This document shows positions 1-64,000 of a stretch of 64,000 nt of DNA, in pieces. Source of the DNA: Alphaproteobacteria bacterium. Its GTDB lineage: Bacteria > Pseudomonadota > Alphaproteobacteria > Rhizobiales > Rhizobiaceae. Location of the stretch: contig BOKV01000001.1 in the NCBI GenBank assembly GCA_016861165.1, positions 62,001 to 126,000 on the forward strand, read 5' to 3'. Positions within the stretch are counted from its first letter, which is position 1, and every line of letters starts with the position of its first letter. Position numbers and translations under genes: made by a program. Below the pieces are notes generated by a model. It was not told the DNA's origin. It saw only the letters and a list, made by a program, of their open reading frames with translations, and did not search any database.

Positions 1-809
1 TCGAGATGGTCGGCCGAAAGCGCACCGTGGCGCGCCGCCAGCGCGGCAGCACCGAGATTGGACAATTGCTCTGCATGCAGCTTGACCGGCAAGCCAAGCG
101 ATTTCGCCTTCGCGAACACCTTGTCGATCTGGGCCGGCGAGAAGGCAATGCCCTCGCAGAAGCCGTCGACGGCATCGACCAGGCCGGCGGCGTGTGCCGC
201 TTGCATGGCCGGCAGGCAGACCGCGTCGAGATAGGCATCCGCCCTGCCGCCATATTCCGGCGGGATGGCATGGGCACCGAGGAAACTGGTGACCACCCGG
301 ACCGGGCGGAGTTGCCCGATGCGCCGGGCCACCCGCAACATCTTCAGTTCGGTGTCGACGTCGAGGCCGTAGCCCGACTTGATCTCGATGACGGCGACAC
401 CTTCGCCGATCAGCGCGTCGGCGCGCTTCAGCGCGTCGGCGAGCAGCGCCTCCGCGTCGGTCGCCCGTGTCGCCATGACCGTCGCGACGATGCCGCCGCC
501 GGCCCGCGCGATCGCTTCGTAGCCGGCGCCGGCCAGACGCAACTCGAATTCGAGCGCGCGCTCGCCACCGAAGACCAGATGGGTATGGCAATCGATCAGC
601 GCCGGGGTGACGAGGCGGCCACCGAGATCACGTGCCGGCAAGCCGCGCCAGCGCGCCGGCACCTCGGACGCCGGGCCGCGCCAGGCGATCCGCCCGTCGG
701 CGATGGCGATGGCGGCGTCGGCGATCAGCCCGTAGGGCCCGCCGCCCGGCTCCATCGTCGCGAGATCGGCATGGGTGAGGAGCAGGTCGGCCAAGGCGCT
801 CTTCGCCAT
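1..809 (-). CDS. hutI: Imidazolonepropionase HutI (partial, runs off left edge)
   Basis: Reverse-complement reading from ATG at 809: [65 protein letters not shown]..; open to window edge; divergent from hutF. Confidence 0.92.
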
Positions 810-810
810 C

Positions 811-874
811 TTGATTTGTCTGAAGTTAGTCATATTATGTCTGCACAAATTAACCTGTCAAGCAGGACCCTCGG
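811..874. promoter_or_regulatory. Divergent hutI/hutF promoter region with candidate HutC operator
   Basis: Two TGTCTG direct repeats (817-822, 838-843) 21 bp apart; 6-bp arms ATTTGT (814-819) / ACAAAT (845-850). Confidence 0.35.
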
Positions 875-2239
875 ATGGCCACCCTGTGGGCGCGCACCGC
901 CCTGACCGGCGACGGCTGGCACTCGAACGTCCGTGTCGACGTCGCCGCCGACGGCCGCGTCGCGGCCGTCGAGCACGAGGCGCCGCCGGCGGGCTATCGC
1001 TGCGGCATCCTGCTGCCGGCGCCCGCCAATCTGCACAGCCACGCCTTCCAGCGCGCCATGGCCGGCATGACCGAGCGCCGCGGCCCGTCCGGCGGCGACA
1101 GCTTCTGGACGTGGCGGCGGACCATGTTCGCCTTCCTCGATCACCTGACGCCGGACGACGCCGAGGCGATCACCGCCTTCGCGCAGATGGAGATGCTGGA
1201 GGCCGGCTTCGCCGCCGTCGCCGAGTTCCACTACCTGCATCATCAGCCGGGCGGCGCCCCCTATGGCGATCTCGCCGAGATGGCGAACCGGATCGTCGCC
1301 GCCGCCGGCCAGACCGGCATCGGCCTGACACTCCTGCCCGTCCTTTACCAGCAGGGCGGCTGCGACGGCCGGCCGTTGGCGCCCGGTCAGGTCCGCTTCG
1401 GCAACGACCCCGAGCGTTTCGCCCGACTGCACGAACGTTGCGCTGGCGCGCTCGCCGCCCTGCCCGGCGACGCTCGCCTCGGGGTCGCGCCGCACTCGCT
1501 GCGCGCCGTCTGTCCGGCCGGATTGAGCACGGCGGTGGCGATGTGCCCCGACGGGCCGGTCCACATCCACGCCGCCGAGCAGGTGGCGGAGGTCGAGGAG
1601 GTCGAGGCCGCGCTCGGCGCCCGACCGGTGGCATGGCTCCTCGCCAACCAGCCGATCGACGAGCGCTGGTGCCTGATCCATGCCACCCAGATGGAACCGG
1701 CCGAGACGCTGGCGCTCGCCGCGTCGCGGGCCGTGGCCGGCCTGTGCCCCGTCACCGAGGCGAGCCTCGGCGACGGCATCTTCGACGGCGCTCGCTACCG
1801 CGCCGCCGGCGGCCGTTTCGGCTTCGGGACCGATTCCAACATCGCCATCTCGCTTGCCGGCGAATTGCGGGCGCTCGAATATTCGCAGCGCCTGGCAACG
1901 CGTTCGCGCGCGGTCATGGCGGACGCGGCACGCTCGACCGGGCGGCTCATGTTCGACCAGGCGGCGCGCTGCGGCGCCCAGGCCTGCGGGCGCGATGCCG
2001 GCGCCATCGCGCCGGGACGGCTTGCCGATCTGGTGGCGCTCGATGCCGACACCACCGATCTTGCCCTGCGCCACGACGACGAAATCCTCGACGCCTGGAT
2101 CTTCGCAGGCCAGGACGCCTGCATCACCGATGTCTGGTCTGCCGGCCGTCACGTCGTGCGCGAGGGCGCCCATGTCGAGCGGGAGACGATCGTCAAGCGC
2201 TATCGCCGCACGATGGCCGCGCTGCGGGACCGGCTGTGA
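875..2239 (+). CDS. hutF: Formimidoylglutamate deiminase HutF
   Basis: 454 aa amidohydrolase (NLHSHAFQRAMAG..; HIHAAEQVAEVEE..; GFGTDSNIAISLAGELR..) adjacent to hutI and hutC. Confidence 0.92.
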   Translation: MATLWARTALTGDGWHSNVRVDVAADGRVAAVEHEAPPAGYRCGILLPAPANLHSHAFQRAMAGMTERRGPSGGDSFWTWRRTMFAFLDHLTPDDAEAITAFAQMEMLEAGFAAVAEFHYLHHQPGGAPYGDLAEMANRIVAAAGQTGIGLTLLPVLYQQGGCDGRPLAPGQVRFGNDPERFARLHERCAGALAALPGDARLGVAPHSLRAVCPAGLSTAVAMCPDGPVHIHAAEQVAEVEEVEAALGARPVAWLLANQPIDERWCLIHATQMEPAETLALAASRAVAGLCPVTEASLGDGIFDGARYRAAGGRFGFGTDSNIAISLAGELRALEYSQRLATRSRAVMADAARSTGRLMFDQAARCGAQACGRDAGAIAPGRLADLVALDADTTDLALRHDDEILDAWIFAGQDACITDVWSAGRHVVREGAHVERETIVKRYRRTMAALRDRL

Positions 2240-2937
2240 ACGAGATCGCTATCAATTCCTGGGCGGGCGTGCGCGCCGAACTGCTGCGCCGCATCACCGA
2301 ACGCATATGGAAGCCGGGCGAGACCATCCCCGGCGAGGAGCAGCTTGCGCGCGAGTTCGGCTGCGCGCGGGCAACCGTCAATCGCGCCATGCGCGAACTG
2401 GCCGAGGCCGGGCTGATCGAGCGGCGCCGACGCGCCGGCAGCCGCGTGCGCGTCAGCCCGGACCGCCGGGCGGTGCTGCGCATCCCGGTCATCCGGCTCG
2501 AGGTCGAGGGCCGCGGCCTTGGCTACCGCCATCGCCTCATCGAGCAGGAGACGGCGATGGCGCCGCTGGCGGTGGCGGCCCGGCTGGGGATCGAGCCCGG
2601 CAGCCGGCTCACGCATCTGCGCGCCGTCCATCTCGGCGACGGCCGGCCATTTGCCTGCGAGGACCGCTGGCTTAACGCCGCCGCCGTGCCCGACTTCTCG
2701 CAGGTCGACTTCAACGCCATCTCCATCAACGAATGGCTGGTGCTGAACGCTCCCTTCACCGAGGGCGACATCACCCTTTCGGCCGCCGCGGCCGGCCCGC
2801 GCGAGGCCGAGTGTCTCGGCATCGCCGCCGGGGCGCCCGTCTTCGTCGTCGAACGCACCACCTGGAACCGCGGCGAGCCGATCACCGCGGTGCGGCTCAC
2901 CTATCCGCCGGGCTATTCGATGACGACGCGTCTGTGA
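2236..2937 (+). CDS. hutC: Histidine utilisation repressor HutC (GntR family)
   Basis: GTG at 2236 overlapping hutF stop (GTGA); N-terminal GntR HTH (PGEEQLAREFGCARATVNRAMRELAEAGLIERRRRAGSRV) plus UTRA-like C-terminus. Confidence 0.88.
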   Translation: MNEIAINSWAGVRAELLRRITERIWKPGETIPGEEQLAREFGCARATVNRAMRELAEAGLIERRRRAGSRVRVSPDRRAVLRIPVIRLEVEGRGLGYRHRLIEQETAMAPLAVAARLGIEPGSRLTHLRAVHLGDGRPFACEDRWLNAAAVPDFSQVDFNAISINEWLVLNAPFTEGDITLSAAAAGPREAECLGIAAGAPVFVVERTTWNRGEPITAVRLTYPPGYSMTTRL

Positions 2938-3025
2938 CCGGCTTCATATTCAAGATACAGCATGCGATGATGGCACCAACCTCGCCGAGCGTCCGGCGCG
3001 GGTCGAGCCGAAAGGATGGCCGGTC

Positions 3026-3775
3026 ATGAAGGCCCTTTGTGTCCTCCAACATGTCGAAGCCGAATATCTCGGCCTCCTCGAAGACCACCTCGAAGGGCGC
3101 AACGTCCGCTTCCGCTATGCCCGACCGTTCACCGCCGGCGGCTCGGTGCCGGCCGCGGCGGCCGGATTCGACGGGCTGATCCTGCTCGGCGCCGGCCCGC
3201 TCGGCGTCGTTTCGGGGCCGCTGCTGCCCAGCCTTGCGGCCGAACTGCGGCTAGCGCGCGACTTTCTCGACCATGGCCTGCCCGTGGTCGGCTTCAACCT
3301 TGGCGCGGTGCTGCTGGCGGTGGCGGCCGGCGGCGGCGCCGAGGAAGCGCCGCTGCGCTTTCAGGTGGCGCGGGCGACGCGCACGGCGGATGCGGTGGCG
3401 GGTACCGCCCTGCCCGCGGCCTTCCCGCTGGCGCTCTATCTGCGCGATCGGCCCCTGCTGCCCGCCGGCACGACGGTGATGGCCGCCGACGAATCGGGCG
3501 AGCCGCTGGTGTTCACCGTCCGCGACAATGCCGTCGGCTTTCTCGGCCACCCCGGCATGAAGTCGGGGATGGTCGAGGATTTGGTCATGGAGTTCGACGA
3601 TACGCCACCCGATGTCGCCGACGAACTGGAGCGAATGCGTGCCGCGCAGTCCGACATCGCCGAGGCACTCGGGCCGATCATGGTCGCCCTGACGCAAATG
3701 ACCGGCTGGATGGCCGCCGACGGCGAGAATGGCGTGATTCCGCCCGCCGCCGGCACCGGGGCGCGCGCGACCTGA
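3026..3775 (+). CDS. Class I glutamine amidotransferase-like protein, nucleophile apparently lost
   Basis: GATase-1-like fold pattern (GLILLGAGPLGV.., LPVVGFNLGAVLLA.., GHPGMKS) but Asn at the canonical Cys position. Confidence 0.6.
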   Translation: MKALCVLQHVEAEYLGLLEDHLEGRNVRFRYARPFTAGGSVPAAAAGFDGLILLGAGPLGVVSGPLLPSLAAELRLARDFLDHGLPVVGFNLGAVLLAVAAGGGAEEAPLRFQVARATRTADAVAGTALPAAFPLALYLRDRPLLPAGTTVMAADESGEPLVFTVRDNAVGFLGHPGMKSGMVEDLVMEFDDTPPDVADELERMRAAQSDIAEALGPIMVALTQMTGWMAADGENGVIPPAAGTGARAT

Positions 3776-3826
3776 CCGGCGTCGCGGGCGGCAGAAAGGT
3801 GGCAGGGAACAAATTCAATAATTGCT

Positions 3827-3850
3827 ATATTAGAATATCATGTTATAAAG
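3827..3850. promoter_or_regulatory. Candidate promoter/operator upstream of sHdr operon
   Basis: AT-rich island ATATTAGAATATCATGTTATAAAG; ATATT-AG-AATAT inverted repeat; TAGAATAT and TTATAAAG recur at 12515-12530. Confidence 0.45.
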
Positions 3851-3931
3851 AGACTTGGATTCGTCGCGGAAAGCGATAGATTCCCGGGACAAGGGCCGGC
3901 GGCGGAGAGAGCCGGCTGCGATGGAGGAAAC

Positions 3932-4312
3932 GTGGCCAGCAAGCTCGTCATCATCATGGTCAACACCGATCCGCGCAATGGCGAGGAGCTGGGCGCGCCG
4001 TTCTTCCAGGCGACCGTGGCGGCCGCCATGGACTACGAGGTCGAGGTGATCTGCACGGCCACTTCCGGCCAGCTCATGAAGAAGGGCGTCGCCGAGAAGC
4101 TGGTGGTCAAGCCGGGCTCGCCCAAGACGGTCTACGACTTCATCAAGGACGCCCACGAGGCGGGCGTCAAATTCTATTGCTGCTCGCCCAATCTCGACCT
4201 GTTCGACATGGGCGAGGAGGACCTTATCCCCGAATGCGAGGGCATCGTCGGCGGCGCCAAGGTGATCGAGACGGTGATGGAGGACGACGACGTCAAGGTC
4301 CTGACCTATTGA
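3932..4312 (+). CDS. dsrE: DsrE-family sulfurtransferase (DsrE3C-like)
   Basis: 126 aa DsrE fold; CC pair at residues 83-84 (KFYCCSPNLDLF); first gene of sHdr operon. Confidence 0.82.
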   Translation: MASKLVIIMVNTDPRNGEELGAPFFQATVAAAMDYEVEVICTATSGQLMKKGVAEKLVVKPGSPKTVYDFIKDAHEAGVKFYCCSPNLDLFDMGEEDLIPECEGIVGGAKVIETVMEDDDVKVLTY

Positions 4313-4338
4313 GGGCCGGGCGGCGCCGGGAGGAACAC

Positions 4339-5076
4339 ATGGCTCACGCAGCGACCACCATCGGCGATCCCGTCTCGTCGGCGCCGCCGGTCGCCTATGA
4401 CAAGCTCGAGGAGATCTTCGCCGACATTCGCGGCCACGTCCTCTACGACCACGAACTGCATGGCTGCCTCAACTGCGGCATCTGCACGGCGACCTGCCCC
4501 TCGGCCCAGTATTACGACTATTCGCCGCGCGAGATCGTGCAGCTGCTGTGGACGGAAAATCTCGAGGGCATTTACGACGCCATGCAGGAGAAGATCTGGG
4601 CCTGCGCCCAGTGCTACACCTGCGCGGCGCGCTGCCCGTTCGAGAATTCGCCAGGCGGCCTCGTCATGATCATGCGCGAGGTCGCCATCAAGCACGGCAT
4701 GCAGTCGGCCAAGGACGTGCTGCGACCGTTCTCGCGCGTGCTGCTCAAGGTCATCTCGACCGGCAACCAGCTCGCTCCCAACATGATCACCCGCGACGCC
4801 TTCCCCGACTGGGGGCCCGATGTCTCCAAGGTCGACGCGCCGCTCAACATCCTGCGCAAGGCGATTCCGGTTCCGACCCTGCACACCATGGATACCGCCT
4901 GGGTGGTCAACCTCAGGACGTCGGTGGAGCTCTACACCATCTGGGAGGAGACCGGCGTTCTCGACCAGCTCGAAACGGTCGACGAAAACCTGTTCGACGT
5001 GGTCTCCGATGTCATGGACGAGAAGCGTGAGGAATATGCCGAATGGCTCGAGGAACAGGAAGCAGAGGACGCCTGA
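4339..5076 (+). CDS. hdrC1: sHdrC1, iron-sulfur subunit
   Basis: Two 4Fe-4S motifs: CLNCGICTATCP and CAQCYTCAARCP; first HdrC of operon. Confidence 0.9.
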   Translation: MAHAATTIGDPVSSAPPVAYDKLEEIFADIRGHVLYDHELHGCLNCGICTATCPSAQYYDYSPREIVQLLWTENLEGIYDAMQEKIWACAQCYTCAARCPFENSPGGLVMIMREVAIKHGMQSAKDVLRPFSRVLLKVISTGNQLAPNMITRDAFPDWGPDVSKVDAPLNILRKAIPVPTLHTMDTAWVVNLRTSVELYTIWEETGVLDQLETVDENLFDVVSDVMDEKREEYAEWLEEQEAEDA

Positions 5077-5116
5077 TGCGCGGCGCGCCAAGCGCGGCCC
5101 CGACGAGGAGGTTTCA

Positions 5117-6493
5117 ATGAACAAGCACGAAGACGAAAGGCAGGGCGCCTACACCGGTTTCGGCGAGGAATGGCGGGCCGCCAGCCTGTCGCCAACCGAG
5201 GCGCGCCGCGCCACCGACTGGGTGGAGGCCAGGATCGACCGGCGCTCCATGCTGACCGGCAAGAACCGCGTCGAGGACATCCGCGACGCCATGTGGCAGC
5301 TCGAGAAGGACGGCGAAATCATCGTCCACCGCATCGACGAGCGCCACAAGCCGGTGATCGCGCGCACGCTCTACGGCTGGGAGAAGAAGATCCCGACGAC
5401 CAATCTGTGGCAGCACAAGTCGTGTGGCCAGTGCGGCAACATCCCCGGCTACCCCACCTCGGTGATGTGGCTGATGAACGAGCTCGGCGTCGCCTATCTC
5501 GACGAGACCGACCAGACCTCGTGCACGGCGTGGAACTACCACGGCTCCGGCATCGGCAACGTCGTCTCGCTCGCCGCCGTGTTCCTGCGCAACTTCCACC
5601 AGGCCTATGTGTCGGCGAAGGCGCAGGGCCTCGATGTCGGCACCTACTTTCCGCTGGTCCATTGCGGCACCTCGTTCGGCAACTACAAGGAGATGCGCAT
5701 CTTCCTGATGCACTCGGCCGAGTTGCGCGAACAGGTGAAGAAGATCCTCGGCAAGCTCGGCCGCCTCGTCGACGGCAAGCTGCTCATCCCCGAGGAGATC
5801 GTCCACTATTCGGAATGGCTGCATGTCATGCGCCAGCGCATCGCCGAGCGCCAGACGATCGATGTCAGCAACATCCGCGCCACCGTCCATCCGGCCTGCC
5901 ATGTCTACAAGATGGTGCCGGAGGACGTGATCTACGACGAAACGGTCTTGAACGGTGACCGCGTCGCCGTTTCCACCGGCCTGATGCAGACGCTCGGCGC
6001 CCAGGTGATCGACTATTCGACCTGGTACGATTGCTGCGGCTTCGGCTTCCGCCACATCATCGGCGAGCGCGAGTTCACCCGCTCCTTCGCCATCGACCGC
6101 AAGATCAAGGTGGCGGTGGAGGAGGCGCGCGCCGACGTGATGATCGGTCACGACACCGGCTGCATCACCACGCTCGACAAGAACCAGTGGATCGGCAAGG
6201 CCGTCGACAAGGTCTATGCGCTGCCGATCATGGCCGACTGCCAGTTCGCGGCGCTGGCGCTCGGCGCCCATCCCTACAAGCTCGCCCAGCTGCACTGGCA
6301 CGCCTCGCCCTTCGAGCAGCTTCTCGAGAAGCTCGGCATCGACTGGGAGAAGGCCAAGGCCGAGTTCGAGGCCTATCTGGAGGAGGTCAAGGCCGGCCGC
6401 ATCGAAACGCTCTACGATCCCAAGCGCGCGATCACCTCCGGACCGGGCTACGTGAAGCCCGCCATGCTGGCCGCCGCGGAGGCGGGCAAATGA
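5117..6493 (+). CDS. hdrB1: sHdrB1, heterodisulfide reductase subunit B-like
   Basis: 458 aa with Cys-rich motifs SCGQCGNIPGYP, HPACHVYK, WYDCCGFGFRH; overlaps hdrA start (ATGA). Confidence 0.9.
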   Translation: MNKHEDERQGAYTGFGEEWRAASLSPTEARRATDWVEARIDRRSMLTGKNRVEDIRDAMWQLEKDGEIIVHRIDERHKPVIARTLYGWEKKIPTTNLWQHKSCGQCGNIPGYPTSVMWLMNELGVAYLDETDQTSCTAWNYHGSGIGNVVSLAAVFLRNFHQAYVSAKAQGLDVGTYFPLVHCGTSFGNYKEMRIFLMHSAELREQVKKILGKLGRLVDGKLLIPEEIVHYSEWLHVMRQRIAERQTIDVSNIRATVHPACHVYKMVPEDVIYDETVLNGDRVAVSTGLMQTLGAQVIDYSTWYDCCGFGFRHIIGEREFTRSFAIDRKIKVAVEEARADVMIGHDTGCITTLDKNQWIGKAVDKVYALPIMADCQFAALALGAHPYKLAQLHWHASPFEQLLEKLGIDWEKAKAEFEAYLEEVKAGRIETLYDPKRAITSGPGYVKPAMLAAAEAGK

Positions 6494-7545
6494 CCGCGCT
6501 GCCCGTGCTAATCGTTGGCGCCGGCCCGGCCGGCCTCGCCGCAGCCCACGCGCTTGCCTCGGCCGGCCAGCCGGTGCAGCTCGTCGAAAAGGAGAAGGTG
6601 CTGGGCGGCGCGCCGATCCTGTCGGGCTACGCCAAGCTGGTGCCGTCCGGCGAATGGGCGAAGGACGCCATCGGCGGCATGGTCAGGCGGGTCGAGGAGA
6701 ACCCGCTGATCGTCACACGCAGAGGCGTCTCCGTGGCCAGCTTCGACGGCGGGCCGGGCGCATTCAAGGCAACTCTGTCCGACGGCACCAAGGTCAACGC
6801 CGCCGCCGCCATCCTCGCCACCGGCTTCACCCATTTCGATTCGGTCAACAAGCCCGAATGGGGTTTCGGCACCTATCCCGACGTGGTCACCACCACCCAG
6901 GTCGAACAGATGCTGTCGTCCGGCAAGGGTGTGCGCTGCCCGTCCGACGGCCGCGAACCGGAACGGGTCGCCATCCTGCTCTGCGTCGGCTCGCGCGACC
7001 GCCAGATCGGCCGCACCTGGTGCTCGAAGGTGTGCTGCACGGTGTCGGCCAACCTGGCCATGGAGATCCGCGAGACGCTGCCCAACTGCAACGTCTACAT
7101 CTACTACATGGATATCCGCACCTTCGGCCTCTACGAGGACAAGTACTACTGGGAAAGCCAGGAGGAGTTCAAGGTCAAGTACATCAAGGCGCGCATCGCC
7201 GAGGTTACCTCCGACGGAAAGCGCCTGATCGTCAAGGGCGAGGACACGCTGGTCAAGCGCCCGATCACCATCCCTTTCGACATGGTCGTCCACGCCATCG
7301 GCATGGACCCCAATGTCGACAACATGAAGCTTTCGGCGATCTTCGATGTGAAGCTGCATCCGCACGGCTATATCGAGCGCGCCTCCACCTATGCGGCGAT
7401 GTCGGGGACCTCGCGGCCGGGCGTGTTCGTCGCCGGGGCGGCGACGGGACCGGAGACCATCGACGATTCGATTGCGCAGGGCCAGGCCGCCGCCATGGCG
7501 GCGCTCGCCTGCTGCCACGAACTCGTCGGGGAGGAGGCGGCATGA
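6490..7545 (+). CDS. hdrA: sHdrA, FAD-binding subunit
   Basis: VLIVGAGPAGLAAAHALASAG..; CVGSRDRQIGRTWCSKVCC; GVFVAGAATGPETIDDSIAQGQAAA. Confidence 0.92.
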   Translation: MTALPVLIVGAGPAGLAAAHALASAGQPVQLVEKEKVLGGAPILSGYAKLVPSGEWAKDAIGGMVRRVEENPLIVTRRGVSVASFDGGPGAFKATLSDGTKVNAAAAILATGFTHFDSVNKPEWGFGTYPDVVTTTQVEQMLSSGKGVRCPSDGREPERVAILLCVGSRDRQIGRTWCSKVCCTVSANLAMEIRETLPNCNVYIYYMDIRTFGLYEDKYYWESQEEFKVKYIKARIAEVTSDGKRLIVKGEDTLVKRPITIPFDMVVHAIGMDPNVDNMKLSAIFDVKLHPHGYIERASTYAAMSGTSRPGVFVAGAATGPETIDDSIAQGQAAAMAALACCHELVGEEAA

Positions 7546-8411
7546 TGCGCGCCTTCGGTATCGGCAGGGCCAGGCCTTCCGCACCGGCCCGCCCGGTGCT
7601 CGACCTGTCGGGGCCGCGCCTGCGCCGGGCGTTCGAGAACCTCATCACCTCGGCCGAGGCGACCGGCGGGATCGAACGCTATGCCGGCGCGCTGGCGCTC
7701 AAGGCCTCGCTGTTCGACGAGGTCCTGGGCCACGGCCGCGCCGCCACCATGCCGGAATCACGGTTCCGCGACGTTGCCTGCTTCATCGCGCCGGCGCGCC
7801 GGCGCATCGGGCCGTGGCTTGAAGCCAACCGCTTCGAGTTCCTGCGCCGCCGCATCGCCGAACTGATGGCGGATGACGGCGACCTTGCCGCCGTCGACCG
7901 GCGCATCGCCGCCTTCACCGGCGCCTTCCCGGCCGACCGCGAGCACCGCTGGACGCGCGATCTCGCCGCCGAAATCCTGCATTTTTCGGCGCCCGAGCGT
8001 TATCCGCTGATGACCCGCTGGGTCTGGGACCACGGCGTCGGATCCGGTGTCCTGCGCGAAATCTGGCATGCCGAGGATGTCGATGCCGCGCTGATCGCCG
8101 TCGACGACGGCATCGCCACCCACCTGGCGCTGCGCGAGGAACTGACCGGCTTCCTCAAGGACAATGGCGTGTTCCGCGACCTGCCCTTTTATGTCGATAT
8201 CCTCTGCGCCCACGTCTATGCCGGCTACATCAACGACCGCGGCGGCCACTATCTGAAGCCCGATTTCTGCGGCGAATCGCGCGACGCCATGCTGCATACA
8301 AGGCGCATGCTGGGGCTCGACGCGGTCGATACGGCCACCGGGCGCACCAGACTCAAACTCATCGACGGCAGCGCCCATGTGCTGGCCGAACCGCTGAAGC
8401 TCAACGCGTGA
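7542..8411 (+). CDS. Conserved hypothetical protein of type I sHdr operons (Hyp)
   Basis: 289 aa; sits between hdrA and hdrC2, the position of 'hyp' in type I shdr clusters. Confidence 0.75.
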   Translation: MMRAFGIGRARPSAPARPVLDLSGPRLRRAFENLITSAEATGGIERYAGALALKASLFDEVLGHGRAATMPESRFRDVACFIAPARRRIGPWLEANRFEFLRRRIAELMADDGDLAAVDRRIAAFTGAFPADREHRWTRDLAAEILHFSAPERYPLMTRWVWDHGVGSGVLREIWHAEDVDAALIAVDDGIATHLALREELTGFLKDNGVFRDLPFYVDILCAHVYAGYINDRGGHYLKPDFCGESRDAMLHTRRMLGLDAVDTATGRTRLKLIDGSAHVLAEPLKLNA

Positions 8412-8421
8412 GGCGCCGGCG

Positions 8422-9168
8422 ATGCCGATTCACGAAAAATCGCTGATCCGCCGCGAGAACCTGGTGTCGCAGGACAAGCTGGTGCTCGACGGCATCGATG
8501 TCTCCGGCCACTGGTCGACCTTCATCGAGAACCGCTCGGTCACCGACTACAACGAGGCCCTGCAGGAGGAGATCGCCGCGCTGCCCGGCGGCGAGTTCAT
8601 CCACCGCTGCTGGCAGTGCGGCTCGTGCACCAATGCGTGCACGGTCAACGCCATCAATCCCGATTTCAATCCGCGCTACTGGATCTACCTGATCCGCATG
8701 GGGCTCGAAGCCGAGCTGCTGCGCGACAAGGATATCATCTGGCAGTGCGTATCCTGCAACAAATGCACCTATGCCTGCCCGCGCGACGTCAATCCGGAGG
8801 GCGTGATGAAGGCGACCGCCCACTGGCTGGAACTGAAGGGCCATACGGAGAAGAAGCCGTCGATGATCTTCGACGAGGAGTTCACCGAGCAGATCGTCAT
8901 GACCGGCCGCATCGAGGACGGCAAGGTGCTGCGCCGCTTCCTTGCCGAGACCGGCCAGCCGCTCCTCCAGGACTGGCTGGTGGCGCTGGTGCGCGGCCTC
9001 GTCTTCCGGCTGCCGGTGACCCTGCTCGCCAAGCTCGGCCTGGCCACGCTGTTCCATCCGCGCACGCGCGGCTGGGGAGCGTCGCGCCGGGCGATCGAGG
9101 AATTCATCGACGAACGCCACCGCGCCGACCGCAAGGCGCTCGGCCTCGACATCCAGGGAGCCGAATGA
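8422..9168 (+). CDS. hdrC2: sHdrC2, iron-sulfur subunit
   Basis: CWQCGSCTNACTVN and CVSCNKCTYACPRDVNP 4Fe-4S motifs. Confidence 0.9.
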   Translation: MPIHEKSLIRRENLVSQDKLVLDGIDVSGHWSTFIENRSVTDYNEALQEEIAALPGGEFIHRCWQCGSCTNACTVNAINPDFNPRYWIYLIRMGLEAELLRDKDIIWQCVSCNKCTYACPRDVNPEGVMKATAHWLELKGHTEKKPSMIFDEEFTEQIVMTGRIEDGKVLRRFLAETGQPLLQDWLVALVRGLVFRLPVTLLAKLGLATLFHPRTRGWGASRRAIEEFIDERHRADRKALGLDIQGAE

Positions 9169-10091
9169 TGGACGGCAAATACAGGCAGGTGGCCTATTAT
9201 CCGGGCTGCGCGCTGGAAGGAACCGGGCACGCCTACAACCGCTCGACCAAGGCGGTCGGCAAGGCGCTCGGGCTCGATCTGGTCGAACTGAACAACTGGA
9301 ACTGCTGCGGCGCCATGGAGGTCAAGAACGTCGACCCCAAGCTGCAGACCTACCTGTCGGCCCGCAACCTGTCGATCGCCGAACAGATGGGCTTCGACAC
9401 GGTGATGGCGCCGTGCAACGGCTGCTACCACAACCTGAAGAAAGCCGAATACGACCTCGCCCATGACCCGGCCTCGCGCGAGGTCAATCAGCGGCTGTCG
9501 AAGAAGGCCGGCCATGGCAATTACGAGGCCGGCAAGGTGGAGACCATCCACGCGCTCGACTGGATCAAGCACTCGCTCGGCGAGGAGGGCCTCAGGGCCA
9601 GGGTGAAGCACTCGCTGAAGGGCCTCAAGGTCGCCAACTATTACGGCTGCATGTACACGCGCCCGCGCCACATTTTCCCGGAGAAGGACAAGGGTCCGGG
9701 CTCGGAATCGACCTCCAAGCCGCATTTCATGGACGACCTGCTGGCGGCCGCCGGTGCCGACAATGTCGACTATCCGCTGAAGACGGCCTGCTGCGGCGGC
9801 GCCCACACGCTGTCGGATTCCGACACATCGACAAAACTCGTGCTCAACCTGCTGGAGACGGCCGAGGCCTGCGGCGCCGATGTGATCGCCACGGAATGCC
9901 CGACCTGCCATACCGGGCTCGAAATGCACCAGGTGCGTGCCGAGAAGGTGTTTGGCAGGAAGACGAAGGTCAAGATATTGTACTTCACCCAGCTTCTCGG
10001 CGTGGCGCTCGGCCTGTCGCCGAGAAAGGTGGGCGTGCACGAGAACATGTCGGAATCGCGCGATCTCCTGCGCGAGAAGGGGCTGGCCTGA
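9165..10091 (+). CDS. hdrB2: sHdrB2, CCG-domain subunit
   Basis: YYPGCALEGTG, NNWNCCGAMEV, MAPCNGCYHNLK, TACCGGAHTLSD, ATECPTCHTGLEMH: two CCG domains. Confidence 0.93.
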   Translation: MMDGKYRQVAYYPGCALEGTGHAYNRSTKAVGKALGLDLVELNNWNCCGAMEVKNVDPKLQTYLSARNLSIAEQMGFDTVMAPCNGCYHNLKKAEYDLAHDPASREVNQRLSKKAGHGNYEAGKVETIHALDWIKHSLGEEGLRARVKHSLKGLKVANYYGCMYTRPRHIFPEKDKGPGSESTSKPHFMDDLLAAAGADNVDYPLKTACCGGAHTLSDSDTSTKLVLNLLETAEACGADVIATECPTCHTGLEMHQVRAEKVFGRKTKVKILYFTQLLGVALGLSPRKVGVHENMSESRDLLREKGLA

Positions 10092-10585
10092 TGGCGGCGC
10101 TGGCGCAACGGGTGAAAGGGCAGGCGGCAACGCTGCTCGCGCGCCTTGACGCGATGGTCGCGCTCGACGAGGCGGTGCTGGCCGCCTCGGCCGAACCGCT
10201 GGCGGGCGAACTTGTCGCCGTCGGCGAGAAGGTGCTCGAGGCCTGGCTTGCCGCTCGCGATGCGGCACCGACGCAACGGCAAGTCGAGGGCTTCCGCCTG
10301 CTTGCCCTGCACCGCCAGGGAGCCAGGGGCGATCCGAGCTTCAACGCCTGCCGCGAGAGCTGCCGCGAACTGGTCTACCGGACCAACTGCGCCCGGCTGG
10401 CGGAGGAGCCGGCCGACGCGGCGCGGGAGTTGCGCCTCGCCGCCATGGTTGCCCGCCATCTCGTTCTCTTCATCGACGGCAAGCTGGAAAACGCCGGCCT
10501 CGGCGAATTCTGCTGCTCGTCGCGACCGCTTCGCCAGACGGTGGCGGCCCTGCCCGCCACCGCCGGCGACCAGACAGGAGCATGA
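10091..10585 (+). CDS. Uncharacterised Cys-containing protein in sHdr operon
   Basis: ATG overlaps hdrB2 stop; 164 aa; FNACRESCRELVYRTNCARL and GEFCCSSRPLR. Confidence 0.7.
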   Translation: MAALAQRVKGQAATLLARLDAMVALDEAVLAASAEPLAGELVAVGEKVLEAWLAARDAAPTQRQVEGFRLLALHRQGARGDPSFNACRESCRELVYRTNCARLAEEPADAARELRLAAMVARHLVLFIDGKLENAGLGEFCCSSRPLRQTVAALPATAGDQTGA

Positions 10586-10588
10586 CCG

Positions 10589-11029
10589 ATGCCGCAGGTG
10601 CGAGGCTGCAACCTTCCCGACGAACTGCTCTATGATGTCGACAACAACATCTGGTACCGGGAGAATCCCGACGGCAGCGTCACGCTCGGCATGACGGCGG
10701 TGGCCGCCGCGATGGCCGGCCCGCTGGTGGCGTTCACGCCCAAGAAGGCCGGCCGGCCGGTGCAGGAGGGCAAATCCTGCGCGACCGTGGAATCGGGCAA
10801 GTGGGTCGGCCCGGCCAAGATCGCCTTCGACGCGGAGATCGTCGAGACCAACGACGCGCTCGGCGACGACCCCAAGCTCGCCAATGCCGACCCCTACGGC
10901 CAGGGCTGGCTGGTCAAGGTGCGGCCGGCCGACTGGGCGGCGGCAAGGGCCGGGCTCGTCCCCGGCACCGAGGTTGCCGGGCCGTACGAGGCCAAGATGA
11001 CCGCCGACGGCTTTGCCGGCTGCGCCTGA
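10589..11029 (+). CDS. lbpA: Lipoate-binding protein LbpA (GcvH-like)
   Basis: GcvH-like with lipoyl-lysine context CATVESGKWVGP; linked to hdr genes. Confidence 0.9.
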   Translation: MPQVRGCNLPDELLYDVDNNIWYRENPDGSVTLGMTAVAAAMAGPLVAFTPKKAGRPVQEGKSCATVESGKWVGPAKIAFDAEIVETNDALGDDPKLANADPYGQGWLVKVRPADWAAARAGLVPGTEVAGPYEAKMTADGFAGCA

Positions 11030-11113
11030 GGAACACGCCTGCATTACCGCTGCCCGGGCGGGAGGCCGGGCGAACAGGGACCGTTCGCGGACCCGACTAC
11101 AAGGTGAACCGAG

Positions 11114-11608
11114 ATGAACGCCGAAGCCAATGCCAAGTCGATGAGCATGATCGTCACCAAGGGATCGCTCGACTGGGCCTATCCCCCCTTCATCCTGTCG
11201 ACGACGGCCGCCGCGATGGGCCTCAACGTGACGATGTTCTTCACCTTCTACGGGTTGACGCTGTTGAAGAAGAAGCTCGACCTGCAGGTCACCACGCTCG
11301 GCAACCCGGCAATGGCCATGCCGATGTTCGGCATGCATGTCGGCATGCCCAACATCGTCTCGGCCATTCCGGGCGTCGACGCGGCGGCGAGCGTGATGAT
11401 GAAGAATCTGATCAAGAGGAAGGGCGTCGCCTCGATCGAGGAACTGCGCGACACGGCGCTCGATGCCGACGTCAAGATGATCGCCTGCCAGATGACGATG
11501 GACCTGTTCGAGTACACGCCGGACGACCTGATCGAGGGGCCGGTGCTCGGGGGCGCCGCGACCTACATCGAGGAAGCGACGAAAAGCGACATCAATCTGT
11601 TCATATGA
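11114..11608 (+). CDS. DsrE/DsrF/DrsH-like sulfur carrier protein (second DsrE)
   Basis: 164 aa; MIVTKGSLDWAYPPFILSTTAAAMGLNVTMFFTFYGL..MIACQMTMDLFEY. Confidence 0.82.
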   Translation: MNAEANAKSMSMIVTKGSLDWAYPPFILSTTAAAMGLNVTMFFTFYGLTLLKKKLDLQVTTLGNPAMAMPMFGMHVGMPNIVSAIPGVDAAASVMMKNLIKRKGVASIEELRDTALDADVKMIACQMTMDLFEYTPDDLIEGPVLGGAATYIEEATKSDINLFI

Positions 11609-11653
11609 GCCCCACTCCCGGAGATGGAGGCGGCATCGGACAAGAGGAACGAC

Positions 11654-11881
11654 ATGGCTGACCAGGTACTCGACGTGAAGGGGCTGAACTGCCCGCTGCC
11701 CATACTGCGCGCCAAGAAGGCGCTCAAGGACATGGCGACGGGATCGACGCTGCAGGTGCTGGCGACCGATCCCGGCGCGGTCAAGGACTTCGAGGCGTTC
11801 TGCCGCACCACCGGCAACGAACTGCTGGAATCGAGCAATGACAACAAGGTCTTCTCGTTCGTGATCAAGAAGACCGCCTGA
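11654..11881 (+). CDS. tusA: Sulfur carrier protein TusA
   Basis: 75 aa, LDVKGLNCPLPILRAKKAL signature. Confidence 0.95.
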   Translation: MADQVLDVKGLNCPLPILRAKKALKDMATGSTLQVLATDPGAVKDFEAFCRTTGNELLESSNDNKVFSFVIKKTA

Positions 11882-11890
11882 TCCCTTCCT

Positions 11891-11934
11891 GGCCGGGCCG
11901 CTCACCGCATGGCGGGAGGCCCGGCCGCCCTTTC
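11891..11934 (+). terminator. Candidate hairpin terminator after tusA
   Basis: GGCCGGGCC (11891-11899) / GGCCCGGCC (11918-11926) then GCCCTTTC. Confidence 0.45.
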
Positions 11935-12043
11935 CCGCGTCAATTCGCGCGCCCGGGTGGCGGCGCGCGGGCCTTTCAAGCCGCGTGCGGAACGATTACA
12001 TGTTCCGCATCATATTCTGTTTCTTCTATGTATGGAGGCTGAG

Positions 12044-12433
12044 ATGGCCTACACCATCGACCGAGACTTCGCCGGAGAGGACTTCGCCGCCGTCGTCGAA
12101 CGCACCCGCGCCGCGCTGTCCGGCCAGGGCTTCGGCGTGCTGACCGAGATCGACGTCAAGGCGACGCTGAAGAAGAAGCTCGGCGTTGACGTCGACGACT
12201 ACCTCATCCTCGGTGCCTGCAATCCGACCATGGCGCACAAGGCCATGCAGATGGAGCCGCGCATCGGCGCCATGCTGCCCTGCAACGTCATCGTGCGCGC
12301 GCTCGGGTCCGGCAAGGTCGCGGTCAGCGCCATAGATCCCGTCGCCTCGATGGCTGCGGTCGACAATGACGAGCTGAAATCGGTTGCCGGCCAGGTCCGC
12401 GCCATGCTCCAGACCGCCGTCGCCGCCATCTGA
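12044..12433 (+). CDS. DUF302 domain protein
   Basis: MAYTIDRDFAGEDFAAVVERTRAALSGQGFGVLTEIDVKATLKKKLGVDVDDYLILGACNPTMAHKAM..; GGAGG just upstream. Confidence 0.85.
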   Translation: MAYTIDRDFAGEDFAAVVERTRAALSGQGFGVLTEIDVKATLKKKLGVDVDDYLILGACNPTMAHKAMQMEPRIGAMLPCNVIVRALGSGKVAVSAIDPVASMAAVDNDELKSVAGQVRAMLQTAVAAI

Positions 12434-12452
12434 TCCGGTTCCCTCCCGCCTT

Positions 12453-12492
12453 GCCTCCCGGTTTTTCTCTCGACCGGGAGGCATCTTTTTCT
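12453..12492 (+). terminator. Rho-independent terminator
   Basis: GCCTCCCGGT (12453-12462) / ACCGGGAGGC (12473-12482) followed by ATCTTTTTCTC. Confidence 0.85.
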
Positions 12493-12514
12493 CGTTGTAT
12501 TGCCGCATGTTATC

Positions 12515-12530
12515 TAGAATATTTATAAAG
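12515..12530. promoter_or_regulatory. Second copy of the TAGAATAT..TTATAAAG element
   Basis: TAGAATATTTATAAAG, matching halves at 3831-3838 and 3843-3850. Confidence 0.4.
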
Positions 12531-12667
12531 AAAACCATTTGACTCCTGTTATGCTGCGGCCTAACCATCCAGCGTTCAAACGCACGGGACCAAACGATGA
12601 TGGTCGCCCGATTGACGCCTAGACCCTGCCCTCCGCTTCCCCCATGGCGGCGCCGCCGGGCCGGCCG

Positions 12668-13171
12668 ATGAGCCGCCGCGTCCGCAGCTATCTTTCGCGG
12701 CCGCCCGAGCGGCTGGTCGTTGGCGGCTATCGCCACTGGCTCACCGGCTGCGCGACCGGGACGCTCACCCACTGGCTCGCCGCACGCGACCTCTACACCT
12801 CGCTGCTCGCTGCCGACGGGGCCGACATGGCGCTGGCCGCGCTCGGAAATTTCGTCGCCACGCTCGGACGTTGCGCCACCTGCCCGCTGCGCTTCCTGCC
12901 CTCGGGAACCGACTGCGTGTGCCGCGATGAAGGCCTTGTCCTCGGCCTCGTCGCCGGCATCCAGTGCGGTGACGAGGAAGCCCTTCATTGCGCCGCGGCA
13001 GCGCTCGCCTGCCGCCGGCGCCGCGACGAAATGCTGGTCGAGGCGGGGGCCTATGCGCTGATGCTCAAATCGCTCGGCCAGCTGCTGATGCCGATCCCGG
13101 CCGACGCCATCGCCGGCATCGCGCCGGGATCACCGGCGGTCGCGCCGGGCGGCAGGCCGACCTACCACTGA
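12668..13171 (+). CDS. Hypothetical Cys-rich protein
   Basis: Alternative ATG at 12644; CATC-x10-CVC motif (GRCATCPLRFLPSGTDCVCRDEG). Confidence 0.55.
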   Translation: MSRRVRSYLSRPPERLVVGGYRHWLTGCATGTLTHWLAARDLYTSLLAADGADMALAALGNFVATLGRCATCPLRFLPSGTDCVCRDEGLVLGLVAGIQCGDEEALHCAAAALACRRRRDEMLVEAGAYALMLKSLGQLLMPIPADAIAGIAPGSPAVAPGGRPTYH

Positions 13172-13273
13172 TCAGCCGGCGAGAGGCAGGCGAAACCTGC
13201 CTTGACATCGGTCAAGGACGCTGCCTGCCTGCCGGCGCAGGCTGTTTGGCGACAGGTGCTGGAGACAAAAGCG

Positions 13274-13927
13274 GTGACGTTTGCCGACCGCCAGGATGCC
13301 GGATCGCGGCTTGCCGACGCGCTGGAACACCTGCGCGGCCAGCCGGTCGTGGTGCTCGCCCTGCCGCGCGGCGGGGTGCCGGTCGCCGCCGAGATCGCCG
13401 CCCGGCTGGCGGCGCCGCTCGACCTGTTGCTGGTGCGCAAGATCGGCGTGCCATGGCAGCCGGAACTGGCGATGGGTGCCGTGGTCGACGGCGCCGAGCC
13501 GATCATCGTCAGGAACGAAGACATCATCCGCTTGGCCGGCATTTCGCAGTCCCAGTTCGAAGCCGTTTGCCAGCGCGAGGTCGCCGAGATCGAGCGGCGG
13601 CGGCGGCGCTACCTGGCCGGCCGGCCGCCCGCAGATGTCGCCGGCAAGGTGGTCATCGTCGTCGACGACGGCATCGCCACCGGCGCCACCGTGCGCGCCG
13701 CCCTGCGCGGGCTGGCCGGACGGCGACCGGGAAGGATCGTCCTCGCCGTCCCGGTGGCGCCGCCGGACACGATCATCCAGTTCGAGGCTCTTGCCGACGA
13801 GGTGATCTGCCTGGCACAGCCGCAACACTTCGCGGCGATCGGTGCCCACTACCGCGATTTTCGCCAGCTCGATGACGACGAGGTGATCGCCGTCCTGGCG
13901 GCGCACGCCCAGGCCCCAGGACGGTAG
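13274..13927 (+). CDS. Phosphoribosyltransferase
   Basis: PRPP motif VVIVVDDGIATGATVRAAL; LALPRGGVPVAAEIA; GTG start preceded by GGAG (start uncertain). Confidence 0.8.
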   Translation: MTFADRQDAGSRLADALEHLRGQPVVVLALPRGGVPVAAEIAARLAAPLDLLLVRKIGVPWQPELAMGAVVDGAEPIIVRNEDIIRLAGISQSQFEAVCQREVAEIERRRRRYLAGRPPADVAGKVVIVVDDGIATGATVRAALRGLAGRRPGRIVLAVPVAPPDTIIQFEALADEVICLAQPQHFAAIGAHYRDFRQLDDDEVIAVLAAHAQAPGR

Positions 13928-13948
13928 GCGCGGGCGGCGGCGCGACCG

Positions 13949-14509
13949 TCAGGCGGCGGCGCGCCACTTGATCGAGCAGCCGATCGAGGCGATCTGGTCG
14001 CGCGGTCCGATCCCGGTGCGCGCGATCATCAACATGGCATCGTAGAGGTCACGCCTGGTGCCCGGCGCCGGTGGCTGCAGCCGGGCGGCATCGAGCCGGC
14101 CGCGATACTGCAGCTCGAAATTCCGGTTGAAGCCGAAGAAGTCCGGCGTGCAGACCGCGCCATAGCCGCGCGCCACCGTCTGGTCCTCGTCGTGCAGATA
14201 GGGGAAGGTGAGGCGGTGCTGGCTGGCGAAGGCGGCCATGTTCTCGAAGGAATCCTCCGGATAGGCGTCCGCGTCGTTGGAGCAGATGGCGACAAAGCCG
14301 ACGCCGTGGGCATCGAGGTCGGTCGCCACCGTGACGATCCGGTCGATGACGGCCTGCACGTAGGGGCAGTGGTTGCAGATGAAGACGACGACCAGCCCGT
14401 TGGCGCCGGCACTGGTCAAGATCGAATGGGTGCGGCCATCGGTGCCCGGCAGGCGGGCATCGATCGCCTTCCAGCCGAAATCGCAGATTGGCGGTTGCGC
14501 TGCCATCAT
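13949..14509 (-). CDS. Thioredoxin/AhpC-TSA-like family protein
   Basis: VVVFICNHCPYVQAVIDRIV; thioredoxin-like fold pattern. Confidence 0.75.
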   Translation of the reverse strand: MMAAQPPICDFGWKAIDARLPGTDGRTHSILTSAGANGLVVVFICNHCPYVQAVIDRIVTVATDLDAHGVGFVAICSNDADAYPEDSFENMAAFASQHRLTFPYLHDEDQTVARGYGAVCTPDFFGFNRNFELQYRGRLDAARLQPPAPGTRRDLYDAMLMIARTGIGPRDQIASIGCSIKWRAAA

Positions 14510-14552
14510 GCCCTCCGTTTCACAGGCCCAACGCAGGTTTCAACGACTGCGT

Positions 14553-15383
14553 TCATGATGGCTGCGGCGCAGCCGGCTCGCCGCGCATCAGCAGCACCGG
14601 CGCGGCCGAAGCCGAGAGGATGGCGCGCGCCGTCTGGTCGTCGTCGAACAAGGGCCCGGCCATGCCGGCGACCACGCACCAGGGATGCAGGCGGGTCAAC
14701 GCCCGCACCACTTCGCCGACCGAGCCGGCCTCCAGGCGCAGGATCTCCTGCCCGGCCGGCGGCCGGTCGCCCGCGCCGCGCCGGCCATGGGCGATGACGA
14801 TCAGCGAAAGGTCCAGGCCCCTGGCGATTTCCTCGCCCAGTTCAACGATGCGCTGGCCGCTGTCGCCGCCCTCGTCGATGACGACGACCGGGCCGTCCTT
14901 GCGCTGGTCTTGGCCGGCGGCGATCAGCACCCCGGCCGCTTCGGGCGGGATGCGGCGCAGTGCGGCGACGGCGTCGGCGGCGGTGACCCCGCCCGAGAAG
15001 CCGGCCAGCACGACCACGTCGCCGCTGCGGCATTCGCTGGTCAGCGCCGAGACGATGTCGCCGCGCAGCGCCGCGAAATCCCAGGCAATGCGCAGGCGGC
15101 GGGCGCGCTCGGCCAGCTCCTGGCGCAGGCGGCGGGCCGACAGCAGGAACGCCTGTTCGAGTTCCGTCCGGCTGAGGTTGCGTGGGCCGGCCGATCCGCG
15201 CTTGATCGCCGTCGAGAACGGCAGGTCGGCGAGGTCGAGCAGCCCCGCCTCCTCGACGAACAGCCCCTTGAGGCTGGCCGAGCCGATTGCCGCCAGCCGC
15301 ACGGCGATTTCGACGGTGTGGCCCGACCCGGTGATCGCGCCCTGGCCGATGATCACGCGCCGATAGGTGAACCTGCCGCTCAT
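14553..15383 (-). CDS. UspA-like universal stress protein
   Basis: 276 aa; HPWCVVAGMAGPLFDDDQTARAILSASAAPVLLMRG; next to Lon-like gene. Confidence 0.45.
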   Translation of the reverse strand: MSGRFTYRRVIIGQGAITGSGHTVEIAVRLAAIGSASLKGLFVEEAGLLDLADLPFSTAIKRGSAGPRNLSRTELEQAFLLSARRLRQELAERARRLRIAWDFAALRGDIVSALTSECRSGDVVVLAGFSGGVTAADAVAALRRIPPEAAGVLIAAGQDQRKDGPVVVIDEGGDSGQRIVELGEEIARGLDLSLIVIAHGRRGAGDRPPAGQEILRLEAGSVGEVVRALTRLHPWCVVAGMAGPLFDDDQTARAILSASAAPVLLMRGEPAAPQPS

Positions 15384-17854
15384 GCGCCCTCGCCTGCCGC
15401 TTCGGGTTCCTCGCCCTGGCCGGCGACGCCGAACCGCCGCCGCGTCGCCGCGAACGCGTTCAGCTTCGCCTCGACCCGGCCGTTGACGGTGCCGCCGGCA
15501 AAGCGGCCGTCCGTGCCGCGCTCGCCGGCCGCCACCCCGGTCAGGAGCTCGATGCCCTGATCGACGGTACCGACCGGGTGGATGTGGAACCGGCCGGCGC
15601 GGGCGGCCGCCACCACGTCATGGCGCAGCATCAGGTTCTTGACGTTCGCCGCCGGGATCAGCACGCCCTGGTCGCCGGTGAGCCCGCGCTGAAGGCAGGT
15701 GTCGAAGAAGCCCTCGATCTTCTCGTTCACGCCGCCGATCGCCTGAACCTGGCCGAGCTGGTTGACCGAGCCGGTGACGGCGAAATGCTGGCGGATCGCC
15801 ACCTCGCCCAGCGCCGAAAGCAGCGCATAGAGTTCCGCCGATGAGGCACTGTCGCCGTCGACGCCGCCATAGGACTGCTCGAACACCAGGCTCGCCCACA
15901 GCGATATCGGCGCGTCGAGGGCATAGCGCGAGGCGAGGAAGCTCGACAGGATCAGCACGCCCTTGGAATGGATCGGCCCGCCCAGCTCCACCTCGCGCTC
16001 GATGTCGACCACCTTGCCGGAACCCATGCGGACCCGCGCGGTGATGCGGGTCGGCCGGCCGAAGCTGAAACTGCCGAGACTCAGCACCGACAGGCCGTTG
16101 ACCTGGCCAACCACGGCCCCCTCGGTGTCGATCAGCACGGTGCCGCGGGCGATCATCTCCTGGGAGCGGGCGCGCAGCCGGTCGGCGCGGTAGATCGACT
16201 GGGCGATCGCCTTGTCGACATGCTCGGCGGCGACGACCTCGGCGCCGGCGTCGCCCGCCCAGAAATCGGCCTCGCACAGCAAATCGGTGAGCGGCCCGAC
16301 GCGCAGCGACAGCTTCTCGGCGTCCTCGCTCCAGCGGCTCAGCTCGTCGATGACGCGGGCCACCGCGCCGGCCGCCAGCGGCCGCAGCCGCCGGGTCGCG
16401 GCGATGCCGGCGATAAGCCGCGCATAGAGGGCGACGGTCGCCTCGTCGCGGTCGGCGCGATCGTCGAAATCGGCCTCGACCTTGAACAGCCGGGCGAAAT
16501 CGGGATCAAGATTGACCAGCAGGTAGTAGATGATCGGGTCGCCGATCAGCACCACCTTGACCGACAGCGGCACCGGGTCGGGCTGCAGCGATATGGTGCT
16601 GACCAGGCTCAGCTGCTCGGCCGGCGAGCCGATGGTGATGGCGCCGTTGGCGAGGCAGCGCTTCAGCGCGTCCCAGGCGAAAGGCTCGGTCAGCACGCGC
16701 ACGGCGTCGAGCACCAGATAGCCGCCATTGGCCCGATGCAGCGCCCCCGGCTTGATCAGCATGAAGTCGGTCACCAGCGCGCCCATCTGCGCGATGTGTT
16801 CGATGCGTCCGACCAGGTTGGCCATGGTCGGGTGCGGCTCGAACACGACCGGGGCGCCCGCCGTGGCGCCGTCGCCGGCCGCCTCATTGGCGACGACGAC
16901 GTTGACGCCGTAGCGGCGCAGCCGCGCGTCGCGACGGTCAGGCGAGCCGACCGCCATCTGCGCCTCGGCCTGGGCCGCCTCCAGGAACATGTCCACATGG
17001 GCGACCAGGTCCTTGTGCACCTCCTCGAGATAGGCGGTCAGTTCGGCCGAACCGGCGAACTGGCGCTTGATCTCGCCCATCGCGGCGGCGACGGCCAGTT
17101 CGGCCATCTCGGCGGTAAGTTCCCTGATCTTCTGGCGGCGGGTCTTTTCGAGCGCCGGCAACTGTTGGAGAATGTGCTCAAGCTCCTTCTGCAGCTCCTG
17201 GATCGAGCGCTCGATTTCGCGCCGCTCGGCCTCCGGCAGCGCGTTGAAGACCTCGGGCTTGATCACCTGGCCGCCGCGCTGCGGGGCCAAGGCGAAACCC
17301 ATCGGCGTGCGCAGGATGGCCACCGACTGGGCCTGCGCCCGCTCCTGCAAGGCCTCGAAGGCCTGCTCCTGGCTGTTCTTGGCCTCCTCGTCGATGGCGC
17401 CACGCCGGTTCTGATATTCCTCGGCCTCGAACAGGGCTGGAATGGCCGCGCGCAGGTCGTCGACCAGCTCCTCCATCGCCTTGGCGAAGCGACTCGCCTC
17501 GCCGGGCGGCAGGCCGATCGCGCGCGGCCGGTGGTTCTCGGCGAAGTTGTTGACATAGAGCCAGTCAAGCGGCGCCGGCTCGGCCGCCGCCCTTGCCTGC
17601 AGCCGCTCGGCGATCGCCGTGTGCTTGCCGGTGCCGCGGGCGCCATGGGCGAAGACGTTGAAGCCCGGCTGGCGGATGCTGGCGCCGAATTCGAGCGCGC
17701 TCAGCGCCCGCTGCTGGCCGATCAGCTGCGGTGCGGCGGCCAGTTCGGCGGTCGTCGCGAAGCCGAGCGATGTGGGGTCGCAGCGGCAGCACAGCCGCTC
17801 GGCAGGCAAGGGCGGCGGCGGGCCGCCGGCGGGTTGCAAGGTCTCGCTCGCCAT
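15380..17854 (-). CDS. Lon-like ATP-dependent protease (AAA plus S16 domain)
   Basis: HGARGTGKHTAIAERL Walker A; C-terminal S16 region with GGVDGDSASSAELYALLSAL. Confidence 0.85.
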   Translation of the reverse strand: MASETLQPAGGPPPPLPAERLCCRCDPTSLGFATTAELAAAPQLIGQQRALSALEFGASIRQPGFNVFAHGARGTGKHTAIAERLQARAAAEPAPLDWLYVNNFAENHRPRAIGLPPGEASRFAKAMEELVDDLRAAIPALFEAEEYQNRRGAIDEEAKNSQEQAFEALQERAQAQSVAILRTPMGFALAPQRGGQVIKPEVFNALPEAERREIERSIQELQKELEHILQQLPALEKTRRQKIRELTAEMAELAVAAAMGEIKRQFAGSAELTAYLEEVHKDLVAHVDMFLEAAQAEAQMAVGSPDRRDARLRRYGVNVVVANEAAGDGATAGAPVVFEPHPTMANLVGRIEHIAQMGALVTDFMLIKPGALHRANGGYLVLDAVRVLTEPFAWDALKRCLANGAITIGSPAEQLSLVSTISLQPDPVPLSVKVVLIGDPIIYYLLVNLDPDFARLFKVEADFDDRADRDEATVALYARLIAGIAATRRLRPLAAGAVARVIDELSRWSEDAEKLSLRVGPLTDLLCEADFWAGDAGAEVVAAEHVDKAIAQSIYRADRLRARSQEMIARGTVLIDTEGAVVGQVNGLSVLSLGSFSFGRPTRITARVRMGSGKVVDIEREVELGGPIHSKGVLILSSFLASRYALDAPISLWASLVFEQSYGGVDGDSASSAELYALLSALGEVAIRQHFAVTGSVNQLGQVQAIGGVNEKIEGFFDTCLQRGLTGDQGVLIPAANVKNLMLRHDVVAAARAGRFHIHPVGTVDQGIELLTGVAAGERGTDGRFAGGTVNGRVEAKLNAFAATRRRFGVAGQGEEPEAAGEGA

Positions 17855-18021
17855 CGTGGGCGTTCCTCCTGCCCTATCCATAACCGGTTTTCGGCAACAG
17901 TTTGAGTCCGCTGAAGCGCACCGGATGCCGCAGGCCTCGACCGGGGTACGGGGCCGGGGCAAGAACCCGGGTTCGGTTGCTCCGCCATTGCCGGGCTCAC
18001 TTGCCGGCTCCATCGAGATTT

Positions 18022-18036
18022 GTTATATGTCATAAC
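18022..18036. promoter_or_regulatory. Candidate MarR operator (site 1)
   Basis: Perfect inverted repeat GTTAT-ATGTC-ATAAC, 17 bp upstream of the start codon. Confidence 0.6.
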
Positions 18037-18052
18037 GAATGGGAGAGAGACC

Positions 18053-19921
18053 ATGCCGCTCGTCGACATCCCGGGCATGCGCCCGGTGCGCCTCGGCGAC
18101 CTGACCGCCGATCTCGTCCGGGGCGAACAGGGAGTCGTCTATGTGCGCTCGCGCCAGGCGCTGGGCGACTACCCACGCTCGATCATCGATCGCCTGCGCC
18201 ACTGGGCGGCGGTGGCCCCCGGGCGCGTGTTTCTGGCCGACCGCGTCGATGGCGGCGACTGGCGCCGGCTTACCTATGCCGAAACGCTGGAGAGAGCGCG
18301 CGCCATCGCCCAGTTCATCCTCGATCGCGACCTGTCGCCCGAGCGGCCGATCATGGTGCTGTCGGGCAACGGCATCGAGCATGCGCTGATCGCGCTCGGT
18401 GCCATGATGGCCGGCGTCCCTTACGCGCCGGTGTCGCCCGCCTATTCGCTTGTCTCGAAGGACCACGCCAAGCTGCGCTACGTGTTCGATCTGGTGACGC
18501 CGGGCCTTGTCTTTGCCGCCGATGGCGAGCCGTTCGCGCCGGCGCTGCGGGCGATCATGAAAGCGGGGGTCGAACTCATCGTCGCCCGCCGCCCGCCGGC
18601 CGGCTTTTCGGCCATCGCCTTCGACGCGGCGGTGAACACCCGCCCCACCAACGCGGTCGAGGCGGCCGATGCCGCGGTGACCGGCGACACCATCGCCAAG
18701 TTCCTGTTCACCTCCGGCTCGACCGGCATGCCCAAGGCGGTCATCAACACCCAGCGCATGATCTGCTGCAACCAGGCGATGCTCGCGCACGCCCTCGCCT
18801 TTCTCACCGACGAGCCGCCGGTCATGGTCGACTGGCTGCCCTGGAACCACACCGCCGGCGGCAACCACAATTTCGGCATCGCGCTGCACAATGGCGGCAC
18901 GCTCCACATCGACGATGGAGCGCCGACGCCGGCCGGCATCGCCCGCACCGTGCGCAACCTCAGCGAGGTGGCGCCGACGCTCTATTTCAACGTGCCGAAG
19001 GGCTACGAGATGCTGTGCGAGCATCTGGCCGCCAATGCCGCGTTGCGCGAGAACTTCTTCTCCCGACTGAAGCTGATCCAGTACGCCGGCGCCGGCCTGT
19101 CGCAGCACGTGTGGGACGCGCTGGAGCGGCTGGCGGAGGCGACCATTGGCGAAAAAGTGATGATCGTCACCGGCTACGGATCGACCGAGACGGCGCCGTT
19201 CGCCTGCTCGCCCACCTGGCACGCGTCGCGGCCGGGCGAGGTCGGGATGCCGGCGGCCGGGCTCGAACTGAAGCTCGTCCCGAATGGCGAGAAGCTGGAA
19301 GTGCGCCTGCGCGGCCCGTCGGTGACGCCGGGCTACTGGCGCCAGCCCGACAGGACGGCCGCATCCTTCGACGAGGAGGGCTTCTACCGCATCGGCGATG
19401 CGATGAAATTGGCCGACCCGGCCGACGTCAATCGCGGCCTGCTGTTCGACGGGCGCATCTCGGAGGACTTCAAGCTGTCGACCGGCACCTGGGTCAACGC
19501 CGCCTCGGTGCGCGGTGCCATCATCCGCGCCTTCGCGCCCTATGTCCGCGACGCGGTGCTGGCCGGGCTCGACCGCAACCATATCGGCGCGCTCCTGCTG
19601 CCCGACCTCGACGCGGCGCGCAGGATCGCGCCGGAACTGGCCGGCGCCGACGAGGCGGCGGTCGCCGCCCATCCCGCCGTGCGCCGGCTGTTCGCCGAAC
19701 GGCTCGGCGCGCTGGCCAGCCAATCGACCGGCAGTTCCAACCTCGTCGCCCGCGCCATCATCCTCGACAGCCCGCCATCGATCGATCATCACGAGGTCAC
19801 CGACAAGGGCTCGATCAACCAGCGCGCGGTGCTCGCCCGCCGGGCCGCGCAGGTCGAGGATCTCTATGCCGAGCCAGCACCCGAACATGTGCTGGTCGCC
19901 AGGGCGGCGGTCCGTGCCTGA
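18053..19921 (+). CDS. Feruloyl-CoA synthase-type acyl-CoA synthetase
   Basis: AMP-binding motif FLFTSGSTGMPKAVINTQRM; full-length similarity pattern to feruloyl-CoA synthases. Confidence 0.85.
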   Translation: MPLVDIPGMRPVRLGDLTADLVRGEQGVVYVRSRQALGDYPRSIIDRLRHWAAVAPGRVFLADRVDGGDWRRLTYAETLERARAIAQFILDRDLSPERPIMVLSGNGIEHALIALGAMMAGVPYAPVSPAYSLVSKDHAKLRYVFDLVTPGLVFAADGEPFAPALRAIMKAGVELIVARRPPAGFSAIAFDAAVNTRPTNAVEAADAAVTGDTIAKFLFTSGSTGMPKAVINTQRMICCNQAMLAHALAFLTDEPPVMVDWLPWNHTAGGNHNFGIALHNGGTLHIDDGAPTPAGIARTVRNLSEVAPTLYFNVPKGYEMLCEHLAANAALRENFFSRLKLIQYAGAGLSQHVWDALERLAEATIGEKVMIVTGYGSTETAPFACSPTWHASRPGEVGMPAAGLELKLVPNGEKLEVRLRGPSVTPGYWRQPDRTAASFDEEGFYRIGDAMKLADPADVNRGLLFDGRISEDFKLSTGTWVNAASVRGAIIRAFAPYVRDAVLAGLDRNHIGALLLPDLDAARRIAPELAGADEAAVAAHPAVRRLFAERLGALASQSTGSSNLVARAIILDSPPSIDHHEVTDKGSINQRAVLARRAAQVEDLYAEPAPEHVLVARAAVRA

Positions 19922-19931
19922 GGCGTGCCGC

Positions 19932-20429
19932 TCAGCCGGAGACGACCGCCCCTTCGAGGAGGCGGTCGAGCAGCCCGATCAGGCGGTCGCGCTCGGCCTC
20001 GCCGCCCAGCCGCTCGATCAGCCGCTGCTCGTGGCCGCGCCACACCGCGTACATCTCGTCGACGAAACGCTCGCCCGTTTCCGTCAGAAAGAGCGAATGC
20101 GTGCGCCGGTCGGCATCCCCGCGGCGTCGCTCGGCCAGGCCGCGGCCCTCCAGCCCGTCAATCAGCGCGACGAGATTGGCGGGCTTGATGCCGAGCGTCT
20201 CGGCGATCGCCGCCTGCTTCTGGCCGGGGTTGGCGGCGATGTTGGCAATGACGGCGAACTCGGCCGGCCGCAGCTTCAGCTCGGCGAAGGTATCGATGAA
20301 ATCCTGGAAAACGGCGAGCTGGGCACGACGCAGCTTGTAGCCGATGATGAAATCCATCGACAGGTACTGCAGTACCGCCTGCTCGTCGATCGCCTCGCGT
20401 CCCATCCGCCTGCCGTTGTCAGCCTCCAC
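19932..20429 (-). CDS. MarR-family transcriptional regulator
   Basis: wHTH pattern ..AAIAETLGIKPANLVALIDGLEGRGLAERRRGDADRRTHSLFLTETG. Confidence 0.9.
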   Translation of the reverse strand: MEADNGRRMGREAIDEQAVLQYLSMDFIIGYKLRRAQLAVFQDFIDTFAELKLRPAEFAVIANIAANPGQKQAAIAETLGIKPANLVALIDGLEGRGLAERRRGDADRRTHSLFLTETGERFVDEMYAVWRGHEQRLIERLGGEAERDRLIGLLDRLLEGAVVSG

Positions 20430-20479
20430 CCCGCGGACCCGGGTCTGTGATACACGATTTCATCCAACCAGGAAAACAA

Positions 20480-20493
20480 TTATGGTCGATAAC
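20480..20493. promoter_or_regulatory. Candidate MarR operator (site 2)
   Basis: TTAT-GGTCG-ATAAC between divergent marR and crotonase genes. Confidence 0.5.
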
Positions 20494-21315
20494 CTAGTCG
20501 AGTGCCCCGAGGAGCTGGCCATGAGCCCGTCGCAGGCGGCGGAACTGTGCACCTACGAACTGCGCGACGGCGTCGCCCATGTCGGCCTCAACCGCCCGCG
20601 CAAGCGCAACGCCATCTCCGACCGCTTCGTCGAGGCGATCGCCGAGGCGGTCGGCCGCGCCGAGCGCGAGGCCCGCGCCGCCGTGCTGTTCGGGCATGGC
20701 GAGCATTTCTGCGCCGGGCTCGATCTCGCGGAACATGTCGACAAGGCGCCGATGGACGCCGTGGCCGGCTCGCGGCGCTGGCACCAGGTGTTCGACATGA
20801 TCGAGCACGGCACCATTCCCTGGGTGTGCGCGCTGCACGGTGCCGTTGTCGGCGGCGGGCTGGAACTGGCGGCCGCCACCCATATCCGCGTCGCCGACCG
20901 CTCCGCCTTCTTCGCCCTGCCCGAGGGCCAGCGCGGCATCTTTGTCGGCGGCGGCGGCTCGGTGCGGGTGGCGCGGCTGATGGGGGTCGCCCGCATGAGC
21001 GACCTCATGCTGACCGGACGCGTCGCCAGCGCCGAGGAGGCCGAGCGCTGGAACGTGGTCCAGTATGTCGTCGACGCCGGGGCGGCGCTCGCCAAGGCGG
21101 GCGAACTGGCGCGCAAGGCTGCCGCCAACGCCCCCTTCTCCAACTACGCCGTCATCAACGCGCTGCCGCGCATCCAGGACATGGCCAAGGCCGACGGCCT
21201 GTTCGTCGAATCGTTCATCGCCACCTTCGCCACCAGCACCCCGGAGGCGGTCGAGCGCATGCGCGCCTTCCTCGACAAGCGGGCGCCGAAGGTCGGCCGG
21301 CCGCGGGACAAGTGA
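20482..21315 (+). CDS. Enoyl-CoA hydratase/isomerase (crotonase) family; start may be 20521
   Basis: VGLNRPRKRNAISDRF; FGHGEHFCAGLDLAEH; ALHGAVVGGGLELAAATHIRVA. Confidence 0.9.
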   Translation: MVDNLVECPEELAMSPSQAAELCTYELRDGVAHVGLNRPRKRNAISDRFVEAIAEAVGRAEREARAAVLFGHGEHFCAGLDLAEHVDKAPMDAVAGSRRWHQVFDMIEHGTIPWVCALHGAVVGGGLELAAATHIRVADRSAFFALPEGQRGIFVGGGGSVRVARLMGVARMSDLMLTGRVASAEEAERWNVVQYVVDAGAALAKAGELARKAAANAPFSNYAVINALPRIQDMAKADGLFVESFIATFATSTPEAVERMRAFLDKRAPKVGRPRDK

Positions 21316-21326
21316 AGGCGCGCCAG

Positions 21327-22193
21327 ATGAACCTCGACGACATCATCGCCATCGACATCCACACCCACGCGGAGGAACCGTGCGGCCTGCACGCCGACGA
21401 CGGCTATGACGATTTCCAGGCGTGGATGAAGAAATACTTCCGCATGGAGCACTCGCCGCAGCCGACCATCGCGCAGACGGCAGCCTACATGCGCGAGCGG
21501 CGCATCGTCGCCTGCATCTTTCCGGTCGATGCCGAGCGCAATACCGGATTCCGCCGCTTCAGCAATTACGAGGTGGCCGAACAGGCGGCCGCCCACCGCG
21601 ACGTGCTCATTCCGTTCGCCTCGATCGACCCGGCCAAGGGCAGGGTCGGCGCGCGCGAGGCACGCGACCTCGTCGCCAACCACGGCGTCCAGGGCTTCAA
21701 GTTCCATCCGACCATGCAGGGCTTCTACCCCAACGACCGCTCGGCCTACATCCTCTACGAGGCGATCGCCGAAACCGGCAAGCCGGCCCTGTTCCACACC
21801 GGCCAGACCGGCGTCGGCGCCGGCATGCCCGGCGGCATGGGCATGAAGCTCGGATATTCCAACCCGATCTACATCGACGACGTCGCGGCCGACTTCCCCG
21901 AGATGCCGATCATCCTCGCCCATCCGTCCTTTCCCTGGCAGGAGGAGGCGCTGTCGATCGCCACCCACAAGCCCAACGTCCATATCGACCTGTCGGGCTG
22001 GTCGCCGAAATACTTCCCCGAGATCCTGGTGCGCTACTGCAACACGGTGCTGCGGGAGAAGGTGCTGTTCGGCTCCGACTGGCCGGCGATCACGCCGGAC
22101 CGCTGGCTCGCCGATTTCGCCAGGATCGCCATCCGCGACGAGGTGCGCCCGCTGATCCTCAAGGAAAACGCCCGGCGGCTGCTCGGGCTGTGA
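21327..22193 (+). CDS. Amidohydrolase family (amidohydrolase_2) protein
   Basis: AIDIHTHAEEPCG N-terminal HxH; FKFHPTMQGF; ILAHPSFPWQEEAL; LFGSDWPAITP. Confidence 0.88.
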   Translation: MNLDDIIAIDIHTHAEEPCGLHADDGYDDFQAWMKKYFRMEHSPQPTIAQTAAYMRERRIVACIFPVDAERNTGFRRFSNYEVAEQAAAHRDVLIPFASIDPAKGRVGAREARDLVANHGVQGFKFHPTMQGFYPNDRSAYILYEAIAETGKPALFHTGQTGVGAGMPGGMGMKLGYSNPIYIDDVAADFPEMPIILAHPSFPWQEEALSIATHKPNVHIDLSGWSPKYFPEILVRYCNTVLREKVLFGSDWPAITPDRWLADFARIAIRDEVRPLILKENARRLLGL

Positions 22194-22210
22194 GCGGCCG
22201 GCGGGTCAAC

Positions 22211-22244
22211 GCAAAAGGCCCCGGCGCTGCCGGGGCCCTTTTGC
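22211..22244. terminator. Bidirectional terminator between convergent genes
   Basis: GCAAAAGGCCCCGG..CCGGGGCCCTTTTGC near-perfect hairpin. Confidence 0.85.
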
Positions 22245-22269
22245 ATTCCTGGCGAAGTCCGCCGCGGGC

Positions 22270-22485
22270 TCAGTAGCCCCAGTAGTAGTGCTTGCGGTAC
22301 TTCGGATAGTAGTAGTACGGCTTGTAGTGGTAGTGATAGCCGTAATAATGGACCTGCTCCGCCTGCTGGCTGGTCTCGACGGCCTTGCCGCGGATCATGG
22401 TCGCGGCCGAGGCGGCGACCGGAGCGGTCAGCGTGCCGGCGACAACCGAAAGGGCGACGGCGGCGATGATGTTCTTGGCGATCAT
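22270..22485 (-). CDS. Small secreted Tyr/His-rich protein
   Basis: 71 aa; signal peptide-like N-terminus then QVHYYGYHYHYKPYYYYPKYRKHYYWGY; bounded by terminator. Confidence 0.65.
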   Translation of the reverse strand: MIAKNIIAAVALSVVAGTLTAPVAASAATMIRGKAVETSQQAEQVHYYGYHYHYKPYYYYPKYRKHYYWGY

Positions 22486-22621
22486 GGGTTCGTCTCGCTT
22501 TTCTCAGGTTGGGCTGGCCGGACACCGCGTCCTGCCATGACCATGAGATAGCGAGCCCGAATCCGGCCGGCTGTGCATTGGCGCACAGGCCGATTTCCGC
22601 CCTCGCCCCTGGCAAAAGCCG

Positions 22622-22654
22622 ACAAAATAAGGGCCCGGCGTCGCCGCCGGGCCA
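22622..22654 (-). terminator. Terminator downstream of dctP-type gene
   Basis: GGCCCGGCG-TCGC-CGCCGGGCC; minus strand reads into CTTATTTTGTC. Confidence 0.75.
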
Positions 22655-22681
22655 AATGCGAGCAGGCAAAGCCGGCGATCG

Positions 22682-23710
22682 TCACATCGCCGTGTACTTG
22701 TCGACCAGCGCCAAGGCGTCCTGCACCATCTGCTTGCCGGGCAGGCCCTTGCCCTCCATTTCCGCCGCCCAGGCGTCGATCAATGGGGTCGCGGTGTCCT
22801 TCCAGCGCTGCGTTTCGGCCTCGTCGAGGGTGATGATGTTGTTGCCGAGTTTCTCGGCGATGCCCGCGCCCACCTTGTCGCCGTTGTCCATGGCGCGGCC
22901 GAACAGGGCGGCCGTCTCGATGCCGGAATTGTCGTCGATGACCTTCTTCAGGTCGTCGGGCAGCTTGTCATAGGCGGCCTTGTTCATGGCGACGACGAAG
23001 GTCGCCGTGTAGAGGCCGTGCGTGCCGGAGAAGCCGGTGTGGTTCTTGACCAGTTCGGGCACCTTCAGGGGAACAGTTACCTCCCATGGGATCGTCGTAG
23101 CATCGAGAACCCCCTTGGTCAGGGCTTCTGAGACCTGCGGCACCGGCATGCCGATCGGCGTTGCGCCGAGCTTCTCCAGCATCTGGTTGACGACGCGCGT
23201 GCCGCCGCGGATCTTGAGACCCTTCATGTCCTCGAGGCTGTTGACCGGGTTCTTGGAATGCACAAGCCCGGGCCCGTGCGTGTGCCAGGCAATCACCTTC
23301 ACGTCCTTGAATTCGTCCTGGCAATATTTCTCGCAATATTCGTGGAACGCCTTCGACGTGGCCTCGCCGGTCGTCATCATGAAGGGCAGCTCGAAGGCCT
23401 CGGTGGCCGGGAAGCGGCCGGGCGTGTAGCCGATGACCGTCCAGATGATGTCGACGACGCCGTCCTTGGCCTGGTCGTAGAGTTCTGGCGGCTTGCCGCC
23501 GAGCGCCATCGTGTCATACTTCTCGACCTTGATGCGGCCGCCCGAATCCGCCGCGACCTTCTCTGCCCACGGCGTCAGCGCGTGCGCGGGAATCGTCGCC
23601 TGTGGCGGCAGCATCTGGTGCAGTTTCAACGTCACTTCCTGGGCAAGCGCGCCCGCCGCAAAGCCAAGGCTCGTCGCGGCGGCGGCGGCCAGCAGCAGTA
23701 CCTTCCTCAT
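22682..23710 (-). CDS. TRAP transporter substrate-binding protein (DctP family)
   Basis: Signal peptide; EVTLKLHQMLPPQATIPAHALTPWAEKVAADSGGRIKVEKYDTMALGG; LKIRGGTRVVNQMLEKLGATPIGMPVPQV. Confidence 0.93.
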   Translation of the reverse strand: MRKVLLLAAAAATSLGFAAGALAQEVTLKLHQMLPPQATIPAHALTPWAEKVAADSGGRIKVEKYDTMALGGKPPELYDQAKDGVVDIIWTVIGYTPGRFPATEAFELPFMMTTGEATSKAFHEYCEKYCQDEFKDVKVIAWHTHGPGLVHSKNPVNSLEDMKGLKIRGGTRVVNQMLEKLGATPIGMPVPQVSEALTKGVLDATTIPWEVTVPLKVPELVKNHTGFSGTHGLYTATFVVAMNKAAYDKLPDDLKKVIDDNSGIETAALFGRAMDNGDKVGAGIAEKLGNNIITLDEAETQRWKDTATPLIDAWAAEMEGKGLPGKQMVQDALALVDKYTAM

Positions 23711-23759
23711 CTGTCATCCTCCCGTTCTGGCGGCGCCCCATGGGGCAAGTGCTACTTTA

Positions 23760-23773
23760 TTATGGACAATAAC
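23760..23773. promoter_or_regulatory. Candidate MarR operator (site 3)
   Basis: TTAT-GGACA-ATAAC in the dctP / MetE-like divergent intergenic region. Confidence 0.5.
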
Positions 23774-23993
23774 AAAATTCAATCATTCAGCTCCCGCGCA
23801 TTACGACGCGATGCGACGGTGCGTCAAGCAAGGCATGCATACACGGCGCTGCTCTGCGTCGACCCCGCGCCAGTCTCAGGCCAAATGCCAACGCGGCGAC
23901 AGTGCAAGTTGTATACAGCCCGTTTCCATGATAGCCGGGACCGAACGAAACCGGCCCTTGAAGCGGGCCGGTCGAACAGAAGGAGGAAACACG

Positions 23994-25121
23994 ATGCCCG
24001 CCCGCAAGCCACCCTATCGTGCCGACCATGTCGGCAGCCTGCTGCGCCCGGAGCCGGTCAAGGTCGCCCGCAAGAAATTCTTCGAGGAGAAGTCGATCGA
24101 CGCGGCCGAACTGAAGGCAGTCGAGGACGAGGCGATCAAGGACCTGGTCGCCCTGCAGGAGGCGGTCGGCCTCAGCGTCGTCACCGACGGCGAGGCGCGC
24201 CGTTCCTGGTGGCACTTCGATTTCATGGGTATGCTCGATGGCCTCGACATCGTCGAGAAGGAGGGCGGCGGCATCCAGTTCCACGGGGTCCACACCAAGC
24301 AGCAGTCGCCAGTGATCAATGGCAGGCTCGGCTTCCCCGACGATCATCCGATGCTCGACCATTTCCGCTACCTCGCCGCCAACACCAAGGTGACGCCGAA
24401 AATATCCATCCCCGGCCCGAGCGCGGTGCATTTCCGCACCGCCCAGGACGACATCCTGGTGCCCGAATACAAGAACGATACGGAGGAATATTTCGACGAC
24501 ATCACCGCGACCTACCGCAAGGCGGTCGAGAAATTCTACGAAGCCGGGTGTCGCTACCTGCAGATGGACGACATCTTCTTCGCCTATCTGTGCGATCCCA
24601 AGATCCGCGCCGAGCGCAAGGCCAGGGGCGAGGACCCCGACTGGCTGATCGGCCAGTATGCCAGGATGATGCACGATGCCATCGCCGACCGCCCCGACGA
24701 CATGGTGATCGGCATGCACATGTGCCGCGGCAACTTCAAGTCGACCTGGGTGGCCGAGGGCGCCTACGACCCGGCGGCCGACGCCATCTTCAACCAGACC
24801 GATGTCGACGTCTATTTCATGGAGTACGACACCGAGCGGGCCGGCGGGCTCGAGCCGCTGCGGCTGCTGCCCAGGGGCACCAAGCGCGTGCTGCCCGGCT
24901 TCATCACCACCAAGACCGGCAGGCTCGAAGACCTCGACGACCTCAAGCGCAAGTTCGAGGAGGCGGCGAAATATGCCGACATCGGCCAGCTCGGCATCGC
25001 GCCGCAATGCGGGTTCGCCTCGACCGAGGACGGCAACGACATCACCTATGACGACCAGCGCCGCAAGCTGGAACTCGTCGTCAGGACCGCCGAGGCGATC
25101 TGGGGCGGCGTCGACGCCTGA
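23994..25121 (+). CDS. Cobalamin-independent methionine synthase (MetE C-terminal)-like protein
   Basis: 375 aa; Zn-ligand pattern GMHMCRGNF (H-x-C) plus APQCGFAS; RADHVGSLLRP. Confidence 0.85.
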   Translation: MPARKPPYRADHVGSLLRPEPVKVARKKFFEEKSIDAAELKAVEDEAIKDLVALQEAVGLSVVTDGEARRSWWHFDFMGMLDGLDIVEKEGGGIQFHGVHTKQQSPVINGRLGFPDDHPMLDHFRYLAANTKVTPKISIPGPSAVHFRTAQDDILVPEYKNDTEEYFDDITATYRKAVEKFYEAGCRYLQMDDIFFAYLCDPKIRAERKARGEDPDWLIGQYARMMHDAIADRPDDMVIGMHMCRGNFKSTWVAEGAYDPAADAIFNQTDVDVYFMEYDTERAGGLEPLRLLPRGTKRVLPGFITTKTGRLEDLDDLKRKFEEAAKYADIGQLGIAPQCGFASTEDGNDITYDDQRRKLELVVRTAEAIWGGVDA

Positions 25122-25150
25122 GACCCGAAGTCGGGAACCGGCGCGGCGGC

Positions 25151-25987
25151 CTACATCGAGCCGTCGCGCGCGTTGGGAAAGAACAGTTGTTCGCCGTCGA
25201 CGCGAAAGGCGGCGATCGCCTGCTGGCCCGCGTCGGAGACGAGCCAGTCGACGAAGCGCTGCCCAGCCGCGATCCTGACGTTCGGGCACCGGTCGGCGGA
25301 GACGAGCGTCACGCCGTACTGGTTGAACAGCGCGCGGTCGCCCTCGACCATGATCCGGAAATCGCCCTTGTTGCGGAAGCTCGCCCAGGTCGCCCGGTCG
25401 GTCAGTACATAGGCGCCCATGCCGATGCCGATATTGAGCGTGGCGCCCATGCCTGAACCGGTGGCGCGGTACCAGTCGCCGGAGCCGGTCGTCGGATCGA
25501 TCCCGGCGCGCCGCCACAGCTCTAGCTCCTTCTGGTGGGTGCCGGAATCGTCGCCGCGCGAGGCGAACCCGGCCTTGCTCGCCGCGATCGCCGCCAGCGC
25601 CTTGGCAGCGTCGGTGCCGCCGGCAATCGCCGCCGGATCGTCATCCGGGCCGACGATCACGTAATCGTTGTACATCAGGTCGAAGCGGGCGACACCGTAG
25701 CCGTCAGCGACGAACTGTTCCTCGGCCGGCCGGGCGTGGACGAGCAGCACGTCGCCGTCGCAGTTGCGCGCGTTGCGGATTGCCTGGCCGGTACCGACGG
25801 CAACGACATTGACCTTGATGCCGGTCGCCTGGGTGAAGATCGGCAGCAGGTATTCGTAGAGACCGGAATTGGCCGTCGAGGTGGTTGACTGGACGAGGAT
25901 GGACGGCTGCTGTGCGCCGGCCTCGCCGGCGGGCATCGCCGCCGCCAGCCCCATCGTCAGTGCCCAGGCGATGCCGAGCCGCTTCAT
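25151..25987 (-). CDS. tupA: Tungstate ABC transporter substrate-binding protein
   Basis: Signal peptide then ILVQSTTSTANSGLYEYLLPIFTQATGIKV; DVLLVHARPAEEQF; ORF extends to 26008. Confidence 0.88.
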   Translation of the reverse strand: MKRLGIAWALTMGLAAAMPAGEAGAQQPSILVQSTTSTANSGLYEYLLPIFTQATGIKVNVVAVGTGQAIRNARNCDGDVLLVHARPAEEQFVADGYGVARFDLMYNDYVIVGPDDDPAAIAGGTDAAKALAAIAASKAGFASRGDDSGTHQKELELWRRAGIDPTTGSGDWYRATGSGMGATLNIGIGMGAYVLTDRATWASFRNKGDFRIMVEGDRALFNQYGVTLVSADRCPNVRIAAGQRFVDWLVSDAGQQAIAAFRVDGEQLFFPNARDGSM

Positions 25988-26004
25988 GAGGGTTGCTCCC
26001 TGGT

Positions 26005-26790
26005 TCAAAGCACGATGCGCCCGTCGAGATAGGCTCGCGCGGGCGGTGAAGAGGGATCGTCGAAGAACTGCCGGGCCGGCCGATGCTCGACCAGCCGGCC
26101 GCGATGCAGGAACACCACGTCGTCGGCCAGCCGTCGGGCCTGGCCGATGTCGTGGGTAACGAAGATCACCTTGGTTCCGCGCCCGCGTTCGGCCAGCACG
26201 ATCTCCTCGATCATCTGGGTCGAGGCCGGGTCGAGGCTCGCGGTCGCCTCGTCGAGAAACAGCACCTCCGGTTCGACCGCCAGGGCACGCGCCAGGGCCA
26301 GGCGCTGCTGCTCGCCGCCCGACAGGAGCCGCGCCGACTGGCGGGCATGGCCGAGAAGTCCGACCCGGTCGAGCAGGCGGTCGCGCCGCTCGGCCGCCGC
26401 CCTGGCGCCGATCGCGCCTCTGAGGCCGAGCACGAAATCAATGTTGGCGGCGACCGAGCGGCGCAGCAGCACCGGCCGCTGGAACACCATCGCCTGGCGG
26501 ACGCGCAAGCCGGCGCTCATCGGCACGCCGCCCCAGGAAATGGCGCCGGCGGTCGGGCGGATCAGCCCATGGATCAGCCGCAGCAGCAGGCTCTTGCCGG
26601 CTCCGTTCGGCCCCATGATCACGGTCAGGCCCGACCCCTTTAGCCGCAAGGTGAGGTCGTCGACCAGCCGCCTGCTGTCGACCGCCAGGGTCAGACCGGC
26701 GATGTCGAGCGGCAGCATCGGCCTGGCGCCGGGTCGGCGCAGCGTCACCGTTTCGGCCGCGTGCGGCATGCCGTGACCGTCCTCAAACAT
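26005..26790 (-). CDS. tupC: Tungstate ABC transporter ATP-binding protein
   Basis: GPNGAGKSLLLRLIHGL; LLSGGEQQRLALARAL; VLFLDEATASLDP; adjacent to tupA/tupB. Confidence 0.88.
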   Translation of the reverse strand: MFEDGHGMPHAAETVTLRRPGARPMLPLDIAGLTLAVDSRRLVDDLTLRLKGSGLTVIMGPNGAGKSLLLRLIHGLIRPTAGAISWGGVPMSAGLRVRQAMVFQRPVLLRRSVAANIDFVLGLRGAIGARAAAERRDRLLDRVGLLGHARQSARLLSGGEQQRLALARALAVEPEVLFLDEATASLDPASTQMIEEIVLAERGRGTKVIFVTHDIGQARRLADDVVFLHRGRLVEHRPARQFFDDPSSPPARAYLDGRIVL

Positions 26791-27490
26791 AGGCCGACCG
26801 TCGGGCGCTCGCCCTCAGGCCCATGACGAGGGCGTTGACCGCCAGCGCCACGGCGAGCAGCACCATGCCGAGCGCCAGCGCCAGCGCCAGGTCGCCCTTC
26901 GATGTCTCCAGCGCGATCGCCGTCGTCATCACCCGGGTCAGATGGTCGATATTGCCGCCGACGATGATGACGGCGCCGACCTCGGCCACCGCCCGGCCGA
27001 AGCCGGCGAGCGCCACCGTCATCAGCGCGTGGCGGCCGTCGCCGATCAGCGCCCACACCGCCGTGCCCCGTGGCACGTTGAGCGACCGGAACTGCTCGTC
27101 ATATTCGGCGTGGAGGTCTTCGAGCACCTGGCGCGACAGCGCGATGACGATCGGCGCGACCAGGATGGTCTGGGCGACGATCATCGCGGTCGGCGTGTAG
27201 AGCAGGCCGAGCCAGCCGAGCGGGCCGGCGCGCGAGAAGTTGAGGTAGACGACCAGCCCGACGACCACCGGCGGCAGGCCCATCAGCGCGTTGACGATGA
27301 CGATCAGCGGCCCGCGCCCGGCGAAGCGGCCGATGGCGATCAGCGCACCGAGCGGCAGCCCGATCAGGCAGGCGATGGCCGTCGCCGACAGGCTGACGCG
27401 CAGCGACAGCAGCACGATCTCGATGAACCCGGCATCGCCGGACATCGCCAGGCTCAGCGCCATCCTTACCGCGTCGGCAAGATCCTGCAT
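26783..27490 (-). CDS. tupB: Tungstate ABC transporter permease
   Basis: Hydrophobic permease with ALMGLPPVVVGLVVYLNFSRAGPLGWLGLLYTPTAMI. Confidence 0.87.
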   Translation of the reverse strand: MQDLADAVRMALSLAMSGDAGFIEIVLLSLRVSLSATAIACLIGLPLGALIAIGRFAGRGPLIVIVNALMGLPPVVVGLVVYLNFSRAGPLGWLGLLYTPTAMIVAQTILVAPIVIALSRQVLEDLHAEYDEQFRSLNVPRGTAVWALIGDGRHALMTVALAGFGRAVAEVGAVIIVGGNIDHLTRVMTTAIALETSKGDLALALALGMVLLAVALAVNALVMGLRASARRSAYV

Positions 27491-27592
27491 CGACGACCCC
27501 GAGCGAACCCTTCCCGCGCAGACTAGCGCATGAAACCGCCAGGCGTACAAGCCGGCGCGGCGCGCGGGGTCGCTGCGGGAGCACCGCGCGCC

Positions 27593-28627
27593 TCAGCCGC
27601 CCTCGAAACCGCCCAGCACGCCGGCCACATTGGCGCCGATCTCCTCGACCGCGTAGCCGCCCTCGAGCACGAACAGCGTCGGCATGCCCAGCCGGGCGAT
27701 GCGCGCTCCGATCTCGGGATAGTGCTCGCTCTTCAGGTGAAAGCGGCTGATCGGGTCGTTCTCGAAGGTGTCGACGCCGAGGGAGACGACAAGAAAGTCG
27801 GGCGCGTAGGCGCCGATGCGGCTGCGCGCCTCTTCGAGCGCCTCGCGCCAGCGCGACCATTCGGTTCCCGGCGGCAGCGGGAAATTGTGGTTGAAGCCGT
27901 CGCCGTCGCCGGCACCCTCCTCGTCGCGATGGCCGAGGAAATAGGGGTACTCGTGCAGCGGGTCGGCATGGATGGAGACGACCTCGACGTCGGAGCGCTC
28001 GTAGAAGATTTCCTGCGTGCCGTTGCCGTGGTGGTAGTCGATGTCGAGGATGGCGACCCGCCCGGCGCCACGGTCGCGCAGCCACTGGGCGGCGATCGCC
28101 GCGTTGTTGAGGTAGCAGTAGCCGCCCATGAAGGAGGAGCCGGCATGATGGCCGGGCGGGCGGCAGAGCGCGAAGGCGGCCCGTTCGCCAGCCTCGATCA
28201 GCGCGGCGGCGGTCAGCGCCGTGTCACAGGAGGCCTTGATCGCCGCCCAGCTTCCGGCGACCAGATTGGCGCCGGCATCGAAGGAATAGTAGCCGAGCAG
28301 ACCGTCGACATGCCTGGGTGGCACGTCGCGGCGCAGGCCCGGCACCGGCCACACGAACGGCATGGTGACGGGCTCCTCGCGCCCCTCGGCCCGCCACAAT
28401 TCCCAGACCCGCGGCAGAAAGTCGACATAGTCGGAACGATGCACGCGCCTGGCCGCGGCAAGGTCGTGCTCGTCGGGCGAGACGATGGGCCCGAGTCCGG
28501 CCGCCGCGACCGCCTTGCGGACCATTTCGGCCCGCTCCGGGCACTCGAAGCCCGGCACGATGCGGCCCTCGTTCAGTTCGGTATGGCCGGCATGGCCGGC
28601 ATGTTTGGGCGAATAGACGGTCTTCAT
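27593..28627 (-). CDS. Histone deacetylase-family protein (acetylpolyamine amidohydrolase-like)
   Basis: RPPGHHAGSSFMGGYCYLNNAAIAAQ; ILDIDYHHGNGTQEIFYER. Confidence 0.92.
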   Translation of the reverse strand: MKTVYSPKHAGHAGHTELNEGRIVPGFECPERAEMVRKAVAAAGLGPIVSPDEHDLAAARRVHRSDYVDFLPRVWELWRAEGREEPVTMPFVWPVPGLRRDVPPRHVDGLLGYYSFDAGANLVAGSWAAIKASCDTALTAAALIEAGERAAFALCRPPGHHAGSSFMGGYCYLNNAAIAAQWLRDRGAGRVAILDIDYHHGNGTQEIFYERSDVEVVSIHADPLHEYPYFLGHRDEEGAGDGDGFNHNFPLPPGTEWSRWREALEEARSRIGAYAPDFLVVSLGVDTFENDPISRFHLKSEHYPEIGARIARLGMPTLFVLEGGYAVEEIGANVAGVLGGFEGG

Positions 28628-28658
28628 GTTCGCCTATGTAGCCGAACCGGCGCCGATG

Positions 28659-29621
28659 TCACGCCTTCGGTGCGCGAATGACCACGCGTTCGGGCAGCGG
28701 CACGAATTCGTCCTCGTCGCCAGGCGGCAGCCGGAAGCGGCCGCTCCGCCAGTCGGCCCGCGCCCACGCCTCCCTTGCCGCCTCGATCCGTTCGCGCGAG
28801 GAGGCGACGAAATTCCACCAGATGTGGCGCGGGCCGCCCAGCGTGTCACCGCCGAGCAGCATCAGCCGGGCACCGGTCTCGCCGGCCGTGAGCGTCATCG
28901 CGTCACCCGGCCGGAACACCATCATCCGGCCGGCGTCGAAGACCTGGCCGGCGATCGCGACGGCGCCTTCCAGCACGTAGGCGCCGCGATCCTCGTGATC
29001 GTCGGGAAGCGGGATGCGCGCGCCCGCGCGCAGCAGAACGTCGGCATAGAACATGCGGGTGAAGGTCGTGACCGGCGCGCGCTCGCCCCAGGCCTCGCCG
29101 AGGACGAGGCGGGCCCGCTTGCCCTCGCCATCGAGGACGGGCAGAGCCGCTTGCCCGTGGTGTTCGAAGGCGGGCTCCGTCTCCTCGAAGGCGTCGGGCA
29201 GCGCCACCCAGGTCTGGATGCCGAACACCCGGTGCGGGCGGCGGCGCTGCTCGGCGCCGGTGCGCTCCGAATGGGTGATGCCCCTGCCCGCCACCATCCA
29301 GTTGACGGCGCCAGGCCGGATCACCTGGTCGGTGCCGAGCGAATCGCGGTGGCGGAACTCGCCGTCGAACAGGTAGGTCACCGTGGCAAGGCCGATATGG
29401 GGGTGCGGGCGCACGTCGATGCCCTGCCCCGTCAGCAGTTCGGCCGGGCCCATCTGGTCGAAGAAGATGAACGGACCGACCATCTGGCGCTTCGGCGCCG
29501 GCAGCGCCCGGCGCACCGCAAAGCCGCCGATGTCGCGCGCCCGCGGGATGATCAGCGTCTCGATCGCGTCGAGGTCGCCGGCGCCCGGGCAGCGCGGTTC
29601 GAGCGCCGGGTTCCAGCTCAC
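28659..29621 (-). CDS. Pirin family protein
   Basis: FIFFDQMGPAELLTGQGIDVRPHPHIGLATVTYLFDGEFRHRDSLG; GTG start overlapping upstream stop. Confidence 0.92.
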   Translation of the reverse strand: MSWNPALEPRCPGAGDLDAIETLIIPRARDIGGFAVRRALPAPKRQMVGPFIFFDQMGPAELLTGQGIDVRPHPHIGLATVTYLFDGEFRHRDSLGTDQVIRPGAVNWMVAGRGITHSERTGAEQRRRPHRVFGIQTWVALPDAFEETEPAFEHHGQAALPVLDGEGKRARLVLGEAWGERAPVTTFTRMFYADVLLRAGARIPLPDDHEDRGAYVLEGAVAIAGQVFDAGRMMVFRPGDAMTLTAGETGARLMLLGGDTLGGPRHIWWNFVASSRERIEAAREAWARADWRSGRFRLPPGDEDEFVPLPERVVIRAPKA

Positions 29622-29941
29622 CCTTGCGCTCCCTTTGGTTGCGTGGCGCGGTCGAGCACGTCCGCCCATTCGGGATGACGGCGGAACTGCGCGGCGGCGA
29701 ACGGACAGAGCGGCAGGATCCTCCTGCCGGCGGCGCGGGCATCGGCCACCGCCCGGGCGACCAGCGCGGCGCCGACCCCCTTGCCGCGATAGGCATCGGG
29801 CACGCCGGTGTGCTCGATGATGATGCGCGTCGGGCCGGCCCTGGAGAAGACCAGTTCGGCCGGCGGCGCGCCATCGGCCTCGTAGAGGTAGCGGCCCTTA
29901 GTCTCGCTGTCCTGCAGCCGGATGTCGTTGTCCACGCTCAT
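29618..29941 (-). CDS. GNAT-like N-acetyltransferase (YjdJ-like)
   Basis: IIIEHTGVPDAYRGKGVGAALVARAVADARAAGRRILPLCPFAAAQFRRHPEW. Confidence 0.88.
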   Translation of the reverse strand: MSVDNDIRLQDSETKGRYLYEADGAPPAELVFSRAGPTRIIIEHTGVPDAYRGKGVGAALVARAVADARAAGRRILPLCPFAAAQFRRHPEWADVLDRATQPKGAQG

Positions 29942-30040
29942 GCTCCCTGTCTTGCCCGCTCCCGGCGCAGATCGGGCCCGCGGCCCGGCCATTCAAGGCA
30001 CCGGTGCCCGACAATCCGTCTCCGCCGCGTGAACGACGCA

Positions 30041-32479
30041 TCAGGCGCGCATCCTTTCCCCGCCCGGATCGTGGAGGGGGACGGCGGTCACTCGCGCCGG
30101 CAGAAGCTGGCCGTTGATCTCGACCTCCAGCGCGGTGCCGTGGGCGGTCAGCGTGGCGGGCACGTAGCCGAGCGCCATCGACTTCGCCACGTGGTGGGCA
30201 AAGCCGCCCGAGGAGACGTGGCCGACGCATCGGCCGTCCTTCAGGATCGCTTCATCGCCGACGACGTCGCGCTCGGGACTGTCGACGACCAGCGTGACCA
30301 GCTTGCGGTCCGGGCCGGCCTCCTTTTCGGCGAGCGCTGCCTCGCGGCCGACGAACTGCTTTTCCCAATCGATGAAGGCGTCGAGGCCGGACTGGGCGGC
30401 GGTGAAGTCGGGCCGGTAGTCAAGCGTCCACACGCCCCAGTTCTTCTCAAGCCTCAGCGACATCAGCGCGCGGGCGCCGTAGGGCCGGAGGCCGAGTTCG
30501 CCGCCGGCATCGCGCACCGCCTCGAACAGGCGCAACTGATAATGCGGCGCGCAGTAGAGCTCGTAGCCCAGCTCGCCCGAAAACGAGATGCGCGCCAGGA
30601 TCACCGGCACGCCGCCGACGAAGGCGCGGCGGATGTCGCGGAAGCGCAGGGCCGCGTTGGACACGTCGTCGCGGGTAATGCGCGCCAGCAGTTCGCGCGA
30701 ACGGGGACCGGAGATGGCGATGCCGTGCAGCGCGTCGGAGAGGTTGCGATAGTTGACGCCCGCAGCCGGCAGATTTGCCTCGAACCAGCGCCGGTGCATC
30801 TCCTGGGCCGCGCCGGAGCCGAATATCATGAAGTGTTCGTCGCCAAGACATCCGACCGTCAGGTCCCCATGCAGCCGGCCCTTCGGCGTCAGCATCGGCG
30901 TCAGCGCAAGGCGGCCCGGCTTCGGCAGCCGCCCCGCCAGCAGCCGGTCGAGGAAGGCGCGCGCGCCGGGGCCGGTGAACTCGTGCTTGGCGAAATTGGC
31001 GATCTCGATGGCGCCGACCGCCTCGCGCACCGCGCGCACCTCGCGCGCCACATAGGCATGCGCCCGCGAACGGCCGAAGGTCGGCTCCTCATGGGCGTCG
31101 TCCGGACCGTCGGCGAACCAAAGCGCGTGCTCGAGACCGAAGCTGGTGCCCATCACCGCGCCGGCGCCGACCAGCCGGTCGTAGAGCGCCGTCGTCTTCT
31201 GGCGCCGGCCCTTGGGCAGCGTCTCGTTGGGAAAGGTCATGACGAACCGGCGCTCGTAGTTCTCCGACGACTTGACCGTTCCCCAGTCCGGCGTGGCGAA
31301 GTCGCCGAAGCGGGCGATGTCCATCGCCCACACGTCGATCTCCGGCTCGCCATCGATCATCCACTCGGCGAGGCACTTGCCGACGCCGCCGGCCTGGCAG
31401 AAGCCGGCCATGACGCCGACGGCCGCCCAGTAATTGGTCATGCCGGGCACCGGACCGATCATCGGGTTGCCGTCCGGGCCGAAGGTGAACGGGCCGTTGA
31501 CGACGTTCTTGATGCCGGCCCGGCCGATCGCCGGCAGGCGCTCGAACGCCAGTTCTAGCCGGTCGGCGACCCGGTCGAGGTCGGGCGCCAGCAGTTCATG
31601 GCCGAAATCGGCCGGCGTGCCCTCGACGCGCCAGGGTGTCGAGCGCGGCTCATAGGTGCCGAGCAGCATGCCCTGGCGCTCCTGGCGGAAATAGATGTTG
31701 GCCTCGTAGTCGATACCGGCCGGCAGTCGCTGGTCGCCGCGCTCGACGAGCTCGGCAATCGGCTCGGTGATCAGATAGTGGTGCTCCATCGGCTGCACCG
31801 GCAGATGGAGGCCGGCCATGCGGCCGACCTCGCGCGCCCACAGCCCGGCCGCGTTGACAACGATCTCGGCATGAACGGTGCCGTGCGGCGTCACCACGTC
31901 CCAGCCGCCATCGCGGCGCTGGCGGGTTTCGACCACCGGCGTGCGGGTGAAATAGCTTGCGCCATGGATGCGTGCCGAGCGGGCATAGGCGTGGGTGACG
32001 CCAGCCGGATCGATGTCGCCGTCGAGCGGGTCCCACAGCGCGGCGATGTAGTGCCTCGGATCGATCAGCGGATGGCGGCGGGCGGCCTCCTCGACCGAGA
32101 TGAATTCCTGGTCGAGCCCCATGTAGCGCGCCTTGGAGCGCTCGCGCTTGAGGTAGTCGTGCCAGACCTCGTTGGACGCAAGATAGAAACCGCCGGTGGC
32201 GTGCATGCCGACCGACTGGCCCGAGGTCGCCTCGATCTCCTTGTAGAGATTGATGGTGTAGCCCTGCAGGCGCGAGATGTTGGGGTCGGACGAGATGGTG
32301 TGGATCTGGCCGGCCGCGTGCCAGCTCGAGCCGGAAGTGAGCTCCATGCGTTCGAGCAGGACGACATCCTTCCAGCCGAATTTCGACAGGTGGAAAAGGA
32401 TCGAGCAGCCGACGACCCCGCCGCCGATGATGACGACCCTGGCATGGGTCGGCAGCTTCTTCTCCTCGCTCATCAGCAT
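30041..32479 (-). CDS. Dimethylglycine/sarcosine dehydrogenase-like FAD oxidoreductase with GcvT domain
   Basis: VVIIGGGVVGCSILFHLSKFGWKDVVLLER; LTSGSSWHAAGQIH; C-terminal GcvT-like region. Confidence 0.88.
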   Translation of the reverse strand: MLMSEEKKLPTHARVVIIGGGVVGCSILFHLSKFGWKDVVLLERMELTSGSSWHAAGQIHTISSDPNISRLQGYTINLYKEIEATSGQSVGMHATGGFYLASNEVWHDYLKRERSKARYMGLDQEFISVEEAARRHPLIDPRHYIAALWDPLDGDIDPAGVTHAYARSARIHGASYFTRTPVVETRQRRDGGWDVVTPHGTVHAEIVVNAAGLWAREVGRMAGLHLPVQPMEHHYLITEPIAELVERGDQRLPAGIDYEANIYFRQERQGMLLGTYEPRSTPWRVEGTPADFGHELLAPDLDRVADRLELAFERLPAIGRAGIKNVVNGPFTFGPDGNPMIGPVPGMTNYWAAVGVMAGFCQAGGVGKCLAEWMIDGEPEIDVWAMDIARFGDFATPDWGTVKSSENYERRFVMTFPNETLPKGRRQKTTALYDRLVGAGAVMGTSFGLEHALWFADGPDDAHEEPTFGRSRAHAYVAREVRAVREAVGAIEIANFAKHEFTGPGARAFLDRLLAGRLPKPGRLALTPMLTPKGRLHGDLTVGCLGDEHFMIFGSGAAQEMHRRWFEANLPAAGVNYRNLSDALHGIAISGPRSRELLARITRDDVSNAALRFRDIRRAFVGGVPVILARISFSGELGYELYCAPHYQLRLFEAVRDAGGELGLRPYGARALMSLRLEKNWGVWTLDYRPDFTAAQSGLDAFIDWEKQFVGREAALAEKEAGPDRKLVTLVVDSPERDVVGDEAILKDGRCVGHVSSGGFAHHVAKSMALGYVPATLTAHGTALEVEINGQLLPARVTAVPLHDPGGERMRA

Positions 32480-32579
32480 CGCCCCCTAGCCGGACCGGTG
32501 AAGGCTCAGGCTAGCAGGCGGCCGGCGCGGCGTCTTGGCTCCAATGCGACGCCGGCCGGCATTTGCCCGTCCCGCGCCG

Positions 32580-33779
32580 TCAGTGCTGGCCGATCGTCGC
32601 CAGCATCTGGCGGAACCAGTCGACTTCGGGGTCGAAGGGCTTGCCGCCCCTGACGCGCGACAGTTCGATTGCGCGCAGTTCGCCGCCGCGTTCCAGGTCG
32701 TGGCCGACGAGGCCGGAAACGCCATCGAGCGCGCTGTCGATCGCCACCCGCGCCATCGCCGCGATCAGCTCGCGGTCCTTGCCGTTGGCCGCCGCCGACC
32801 GGGCGAAATAGCCCGATTTCTGCACCAGCACGCGCTCGGCACCGATGCGCGGCCCCAGCATCTCGCCGAGCCGGGCGCCAACATTGATCTTGTCGAGGGC
32901 GACATGGCCGAACGCGTCGCGCTCGACCCTGCCGCCGCCGGCGATGATCTCGGCGACGATGTTCTCGGCATTGGCGCCCTCGCTGACGAAGATGGCCACG
33001 CTGTCCTTGCGCGCCATCACCTCGGCGAGCCGCTCGGCCTCGGCCGCGATCTCGAAGGGCGCCTCGGGCACGTAAACGGCGTCGATGTCCATGTGCGCGC
33101 GCGTCAGGTTGAACTCGGGCAGGAAGGCGCGGGCGGCAAGTCGCTCGCGATAGGCGCGCGCCGTCTGCGCGGTCAGCCAGCCGCTCAGGCGGCCCATCAC
33201 CTCGTGGACGAGCAGGGTGCGCGGCGCGGCCGAGTGCTCGTTGCCGAAATTCTCGAAGAAGATGGCCCCCTGCTCGGCCGCCGTCAGCGCGCCCATCGAC
33301 TGGGCCACCGGCACGATGTCGTTGTCGACGGTCTTGGGCAGCCCGACCACCGTCAGCCGGTGGCCGGTGGCGGCCAGGTGGCTCGCCAGTTCGGCGGCCG
33401 TGGTCGAGGTGTCGTCGCCGCCGATCGTGTGCAGGATGGTGATTCCGTCGCGGGCAAGCTGGCCGGCAGCGACCTCGAGCGGCACCTCGCCCTCCTTCAC
33501 CAGGCCGCGGCGCACGCAGTCGGTGACATTCGACAGCTTGACCCGGCTGTTGCCGAGCGGCGAGCCGCCGTGGCCGTGCAGGACGTGGACGCGCTCGCGC
33601 ACCACGGCCGTCACTGGCAGCGAGCGGCCCTGGAGCAGCCCGGCATAGCCGCCGAGATAGCCGATCATCTCGATGGTCGGGTCGATGCGGCTGTAACCGG
33701 AGATCAGTTCCGCCACGGCCGAGGACAGGCAAGGCGCCAGCCCGCCGGCGGTCAGCATCGCGACTTTGTGCCTGGTCAT
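32580..33779 (-). CDS. PPi-type 6-phosphofructokinase
   Basis: MTRHKVAMLTAGGLAPCLSSAV; TIGGDDTSTTAAELA; GLPKTVDNDI. Confidence 0.87.
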   Translation of the reverse strand: MTRHKVAMLTAGGLAPCLSSAVAELISGYSRIDPTIEMIGYLGGYAGLLQGRSLPVTAVVRERVHVLHGHGGSPLGNSRVKLSNVTDCVRRGLVKEGEVPLEVAAGQLARDGITILHTIGGDDTSTTAAELASHLAATGHRLTVVGLPKTVDNDIVPVAQSMGALTAAEQGAIFFENFGNEHSAAPRTLLVHEVMGRLSGWLTAQTARAYRERLAARAFLPEFNLTRAHMDIDAVYVPEAPFEIAAEAERLAEVMARKDSVAIFVSEGANAENIVAEIIAGGGRVERDAFGHVALDKINVGARLGEMLGPRIGAERVLVQKSGYFARSAAANGKDRELIAAMARVAIDSALDGVSGLVGHDLERGGELRAIELSRVRGGKPFDPEVDWFRQMLATIGQH

Positions 33780-33798
33780 CACACCTGGGAATGCGTGA

Positions 33799-33812
33799 TT
33801 AAATCGATTTGA
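33799..33812. promoter_or_regulatory. Palindrome upstream of phosphofructokinase
   Basis: AAATCGATTT (33801-33810) perfect palindrome within ATTAAATCGATTTGAT. Confidence 0.35.
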
Positions 33813-34012
33813 TTTCTCTACCATACGGATAGCGGCGGCGCCGTTCAAGCCTGTGCGGCGATCGGACGGCATCGGTCGCGGTGGTGGATGTTGCAGTGCA
33901 ACAAAAACCGTGTAGGCTCGCCCGGGCGGGTCGGACAATTGCGTCGCGCCCGCATGTTGGCCGCATTTCGGCCCGACAGAACCTCAGATTGCCCCACCGG
34001 AGCCCGTCGCCG

Positions 34013-36703
34013 ATGACCATCCGCAACCTCGACAAGGCCTTCAATCCCGGTTCACTGGCCGTCATCGGCGGGTCGCAGCGTGCCGGCTCGGTCGGCCAGG
34101 TGGTGCTCGCCAACATCCTCGCGGCGGGTTTTGCCGGAGCGGTTTGGCCGGTAAACCCGAAATATGGCGAGGTGCAGGGTCTGCGCTGCTTCGCCCGGGT
34201 GGAAGACCTGCCGCAGGCGCCGGACCTTGCGGTGATCGTAACGCCGGCCGCCACCGTGCCGGGCCTGATCGGCGAACTGGCGGCCATGGGTACGCGCGCC
34301 GCCGTCGTGCTGACCGCCGGCATCACCGAATCCAACGGCCTGCGCCGGGAGATGCTGGAAGCCACGCGAGACAGCCTGTTCCGCATCATCGGCCCCAATG
34401 TGCTCGGCCTGATCCTGCCGCATCTGAAGCTCAACGCCAGCTTCTCGCACATGAACGCCAATGCCGGCGGGCTGGCGCTGCTGTCGCAGTCGGGCGCCAT
34501 GGTCACCTCGATCATCGACTGGGCCGCCGACAAGCAGATCGGCTTTTCGGCGCTGGTCTCGCTAGGCGACCAGGCCGATGTCGACGTCGGCGACTGCCTC
34601 GACATGCTGGCCAATGACCGGCGCACGCGGGCGATCCTGATGTATCTGGAGTCGGTGCCGAGTCCGCGCAAATTCCTGTCGGCGGCGCGCGCCGCCTCGC
34701 GGCTGAAGCCGGTCATCGCCATCAAGGCCGGGCGCAACGCCCAGGCGGCACAGGCGGCGGCCACCCACACCGGTGCGCTTGCCGGCATGGATGCCGCCGT
34801 CGATGCCGCGCTCGAACGGGCGGGCGTACTGCGCGTGGCCACGCTGGAGGAGCTGTTCGACGCGGCCGAGATCACCACCCGCTTCCGCCCGCTCGACAAT
34901 TCGCGGCTCGCTATCGTGACCAATGGCGGCGGCGCCGGCGTGCTCGCCGTCGATCATCTCGCCGACACCTCGGCGACGCTCGCCGAACTGGCACCGCAGA
35001 CCATCACCCGCCTCGATGAAGTGCTGCCGGCGACCTGGTCGCGCGCCAATCCGATCGACATCATCGGCGACGCGCCCCCCGAGCGCTACCGCGTAGCGGT
35101 GGAGGCCGCCGCCGCCGACCCCGGCGCCGATTCGGTGCTGGTGATGAACTGCCCGACCGCGCTCGCCTCCCCGGTCGACGCAGCCGCGGCGATCGCGGCC
35201 CTGGCCGAGGACGGCATGGTCGCCGGCAAGCCGGTGCTCGCCTGCTGGCTCGGCGACCATTCGGCGCGGGCCGCCCGCGCCATCCTGCAGAAGGCCGGCA
35301 TCGCCAGTTTCAACACGCCGGATGACGCGGTTGCCGCGCACGACTTCATGTCGAAATGGTCGCGCGCCCAGGCCGCGCTGGCCCGCGTTCCCGAAACGCG
35401 CAGCGAGGACGTGAGCGGCCAGCGCGCCGTCGTAGGCGACATCCTGCACAAGGTCGCCGCCGACGGGCGCGCCATGCTGGACGAGCCGGAGGCCAAGGCG
35501 GTGGTCGCCGCCTACGGCGTCCCGGTGCCCGAAACCGTCGTCGCCGCCGACCTCGACGCGGTCGAGAAGGCGGCGGCGCGGATGCTGAAACAGGGCGGAC
35601 GGCTGGTGGTCAAGGTGCTGTCGCACCGCGTTTCCCACAAGTCGGACGTCGGCGGCGTCGTTCTCAACATACGCAGCCCGACCGAGGCGCGCGCCGCCGC
35701 CTATGGCATCGCCCAGCGCTTCGCCGAGTTCCTGCCGGGCCAGGCGCCTGAGGGCTACGCCGTGCAGCCTATGGTCGAGCGGCCACGGGCGGTGGAGACC
35801 ATCGTCGGTGTCGCACGCGATCCCGTGTTCGGACCGGTGATCATGTTCGGCGCCGGCGGCACGGCGGTGGAAGTGCTGCGCGATACCGCCATGGCGCTGC
35901 CGCCGCTCGACGACCTGCTCGGACGCGATCTCGTCGCGCGCACCCGCATCGGCCGGCTGCTGGCCGGCTATCGCGACGTACCACCGGCCGACATCGCCGC
36001 CCTCGTCGACGCGCTGATCGGGGTCTCGCAGCTCGTCGTCGACTTCCCGGCCATCTCGTCGATCGACATCAACCCGCTGCTGGCCGACGCCGGTGGTATC
36101 GTCGCGCTCGACGCCCGCGTCGCCATCGACGCGGCGCGCGTCGGCGAATCAGGGCCGAACCCCGATCTGCCGATCCGGCCCTACCCGGCCGACTGGATGC
36201 GCACGATCACGGTCGACCGCCGGCACCGTTTCGACGTGCGCCCGATCAAGCCGGTCGACATCCGCCTCTACCCGCCCTTCTTCGAACATGTGACGCCGGA
36301 GGACCTGCGCCTGCGCTTCCTGTCGCCACGGCGCCATTTCACCGAGGAGATGCTGAAGCGGCTGACCCAGATCGACTACGAACGCGAGATGGCCTTCGTC
36401 GCCCTGCCGCAAGGACGCGACGAGATGGCGGCGATCGCGCGGCTGGCGGCCGACCCGGACCGCGAGACGGCCGAGTTCGGTCTGCTGGTGCGCTCCGACC
36501 TGCAGGGCCACGGCCTCGGCCGCGAACTGCTCAGGCTGTTGGTCGAATATGCCACCGCCGAGGGAATCGGCCGCATCGAGGGCCATGTCCTGGCCGAGAA
36601 CCGCAAGATGCTCGCCTTGTGCCGCGAACTGGGGTTTGCCATAGCCCGCATGCCCGACGAGCCGGGTGTCACGCTGGTGACGATCGCAACGCGCGACGCA
36701 TGA
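34013..36703 (+). CDS. Acyl-CoA synthetase (NDP-forming)/GNAT fusion protein
   Basis: N-terminal CoA-binding (SLAVIGGSQRAGSVGQVVLANILAAGF), ATP-grasp region, C-terminal GNAT (FGLLVRSDLQGHGLGRELLRLLVEYA). Confidence 0.9.
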   Translation: MTIRNLDKAFNPGSLAVIGGSQRAGSVGQVVLANILAAGFAGAVWPVNPKYGEVQGLRCFARVEDLPQAPDLAVIVTPAATVPGLIGELAAMGTRAAVVLTAGITESNGLRREMLEATRDSLFRIIGPNVLGLILPHLKLNASFSHMNANAGGLALLSQSGAMVTSIIDWAADKQIGFSALVSLGDQADVDVGDCLDMLANDRRTRAILMYLESVPSPRKFLSAARAASRLKPVIAIKAGRNAQAAQAAATHTGALAGMDAAVDAALERAGVLRVATLEELFDAAEITTRFRPLDNSRLAIVTNGGGAGVLAVDHLADTSATLAELAPQTITRLDEVLPATWSRANPIDIIGDAPPERYRVAVEAAAADPGADSVLVMNCPTALASPVDAAAAIAALAEDGMVAGKPVLACWLGDHSARAARAILQKAGIASFNTPDDAVAAHDFMSKWSRAQAALARVPETRSEDVSGQRAVVGDILHKVAADGRAMLDEPEAKAVVAAYGVPVPETVVAADLDAVEKAAARMLKQGGRLVVKVLSHRVSHKSDVGGVVLNIRSPTEARAAAYGIAQRFAEFLPGQAPEGYAVQPMVERPRAVETIVGVARDPVFGPVIMFGAGGTAVEVLRDTAMALPPLDDLLGRDLVARTRIGRLLAGYRDVPPADIAALVDALIGVSQLVVDFPAISSIDINPLLADAGGIVALDARVAIDAARVGESGPNPDLPIRPYPADWMRTITVDRRHRFDVRPIKPVDIRLYPPFFEHVTPEDLRLRFLSPRRHFTEEMLKRLTQIDYEREMAFVALPQGRDEMAAIARLAADPDRETAEFGLLVRSDLQGHGLGRELLRLLVEYATAEGIGRIEGHVLAENRKMLALCRELGFAIARMPDEPGVTLVTIATRDA

Positions 36704-36787
36704 TCCGGCAGTATCGCCGCAGCCCGGCGATTTCAACTTCGGCGCGCCTCCCGTAAGCTGGCGGCACGAACAGCGACCACCCGGCCC

Positions 36788-39238
36788 ATGAAGAACGCGA
36801 AGCTTGCCGACTACCGCAGGAAACGCGATTTCGCCCGCACCGGCGAACCGCGCGGCGGCACGCCGGGCGACGCCGGGAATCGCTTCGTCGTCCACAAGCA
36901 CTGGGCCACCGCCGACCACTACGACCTGCGCCTGCAGGTCGGCGACGTGCTGAAATGCTGGGCGGTTCCGAAAGGCCCGTCGCTCGACCCCGACGACAAG
37001 CGGCTGGCGGTCGAGACGGAGGACCACCCGCTCGAATATATCGACTTCGAGGGCGTCATCCCGGCGGGACAATATGGCGGCGGGCCGATGATCGTGTGGG
37101 ACGCCGGGGTATGGGCGCCGATGGGCGATATCGGGGAGAGCCTCACCTCCGGCGCCTTCAAGTTCCGGCTGGCCGGCGAGAAGCTGAAGGGCGGCTGGAT
37201 GCTGGCGCGGCTGAAGCCCAGGGCCGGCGACAGCAAGCGCAACTGGCTGCTCATCAAGGAACGCGACGGCGCCGCCGACGCCACGGCCGACATCCTTGTC
37301 GCGCGGCCGGAGAGCGTCAGCAGCGGCCGGCACATCGAGGAGCTGATCGAAGCCGGCACGCCCGCCCGCGATCGCCAGCGGCCGGCGCCCGGGCGGGTTG
37401 CCGGCGCAGTCAGGGCGCCGATGCCGCCGCGTGTCCTGCCGCAGCTTGCCACCCGCGTCGACCGGCCGCCGCCCGGCGAGGGCTGGCTGCACGAGATCAA
37501 GTTCGACGGCTACCGCACCATGGCGATGATCGAGGGCGGCGGTGCGCGACTGATCACCCGCGGCGGGCTCGACTGGACGCGCCGCTACGGCGATCTGGCG
37601 CCGGCGCTGGCCGCCCTGCCCTGCCGGCAGGCGGTGATCGACGGCGAGATCGTCGTGCCCGACGGGAAGGGCGTGACGAGCTTCGCCGCCCTGCAGCAGG
37701 CGCTGGCGGAAGGCACGGCCGGCCGCCTCGTCTACTACGCCTTCGACCTCGTCCACCTCGACGGCTGGGACTTGCGCGCGGTGGCGCTTGCGAAGCGCAA
37801 GGCGCTGCTGGCGCAACTGCTCGCCGGCCATGTATCGGCACGTTCGGCCGTCCAGTACAGCGACCATGTCGCCGGCGGCGGCGCAGCCATGTACGAGCGC
37901 GCGGCCGAGATGGGCCTGGAAGGCATCGTTTCCAAGCAGGCCAACGCTATCTACGAAGAGGGCCGGTCGCGGTCGTGGCTCAAATCGAAGGCGCTGAAAT
38001 CCGGCGACTTCGTCATCGCCGGGTACACAATTTCGGAGGCCGCCGGGGGGCTCGGCGCGCTGGCGCTGGGCGAATGGGAGGACGGCGAACTGCGCTATCG
38101 CGGCAAGGTCGGCACGGGTTTCGACGCCGGCACGCTGTCGCTGCTGCTCAAACGGCTGCAGCCGCTGCGCGACGAGGCGGCGCGGCTCGACGGCGCGCCC
38201 CGGGACATCATTGCGGTGCGGCCGGTCCTGTCGGCGCATGTCCACTATGCCAACCGCACGGCCGACAACGCGCTGCGCCATGCCGTCTACAAGGGATTGA
38301 GGGAGGCCGAATTGTCGGGCAACCAGGGTGCCGGGCGCAAGCGCCTGATCTCGGACGCCGACCTGGCGGCGATCTGGGTGACCAACCCGACGCGGCGCAT
38401 GTTCGGCAAGTCCGGACCGACCAAGCTGGACGTTGCGGTCTACTATGCGGCGGTGGGCGATTTCATGCTGCCGCACCTCATCGGCCGGCCGGTGTCGCTG
38501 GTGCGTTGCCCGAGCGGGCGGCCGCAGGACTGCTTCTTCCAGCGTCACGCCTTCGCCGGCATGCCGGCGGCGGTCGCCACCTTCGAGACGACGGATTCGG
38601 ACGGCGAGACCAAGCGGTATCTGACGATCGAGGGGGCCAAGGGCTATCTGGCGCTCGCCCAGTTCGGCGTCGTCGAATTCCACGTGTGGGGCACGACCGC
38701 GAAGCGCCTGGAGAAGCCCGACCGCGTGGTCTTCGACCTCGACCCCGGGGAAGGCGTGGCCTGGCGCGAGGTGGTCGAGGCGGCCACCCACATCCGCGGC
38801 GAACTGGAGGCGCTGGGTCTGGCGGCGTTCGTCAAGACATCCGGCGGCAAGGGCGTCCACGTCGTCGTGCCGGTGAAGCCGACGCTTGCCTGGAAGCAGG
38901 TGCACGACCGCACGGGGCAGATCGCCGCGGCGATCGCCGCCGGCGCGCCCGACACCTTCACCACCAACATGGCCAAGCAACAGCGCAAGCGGCGCATCTT
39001 CATCGACTTCCACCGCAACGCGCGCGGCGCCACGGCGGTGGCGCCCTATTCGCTGCGCGCCCGCACCAACCTGCCCGCGTCGACACCGCTTTCCTGGGCG
39101 GATCTCGAATCCATCGACGCTCCGGAGGATTTGAACTACTCTTCCCTTCCGGGGTTGTTAACCGCTTCCGGCGATCCTTGGGCGCTGATCGCGGATTTCG
39201 CCAGGGCGTTGCCGGCCGTCGGCACCGCCAGGAAGTAG
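36788..39238 (+). CDS. ligD: DNA ligase D (PE-Lig-Pol)
   Basis: RFVVHKHWATADHYDLRL (PE), HEIKFDGYRTMAMI (ligase), C-terminal Pol domain (KLDVAVYYAAVGDFMLPHLIGRPVSLVRCPSG). Confidence 0.95.
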   Translation: MKNAKLADYRRKRDFARTGEPRGGTPGDAGNRFVVHKHWATADHYDLRLQVGDVLKCWAVPKGPSLDPDDKRLAVETEDHPLEYIDFEGVIPAGQYGGGPMIVWDAGVWAPMGDIGESLTSGAFKFRLAGEKLKGGWMLARLKPRAGDSKRNWLLIKERDGAADATADILVARPESVSSGRHIEELIEAGTPARDRQRPAPGRVAGAVRAPMPPRVLPQLATRVDRPPPGEGWLHEIKFDGYRTMAMIEGGGARLITRGGLDWTRRYGDLAPALAALPCRQAVIDGEIVVPDGKGVTSFAALQQALAEGTAGRLVYYAFDLVHLDGWDLRAVALAKRKALLAQLLAGHVSARSAVQYSDHVAGGGAAMYERAAEMGLEGIVSKQANAIYEEGRSRSWLKSKALKSGDFVIAGYTISEAAGGLGALALGEWEDGELRYRGKVGTGFDAGTLSLLLKRLQPLRDEAARLDGAPRDIIAVRPVLSAHVHYANRTADNALRHAVYKGLREAELSGNQGAGRKRLISDADLAAIWVTNPTRRMFGKSGPTKLDVAVYYAAVGDFMLPHLIGRPVSLVRCPSGRPQDCFFQRHAFAGMPAAVATFETTDSDGETKRYLTIEGAKGYLALAQFGVVEFHVWGTTAKRLEKPDRVVFDLDPGEGVAWREVVEAATHIRGELEALGLAAFVKTSGGKGVHVVVPVKPTLAWKQVHDRTGQIAAAIAAGAPDTFTTNMAKQQRKRRIFIDFHRNARGATAVAPYSLRARTNLPASTPLSWADLESIDAPEDLNYSSLPGLLTASGDPWALIADFARALPAVGTARK

Positions 39239-39256
39239 TTGCGTAGGAGAACAGTC

Positions 39257-40135
39257 ATGGCGCCAAGAGCAAGCTGGAAGGGCTTCCTCAAGCTGAGCCT
39301 GGTGAGCTGCCCGGTGCGGCTCTATCCGGCGACGAGCACGCGCGACCGCATCACCTTCAACCAGCTGCACAAGGATACCCACAATCGGATCAACATGAAG
39401 CCGGTCGATCCCGAACTGGGCCTCGTCGAGCGCTCCGACCTGGTGCGCGGCTACCAGTACGAGGACAAGCAGTACGTCATCATCGATGATGCCGACCTCG
39501 AAAGCGTGCGGATCGAATCCACCCACACGATGAACATCGAGGCCTTCGTCGACGCCGACGCCGTCGACGTGATCTACCAGGACGCGCCCTATTATCTGGC
39601 GCCGGACGGGGCGATGGCCGAGGAAACCTTCATCGTCCTGCGCGAGGCCATGCGCAAATCGGGCAAGCTGGCGATCGCCAGGCTGGTGCTGTCGAGCCGG
39701 GAACGCGTCATCACCATCGCGCCGCGCGAGACCGGGATGTTCGTCTGCACGTTGCGCAACCCCAACGAGGTGCGCGGCACGGCCGAATATTTCGGCTCGA
39801 TTCCCGTCGGCAATCCCGACCCGGAAATGCTGGAACTGGCCGAGCGGCTGATCGAGCAGAAGGCGACCCGGTTCGATCCCGACAACTACGAGGATCGCTA
39901 CGAGACCGCGCTCATGAACATGATCAAGGAGAAGCTCAAGGGCCACAAGCCGATCGTGGCGGCAGCGCCCGAGCGGGGCAATGTCATCAACCTGATGGAC
40001 GCGTTGAAGGCCAGCCTGTCGCAGGCCAAGCCGCCCGCCGCCAGCAAGACCCGCAAAGAGGCGCGGCCGGCCGCCGAGGCGGCCACGGCCGGCGGCAAGG
40101 GCGCGCCGAAACGACCCGGCCGGAAGAAGGCGTGA
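39257..40135 (+). CDS. ku: NHEJ protein Ku
   Basis: SWKGFLKLSLVSCPVRLYPATSTRDRITFNQLHKDTHNRI; Lys-rich tail; next to ligD. Confidence 0.95.
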   Translation: MAPRASWKGFLKLSLVSCPVRLYPATSTRDRITFNQLHKDTHNRINMKPVDPELGLVERSDLVRGYQYEDKQYVIIDDADLESVRIESTHTMNIEAFVDADAVDVIYQDAPYYLAPDGAMAEETFIVLREAMRKSGKLAIARLVLSSRERVITIAPRETGMFVCTLRNPNEVRGTAEYFGSIPVGNPDPEMLELAERLIEQKATRFDPDNYEDRYETALMNMIKEKLKGHKPIVAAAPERGNVINLMDALKASLSQAKPPAASKTRKEARPAAEAATAGGKGAPKRPGRKKA

Positions 40136-41223
40136 GCGGCGTCGCCGGCATCAGCTTCGGCATCCTCGGGCCGCTCGCGGCCTTCCCCCGTCGGCTCGCC
40201 GCGCGCGAGGTCGCGCGTCAGCACGGACGTCTGCGAAGCGGCGTCACCCGCCGTACCACCGTCGTCGTCTTCGGCCGGCGGCTGCTCGATCGTGTCGGCG
40301 AGGCGGAGATCGCTGGGCGCCACGACGAGCAGCGCCGCGCCGGCCGCGCGGCGATCAGCGAGAACGGCTTCCTGCGGCGGCTTGGCGTGCTGGCGACACC
40401 AGCCGACGGCACGCTTGAACGATCCGCGCTCATTGAGCAGTCGCGGCTGCCGGCGCGCGATTTCGACCTGCTCTGCCTGTTCGACGCTTTCGAACATGAT
40501 TGCGAACCGTTTTCGTTCCGTGACCTCATCCTGGCGAAGAAATATGCCGGGCTGATCGCCGGCGGCGCGAGCTGGGCCGCCATTGCCCGGTCGGTGCACC
40601 GGGCGACCGGCACGGTCGCCTCGTTGACGGCACTGTCGCTTGAACGGCAGGGCCGCGACGCCATCCAGGCGCGCCTCGGCGGAGACTTGAGCGAACTGGA
40701 CGGCCAGCTGCTGCTGCCGATCGGGCGGGCTGGTGACGACGAACTCGAACAATGCTTCGAAGCGGCCGAGGACGCCGAGGCCGAGCAGCGCTTTGACGAC
40801 GCGGCACGGCTGTACGAACGCTGCCTGGCGATCGATCCGGCCGACGCGGTGGCCGCGTTCAACCGCGCCAACTGCCTCACGGCGGCCGGCAGGCGTGCGG
40901 CCGCCCGCAGCGCCTATCTGGAGGCGCTCAAGCTCGATGCCGAATTCGCCGAGGCCTGGTTCAACCTCGCCGGCCTCGACCGCGAGGACGGCCGCACGGA
41001 GACCGCCCGCCGCCACCTTGAGCGGGCGATCGGCGTCGATGCCGACTATGCCGACGCCGTCTACAACCTCGCCACGCTCGAATTCGATGCCGGCGGACTG
41101 GCGCGGGCGCGGGTCTTGTGGGCGCGTTATCTGGAACTGGACACCGGTTCCGACTGGGCCCGCAATGCGGCGCGCGGCATCCGCTTTGTCGACCTCGAAC
41201 TGGCGCAGCGCAGCGCCGGCTGA
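40132..41223 (+). CDS. BRCT-like / HTH-like / TPR protein, co-operonic with ku
   Basis: GTG start overlaps ku stop (GTGA); N-terminal FGILGPLAAFPRRLAAREVARQHGRLRSGVTRRTTVVVFGRRLLD, then TPRs. Confidence 0.7.
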   Translation: MSGVAGISFGILGPLAAFPRRLAAREVARQHGRLRSGVTRRTTVVVFGRRLLDRVGEAEIAGRHDEQRRAGRAAISENGFLRRLGVLATPADGTLERSALIEQSRLPARDFDLLCLFDAFEHDCEPFSFRDLILAKKYAGLIAGGASWAAIARSVHRATGTVASLTALSLERQGRDAIQARLGGDLSELDGQLLLPIGRAGDDELEQCFEAAEDAEAEQRFDDAARLYERCLAIDPADAVAAFNRANCLTAAGRRAAARSAYLEALKLDAEFAEAWFNLAGLDREDGRTETARRHLERAIGVDADYADAVYNLATLEFDAGGLARARVLWARYLELDTGSDWARNAARGIRFVDLELAQRSAG

Positions 41224-41225
41224 AG

Positions 41226-41873
41226 ATGGGCGGCCGCTTCATCGTCGACGGACCGGCGCACGCGCCAGCGACCATCCTGCTGGCCCACGGCGCCGGTGCG
41301 CCGATGGATTCGGCGGCGATGAACGCGGCCGCGGGGGCCCTGGCCGACGCCGGCCTGCGCGTCGCCCGCTTCGAGTTCGCCTACATGGCCGGCCGGCGCG
41401 GCGCAGGCGAGCGCAAGCCGCCGCCACGCGCCGAGACGCTGATGCCGGAATACGAGGCCGCTATCGACGATCTGCGCCCCGACGGCCCGCTCGTCATCGG
41501 CGGCAAGTCGATGGGCGGACGCGTCGCCAGCATGATCGCCGACCGCATGCTCGATCAGGGGCGGATTCGCGGCCTCCTCTGTCTCGGCTATCCCTTTCAC
41601 CCGCCGGCCAGTCCGACGCGGCTGCGCACCGGCCACCTCGCGCATCTGCGGACGCCGGCGCTGATCTGCCAGGGCACGCGCGACCCGTTCGGCACCCGCG
41701 CCGAGGTCGCCTTCTATGCGCTGTCGCCGGCGATCGAATTGCTCTGGCTCGAGGACGGCGACCACGACCTGAGGCCGCGCAAGTCGGATTCCGGCTTTTC
41801 GGCGGCCGACCACCTGCGCACCATGGCGGCAACCGCCGCCGCCTGGGTCGACCGGATCGCACCGCCGCGATGA
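41226..41873 (+). CDS. Alpha/beta hydrolase (KANL3/Tex30-like)
   Basis: ILLAHGAGAPMDSAAM; VIGGKSMGGRVASMIADR. Confidence 0.85.
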   Translation: MGGRFIVDGPAHAPATILLAHGAGAPMDSAAMNAAAGALADAGLRVARFEFAYMAGRRGAGERKPPPRAETLMPEYEAAIDDLRPDGPLVIGGKSMGGRVASMIADRMLDQGRIRGLLCLGYPFHPPASPTRLRTGHLAHLRTPALICQGTRDPFGTRAEVAFYALSPAIELLWLEDGDHDLRPRKSDSGFSAADHLRTMAATAAAWVDRIAPPR

Positions 41874-42709
41874 AGATCGCCACCTACAACGTCAACGGCG
41901 TCAACCGGCGGCTCGCCAACATCCTCGACTGGTTCGCCAGGGCCGAACCCGACATCGCCTGCCTGCAGGAACTCAAGGCCACCGACCGGCAGTTCCCCCG
42001 GTCGGCCTTCGAGGCGGCGGGCTATGACGCGGTCTGGCGCGGCCAGTCTGCCTGGAACGGCGTCGCCATCCTGTCGCGGATTGGCGAACCGGTGCTGACC
42101 CGCACGGAGCTGCCGGGCGACACGGAGGACGGGCAGGCCCGCTACATCGAGGCGGCGGTGGCCGGCATCCTCGTCGCCTCGTTCTACGCGCCGAACGGCA
42201 ACCCGCAACCCGGACCGAAATTCGACTACAAGATCGCCTGGAACGAGCGGCTGATCGAGCACGCGCGGTCGCTGTTCGCCGCCGGCGTGCCGGTGGTGCT
42301 GGCGGGCGACTACAACATCGTGCCGGAGCCGCGCGACATCTATGCGACGCGATCCTATGACGACAACGCGCTCGTACAGCCGCAGAGCCGCGCCGCATTC
42401 GCGCGGCTGCGCGAGCAGGGCTGGGTCGACGCGTTGCGCCAATGCCATCCGGACGAGACGCTCTACACCTTCTGGGATTACAAAAGGAACCGCTGGCAGC
42501 GCGACGCCGGCCTGCGCCTCGACCACCTCCTGCTCAGCGCCGCGACCGCGCCGCGCCTCATTGGCGCCGGTGTCGACCGCGACGAGCGCGGGCGCGACGG
42601 TGCCAGCGATCACGCCCCTGTCTGGATCGAACTGAAGGACGAGCCTTCCTGCCGGCTGGAGAGAGCCGGCGGAGGCCAGGCAACACGGCCTCGGGCAAAG
42701 CAATCTTAA
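41870..42709 (+). CDS. xth: Exodeoxyribonuclease III
   Basis: MKIATYNVNGVNRRLANILDWFARAEPDIACLQELKATDRQFP; GDYNIVPEPRDI; SDHAPVWIEL. Confidence 0.93.
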   Translation: MKIATYNVNGVNRRLANILDWFARAEPDIACLQELKATDRQFPRSAFEAAGYDAVWRGQSAWNGVAILSRIGEPVLTRTELPGDTEDGQARYIEAAVAGILVASFYAPNGNPQPGPKFDYKIAWNERLIEHARSLFAAGVPVVLAGDYNIVPEPRDIYATRSYDDNALVQPQSRAAFARLREQGWVDALRQCHPDETLYTFWDYKRNRWQRDAGLRLDHLLLSAATAPRLIGAGVDRDERGRDGASDHAPVWIELKDEPSCRLERAGGGQATRPRAKQS

Positions 42710-42772
42710 CACATCGCCGCTTACCATTGGGACCGACGGAAACGCCGCCTTGGCGGCCGGATACGGTCCTGC

Positions 42773-44716
42773 ATGACAGCTCCCGACGACAAGCCCGCAA
42801 ACAGCGCCATTTCGGCCGTGACCGGCGAGTTTCGGGACCGTGAGGCCGAACGCCGCTTCCGTCACGACCATATGGGCGAGACCATCGCCCAGGCGCGGTT
42901 TCTGTTCGGGCTCGGCGCCGTCGTCAGCGGCGTCTTTCTCGCCGCCAATCTGGCGCTGACCGAAGCCGCGCTGGCGCCGGTGATCCTTGCCCGCGGCGCC
43001 GTCGCCGCCGCTTCGCTTATCGGACTGCTGCTTGTCTCCAGGCTGGCCGAACGGTGGGTGCAGCCCCTCATCATCGGCTGGGCCGGGACGGTGATCCTCG
43101 CTTCGGCATTCCTGCAGACGGTTCAGCCGGCGATCGGCGAAGTCGCCGTCTTCCTCGTGCCGGCGCTGGTCTATCTGGTGATGCCGACCATGTTTGCGGC
43201 GACCGTCGCCATGGCGCTCGCTGGTTCCGTGGTGATGTTCGCCACCCATGCCGGCTGGGACGCGCTCACCGGCGCCGAACTCAGGATCGCGGTGGCGCTG
43301 GTCCTGACCAACGCGTTGTTCGGCGTCCTCAAGAGCCGATCCGGCCGGCTGCTCAGGAAGACCTGGTGCGTGGCCGCCAGCCACCGCCAGACCCTGGCCG
43401 AACTGAAGACCAGCCGCGACATGCTGGAACAGACCTTCATGGCGGTGCCGACGCCGCTGGTGATCACGGCGCTCGACAACGGCCGCATCATCAAGGTCAA
43501 CGAGGCGGCCGAGCATTTCAACGGCATTCCAGCAGCCGAACTGATCGGCCGCAGCTCCGTCGAGTTCTACGCCGACCCGGGCGATCGCGCCGTCCTGACC
43601 AACCGGCTGCGCGCCGAAGGGGTCGTGCGCGGGTTCCGCACCAACGTCAGGATGCAGGACGGCGGCGAGCGGGCGGTGCTGGTCTCGGCCGGACGCATCG
43701 GCACGGCGGCCGATGCGACCATCGTCACCAACATCATCGACATCACCGAGATCGAGAAGCGCGAACGCCGGCTGATCGCGGCCAAGTCGGAATACCAGGC
43801 GCTGTTCGAGAATTCGGTCGTCGGCATCTATCGCTCGACGCCCGGCGGCAAGATGCTGCGCGCCAACCCCGCCCTGGTGCGGTTCAATGGCTACAGCACC
43901 GAATCGGAACTGATCGCCGCCGTCGACGACATCGCCGCCGAATGGTACGTGCAGCCCGGTCGGCGCGAGCAGTGGCTGCAGCTCATGCGCGAGCACGGCC
44001 GGGTGACCGATTTCGTCTCGGAGGTCTACCGCCACCGCACGCGCGAGCGCGTATGGATTTCGGAGAACAGCTGGACCGTCTATGGCGACGACGGCGAGAC
44101 GCTGTATTTCGAGGGCACGCTGATCGAAGCGACCGACCGCAAGCGGGCCGAGGCGGAATACCAGCACATGGCCAGCCACGACCAGCTCACCAATCTGGCC
44201 AATCGCTGGCTGCTGATGGAGCGGCTGCAGCAGGCCGGCGCATGGGTGCAGCGCCACGGCGGACGCTTCGCCGTGCTGTGCGTCGACCTCGACCGGTTCA
44301 AGCCGGTCAACGACGCCTTCGGCCACGCCACCGGCGACCTGATGCTGCAGGAGGCGGCGCGCCGGCTGAGATCGGTGTGCCGGGCCGAGGATACGGTGGC
44401 GCGCATCGGCGGCGACGAGTTCGCCGTGCTGTCGACCAGCTTCGCCGAGCCGCGCGACCTTGCCGTCACCGCCCAGCGCATTCTCGACGTCCTGGCGGTG
44501 CCGTTCGTCCTCGACGGGCCGCGCGCGGTCATTGGCGCCAGTATCGGCATCGCCATCGCGCCGTCCGACGCGATCGAGGCCAAGGACCTGCTCGCCCGCG
44601 CCGACGAGGCGCTCTATCTGGCGAAGGCAGACGGCCGCAACTGCTACCGCTTCGCCGACCCGTCGCTGGAAAATGTCCGCATGGACCCCCTTCCACAGGT
44701 CGCCGCCGGAAGCTGA
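42773..44716 (+). CDS. Membrane PAS-PAS-GGDEF diguanylate cyclase
   Basis: N-terminal hydrophobic helices, two PAS regions, VDLDRFKPVNDAFGHATGDLML..ARIGGDEFAVLS. Confidence 0.92.
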   Translation: MTAPDDKPANSAISAVTGEFRDREAERRFRHDHMGETIAQARFLFGLGAVVSGVFLAANLALTEAALAPVILARGAVAAASLIGLLLVSRLAERWVQPLIIGWAGTVILASAFLQTVQPAIGEVAVFLVPALVYLVMPTMFAATVAMALAGSVVMFATHAGWDALTGAELRIAVALVLTNALFGVLKSRSGRLLRKTWCVAASHRQTLAELKTSRDMLEQTFMAVPTPLVITALDNGRIIKVNEAAEHFNGIPAAELIGRSSVEFYADPGDRAVLTNRLRAEGVVRGFRTNVRMQDGGERAVLVSAGRIGTAADATIVTNIIDITEIEKRERRLIAAKSEYQALFENSVVGIYRSTPGGKMLRANPALVRFNGYSTESELIAAVDDIAAEWYVQPGRREQWLQLMREHGRVTDFVSEVYRHRTRERVWISENSWTVYGDDGETLYFEGTLIEATDRKRAEAEYQHMASHDQLTNLANRWLLMERLQQAGAWVQRHGGRFAVLCVDLDRFKPVNDAFGHATGDLMLQEAARRLRSVCRAEDTVARIGGDEFAVLSTSFAEPRDLAVTAQRILDVLAVPFVLDGPRAVIGASIGIAIAPSDAIEAKDLLARADEALYLAKADGRNCYRFADPSLENVRMDPLPQVAAGS

Positions 44717-45373
44717 TCACCAGTCGCAGGCGGCGCGCAGGCGCGCCAGGTCCGACTTCAACCCGCCAAGATCGAAATCGGCGCGCAGATCGGTGCCGTC
44801 GGCGGCGATCGCCGACACCCTGAGCAGGCGTGCCGAGGCCAGCCGCTTGAGCAGCGGCACCGAGCGGTAGCCCTGCCATACTCCCATCACGGCATGGTCG
44901 ATACCGCGCTCCAGTTCGAGGATCGCTTCCTCGCCGTCATCGATGGCGTAGACGAATTCGCGCTGCGGCCCGCGATTGCCCATCTCGCGTCCGGGAAAGG
45001 TAAAATAGAGGCTGGTGTTGCCGTCGCGGCAACGCACGGTCAGCCGGGCGGTGGTTCCCGTCGGCAGACCGCCGGCGCGCAAGACGACAGACCCGGCATG
45101 GACATGCGGGGCCGGCGCGCTGCCGCCAGGCGTCGCATCCTCTGTCCCGTCACCGGCCCGCGGCGTCGCCGGGCGTGCGAACAGCCCGCTCATGTCGGTT
45201 GCAGGCGGCGCATCGGCGCCGGCCCGCGCGCAGGCGCCGAGGACGAAGAACGGCACCGTGCCCGAACAGGCCGGCGCGGCCACGGCGCGTGGAACCGCGC
45301 ACGCCATCAGCAGCACCGCGAGGATGACGGCCGGACGGATGCGCGGGTCGCGACGACGCCAGCCGGGCATCAA
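44717..45373 (-). CDS. Secreted VasI/TagO-like domain protein
   Basis: Signal peptide; VRCRDGNTSLYFTFPGREMG..HAVMGVWQGYRSVPLLKRL..ADFDLGGLKSDLARLRAACDW. Confidence 0.55.
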   Translation of the reverse strand: MMPGWRRRDPRIRPAVILAVLLMACAVPRAVAAPACSGTVPFFVLGACARAGADAPPATDMSGLFARPATPRAGDGTEDATPGGSAPAPHVHAGSVVLRAGGLPTGTTARLTVRCRDGNTSLYFTFPGREMGNRGPQREFVYAIDDGEEAILELERGIDHAVMGVWQGYRSVPLLKRLASARLLRVSAIAADGTDLRADFDLGGLKSDLARLRAACDW

Positions 45374-45831
45374 TATCTGCGCATCTGCATGTCGCGGACT
45401 TCGTCCTTGGTCATGAAGTCCAGCATGCGCAGCTTGATGTCCTCGACAAGATCGGGGTACTTGCCGTTGATCCGCTGCCTGATCTCGTTCTTGGTCTTCT
45501 CGATGTCCAGCTTGTCGAGCTGGAAGATGTCGAATTCGCGATCGGAAAACAGCGCCTCGAACACGCCGTCGCGGATCTGGTAGTCGACCGGGAAAGGCAG
45601 CGTGCCGACCACGTCGGAGGACAGCGTGAACGCCGCGCTGATCAGCAGGTAGCCGCGGATTTCATTGTTGCGGATGATCGGGATCGAGGTCGTGTCGAGC
45701 GTGAAGACCTCGAGCCGCTTCGCCGCCACCGGCTCGTCCTTGCCCGAAGGCGCGCTCGCCAGCGAGAAGTAGTAGGTCGAGCCGGCGACCAGCAGGACGC
45801 CCCAGAAGGCGATCGCGGCCGCCTTGATCAT
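45370..45831 (-). CDS. Hypothetical single-TM protein of flagellar cluster (FliL-like?)
   Basis: N-terminal TM, ~150 aa, KLDIEKTKNEIRQRINGKYPDLVEDIKLRMLDFMTKDEVRDMQMRRY. Confidence 0.45.
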   Translation of the reverse strand: MIKAAAIAFWGVLLVAGSTYYFSLASAPSGKDEPVAAKRLEVFTLDTTSIPIIRNNEIRGYLLISAAFTLSSDVVGTLPFPVDYQIRDGVFEALFSDREFDIFQLDKLDIEKTKNEIRQRINGKYPDLVEDIKLRMLDFMTKDEVRDMQMRRY

Positions 45832-46247
45832 CGCCCGCCCCGCGCCGCGATGCTGTAGGTGCCGTCCGACTGAGCGTCGCGGATTTCCTCCGAGATCAGC
45901 TCGGCGATCTCGCGGATCGCCTCCATGCGATGGCGCAGCATGCGGGCATTCTCGTCGAGCTTGCGGCGGGTGGCGACCAGCTTGTCGCCGACGCCGGGCG
46001 GCAGGCTCGCCGCCTTGTGGGCGGCAGCCAGCCGGTCGAGCTGCATCAGGAGTTGCAGCTTCTGGCGGGTCAGTCCGGCGAAATCGGCCTGACTGGCATG
46101 GCTCAGCGCCGTTTGCTCGGTGTCGAGCACGCTCATCAGGCCGTTCAGAACCTTGTCGAAGCCATGCGGCTCCGCGGGCAGCGGCCGGCGCTCGCCCGAC
46201 GGCGGGTGGCCGCCGCCATAGCCGGAGTCGGAACCCGTCAGCTGCAC
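45828..46247 (-). CDS. FlgN-like flagellar chaperone
   Basis: ~140 aa helical; LMSVLDTEQTALSHASQADFAGLTRQKLQLLMQLDRL. Confidence 0.5.
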   Translation of the reverse strand: MQLTGSDSGYGGGHPPSGERRPLPAEPHGFDKVLNGLMSVLDTEQTALSHASQADFAGLTRQKLQLLMQLDRLAAAHKAASLPPGVGDKLVATRRKLDENARMLRHRMEAIREIAELISEEIRDAQSDGTYSIAARGGR

Positions 46248-46292
46248 GTTCTAGACTCGTTCGTCACGGTGTTCTCCGGGCTGCCGCCGTCC

Positions 46293-46703
46293 TCAAAGGG
46301 GATCGAACTGGTGAGGCTGGACCACCGGCGGCGGCGGACCGGCCAGTGTCGCGGCGATGCCGATGCCGCCGCGGGCGGCGATCTGCTGAGCGATGGCGTC
46401 GGCGAAGAGCGAGCTGTAGGTCGACATCGCGGTTCCCTCGCCGAAGACGCTCTCGCCTCCGGCATTCATCATCGCCGCGATCAGTTGCGACAGCACCATG
46501 GCCTCGAACTTGCGGTGGACGGACGCCGCGGGATCGGCCGGTTTGGCGACGCCCTTGGCGGGGCCGTCGCGCAGCGCCGTCTCGAAGGACAGCGCCTGCG
46601 CCGTTCGGCCACCCGTCGCCGCCTTGAGGCGCGCCAGCGCGACATCGAGGCCCGATATCGCGGAGCCCTCAACTGCGACTGCTGGCGCGACCGCTGCGGT
46701 CAT
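46293..46703 (-). CDS. Flagellar rod-binding (FlgJ N-terminal-like) protein
   Basis: FEAMVLSQLIAAMMNAGGESVFGEGTAMSTYSSLFADAIAQQIAARGGIGIA. Confidence 0.85.
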   Translation of the reverse strand: MTAAVAPAVAVEGSAISGLDVALARLKAATGGRTAQALSFETALRDGPAKGVAKPADPAASVHRKFEAMVLSQLIAAMMNAGGESVFGEGTAMSTYSSLFADAIAQQIAARGGIGIAATLAGPPPPVVQPHQFDPL

Positions 46704-46786
46704 CCGACACTCCCTTGGCCATGCGCACAGCCTAGGTCCAGAATCTTGCGCTAGCCTTGCACTGCCCGTCGCGGCGGGCTTCGCAT

Positions 46787-47200
46787 TCACGCCTGGCGGC
46801 CGGTCAGGCGCACCAGCACCGGCCAGGCGGCCACGGTCTCCATCAATGCCGCGTCGGCGCGCTGCTGCTCGACCCGGGCCGCCAGCCGGCTTTCCAGTTC
46901 GAGCAGCGCGTCCTTGACGGCCTTCGACTGCACGTTGCGATGGCTGATGTCGTTGATTAGCCGGCGTTCTTCGTCAACGATGGCCGCGTTGCGGGCGGCC
47001 TCGCGCAGGCCGTGGCCGGCGAGCAGGCCGCCGAGCGCCAGGTCGCCGTCGAGGAACCGGGCGGCCGCCCGCTCCGCCTCGGCCGAAAGGCGCATGCGCT
47101 GTTCGTGAGCGTGCAGCTCGGCGGCGAGGCGGACCTGCTCGGCCTCGCGGAAGCGGCGCAACGCCTTCAGCCGCCTCAGCTTTCGCTCGGTGTCCTGCAC
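46787..47200 (-). CDS. FliJ-like coiled-coil flagellar protein
   Basis: 137 aa, RKLRRLKALRRFREAEQVRLAAELHAHEQRMRL; next to fliR. Confidence 0.5.
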   Translation of the reverse strand: MQDTERKLRRLKALRRFREAEQVRLAAELHAHEQRMRLSAEAERAAARFLDGDLALGGLLAGHGLREAARNAAIVDEERRLINDISHRNVQSKAVKDALLELESRLAARVEQQRADAALMETVAAWPVLVRLTGRQA

Positions 47201-47203
47201 GGC

Positions 47204-47956
47204 TCACAGCCCCACGATGGCGGTGAGCGCCGTCATGAACAGCGCCACCATATCGTCGCCGATCCAGTAGAGCATGGCGAGCCCGCCGGCGATCAGAAAC
47301 GGGGTCAGGATGAAATAAACCGGAATCTGCGGCGTCAGCTTGTTGATGACGCCGGACAGCATGTTGACCGAGATGGTGAAGATCACGAACGGCGCGGCCA
47401 GCCGCAGCACGGTCAGGAAGGCATCCGACAGCCCGTCGCGCAGGCGGATCACCATGTCGGCCAGGACCGGGAATTCACCCAGCGCCACCACCTCGAAGGT
47501 GAGCGCGACGGCCAGGATGGCGTTGGCGTGCAGGCCGAGTACGAAGAACAGCGTCACCGCGGCGGCGTTGAACAGGGCCGACAGCGCCGGCGCCCCCTGC
47601 CCCTCCTCCATCGGCACGCCGGGAATGGCGTTGAGCCCGATCATCTGCGTGACCGTCTCTCCCATGAAGGAGAGCGCGGCCACGAAGAAGCGGATCGGCA
47701 GCGCGAAGGCGGCGCCGGTCACCATCTCGGCGGCGATGCGGCGCAGAATGTCGGTCGGATCGTCTGCCACTCCGGCCATGTCGAAGCGGTCGGCCACGCC
47801 CGGAAAGACCGCCAGCGATATCGCCACGGCGATGAACAGACGCACCTGCATCGGCGCCTGCGCGGTCGAGAAGCCGGGCAGCAGCATCAGGCAGGTGCCG
47901 ACGCGCGTGAAGACGAGGAAGATGCCGATGATGAGATCGTCGGCGGCGAGGTTCAT
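47204..47956 (-). CDS. fliR: Flagellar export protein FliR
   Basis: [40 protein letters not shown]; multi-TM; adjacent to flhA. Confidence 0.93.
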
Positions 47957-50043
47957 GAGACGCTGCCGAGCGCCCTGACCGTGATGCCGCGGGCGATCTC
48001 CAGATGCGAGAGGACCGGCAGGGTCGGCTGCAGCCGCTCGATAACCATGCGCACATAGGGGCGCGCCTCGGGTGCGGTGGTGATGGCGAAATGCTCGCCC
48101 TTGTCGGTCAGCTCGCGCGTCTTGTCGCCGATCTCGCGGCTGAACTGCTCGAGCTCGGCCGGGTCCATCTGGAACTCGATGACCTCGCCGCGGCCGTTGC
48201 GTTTCAGCGCATTGTGGAAGGCGAGGTCCCAGCGCCGGCCGAGCCGCAGGATCGGCAGCTCGTTGTTGCGGCAGATGTCGCCGCAGATCTGCGAGGCCAG
48301 CCGCATGCGCACATGCTCGGCGATCTGCTCGGTGCGCTTCACATGCGGGGCGATCTCTGCGACCGCCTCCAGCACCAGGTTCATGTTGCGGATCGACACC
48401 CGCTCGGCCAGCAGCAGCTTCATGACGGCCTGCAGGCCGGAGTAGGACAGGTGGGTCGGGCAGATTTCCTCAACCAGGCGCACATATTCGCCCTCGAGCC
48501 CGCCGATGAGCTGGCGGATGTCCCTGTAGGAAAAGAGCTGCGACAGGTTGTTGCGGATCACTTCACTGAGATGGGTGAGGATGACCGACAGCACGTCGAC
48601 CGGCTTGTAGCCGGCGCGGCGAAGCTCCGGCACGAACATGTCGGATACCCGCCAGGCCGGACTGCCGAAGGCGGGCTCGGTCACCTCCTCATAGGGCACC
48701 GGCGGCGGCGGGTCGCCGTTGGGCAGCACGAGCACGTCGGCGAGCGACACGGTCTCGGCGGCGACGCGGGTGCCGAAAATGCTGATCTCATAGGCCGCCG
48801 GCGCCAGCGAGACATTCTCGCTGACCTTGATCTCGGGAACGACGAAACCGAACTCGCGCGCGAACTTGTTGCGCATCTTGGCGACACGGCTGCCCATCTC
48901 GTCCTGGGAGGCCATCAATTTCATCGCCAGCTGCTTGCCGAAGGCGAGCTCGATCTCGGGGATGCGCAGCGCCTCCTTGACCGAATTGGAGCTTTCCTGC
49001 TCCCGCGCCGCCTGCTCGCGGCGCTGGCGCTCCTCCTCGGCGAGGCGGCGCTCGTTGATCCGTCGCGGGATGATGATTCCGGTCGCCGCCATGATCGAGG
49101 CGAGCACGAGGAACGGCAGCAGCGGCAGGCCCGGCGTCAGCGACAGCATGGCCATCAGCCCGGCGGCGACGAACAGCGCGCGCGGATAGTTGCCGAGCTG
49201 GCTCAGCACCGCGACATCGGCCGATCCGGTATTGCCGCCCTTGGAGACGACCAGGCCGGCGGCGAGCGAGATGATCAGGGCCGGAATCTGGGAGACCAGT
49301 CCGTCGCCGACCGACAGCTTGGTGAAGATGTCGGCAGCCTGGGACAGGTCCATGTCGTGGCGCCAGATGGCGATGATGATGCCACCGAAGATGTTGACGG
49401 CGGTGATCAGCAGCCCGGCGATGGCGTCGCCGCGCACGAATTTCGAGGCGCCGTCCATGGCGCCGAAGAAGGCGCTCTCCTGTTCGAGCTCGCGCCGGCG
49501 GCGCTGGGCCTCCTTCTCGTCGAGCAGGCCGGCCGACAGATCGGCGTCGATGGCCATCTGCTTGCCTGGAATGGCGTCGAGCGTAAAGCGGGCGCCGACC
49601 TCGGCGATGCGGGTCGCACCCTTGGTGATGACGATGAAATTGACCGTGACCAGGATCAGGAAGACGATCAGGCCGATGACGAAGTCGCCGCTCATGACGA
49701 GGCGGGAAAAGCCGGAGATGACGTAGCCGGCCGAGGTCTCGCCCTCGGCGCCGTTCGACAGGATGAGCCGCGTCGTCGCAACGTTGAGCGACAGGCGCAG
49801 CATGGTGGCGATCAGCAGGACCGTCGGGAAGGAGGAGAAGTCGAGCGGCTTCTGGATCCACAGCGCCACCATCAGGATCAGCACCGAGATCGCGATCGAC
49901 AGGGCGAGGCCGAGGTCGATCAGGAAGGCCGGGATCGGCAGGAACAGCACCGACAGGATGAAGACGATGCCGAGCGCGAAGCCGACGTCGCGACCGGAAT
50001 TCTGCGTCTCGATCGCGACCGGTGCGGAAGTCGAAGTGGTCAA
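47953..50043 (-). CDS. flhA: Flagellar export protein FlhA
   Basis: 696 aa; [60 protein letters not shown]. Confidence 0.97.
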
Positions 50044-50096
50044 TGCGTCCTCGCCGGCGGTTCAGCAATATCTGCCAGCCGAGCCTAGATGGCCAA

Positions 50097-50109
50097 CCTT
50101 GCGCGGAAT
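50097..50109 (-). promoter_or_regulatory. Flagellar promoter motif upstream of flhA
   Basis: CCTTGCGCGGAAT on + strand in the fliQ/flhA intergenic region. Confidence 0.45.
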
Positions 50110-50149
50110 TGGTCGCGCCGCTGGCGAGGATGGCGCGAGAGCGCCCGCC

Positions 50150-50416
50150 TCAGAAGCCGCCGCCAATATGGTTGAACGAAAGCCGGGCGAGGACGTTGAC
50201 CTGGCTGGCGATGAAGGGCGCAGACAGCGAGGCGACCAGCACCACGGCGACGATCTTGGGGATGAAGGTCAGCGTCACCTCCTGGATCTGGGTCAGTGCC
50301 TGCAACAGCGCGATCACGGTGCCGACCACCATAGCGGTGACGACGATCGGACCGGATGCGAACAGGAGCGCGCGAAACGCCGCCTGCACCAGTTCCATGG
50401 CGTCGGCTTCGTTCAT
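50150..50416 (-). CDS. fliQ: Flagellar export protein FliQ
   Basis: 88 aa, two TMs, VGTVIALLQALTQIQEVTLTFIPKIVAV. Confidence 0.93.
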   Translation of the reverse strand: MNEADAMELVQAAFRALLFASGPIVVTAMVVGTVIALLQALTQIQEVTLTFIPKIVAVVLVASLSAPFIASQVNVLARLSFNHIGGGF

Positions 50417-50456
50417 CGTCCCCGTCCCGTTGCGGCGAATGCCTGGCGAAGGGCCC

Positions 50457-50870
50457 TCACGCGCCCGGATCGGCGATGACCACGCCCGACTGGACGAGCA
50501 CCTCGCCGCCGCCGGCGAGCGTGGCGACCAGCCCGTCATCGGTGATCCTGACGGAATCGACGACACCGGTGACCTTGCCGTCGGCGGAGGTGATCTGCTT
50601 GCCGATCAGGGCGGCACCCTCGCCGATGTTGAGATAGGTCAGCATGAGGTCGAGCTTGGCATTGGTCTGGGTCTGCTGCTCGACGGCCGAGAACGAGGCG
50701 AGCTGGGCGATGAACTCGGCATTGTCCGTCGGGTTGAGCGGGTCCTGGTTCTGGAGCTGCGTGACCAGCAGTTGGAGGAAGGTGTCGTAGTCGGCGGTCA
50801 CGTTGGCGGCGGGCGTGCTCGCCGTGGTGTTGAACGAACTGCGTGCGGCGATCGCGGCGACGGTGTCCAT
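50457..50870 (-). CDS. flgD: Flagellar hook assembly protein FlgD
   Basis: DYDTFLQLLVTQLQNQDPLNPTDNAEFIAQLASFSAVEQQTQTN. Confidence 0.94.
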   Translation of the reverse strand: MDTVAAIAARSSFNTTASTPAANVTADYDTFLQLLVTQLQNQDPLNPTDNAEFIAQLASFSAVEQQTQTNAKLDLMLTYLNIGEGAALIGKQITSADGKVTGVVDSVRITDDGLVATLAGGGEVLVQSGVVIADPGA

Positions 50871-50871
50871 C

Positions 50872-51336
50872 TCAGGCTCCCATCTGCTTGGCCATGGCCT
50901 GGTCGAGGGCGGCGCCGGCCGCCGGCAGCGGCGCCAGTTCCCCCGGCGGGCCCGAGAGCACGCCTTCCTCGATGCGGAACAGCTCGCGCAGCACCTTGAG
51001 GGCGCCGAACACCTTGCCCGAGCGGACCTCGCTCTGTGCGGCGGCGACGCCGTTGCGCAGGGTTTCGTTGTCGAGCACATCAAGCAGCGATTCGACCATG
51101 CCGTCGAACAGCTTCAGCGGCGCCTCGGTGTTGGCCGGGTCCATGAGCAGCATCTGCACGACGAAATAGAGCTGGCGCAGCGGCGTCGAGGCCTCCTCGG
51201 CCTGCATGACGTGGTTCTCCATCAGGAACGTCACGTCGTTCAACAGCTCGATCGACACCTTGCGATCGAACCGGATGACGGCGCCGTTGATGTAGAGCTT
51301 CTCGTTCGGGCGGATGTAGAGTCGGATGTTGCCCAT
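50872..51336 (-). CDS. flbT: Flagellar biosynthesis repressor FlbT
   Basis: IRLYIRPNEKLYINGAVIRFDRKVSIELLNDVTFLMENHVMQAEEASTPLRQLYFVVQMLLMDP. Confidence 0.95.
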   Translation of the reverse strand: MGNIRLYIRPNEKLYINGAVIRFDRKVSIELLNDVTFLMENHVMQAEEASTPLRQLYFVVQMLLMDPANTEAPLKLFDGMVESLLDVLDNETLRNGVAAAQSEVRSGKVFGALKVLRELFRIEEGVLSGPPGELAPLPAAGAALDQAMAKQMGA

Positions 51337-51719
51337 CACGCCAGTCCCTTCTCGATGATCCTGCAGATTTCGGTCAAGGTCTCGAAGTCCCGCCTGGTGT
51401 CGCGGCGCAGCGCCTCGCACTCGCGCAGGATGAAGATGCCGATCGATATGATCTGCGCCTTGAGTTCGGCCGGGTAGGCGTTCTGCGGCGAGGCGATGTC
51501 CTCGAGCAGCGCCGACCACAGCCGGCTGACCGTATAGATGGCGGTCGCCCGCTTGCCGGGATTGGCGCGGTCGGCGTCGGCCTCTTCCATCGCCGTGATC
51601 GACAGGCGCATGGCCCGGCTTTCCCGGGAGCGCGACTCGACGGCGCTGTCATCAAGGATTTCGGCGTAACTCGAATGCACGTTCCCAACCCCGGTTGCGT
51701 TCGGTGCCGGCCGGCCCAT
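51336..51719 (-). CDS. flaF: Flagellar biosynthesis regulator FlaF
   Basis: DANRANPGKRATAIYTVSRLWSALLEDIASPQN-type motif; stop overlaps flbT start; start may be GTG 51680. Confidence 0.93.
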   Translation of the reverse strand: MGRPAPNATGVGNVHSSYAEILDDSAVESRSRESRAMRLSITAMEEADADRANPGKRATAIYTVSRLWSALLEDIASPQNAYPAELKAQIISIGIFILRECEALRRDTRRDFETLTEICRIIEKGLA

Positions 51720-51746
51720 GCCTGCTCATGGCTGCGCCGGCGGCAT

Positions 51747-52787
51747 TCACAGATAGTCCATGATCGAAAGTCCCCGTATCTTGGCGGTGACAGCGTACGA
51801 AGCCTCGATGCTGGCCAGGAGTTCGTTGATACGCATTGCGACCTCGTAGGAATCGACGCCCTGCAGGGCATTGACCGTGTTGGTCAGGATGATCTCCTGG
51901 TAGTCGAGGCGCTCGCCGGCGGCGGCGACCCGGTTCTCGACAACGCCGAGCCGCGACTGGACCGACGTTGTCTCGGCAATCCCCTGCGACAGCCGCTCGA
52001 CGGCGAAGCGGACCACGGCGTTCATCGTTTCGTCGCCGATGGCCGAGCCGCCGAGTTCGGCCATGATGGCGTAGCCGGCGGCGAGCCGGCGCATCGAACT
52101 GTCATTGGCGTTGCCGGGCAGTTCGGTGACCGCGCTCAGCGAATATTTGACACGGATGTCGCGCGTCGAGGCTCCGGTCCAGTCGGCCTGCCAGCCGGCG
52201 TCGTCGAACAGGTCCGAATAGGCGCCTTCGAGGAACGCCGTCATCGCCGCTGCATCGATGCCGGCCACCGCCGGATCGTCGGGCAGCATGCCGAACTCGG
52301 CCAGGAAGGCGGCGCGGACGGCGGCCTGAGGTCCCGCCGCGTAGTCGTTGATCGCCGGAATGTCGGTGTTGATGCCGGAGAACACATACTCGCCGCGGAA
52401 GGTGGTGTTGGCCAGCATGGCGAAATCGTTGATGCCGGCGACGCCGAACTGCGACAGCAGGTTGCGGTCGAGATTGTCGCTCATCTCGACGGCCAGCTGG
52501 TCGACCATGGACTGGGCGCCGGCGACCATGGCGCCCATGGCGTCCTGCATCACCGTCATGCGCTCGGCGACAAGGCCGTTGGTGACCTGCACCTGCTGGA
52601 TCGACTCGATCTGGCGCCGCGTCGACACCAGATGGGTGGCGAGGGAGCCCAGTTCGAGCCCGATGTCGTGCTTGCGGCCGGTCGACAGTTCGAGCTGCCG
52701 GCGCGACAGCTCCGACTGCATCGACTGGATGGAATCGCGGAGCCGCGCGTTGAGCAGGTAGGTGCTGGTGAAATTCACGTCCATCAG
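51747..52787 (-). CDS. flgL: Flagellar hook-filament junction protein FlgL
   Basis: LRDSIQSMQSELSRRQLELSTGRKHDIGLELG; flagellin-like termini; start approximate. Confidence 0.9.
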   Translation of the reverse strand: MMDVNFTSTYLLNARLRDSIQSMQSELSRRQLELSTGRKHDIGLELGSLATHLVSTRRQIESIQQVQVTNGLVAERMTVMQDAMGAMVAGAQSMVDQLAVEMSDNLDRNLLSQFGVAGINDFAMLANTTFRGEYVFSGINTDIPAINDYAAGPQAAVRAAFLAEFGMLPDDPAVAGIDAAAMTAFLEGAYSDLFDDAGWQADWTGASTRDIRVKYSLSAVTELPGNANDSSMRRLAAGYAIMAELGGSAIGDETMNAVVRFAVERLSQGIAETTSVQSRLGVVENRVAAAGERLDYQEIILTNTVNALQGVDSYEVAMRINELLASIEASYAVTAKIRGLSIMDYL

Positions 52788-52792
52788 CCGCC

Positions 52793-54256
52793 TCACACCG
52801 CCGCCAGCAGGGTGGCGATCAGTTCGTCGACGGCGGCGATAAGCTTGGCCGAGGCCTGGTAGGCGCGCTCGACCTCCAGCAGCTGGCTCATCTCGTAATC
52901 GAGGTTGGGACCGGTCTCCAGCCGCAGCGAATCGCTCAGCCGCGCCTTGAGTTCGGTGCGGTAGTCGAGCCGGTCGCTGGCGTCCTGGCGGGCCTGCTCG
53001 AAGGCACCGACGAACATGTCGGCGAAGCTGTCGAGGCCGCCGTCGGTGGTCAGCGCGGCCGCCGCGTCGAACGGCCGCGACTGCGACATCAGGTCGCTGA
53101 AGGCGAGCAGGCGGTCGGTATAGGAGGCCGATCCGGCCGTGTTCTCAACATAGTCGGGATCGCCGGAAATGCCGCCGTCGCGCAGCAGCGTCGGATCGCC
53201 GCCCTGGAAAAGGTCGACGGCCGCGTTGACGGCGATCGACAGCGCGATCCCTGGCTCCAGCGTGCCCGACGCCGGTAGCGCCGGCCCGCCCGACCAGGTG
53301 AACAGCCCCGCCAGCGGCGGCTTGCCGCCACCTGTCTGGTCGGTCTCGGCAAAGACCTCGATCAGCCCGCGCGCCAATTCATCGAGGCGCGCCTGCTGCT
53401 GGGGCAGCACCGAATCGCGCGCCTCGATGTAGCCCGCAAGGCGGCCACCGCTGATCGCCAGCCCGGCATCGGCGCCGGTGGCCGGCACACCGTCGACATA
53501 GACGGCGTTGCCGGCGGTCGCCGGCCCGTAGGAGGTGGTCGGCGCGAACTCGACGGCGCGCGGCACCTTGTCGAACAGGGTCAGGCCGCTGTTGGTGTAG
53601 ATGGCGATGTCGTTGTCGGCGCGCACGCGCACCGAGATGCCGATCTCCTCCGAAAGCTGCGCCACCAGCATGTCGCGCTTGTCGAGGGCGTCAAAGATGG
53701 TGGCGCCGGTGCGGCTGCCCTGGACGATCTCGTCATTGACCGTCTTGATCTGGGCAAGCAGTTCGTTGACCTTGGCAACGCTGCCGTCCACGGCCTGATC
53801 GGCCTCCCGGCGCAGCGTCAGCACCTGCGAATAGGAGGAGTTGAGATAGGTCGCGAGGTCGCGGGCGCGCTCCACCAGCGCCGAGAGCGCTGAGGGATCG
53901 GCAGGGCTGGCGGCGGCGAGATCGACTCCGTCCTTGAGCGCGCCGAGCAGCGCTGATGGCGAATATTGCAGGTCATCGCCGCCCATCATCGCCGACAGCC
54001 GGCTGAAATAGTCGACAACCACCTTCTGCTGGGATTGCTTGGAGCTGGCGATGCCGAGCGCCTCGACCAGCGACTGGTCGACACGGCGCACGACCTGCAC
54101 GGTCTGGAAACCATTGGCGCCGGGAGAAAGCTGAGCTTCCCGGCGCACATAGTCGGGATTGCCGACGCCCGAGATGTTCTGCGAGATCGTCGAGACCTGC
54201 CGCGACGTATTCGACAGCGAATTGGTCGCAATCCGCAGCGCGCTCGTCAGCGTCAT
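52793..54256 (-). CDS. flgK: Flagellar hook-associated protein FlgK
   Basis: ALRIATNSLSNTSRQVSTISQNISGVGNPDYVRREAQL; C-terminal QLLEVERAYQASAKLIAAVDELI. Confidence 0.93.
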   Translation of the reverse strand: MTLTSALRIATNSLSNTSRQVSTISQNISGVGNPDYVRREAQLSPGANGFQTVQVVRRVDQSLVEALGIASSKQSQQKVVVDYFSRLSAMMGGDDLQYSPSALLGALKDGVDLAAASPADPSALSALVERARDLATYLNSSYSQVLTLRREADQAVDGSVAKVNELLAQIKTVNDEIVQGSRTGATIFDALDKRDMLVAQLSEEIGISVRVRADNDIAIYTNSGLTLFDKVPRAVEFAPTTSYGPATAGNAVYVDGVPATGADAGLAISGGRLAGYIEARDSVLPQQQARLDELARGLIEVFAETDQTGGGKPPLAGLFTWSGGPALPASGTLEPGIALSIAVNAAVDLFQGGDPTLLRDGGISGDPDYVENTAGSASYTDRLLAFSDLMSQSRPFDAAAALTTDGGLDSFADMFVGAFEQARQDASDRLDYRTELKARLSDSLRLETGPNLDYEMSQLLEVERAYQASAKLIAAVDELIATLLAAV

Positions 54257-54317
54257 GGTCGCCCTGCCCAACCAGACGGGCTATGCATCCTTCAATCCCC
54301 CGCCCACAATCCCGTCA

Positions 54318-55571
54318 CTAGCGCTTGAGGTTCACCAGCACGTCCATCAGGTCCGAACCGGTCTGGAACACCTTCGAGTTGGCGGCGTAGCTGCGCTGCG
54401 CCTCGATCATGATGGTAAGCTCGGTGGCCATGTCGACATTCGACTCCTCCAGCGCGCCGGAGGAAATGGTGCCGTAGCCCTGCGAGCCGGCGCGCCCGAC
54501 GAGAACATCGCCCGAGGCGATGGTCACCGAGAAGTTGTTGCCCGACAGCGCCCGCAGGTTGTCCGGGCTCGGCACCTTGGCGACGGCAAGCTGGTAGAGC
54601 GAGCGGACGAAGCCGTTCTCGTAAATGCCGTAGACGGTGCCGTCGTCACCGATCTCGACCCGCTCCACCGCGCCGGGCGCCGAACCGTTGGCGTCGGCCG
54701 CCAGCACCGTGTAGTCGACGCCGAGTTGGCTGGCGCCGGAGAAGTCGACCGTCATCGAGGCGCCGCCCGGAACGGTCAGCGTCATGTCGGTGGCACTGGT
54801 CGACAGCAGGCTGCCGGTGGTCGCGTCGAACTCCAGCGTTTCCGTGGCGAGCGGACCGGACGCATAGGGAAATGCGTCTGGCGTGCCTGCCTCGGAGGCG
54901 TCGAAGGCAGTCACCTCCCAGGTCTCGGCGGCGGTCTTGGTGAAATAGAAGTCGATGAACCGCTCCTTGCCCAGATTGTCGTAGACGACCATCGAGGTCT
55001 TGCCGGAATATTCGGCATTCGCGACATTGGCCGACGGCAGCAGCGCCGCCACCGCCGCCTCCGACGGAAGGTTGACGGTCATCGAGGCCGCCGTCGTCGG
55101 CTCCGTCTGCAGTTCCAGCAAGCCGACGGCGATCGGCGACAGGCCGGCGAACCCGTTGGCGACGCCGGTCGTGCCGAGGCTGCTGAGGTCGTAGCCCAGT
55201 ACCGTCTGGCCGCTCGAATTGACCAGATACCCTTCGGCATTGACGAGGAAGGAGCCCGCGCGCGTCAGATAATAGTCGCCGGCCGGGTCCTGGACGATGA
55301 AGAAGCCCGTACCGCTGATGGCCAGGTCGGTCGCCGAGGTCGTCGCCCGCAGCGAGCCCTGCTGGCTGACCTCGCGGCGCACGGCCGTCGACACGCTGCC
55401 CGAATTGTAGCCGCCGGCGCGGTTGTCGAGGACCTGCGTCTCGAATTCCAGCGAGGCACGCTTGTAGCCGAAGGTGCTGGTGTTGGCGATGTTGTCGGCG
55501 ACGGTCGCCAGGCGTCCGGCCAGCGCCGACATCCCCGACACGCTGGTCCGCATCATCCCGTAAAGGCTCAT
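54318..55571 (-). CDS. flgE: Flagellar hook protein FlgE
   Basis: GMMRTSVSGMSALAGRLATVADNIANTSTFGYKRA; C-terminal EESNVDMATELTIMIEAQRSYAANSKVFQT. Confidence 0.95.
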   Translation of the reverse strand: MSLYGMMRTSVSGMSALAGRLATVADNIANTSTFGYKRASLEFETQVLDNRAGGYNSGSVSTAVRREVSQQGSLRATTSATDLAISGTGFFIVQDPAGDYYLTRAGSFLVNAEGYLVNSSGQTVLGYDLSSLGTTGVANGFAGLSPIAVGLLELQTEPTTAASMTVNLPSEAAVAALLPSANVANAEYSGKTSMVVYDNLGKERFIDFYFTKTAAETWEVTAFDASEAGTPDAFPYASGPLATETLEFDATTGSLLSTSATDMTLTVPGGASMTVDFSGASQLGVDYTVLAADANGSAPGAVERVEIGDDGTVYGIYENGFVRSLYQLAVAKVPSPDNLRALSGNNFSVTIASGDVLVGRAGSQGYGTISSGALEESNVDMATELTIMIEAQRSYAANSKVFQTGSDLMDVLVNLKR

Positions 55572-55607
55572 CGACGTTCTCCTCGCGCCTCAGATCATTC
55601 CGCCAAG

Positions 55608-55633
55608 CCTTGCACGCAAACCTTGCGCGAAAC
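55608..55633 (-). promoter_or_regulatory. Tandem flagellar promoter motif upstream of flgE
   Basis: CCTTGCACGCAAA-CCTTGCGCGAAAC on + strand; recurs upstream of fliF and flhA. Confidence 0.5.
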
Positions 55634-55722
55634 TAACTGTCCTGACCTGAACCGCCATTGGGAAACGGTTGAAATGAAAATGGAATTGCCCTGCATTGCC
55701 GGCCCCGCCGCCGCGGCGCCAC

Positions 55723-56454
55723 TCACGCGGCGATCGAGCCCGCCTCCGCCTCGACGACCTCGTCCCCGGCCGTCACCTCGCGGCCGAGCTCCAGCCGGTA
55801 GCCGAGATAGCGCTTGGAATCGATCGGATCGTGGCCCATGCGCATCTTGAGCTTCTTGCGCAGCTTGGAGATGTGGCTCTCGATGACGCACTCCTCGACA
55901 TGCTCGTCAAACACGCCATAGATGGCGTTGAAGATCTGCGACTTGGTCGCCCGCCGCCCGCGGATGCTGGCCAGGTATTCGAGGATGCGGCGCTCGCGCC
56001 GCGGCAGACTCAGCGGTTCGCCGTCGACCTCCGGATCGCGGCCGTCGAAGAAGATCGCCAGGTGGCGGTGCCGGCCGCCGGTCGCTTCGGCGCGGATCAG
56101 CCGCTTCTTGATGGCGGCGATGCGCGCCGCCAGCTCCTGATAGTGCACCGGCTTGGCGACGACATCATCGACGCCGCAATTGAACAGGCGCACGACCTGT
56201 TCCAGGTTGCGCGCATCGATGAGGACAACGACCGGAGCCTCCGACACTTTGCGGATGCGGGCCACCTGGCCTTCCGGATTGTCGCATTCGCCGATGATGA
56301 AGGCCTCGACCGAGGCCAGGTCCTCATCCCCGCTGACACCGATCCATTCCTCGAATTCCTGGGAGCCGATCCGGGCCACCGTCTCGCCGGCCTGTTCGAA
56401 CCGGCCTTTGTAGCCATCCACGACCAATGGGCGTTCTTCGAGGAAAATGATCAT
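55723..56454 (-). CDS. ftcR: Flagellar transcriptional regulator FtcR (response-regulator type)
   Basis: MIIFLEERPLVVDGYKGRFEQAGETVARI; C-terminal winged helix (LPRRERRILEYLASIRGRRATKSQIFNAIYG..ESHISKLRKKL). Confidence 0.88.
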   Translation of the reverse strand: MIIFLEERPLVVDGYKGRFEQAGETVARIGSQEFEEWIGVSGDEDLASVEAFIIGECDNPEGQVARIRKVSEAPVVVLIDARNLEQVVRLFNCGVDDVVAKPVHYQELAARIAAIKKRLIRAEATGGRHRHLAIFFDGRDPEVDGEPLSLPRRERRILEYLASIRGRRATKSQIFNAIYGVFDEHVEECVIESHISKLRKKLKMRMGHDPIDSKRYLGYRLELGREVTAGDEVVEAEAGSIAA

Positions 56455-56700
56455 CCCGGCCCCCGCATTTCGAATCATTTCGATGCCGCCGGGAACCAGC
56501 TAACCTTGTGGATAAGTGACGACCAATAGATGATTTCTTGCAGGCAGTTTCTTGCCTGTCCGGCGCCCGATCGGGGCAATTGCCGCGAAAACATGTGCAG
56601 AAATGCCGATCGTTGCCGGTCGTGGACGACTCGCGGTTGACATCGGTCCGGCGAAATCGCGCCCCTGATTCGGCGGGCGGCGGCGGGCGATCTCCAACAC

Positions 56701-58179
56701 CTACAGATAGATGCCCTGGCGCTGCGGCGCCGGGTCCGGTTCGGGCGGTCTTTCGGCCCCGCCATGCGGCTGGCCGTGACGGAGGCCATCCTCGCCCTGG
56801 CGCCGATTGGCGGCGGACCCGTCGGCATTGCCGCCACCCGGCCCCGGCGCCTGCTGGGCCGGGTGCTGGCCCGACTGGAAATCGCGGCCGGTCTGTGCGT
56901 CGGCGAGCCGGATGACCACCTCGCCGCCCGTCGTGCCGGGCTGGCGGATCGCCTCGGCCAGCGCCTCCTTGTGCGAGCCGAGCAGTTCGTGCGCCTGCCT
57001 GGTCGAGGCAATGATCTCGACCGACACCTCGCCGCCGCGGCTGACGAGATTGATCCGCACCGTGCCGAGTTCCTCCGGGTGAAGCTGGATTTCCAGCCGG
57101 CGGCTCACCTGCGCGCGGTCGCCCGCCGCCGCTTGTGCATCAGGCGCATCCGCCAATGCCGCAAGCTCTTCGAGCGTCGCGGCGAGCGGGCCGGTCACCA
57201 GTTCGATCACCGGCGAACGCTGGGCGGCGGGCGGCAGGAAGGTTGCCGCCCCAACCACCTCGATCCTGACCGGCGGCTGGCGCGCCGGCAGGTCGGCCTC
57301 CCTTGCGGGCGGATTGTCCCGCCCGCCGTCGGCCACGGCCCTCACCGGCGGCGGCTCGGCGGCGAGAGCCCTGGCCGGCGTCGCCGGCTCGGCTGGCTTC
57401 GGTGTCGGCGCGGCGTCCGGGCCGGTCATTCGCACGGTCGTCGCCGGTGGCCGCTCGACCCCCTTCGCCGGCGGCCGGTCGGCGAGGACAGCAGCCGCCG
57501 GCGACGCCGCGAGCGCGAGGGCCGCAAGCGGCTCGGCAGCGGCGACGCCGGCCTGCGGCGGGGCGGGCGGCGGCGCGGGGGGCTGTGCCGGTTCCCTGAG
57601 GCCTTCCGCCGTGACCGGCAGTTGCGCTTCGTCCCCCGGAACGGCGGTGTCGCCGGCGCGAGTGGGCGCGCCAGCGTCGGCGGCCGGCCGGCTGTCCAGG
57701 TCGGCCAGCCTGACCGGGTCGGGCATGATCGGCCGGTCGGCCTCGTCGGAGCGGGCCTGTGGCCGGCGGGCGGCCTCCAGGCTGGGTGCATCGTCCGGCG
57801 CCGGAAGCTGGGGCACGAGTTCGGCGGGCACGAGTTTGGCGGGCGCGATGTCGACGGCCGGCTGCCCGACGGGTCCTGCCGGGTCGGGCCGGCCCGTGAC
57901 GAATGGCGGGAGCGGACGGGCGCCAGCGGGCTCGCCCGCCCCGTCATCGCCGCCGCCGACGGCAAGCGGCAACCGCGCTTCCTCGCCCTCGGCATCCGCG
58001 TCGGCCGGCCCCGTTTCGACCGGAGGGCTTGCGCCCTTTTCGAGCGTGCGCAGCACACGGGCGAAGGCATCGGCAAGCGTGCCGTCGCCGGGCGCGCCGT
58101 CGTCGCGCCGCCCGGCTGCGCCGATCCTGGCGAACATGTCCTTGAGAATTGCCGGCATCGCTGTCTGCATGGCTACCAT
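56701..58179 (-). CDS. fliK: Flagellar hook-length control protein FliK
   Basis: Pro/Ala-rich N-terminus; LEIQLHPEELGTVRINLVSRGGEVSVEIIASTRQAHELL. Confidence 0.88.
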   Translation of the reverse strand: MVAMQTAMPAILKDMFARIGAAGRRDDGAPGDGTLADAFARVLRTLEKGASPPVETGPADADAEGEEARLPLAVGGGDDGAGEPAGARPLPPFVTGRPDPAGPVGQPAVDIAPAKLVPAELVPQLPAPDDAPSLEAARRPQARSDEADRPIMPDPVRLADLDSRPAADAGAPTRAGDTAVPGDEAQLPVTAEGLREPAQPPAPPPAPPQAGVAAAEPLAALALAASPAAAVLADRPPAKGVERPPATTVRMTGPDAAPTPKPAEPATPARALAAEPPPVRAVADGGRDNPPAREADLPARQPPVRIEVVGAATFLPPAAQRSPVIELVTGPLAATLEELAALADAPDAQAAAGDRAQVSRRLEIQLHPEELGTVRINLVSRGGEVSVEIIASTRQAHELLGSHKEALAEAIRQPGTTGGEVVIRLADAQTGRDFQSGQHPAQQAPGPGGGNADGSAANRRQGEDGLRHGQPHGGAERPPEPDPAPQRQGIYL

Positions 58180-59795
58180 CCAAGTGCCTCTTCGGCCTGT
58201 TTGAGCAAGGCTTCGCTCCTGGCGATCACGGGGGGCAGCGGCGACAAGTCGCCGGTCGGCTGCGACGTGCTGCCCACCGAAAGGTCGACGGGGGGTGCCA
58301 GTTCCGGCCCCACCTCGCTCTCCTGTTCGGGCAGGTCGACCCGCTCCAGCGGCTTCCTGATCTGCTCGGCAACCAGCCGCGCCGCGTTGAGCAGGCGCGC
58401 ATCCTCGCCGCCGAGCGCGGCCGGATCGAAGGTCTCGAGCGCGCGCGTCGCCTCGTCGAGGGTCGTCGTCCGCGTCAGCGAGGCCGCCACGCCGTAGAGG
58501 CGCAGGCGCTGCGTCAGTCGCTCATCGTTGCCGTTCAGGCCGAGCGAGCGGGCAACCGCCTCGCGCGCCAGTTCGAAATCGCCGAAGACCGTCGCGCCGC
58601 GCGCGATGATCGACAGCAGGTAGCGCCTCGCCTCGGTGTCGAGCCGGCTTTCGAGCTGCCGGATCTCGGCGGTCACCCTTTCCTCGTGGTTGTGCGACAG
58701 CTTCAGCGCGCCGTAGGCGAAATTGCGCAGGAAGTCGGAGAGGAAGGCCGACCGTGAGAACCGGCGGATGTAAGTCGCCGCCTGGCCGAAGAACCGGTTG
58801 ACGTCGTCGGTTTCGGCGAGCACGCGGATCTGGCGCCTGAGTGCCGCCTCCTCCACCAGCGTGCCCGGCGCCAGCTGGCGCGCCAGGTCGAGATGCTCCA
58901 TTGCCCGGGCGAGGTCGCGCGGCGACAGCAGCATCGCCTTGACCAGCGCGACATGGCCGCCGAGCGAGGCGGGCAGCGCCTGCGGGCGAACCGGATGGAA
59001 CAGGCGGTAGGCCTCGAAATACTGGCCCTGCGCATAGGCAAGCGCGCCGCGCAGGAGGTCCGCCTCCGGCCCGTCCGGCACGCCGGCGGCAAGCACCCTG
59101 CGCGCCACCTCGACATTGCCGCCGCCCATGACGTAGGCAGCAGCCGACAGCACGTTGCGCGGGTGGCGCCACAGTTCGGCCGGTGCCGCCAGCATCCGGT
59201 TGCCGGCGTCGGCCATCAGTCGGCGGTAATCGTCGAGCGCGCCGGGCTGGCCGACCACGACCTGGTCCTGGGCGCGCTGCAGATCGCGGAACAGGCGCCA
59301 GGGCTGGTTGGGCCCCGGCGGCAGGATGTAGGCGACCGGATCGAAGGCCGCCACCTCCGGTGGGGCTTCGCCGGCGTCGACCACCTCGGCCGGCGCCGGC
59401 TTCTCGGAACTATCGCCGGTGTCGGCGTCGGCGGCCTCGCTGACGGCCTCGGGCTGCTTGGTCTCGGCGGCGTCACGCTCGTCAGGCTCGTCCGGCTGTG
59501 GCGGCGGGGCCGGGCGCCCCGCCACCATCAGGCCGGCGGCATGTTCAAGCAGTATCTCCCTGGCGAGCGGCAGGTCGCCCCCCTTGTCCGCATCAGCGTC
59601 GGCTGGCGCCGGTTCGGGCGGCGCGGCCGTGGCGGTTTCGTGGCCCGGCGCGGCGGGCGGCCGCTCGCCGCCAGCCATCATGCGCTCGGCCAGCAGCAGC
59701 GTATCGACGCCGAGGCTCTCGGCAATGACGACGGCCGAAACCGCCAGCGCGACGATGCCGGCCCCGGCGATGATGGCAAGGCGGACCGGCTTCAA
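58173..59795 (-). CDS. motC: Motility protein MotC
   Basis: Signal anchor, Pro/Ala linker, TPR-like C-terminal region; between motB and fliK. Confidence 0.87.
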   Translation of the reverse strand: MKPVRLAIIAGAGIVALAVSAVVIAESLGVDTLLLAERMMAGGERPPAAPGHETATAAPPEPAPADADADKGGDLPLAREILLEHAAGLMVAGRPAPPPQPDEPDERDAAETKQPEAVSEAADADTGDSSEKPAPAEVVDAGEAPPEVAAFDPVAYILPPGPNQPWRLFRDLQRAQDQVVVGQPGALDDYRRLMADAGNRMLAAPAELWRHPRNVLSAAAYVMGGGNVEVARRVLAAGVPDGPEADLLRGALAYAQGQYFEAYRLFHPVRPQALPASLGGHVALVKAMLLSPRDLARAMEHLDLARQLAPGTLVEEAALRRQIRVLAETDDVNRFFGQAATYIRRFSRSAFLSDFLRNFAYGALKLSHNHEERVTAEIRQLESRLDTEARRYLLSIIARGATVFGDFELAREAVARSLGLNGNDERLTQRLRLYGVAASLTRTTTLDEATRALETFDPAALGGEDARLLNAARLVAEQIRKPLERVDLPEQESEVGPELAPPVDLSVGSTSQPTGDLSPLPPVIARSEALLKQAEEALGW

Positions 59796-61015
59796 TCGAC
59801 CCTCACGAGAATCTCGATGCGCCGGTTGGTGGCCGCCAGCGGATCGTCGGGTGTCGCCGGCCGCGTCTCGGCATGACCCTCAATTCTCTCGACACGCTCG
59901 TCGGCGAGGCCGCCGCGCACCAGCATGTAGCGGGCGATGTGGGCGCGGTCGGTCGAAAGCCGCCAGTTGTCGTAGCTCTTGTCGCGGTAGCGGCGCGCGT
60001 CGGTATGGCCGGCGATGATGATCTTGCCGTCGGCATCGGCGAGCGCCTTGCCGATGGCGGCCATGGCCTCGACGGTCTCGCGCCGCGGCACGGCCGAACC
60101 GATGTCGAACATGCCGAACTCGAATTCGTCCGAAACGCTGATGAGCACGCCACCCTCGGCCACCGCGATCTCGACGCGCGGCCCCTCCGGGCTGTTGGTG
60201 CCGGCCAGGCCCGACAGCGCGGTGCGCAGCTTGCCGGCCAGCGCCTCCCGGCTGGCTTCGGCGTCGGGGCCGGTGTCGTCGGTCGGCGGCACGCTCGCCT
60301 GCTCGCCCGTCTCCGGCTTGACCGCATCGGCCTCGTCGCGCGCGGCGGCCGGGGGTTCGGGAGCGACGGCGCCGGGCGTTCCCTGCATCAGCGCCGGCTT
60401 GTCGGCGCCATCCTTGTCGGGAGCCTGCGGCGACGGCTGGTCGACGCTCTCCTGCGGGCTCTTTTCACGGGCAAGGCCGAGCTCGGTGTTCCATGCCGAC
60501 GGGTCGAACGGATCGTGAAAGCCCTCGCCGCCGTCGATGCCGAGGCCGACGCCGCGGTTGGTGGCGGCGGCGTCTTGTCCGTTTTCGTTGTTGCCGGAAA
60601 CCAGGCCGCCGGCGATCTCCGACAGCACCGCGTAGGGATCGGTGAACAGCGCCTGCTCCTTGAACTGCACCGGGTCCGGGACCTTCTGGTTGAGCTTGCC
60701 GCCATGGGCGAAGGTGGACTGGTCGTCGGACGGTTCGATCTCCTCCTCGGTGTTGCCGTATTTTGGGTCGTTCAGGCCTTTCGGATTGGAGGTGCGGTCG
60801 GTGAGCTTGATCGGCGTGAAGTAGCTCGCCACAGCCTTCTTGGTTTCCTCGTTGGCGGCATTGATCAGCCACATCACCAGGAAGAAGGCCATCATCGCCG
60901 TCATGAAGTCGGCGAAGGCGATCTTCCAGACGCCGCCGTGATGGCCCTCCTCGTGGTTGGGGTCGCCGCGCTTGACGATGATGATCTCGCCGCGATGGAT
61001 TTCTTCTTCAGTCAT
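59792..61015 (-). CDS. motB: Flagellar motor protein MotB
   Basis: GGVWKIAFADFMTAMMAFFLVMWLINA; OmpA-like C-terminus (KIIIAGHTDARRYRDKSYDNWRLSTDRAHIARYMLV). Confidence 0.95.
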   Translation of the reverse strand: MTEEEIHRGEIIIVKRGDPNHEEGHHGGVWKIAFADFMTAMMAFFLVMWLINAANEETKKAVASYFTPIKLTDRTSNPKGLNDPKYGNTEEEIEPSDDQSTFAHGGKLNQKVPDPVQFKEQALFTDPYAVLSEIAGGLVSGNNENGQDAAATNRGVGLGIDGGEGFHDPFDPSAWNTELGLAREKSPQESVDQPSPQAPDKDGADKPALMQGTPGAVAPEPPAAARDEADAVKPETGEQASVPPTDDTGPDAEASREALAGKLRTALSGLAGTNSPEGPRVEIAVAEGGVLISVSDEFEFGMFDIGSAVPRRETVEAMAAIGKALADADGKIIIAGHTDARRYRDKSYDNWRLSTDRAHIARYMLVRGGLADERVERIEGHAETRPATPDDPLAATNRRIEILVRVD

Positions 61016-61655
61016 CCCGTCCGTCCGTCTCCGCCGCCGCCAGGCCGGCGACGAATGCCTCGACGCGGCCAAGCCGGGCGCGCAGGGTGACGCCGTCGAG
61101 CCGCGCCGTCAGGTCCGGCCCGCCGTCGTCGCCGATGACCGTTTCGACGCCCTGGCCGGCGAGCAGCGCCACCATGTCGGCCGTGAGCCGCGCCGGGCCC
61201 GAAAGGCACACCGCCATGCCCTTGCGCTCGACCGCCTCCACGAGCCTCGCCTTGAACTGTTCGAGCGCCTGCGCCTCCAGCGCCTCGGCGAGGAGCGGCC
61301 GCAGCGCCGTGTCGAAGGTCCGGTCGATGAACGCGTCGTACTCGCCGAACAGCGCCTCGACCGCCGCCGACAGCGCCGCGATGTCGGCGGCGCGCGCCGC
61401 CTCGGCCACCTGCCGCGTCTCGGCAACGGCAGCATCCACGCGCGCCGACCAGTCGCGTTCCAGTTCATCGCGGGCGGCGGCGAAGCCCTCGCCAAAGGCC
61501 TCGCGGCGCGCGCTCTCGACGGCGTCGGTCGTGTCAGCCGCCGCGGCGCCACCCGATTCCGCCGGCGCCCTGGCCCGGCGAGCCGGCGCCTCGCCGCCCG
61601 GCGCGATGGCGCGGCCGAAATCCTCCAGGAAGCGGACGACGGGGGCGATGGTCAT
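61008..61655 (-). CDS. FliH-like export-apparatus protein
   Basis: 215 aa, helical, between fliF and motB; no strong FliH signature seen. Confidence 0.45.
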   Translation of the reverse strand: MTIAPVVRFLEDFGRAIAPGGEAPARRARAPAESGGAAAADTTDAVESARREAFGEGFAAARDELERDWSARVDAAVAETRQVAEAARAADIAALSAAVEALFGEYDAFIDRTFDTALRPLLAEALEAQALEQFKARLVEAVERKGMAVCLSGPARLTADMVALLAGQGVETVIGDDGGPDLTARLDGVTLRARLGRVEAFVAGLAAAETDGRDD

Positions 61656-63355
61656 GACGGCTGCGCACCCGACGCCAGCCAGTCGCGCACGACGAAGGCC
61701 GCCCGCTCCTCGCTCTGGTCGATCAGGTTGGCGATCTGGTTGACGGCGTGGTCATGGCGGTCGAGCGCGTAAGGTTCGCCGGTGGCATGGGAATGCCCGG
61801 GCCCGCCGGCCAATTGCAGGTTGCCGCGCGGCTCGACGCCTATTAGCGCCGGGTCGCTGGTCGCGCCGGCCGACCCGGTCACCGCAGCCGAACCGGCGAC
61901 GGCGGCCCGCCCCTCGCCGGTCTCCTCGCCGCCGCGCTGGGCCGCGCGCGGCTCGCGCGAAAGGAAGGCGAGCACCGGCCGGACGACGAGCAGCGCCAGG
62001 ATCAGCACGCCGACAATGCCGGCCAGCGCGTTGAGCATCGCCGAGAAGTGGCGGGTCATGAACTGGCGCACCGCGCCGGCGCTGGTCTCGGCGGCGGTCG
62101 GCTCCTGCGGCAGGAATTCGAGCGCGGTCACCTCTATCAGGTCGCCACGCTCCTGCGAGAAGCCGACCGCCGCCTGGATGGTCTGGCGCAGTTCGCCGAG
62201 CTTGGCGTCGAAGGCGGCCTGGTCGGCGTCCGCGGGCAGCAGCGTCGCCACCCGCTGGCGGTTGACGACCAGGGCAACGGCGAGGCGCTCGATCTGGTAG
62301 CCCTCCGAGACGGTCGACACCCGCCTCTGGCTGATCTCGTAATTGGTGACCTCGTCGCGCTTCTCGTTGTTCTCGCGCGTCGACTGGCCGCTGGTTGTCG
62401 CCGCGGTCTCGGTCGGGATGTTTTCCGCCACCGTGGTCGGCGTGGAGGACTCGCTGTTCTCGCTCGTCCCCTGCTCGCGCACCACCCGGACCGAACGCTC
62501 GACACGGCTGTCGGGGAAGAAGGTGGTCTCGTCGGTGCGCCGCTGATCGGAATTGAGCTTAGCGGTCACCGACACGCGGTAGTTCTCCTCGCCAAGGTGC
62601 GAACCCAGCGCGGAATTGATCTTGTCGGCGAGCTCGCGTTCGTACATCGCCTCCAGTTCGGCCAGGCGCAGCGAACCGGCGCCGATCTTGTCGTCGCTCG
62701 ACGCGATCAGCGTGCCGTCCGATCGGAGCACGGTAACATTCTCGGCCGCCAGCCCGCGCACGCCGCCGGCGACCAGGTGGCGGATGGCGTTGGCCGTCGA
62801 TGGGGCGATCGGCCCGTTGCCGCTGACGACGACGGAAGCGGTCGGCCCCTCGGCCGCCCGCGAGCGGAAGCCGCGGTCCTCCGGCAGAACCAGATGGACG
62901 CGCGCCGCCTTGATGCCCTTGATCATCTGGATGGTGCGCGCGAGCTCGCCCTCGGTCGCGCGGGTCTTGGTGACCTCCTGCATGAACGAGGTCAGGCCGA
63001 GCGAATTGACCTTGTCGAACAATTCGTAGCCGGCATCCGAGCCCGACGGCAGCCCGTGGTCGGCCAGCACCAGGCGCGCCTCCTCGATCAGGTGCGGTGC
63101 CACCGAGACCGAGCCACGGTCGAGGTCGATGGCGAAGGCGAGACCGTTCTCCGACAGGATGCGGCTCATGCGGCTCAGTTCCTCGCGGGGGATGGCGGTG
63201 TAGACGACCGCCGTCGCCGGGCTGTTCAGCAGGTAGGTGAACACCAGCGTGCCCGCCGTCAGCACCACGCCCAGCAGGCCGAGCGCGATCTTCTGGCGCA
63301 GGCCGAGCGCCCCGAGATTGGCCAGAACGGCCTGAATTTGCTGATTCTTCAACAT
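61652..63355 (-). CDS. fliF: Flagellar MS-ring protein FliF
   Basis: YTAIPREELSRMSRILSENGLAFAIDLDRGSVSVAPHLIEEARLVLADHGLPSG; AARVHLVLPEDRGFRSRAAEGPTASVVV. Confidence 0.96.
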   Translation of the reverse strand: MLKNQQIQAVLANLGALGLRQKIALGLLGVVLTAGTLVFTYLLNSPATAVVYTAIPREELSRMSRILSENGLAFAIDLDRGSVSVAPHLIEEARLVLADHGLPSGSDAGYELFDKVNSLGLTSFMQEVTKTRATEGELARTIQMIKGIKAARVHLVLPEDRGFRSRAAEGPTASVVVSGNGPIAPSTANAIRHLVAGGVRGLAAENVTVLRSDGTLIASSDDKIGAGSLRLAELEAMYERELADKINSALGSHLGEENYRVSVTAKLNSDQRRTDETTFFPDSRVERSVRVVREQGTSENSESSTPTTVAENIPTETAATTSGQSTRENNEKRDEVTNYEISQRRVSTVSEGYQIERLAVALVVNRQRVATLLPADADQAAFDAKLGELRQTIQAAVGFSQERGDLIEVTALEFLPQEPTAAETSAGAVRQFMTRHFSAMLNALAGIVGVLILALLVVRPVLAFLSREPRAAQRGGEETGEGRAAVAGSAAVTGSAGATSDPALIGVEPRGNLQLAGGPGHSHATGEPYALDRHDHAVNQIANLIDQSEERAAFVVRDWLASGAQPS

Positions 63356-63397
63356 GTCCGCCGCTTCATGTCTTCAGCGGCGAATGTGCCCGAACAA

Positions 63398-63410
63398 CCT
63401 TGCGTGAAAT
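63398..63410 (-). promoter_or_regulatory. Flagellar promoter motif upstream of fliF
   Basis: CCTTGCGTGAAAT on + strand, aligning with flgE and flhA upstream copies. Confidence 0.5.
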
Positions 63411-63442
63411 TGACCGTGGCGGCGCAAAGGTGGGCCAGGCGG

Positions 63443-64000
63443 TCAGGCGAGCGCCGCCAGCTCCGCCTCGTAGGCTTCGACATTGGCTTGCCCGAGCGTC
63501 TCGATCAGCGGGCCGAGATGACGCTCGTAGCCGCGCCACTTGCCCTTCGAGGTCTGGTAGACGGGCTGGCGCACCTGCCAGTGCGACAGGGTGCGCACCG
63601 AACGCTGCGAACCGGCGCGCTCCATCACCCGATCCTCCCAGTCGAGCCCGATGAACGCGATGAGGCCGCGCGCGTTCAGTTCGGTATTGGCAACCACGTC
63701 CTCGTAGCAGACCTCGTGGAAGCGGCCCGGCAGCACCGTCCGCCAGTGCTGCATCAGCTTCAGGTACTGGCGATAGTAGCGCCCGAGCGTCGCCAGGTCG
63801 GTCTTGTAGCGGTTGTGGAAGTCGGTCATCGAGTTGGCATAGAGCGACAGGCAGTTGTCGACCGGGTGGCGCCGGCAGTGGATGATCCTGGCGTTCGGGA
63901 ACAGCAGCGCGATCAGGCCGAGGTCGAGGAAGTTGTGCGGCATTTTGTCGGTGAAGTGCGGCGTCGCGCCCGCCACCGACCGGCAGCGCTCCAGGTATTC
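63443..64000 (-). CDS. Sulfotransferase family protein (partial, runs off right edge)
   Basis: HFTDKMPHNFLDLGLIALLFPNARIIHCRRHPVDNCLSLYANSM; frame open to window edge. Confidence 0.88.
   Translation of the reverse strand, partial: EYLERCRSVAGATPHFTDKMPHNFLDLGLIALLFPNARIIHCRRHPVDNCLSLYANSMTDFHNRYKTDLATLGRYYRQYLKLMQHWRTVLPGRFHEVCYEDVVANTELNARGLIAFIGLDWEDRVMERAGSQRSVRTLSHWQVRQPVYQTSKGKWRGYERHLGPLIETLGQANVEAYEAELAALA

Follow-up and report, generated by a model that had tools for sequence, protein, structure and literature searches.

The window, the whole stretch of 64,000 nucleotides that was analysed, contains a plus-strand operon in which a gene for a 363-residue protein directly follows ku. 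The genes of this operon and the features of the third gene are as follows.

36788-39238, plus strand: ligD, the first gene of the operon, encoding a PE-LIG-POL DNA ligase D (Pfam LigD_N, DNA_ligase_A_M/C and LigD_Prim-Pol; NCBIfam TIGR02776).
39257-40135, plus strand: ku (TIGR02772, 280 bits; PF02735).
40132-40135, plus strand: GTGA, the 4-nt overlap of the ku stop codon (TGA, 40133-40135) and the start of the third gene, from the sequence.
40132-41223, plus strand: third gene, encoding a BRCT-MerR-like-TPR protein of 363 amino acids with a GTG start (open reading frame, homologues, model).
40144-40407, plus strand: BRCT domain, residues ~5-92 (PDB profile search, AlphaFold2 model, Foldseek).
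40414-40611, plus strand: degenerate MerR-like helix-turn-helix, residues ~95-160 (MerR_1 in relatives, betaproteobacterial MerR profile).
40612-40731, plus strand: linker with a beta hairpin ending in a conserved GQ.L motif (model strands 169-173, 177-182 and 185-187).
40732-41220, plus strand: four TPRs and a C-terminal capping helix, residues 201-363 (Pfam TPR_19, 2.5e-13; AlphaFold2).
41226-41873, plus strand: alpha/beta hydrolase, the fourth gene (PF20408).
41870-42709, plus strand: xth-like gene of the exonuclease III / AP endonuclease family, the fifth gene (PF03372, 3.3e-27).

The start codon of ku is probably the ATG at 39257 (MAPRASWKG...), the listed open reading frame opening earlier, at a TTG (39239). 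As in the original prediction, the third gene begins with a GTG overlapping the stop codon of ku, and the resulting GTGA reads as translational coupling of the third gene to ku. Stop-start overlaps of 1 or 4 nt between the two genes were found in 13 of the 36 measured family loci, several start codons in the locus set having been picked by eye. The ATG of the xth-like gene also overlaps the hydrolase stop codon by 4 nt. Over its full length, the protein encoded by the third gene shares 51-63% identity with its homologues from Mesorhizobium, Devosia, Amaricoccus and Sinorhizobium. Comparison of the window with seven homologues gave mismatch frequencies of ~0.25-0.31, 0.21-0.28 and 0.49-0.57 at codon positions 1, 2 and 3, respectively. 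Mismatches are thus lowest at the first two positions and about twice as frequent at the third, indicating that this reading frame is under protein-level selection, and the pattern also holds inside the BRCT and HTH parts taken separately. A chance or antisense open reading frame (39898-41016, minus strand) was ruled out by this conservation and codon-position pattern. No EcfG-type GGAAC-N15-18-CGTT motif was found in the window, and none of the PADLOC defence models matches the operon.

At the C-terminus of the protein, TPR_19, TPR_11, TPR_17, TPR_2 and TPR_14 score above the Pfam cut-offs, and no other domain does. The AlphaFold2 model of this part consists of helices over residues 202-362 with pLDDT mostly above 92, so that the C-terminal TPRs of the original prediction are confirmed by both approaches. 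The nearest folds to the TPR part in Foldseek were found to be those of OGT and designed consensus TPRs. Three consecutive TPRs have an asparagine at the equivalent position (Asn244, Asn278 and Asn312), conserved in 29, 28 and 28 of 29 members of the family, respectively; in OGT, such an asparagine ladder binds the peptide backbone. In the preceding linker, Q192 of the near-invariant GQ.L motif is invariant in 29 sequences.

Since single-sequence Pfam and NCBIfam searches show TPRs only, detection of the N-terminal BRCT domain required profiles. A single-sequence search of the window protein gave no match to Pfam BRCT. Individual members of the family do match it, namely 6 of 14 close homologues and 9 of 29 diverse members (best E 5.4e-4), with scores of 17-19 bits that are below the gathering cut-off of 21.3. 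A profile of the first 98 residues, built from the 14 close homologues, matched three of 177,635 PDB sequences, all of them BRCT domains (LigA 9vse and RFC1 2ebu/2k6g; E 0.005-0.05). A profile of 29 members gave E-values of 2.7e-6 for RFC1 and 3.7e-6 for LigA, and its ten best PDB matches are RFC1 or LigA only (E 2.7e-6 to 0.1). The same profile matches LigA-sized open reading frames at BRCT positions in most of 264/299 Pseudomonadota genomes; one such match that was read out is LigA (L082), and another is a DnaQ-type exonuclease with a BRCT domain (L081). Those A4/A6 profile matches that are plain BRCT domains of other proteins (such as L081 and L082) were left out of the linkage counts given below.

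Foldseek with the full-length model returned only TPR proteins among the matches listed, and the N-terminal 203 residues were therefore modelled separately. The AlphaFold2 model of residues 1-203 (mc8000d977e8d) has a pLDDT of 92.4, mostly 93-98 over residues 11-90, and a pTM of 0.88. It contains a four-stranded sheet with flanking helices in the order b-a-b-b-a-b-a (b1 8-12, a1 20-29, b2 33-35, b3 44-47, a2 57-69, b4 73-76, a3 77-83), and BRCT structures make up the overwhelming majority of its Foldseek matches, with that of RFC1 in first place (1.3e-4). Profiles and structure prediction together indicate that the third gene carries a genuine single BRCT domain. The N-terminal BRCT assignment of the original prediction therefore stands, the absence of a BRCT fold on structure prediction being excluded by the model and Foldseek, whereas the extent of 45 residues given there was too short: the domain spans residues ~5-92, including the '...SENGFLRRL' segment.

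By sequence profile and by fold, the nearest relatives of this domain are the single BRCT domains of LigA and RFC1. It differs from these in having a longer b3-a2 segment, in being fused to a MerR-like HTH and TPRs instead of a ligase or clamp loader, and in its phosphate pocket. In the BRCT domains of RFC1 and BRCA1, the residue just ahead of the conserved b1-a1 Gly is a Thr or Ser that belongs to this pocket. In the present family, it is replaced by V, I or L in 28 of 29 members, and classical binding of phosphopeptides or 5'-phosphates is therefore not to be assumed. The one member with Thr is L077 (1447-2556), a divergent alphaproteobacterial protein with the gene order ku-gene-ligD, which keeps the Thr-Gly of the pocket, has the clearest MerR match and possibly lies near the ancestral form.

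The region between the BRCT domain and the linker, residues 95-160, looks like a worn MerR domain when its relatives are considered. MerR_1 is weakly matched in 2 of 29 members of the alphaproteobacterial set (E 0.004) and reaches the curated cut-off in the betaproteobacterial relative L098 (E 2.3e-4), and the betaproteobacterial MerR profile recovers L077 at 1.6e-6. The middle domain, searched by itself against the PDB, returned no useful match. The suggestion of an HTH in the original prediction is thus retained as a MerR-like domain, with its placement corrected to a start near residue 95.

The betaproteobacterial relatives were reached through one profile match outside the class, which led to a 264-residue MerR-TPR protein without a BRCT domain, encoded between ku and ligD. 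Further relatives were found on plasmids of Cupriavidus, Paraburkholderia, Caballeronia, Variovorax and Burkholderia, directly behind ku in 7/7 regions examined and in three layouts, including ku-gene without an adjacent ligD. Among 166 genomes of the class, all strong matches (E below 1e-28) were located behind ku. The weak matches to the MerR profile (E 1e-12 to 1e-4), none of them beside ku, are mostly in short frames of MerR length and were not counted. In total, the BRCT-less MerR-TPR relative lies directly downstream of ku in 13/13 betaproteobacterial loci, often on plasmids. Database annotation labels the family 'tetratricopeptide repeat protein', and NCBI names one betaproteobacterial member 'MerR family transcriptional regulator'. 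The betaproteobacterial genes (Cupriavidus, Paraburkholderia, Variovorax, Burkholderia) share with the alphaproteobacterial gene the MerR-linker-TPR arrangement with the GQ.L motif and the place behind ku. Unlike the latter, they lack the BRCT domain and have a basic, better preserved MerR domain.

Charge is divided alike in the two classes, with a basic N-terminal module and an acidic TPR part. In the alphaproteobacterial set, the net charge of the BRCT domain is +2 to +11 in 29/29 members (+9 over residues 1-92 of the window protein), that of the HTH is -7 to +2, and that of the TPR part is -6 to -15 in 28/29. In the betaproteobacterial proteins, the MerR domain carries +5 to +11 and the TPR part is acidic in 7/7. 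From these sequences, the BRCT domain seems to have taken over in Alphaproteobacteria the role of basic module played by MerR in Betaproteobacteria.

Seven loci (L113-L119) on plasmids of Cupriavidus, Paraburkholderia, Variovorax and Burkholderia, several typed as conjugative, carry ku-(MerR-TPR)-ligD cassettes, and some of these adjoin genes for transposases, ImuA/DNA polymerase Y, a NucS-domain endonuclease or an SOS-related peptidase. Such plasmid cassettes can be regarded as putative mobile NHEJ modules. Two of the loci (L117 4983-5927 and L119 4983-5801) contain ku and MerR-TPR with no annotated ligD within the surrounding 10 kb, and the ku/MerR-TPR pair thus appears to be separable from LigD.

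In Alphaproteobacteria, homologues of the third gene lie directly downstream of ku in 41/41 loci. At the order level, 18 of 298 genomes (9 of 118 genera) were found to carry the gene, directly downstream of ku in 18/18, a count inflated by close kin since eight of the 18 hits come from one genus. Ku itself is present in all 18 of these genomes, versus 138 of the 298 genomes of the order overall. A class-level search of 385 genomes added eight more distant members, 8/8 directly behind ku. The remaining 15 loci comprise twelve genomes (Mesorhizobium, Devosia, Amaricoccus and others), L003, and the inspected Pararhizobium and Sinorhizobium plasmids. Conversely, 20 Ku loci picked from Ku hits lacking the gene had a nearby copy in 0/20. 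Plasmids carrying the gene number 88, mostly from Sinorhizobium. No full-length member away from ku was found in the genomes and plasmids searched, which covered genomes within Pseudomonadota and, beyond that phylum, plasmids only. The accessory role in LigD-Ku repair put forward by the original prediction is strongly supported by this linkage in both classes, together with the result for the gene-less Ku loci.

The order ligD-ku-gene-hydrolase-xth was observed in 16/16 loci with enough flank, the window included, among them 12/12 of the twelve genomes plus L003. The hydrolase (PF20408) and the exonuclease III-family gene follow the BRCT-TPR gene in fixed order in Rhizobiaceae, Devosia and Amaricoccus; to our knowledge, neither has an assigned role in NHEJ. 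The distant alphaproteobacterial members have the layouts ligD-ku-gene or ku-gene-ligD, from which the hydrolase and xth are absent. Because the linkage persists whether the gene follows ku in ligD-ku-gene, in ku-gene-ligD or without an adjacent ligD, its partner is suggested to be Ku rather than LigD. In a Ku tree, one fully supported clade comprises 36 of the 41 gene-linked alphaproteobacterial Kus, and the betaproteobacterial Kus likewise group in a single clade. The other five gene-linked alphaproteobacterial Kus are placed among Kus without the gene, indicating that gains or losses occurred. At one further locus (L161, G090:C61:55750-58820), two Ku open reading frames lie side by side and the third gene is missing; the same genome has another Ku that is accompanied by the gene. 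The two adjacent Kus may form a heterodimer beside the BRCT-linked one.

From its domains and its linkage, we infer that the third gene probably encodes a dedicated Ku-coupled accessory factor or adaptor of bacterial NHEJ. The third protein would be made next after Ku from the ligD-ku operon. Its basic N-terminal module, BRCT in Alphaproteobacteria and MerR in Betaproteobacteria, would contact DNA near the end or another repair protein, and its TPRs, which form an acidic superhelix bearing the conserved asparagines, would hold an extended peptide. The combination of a basic module for DNA and an acidic peptide groove is in keeping with a protein that bridges Ku, LigD and DNA. As ligand of the TPRs, the disordered and basic Ku tail would be the simplest choice, or else part of LigD, and the adaptor might thereby keep Ku, the ligase and perhaps the exonuclease III-like enzyme of the operon together at the break. 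In Mycobacterium tuberculosis, the disordered C-terminus of Ku binds DNA and LigD (PMC9638933). The Ku tail is basic, with a median charge of about +9. No feature of tail length or charge specific to gene-linked Kus was found, and since unlinked Ku tails are equally basic, the Ku tail as TPR ligand is only a suggestion. Many NHEJ-positive genomes are without the gene, which is therefore not essential to NHEJ in general.

The same gene could instead encode a transcriptional regulator of the NHEJ operon, whose MerR-like domain would bind an operator while the BRCT and TPR parts would sense DNA damage or a partner. MerR is a classical regulator fold, the betaproteobacterial MerR domain is basic and includes the MerR_1 match at the curated cut-off, the NCBI name of one betaproteobacterial member points the same way, and a repair factor and a regulator cannot be told apart by gene order. 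However, the HTH of Alphaproteobacteria is no longer positively charged, MerR_1 is matched in only a few of their proteins, and the gene is found behind ku in every case, often with an overlap, and not at the head of the operon. We also know of no BRCT domain serving as a regulator module, and a regulatory role is considered unlikely.

The hydrophobic residue in place of the pocket Thr/Ser in 28/29 members, and the linkage to ku rather than to ligD or xth, argue against recognition of ends independently of Ku, in which the BRCT domain would bind 5'-phosphorylated ends as that of RFC1 does and the TPRs would recruit LigD or the Xth-like enzyme. This mechanism draws on RFC1 and LigA being the nearest BRCT relatives, on the existence of a PDB model of the RFC1 BRCT region with double-stranded DNA (2k7f), and on the basic charge of the domain in all members, and it appears quite improbable. 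Finally, the gene might be a passenger, carried along in the operon with ku while serving an unrelated function in the cell, given that the same operon holds a hydrolase without an obvious repair role. A passenger would hardly be expected to remain linked across both classes, in differing layouts and on plasmids, when the hydrolase and xth are missing from the distant layouts; moreover, BRCT is a repair-type domain and all full-length members found are beside ku. This explanation is therefore given very little credence.

With a Ku-coupled accessory protein as the preferred reading, the finding of a conserved BRCT-bearing gene always right behind ku means that a bacterial repair system taken to consist of two proteins probably includes, in many Proteobacteria, a third that has been overlooked. 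In the open-licence literature on Ku or LigD with BRCT, TPR or MerR, the gene is not described, and an earlier mention elsewhere is possible. BRCT and TPR both go unmentioned in a comparative study of the neighbourhoods of ku and ligD (PMC7719229), as they do in a Ku phylogeny of 2025 (PMC11936186). The ku genes of Mesorhizobium loti are heat-inducible (PMC3989490), and in Sinorhizobium meliloti NHEJ helps the cells to withstand ionizing radiation, peroxide and desiccation (PMC10932983, a review); the passages concerned do not mention the third gene. A third protein behind ku across two classes would change the Ku plus LigD picture for a large bacterial group, and the gene travels with ku on plasmids of Sinorhizobium, Cupriavidus and Paraburkholderia. 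Such a protein would also allow the help that a BRCT protein gives to Ku to be studied in a simple setting, and it is a candidate component for rebuilding the NHEJ of these bacteria elsewhere, e.g., in genome-editing tools. Direct testing is possible in the laboratory strain S. meliloti, in which the operon lies on pSym and for which NHEJ assays have already been published.

How does this protein compare with known NHEJ systems? Recent papers present bacterial NHEJ in their abstracts as Ku plus LigD only (PMC12784961, PMC13201618, PMC5124664), as do reviews and structural papers. The present system shares with this two-component NHEJ the operon and strand and adds a conserved third protein, predicted to be translationally coupled to Ku. 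With the BRCT-bearing proteins of eukaryotic NHEJ, Pol lambda, Pol mu, TdT and Lig4, it shares by analogy a BRCT domain working with Ku, but it has no polymerase or ligase domain and no specific kinship to them, and Foldseek matches it to Pol mu complexes only weakly (E 0.03-0.05). A BRCT-containing PolX of the Pol lambda type was rejected, as no polymerase X domain is present, Pfam finds only TPRs and residues 201-363 are TPR. The likeness to XRCC4, XLF and PAXX is one of role only, a possible bridging on Ku; a scaffold of this type was rejected because the predicted models contain no head domain or coiled coil. The special kinship to eukaryotic NHEJ scaffolds hinted at in the original prediction is thus not supported, the nearest BRCT domains being those of bacterial LigA and of RFC1, and it is further undercut by the missing polymerase and ligase domains. 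Overall, there seems to be about an even chance that many Alpha- and Betaproteobacteria carry out NHEJ with three components, that in Alphaproteobacteria BRCT took over from MerR as the basic module, and that bacteria thus arrived independently at an NHEJ factor with a BRCT domain.
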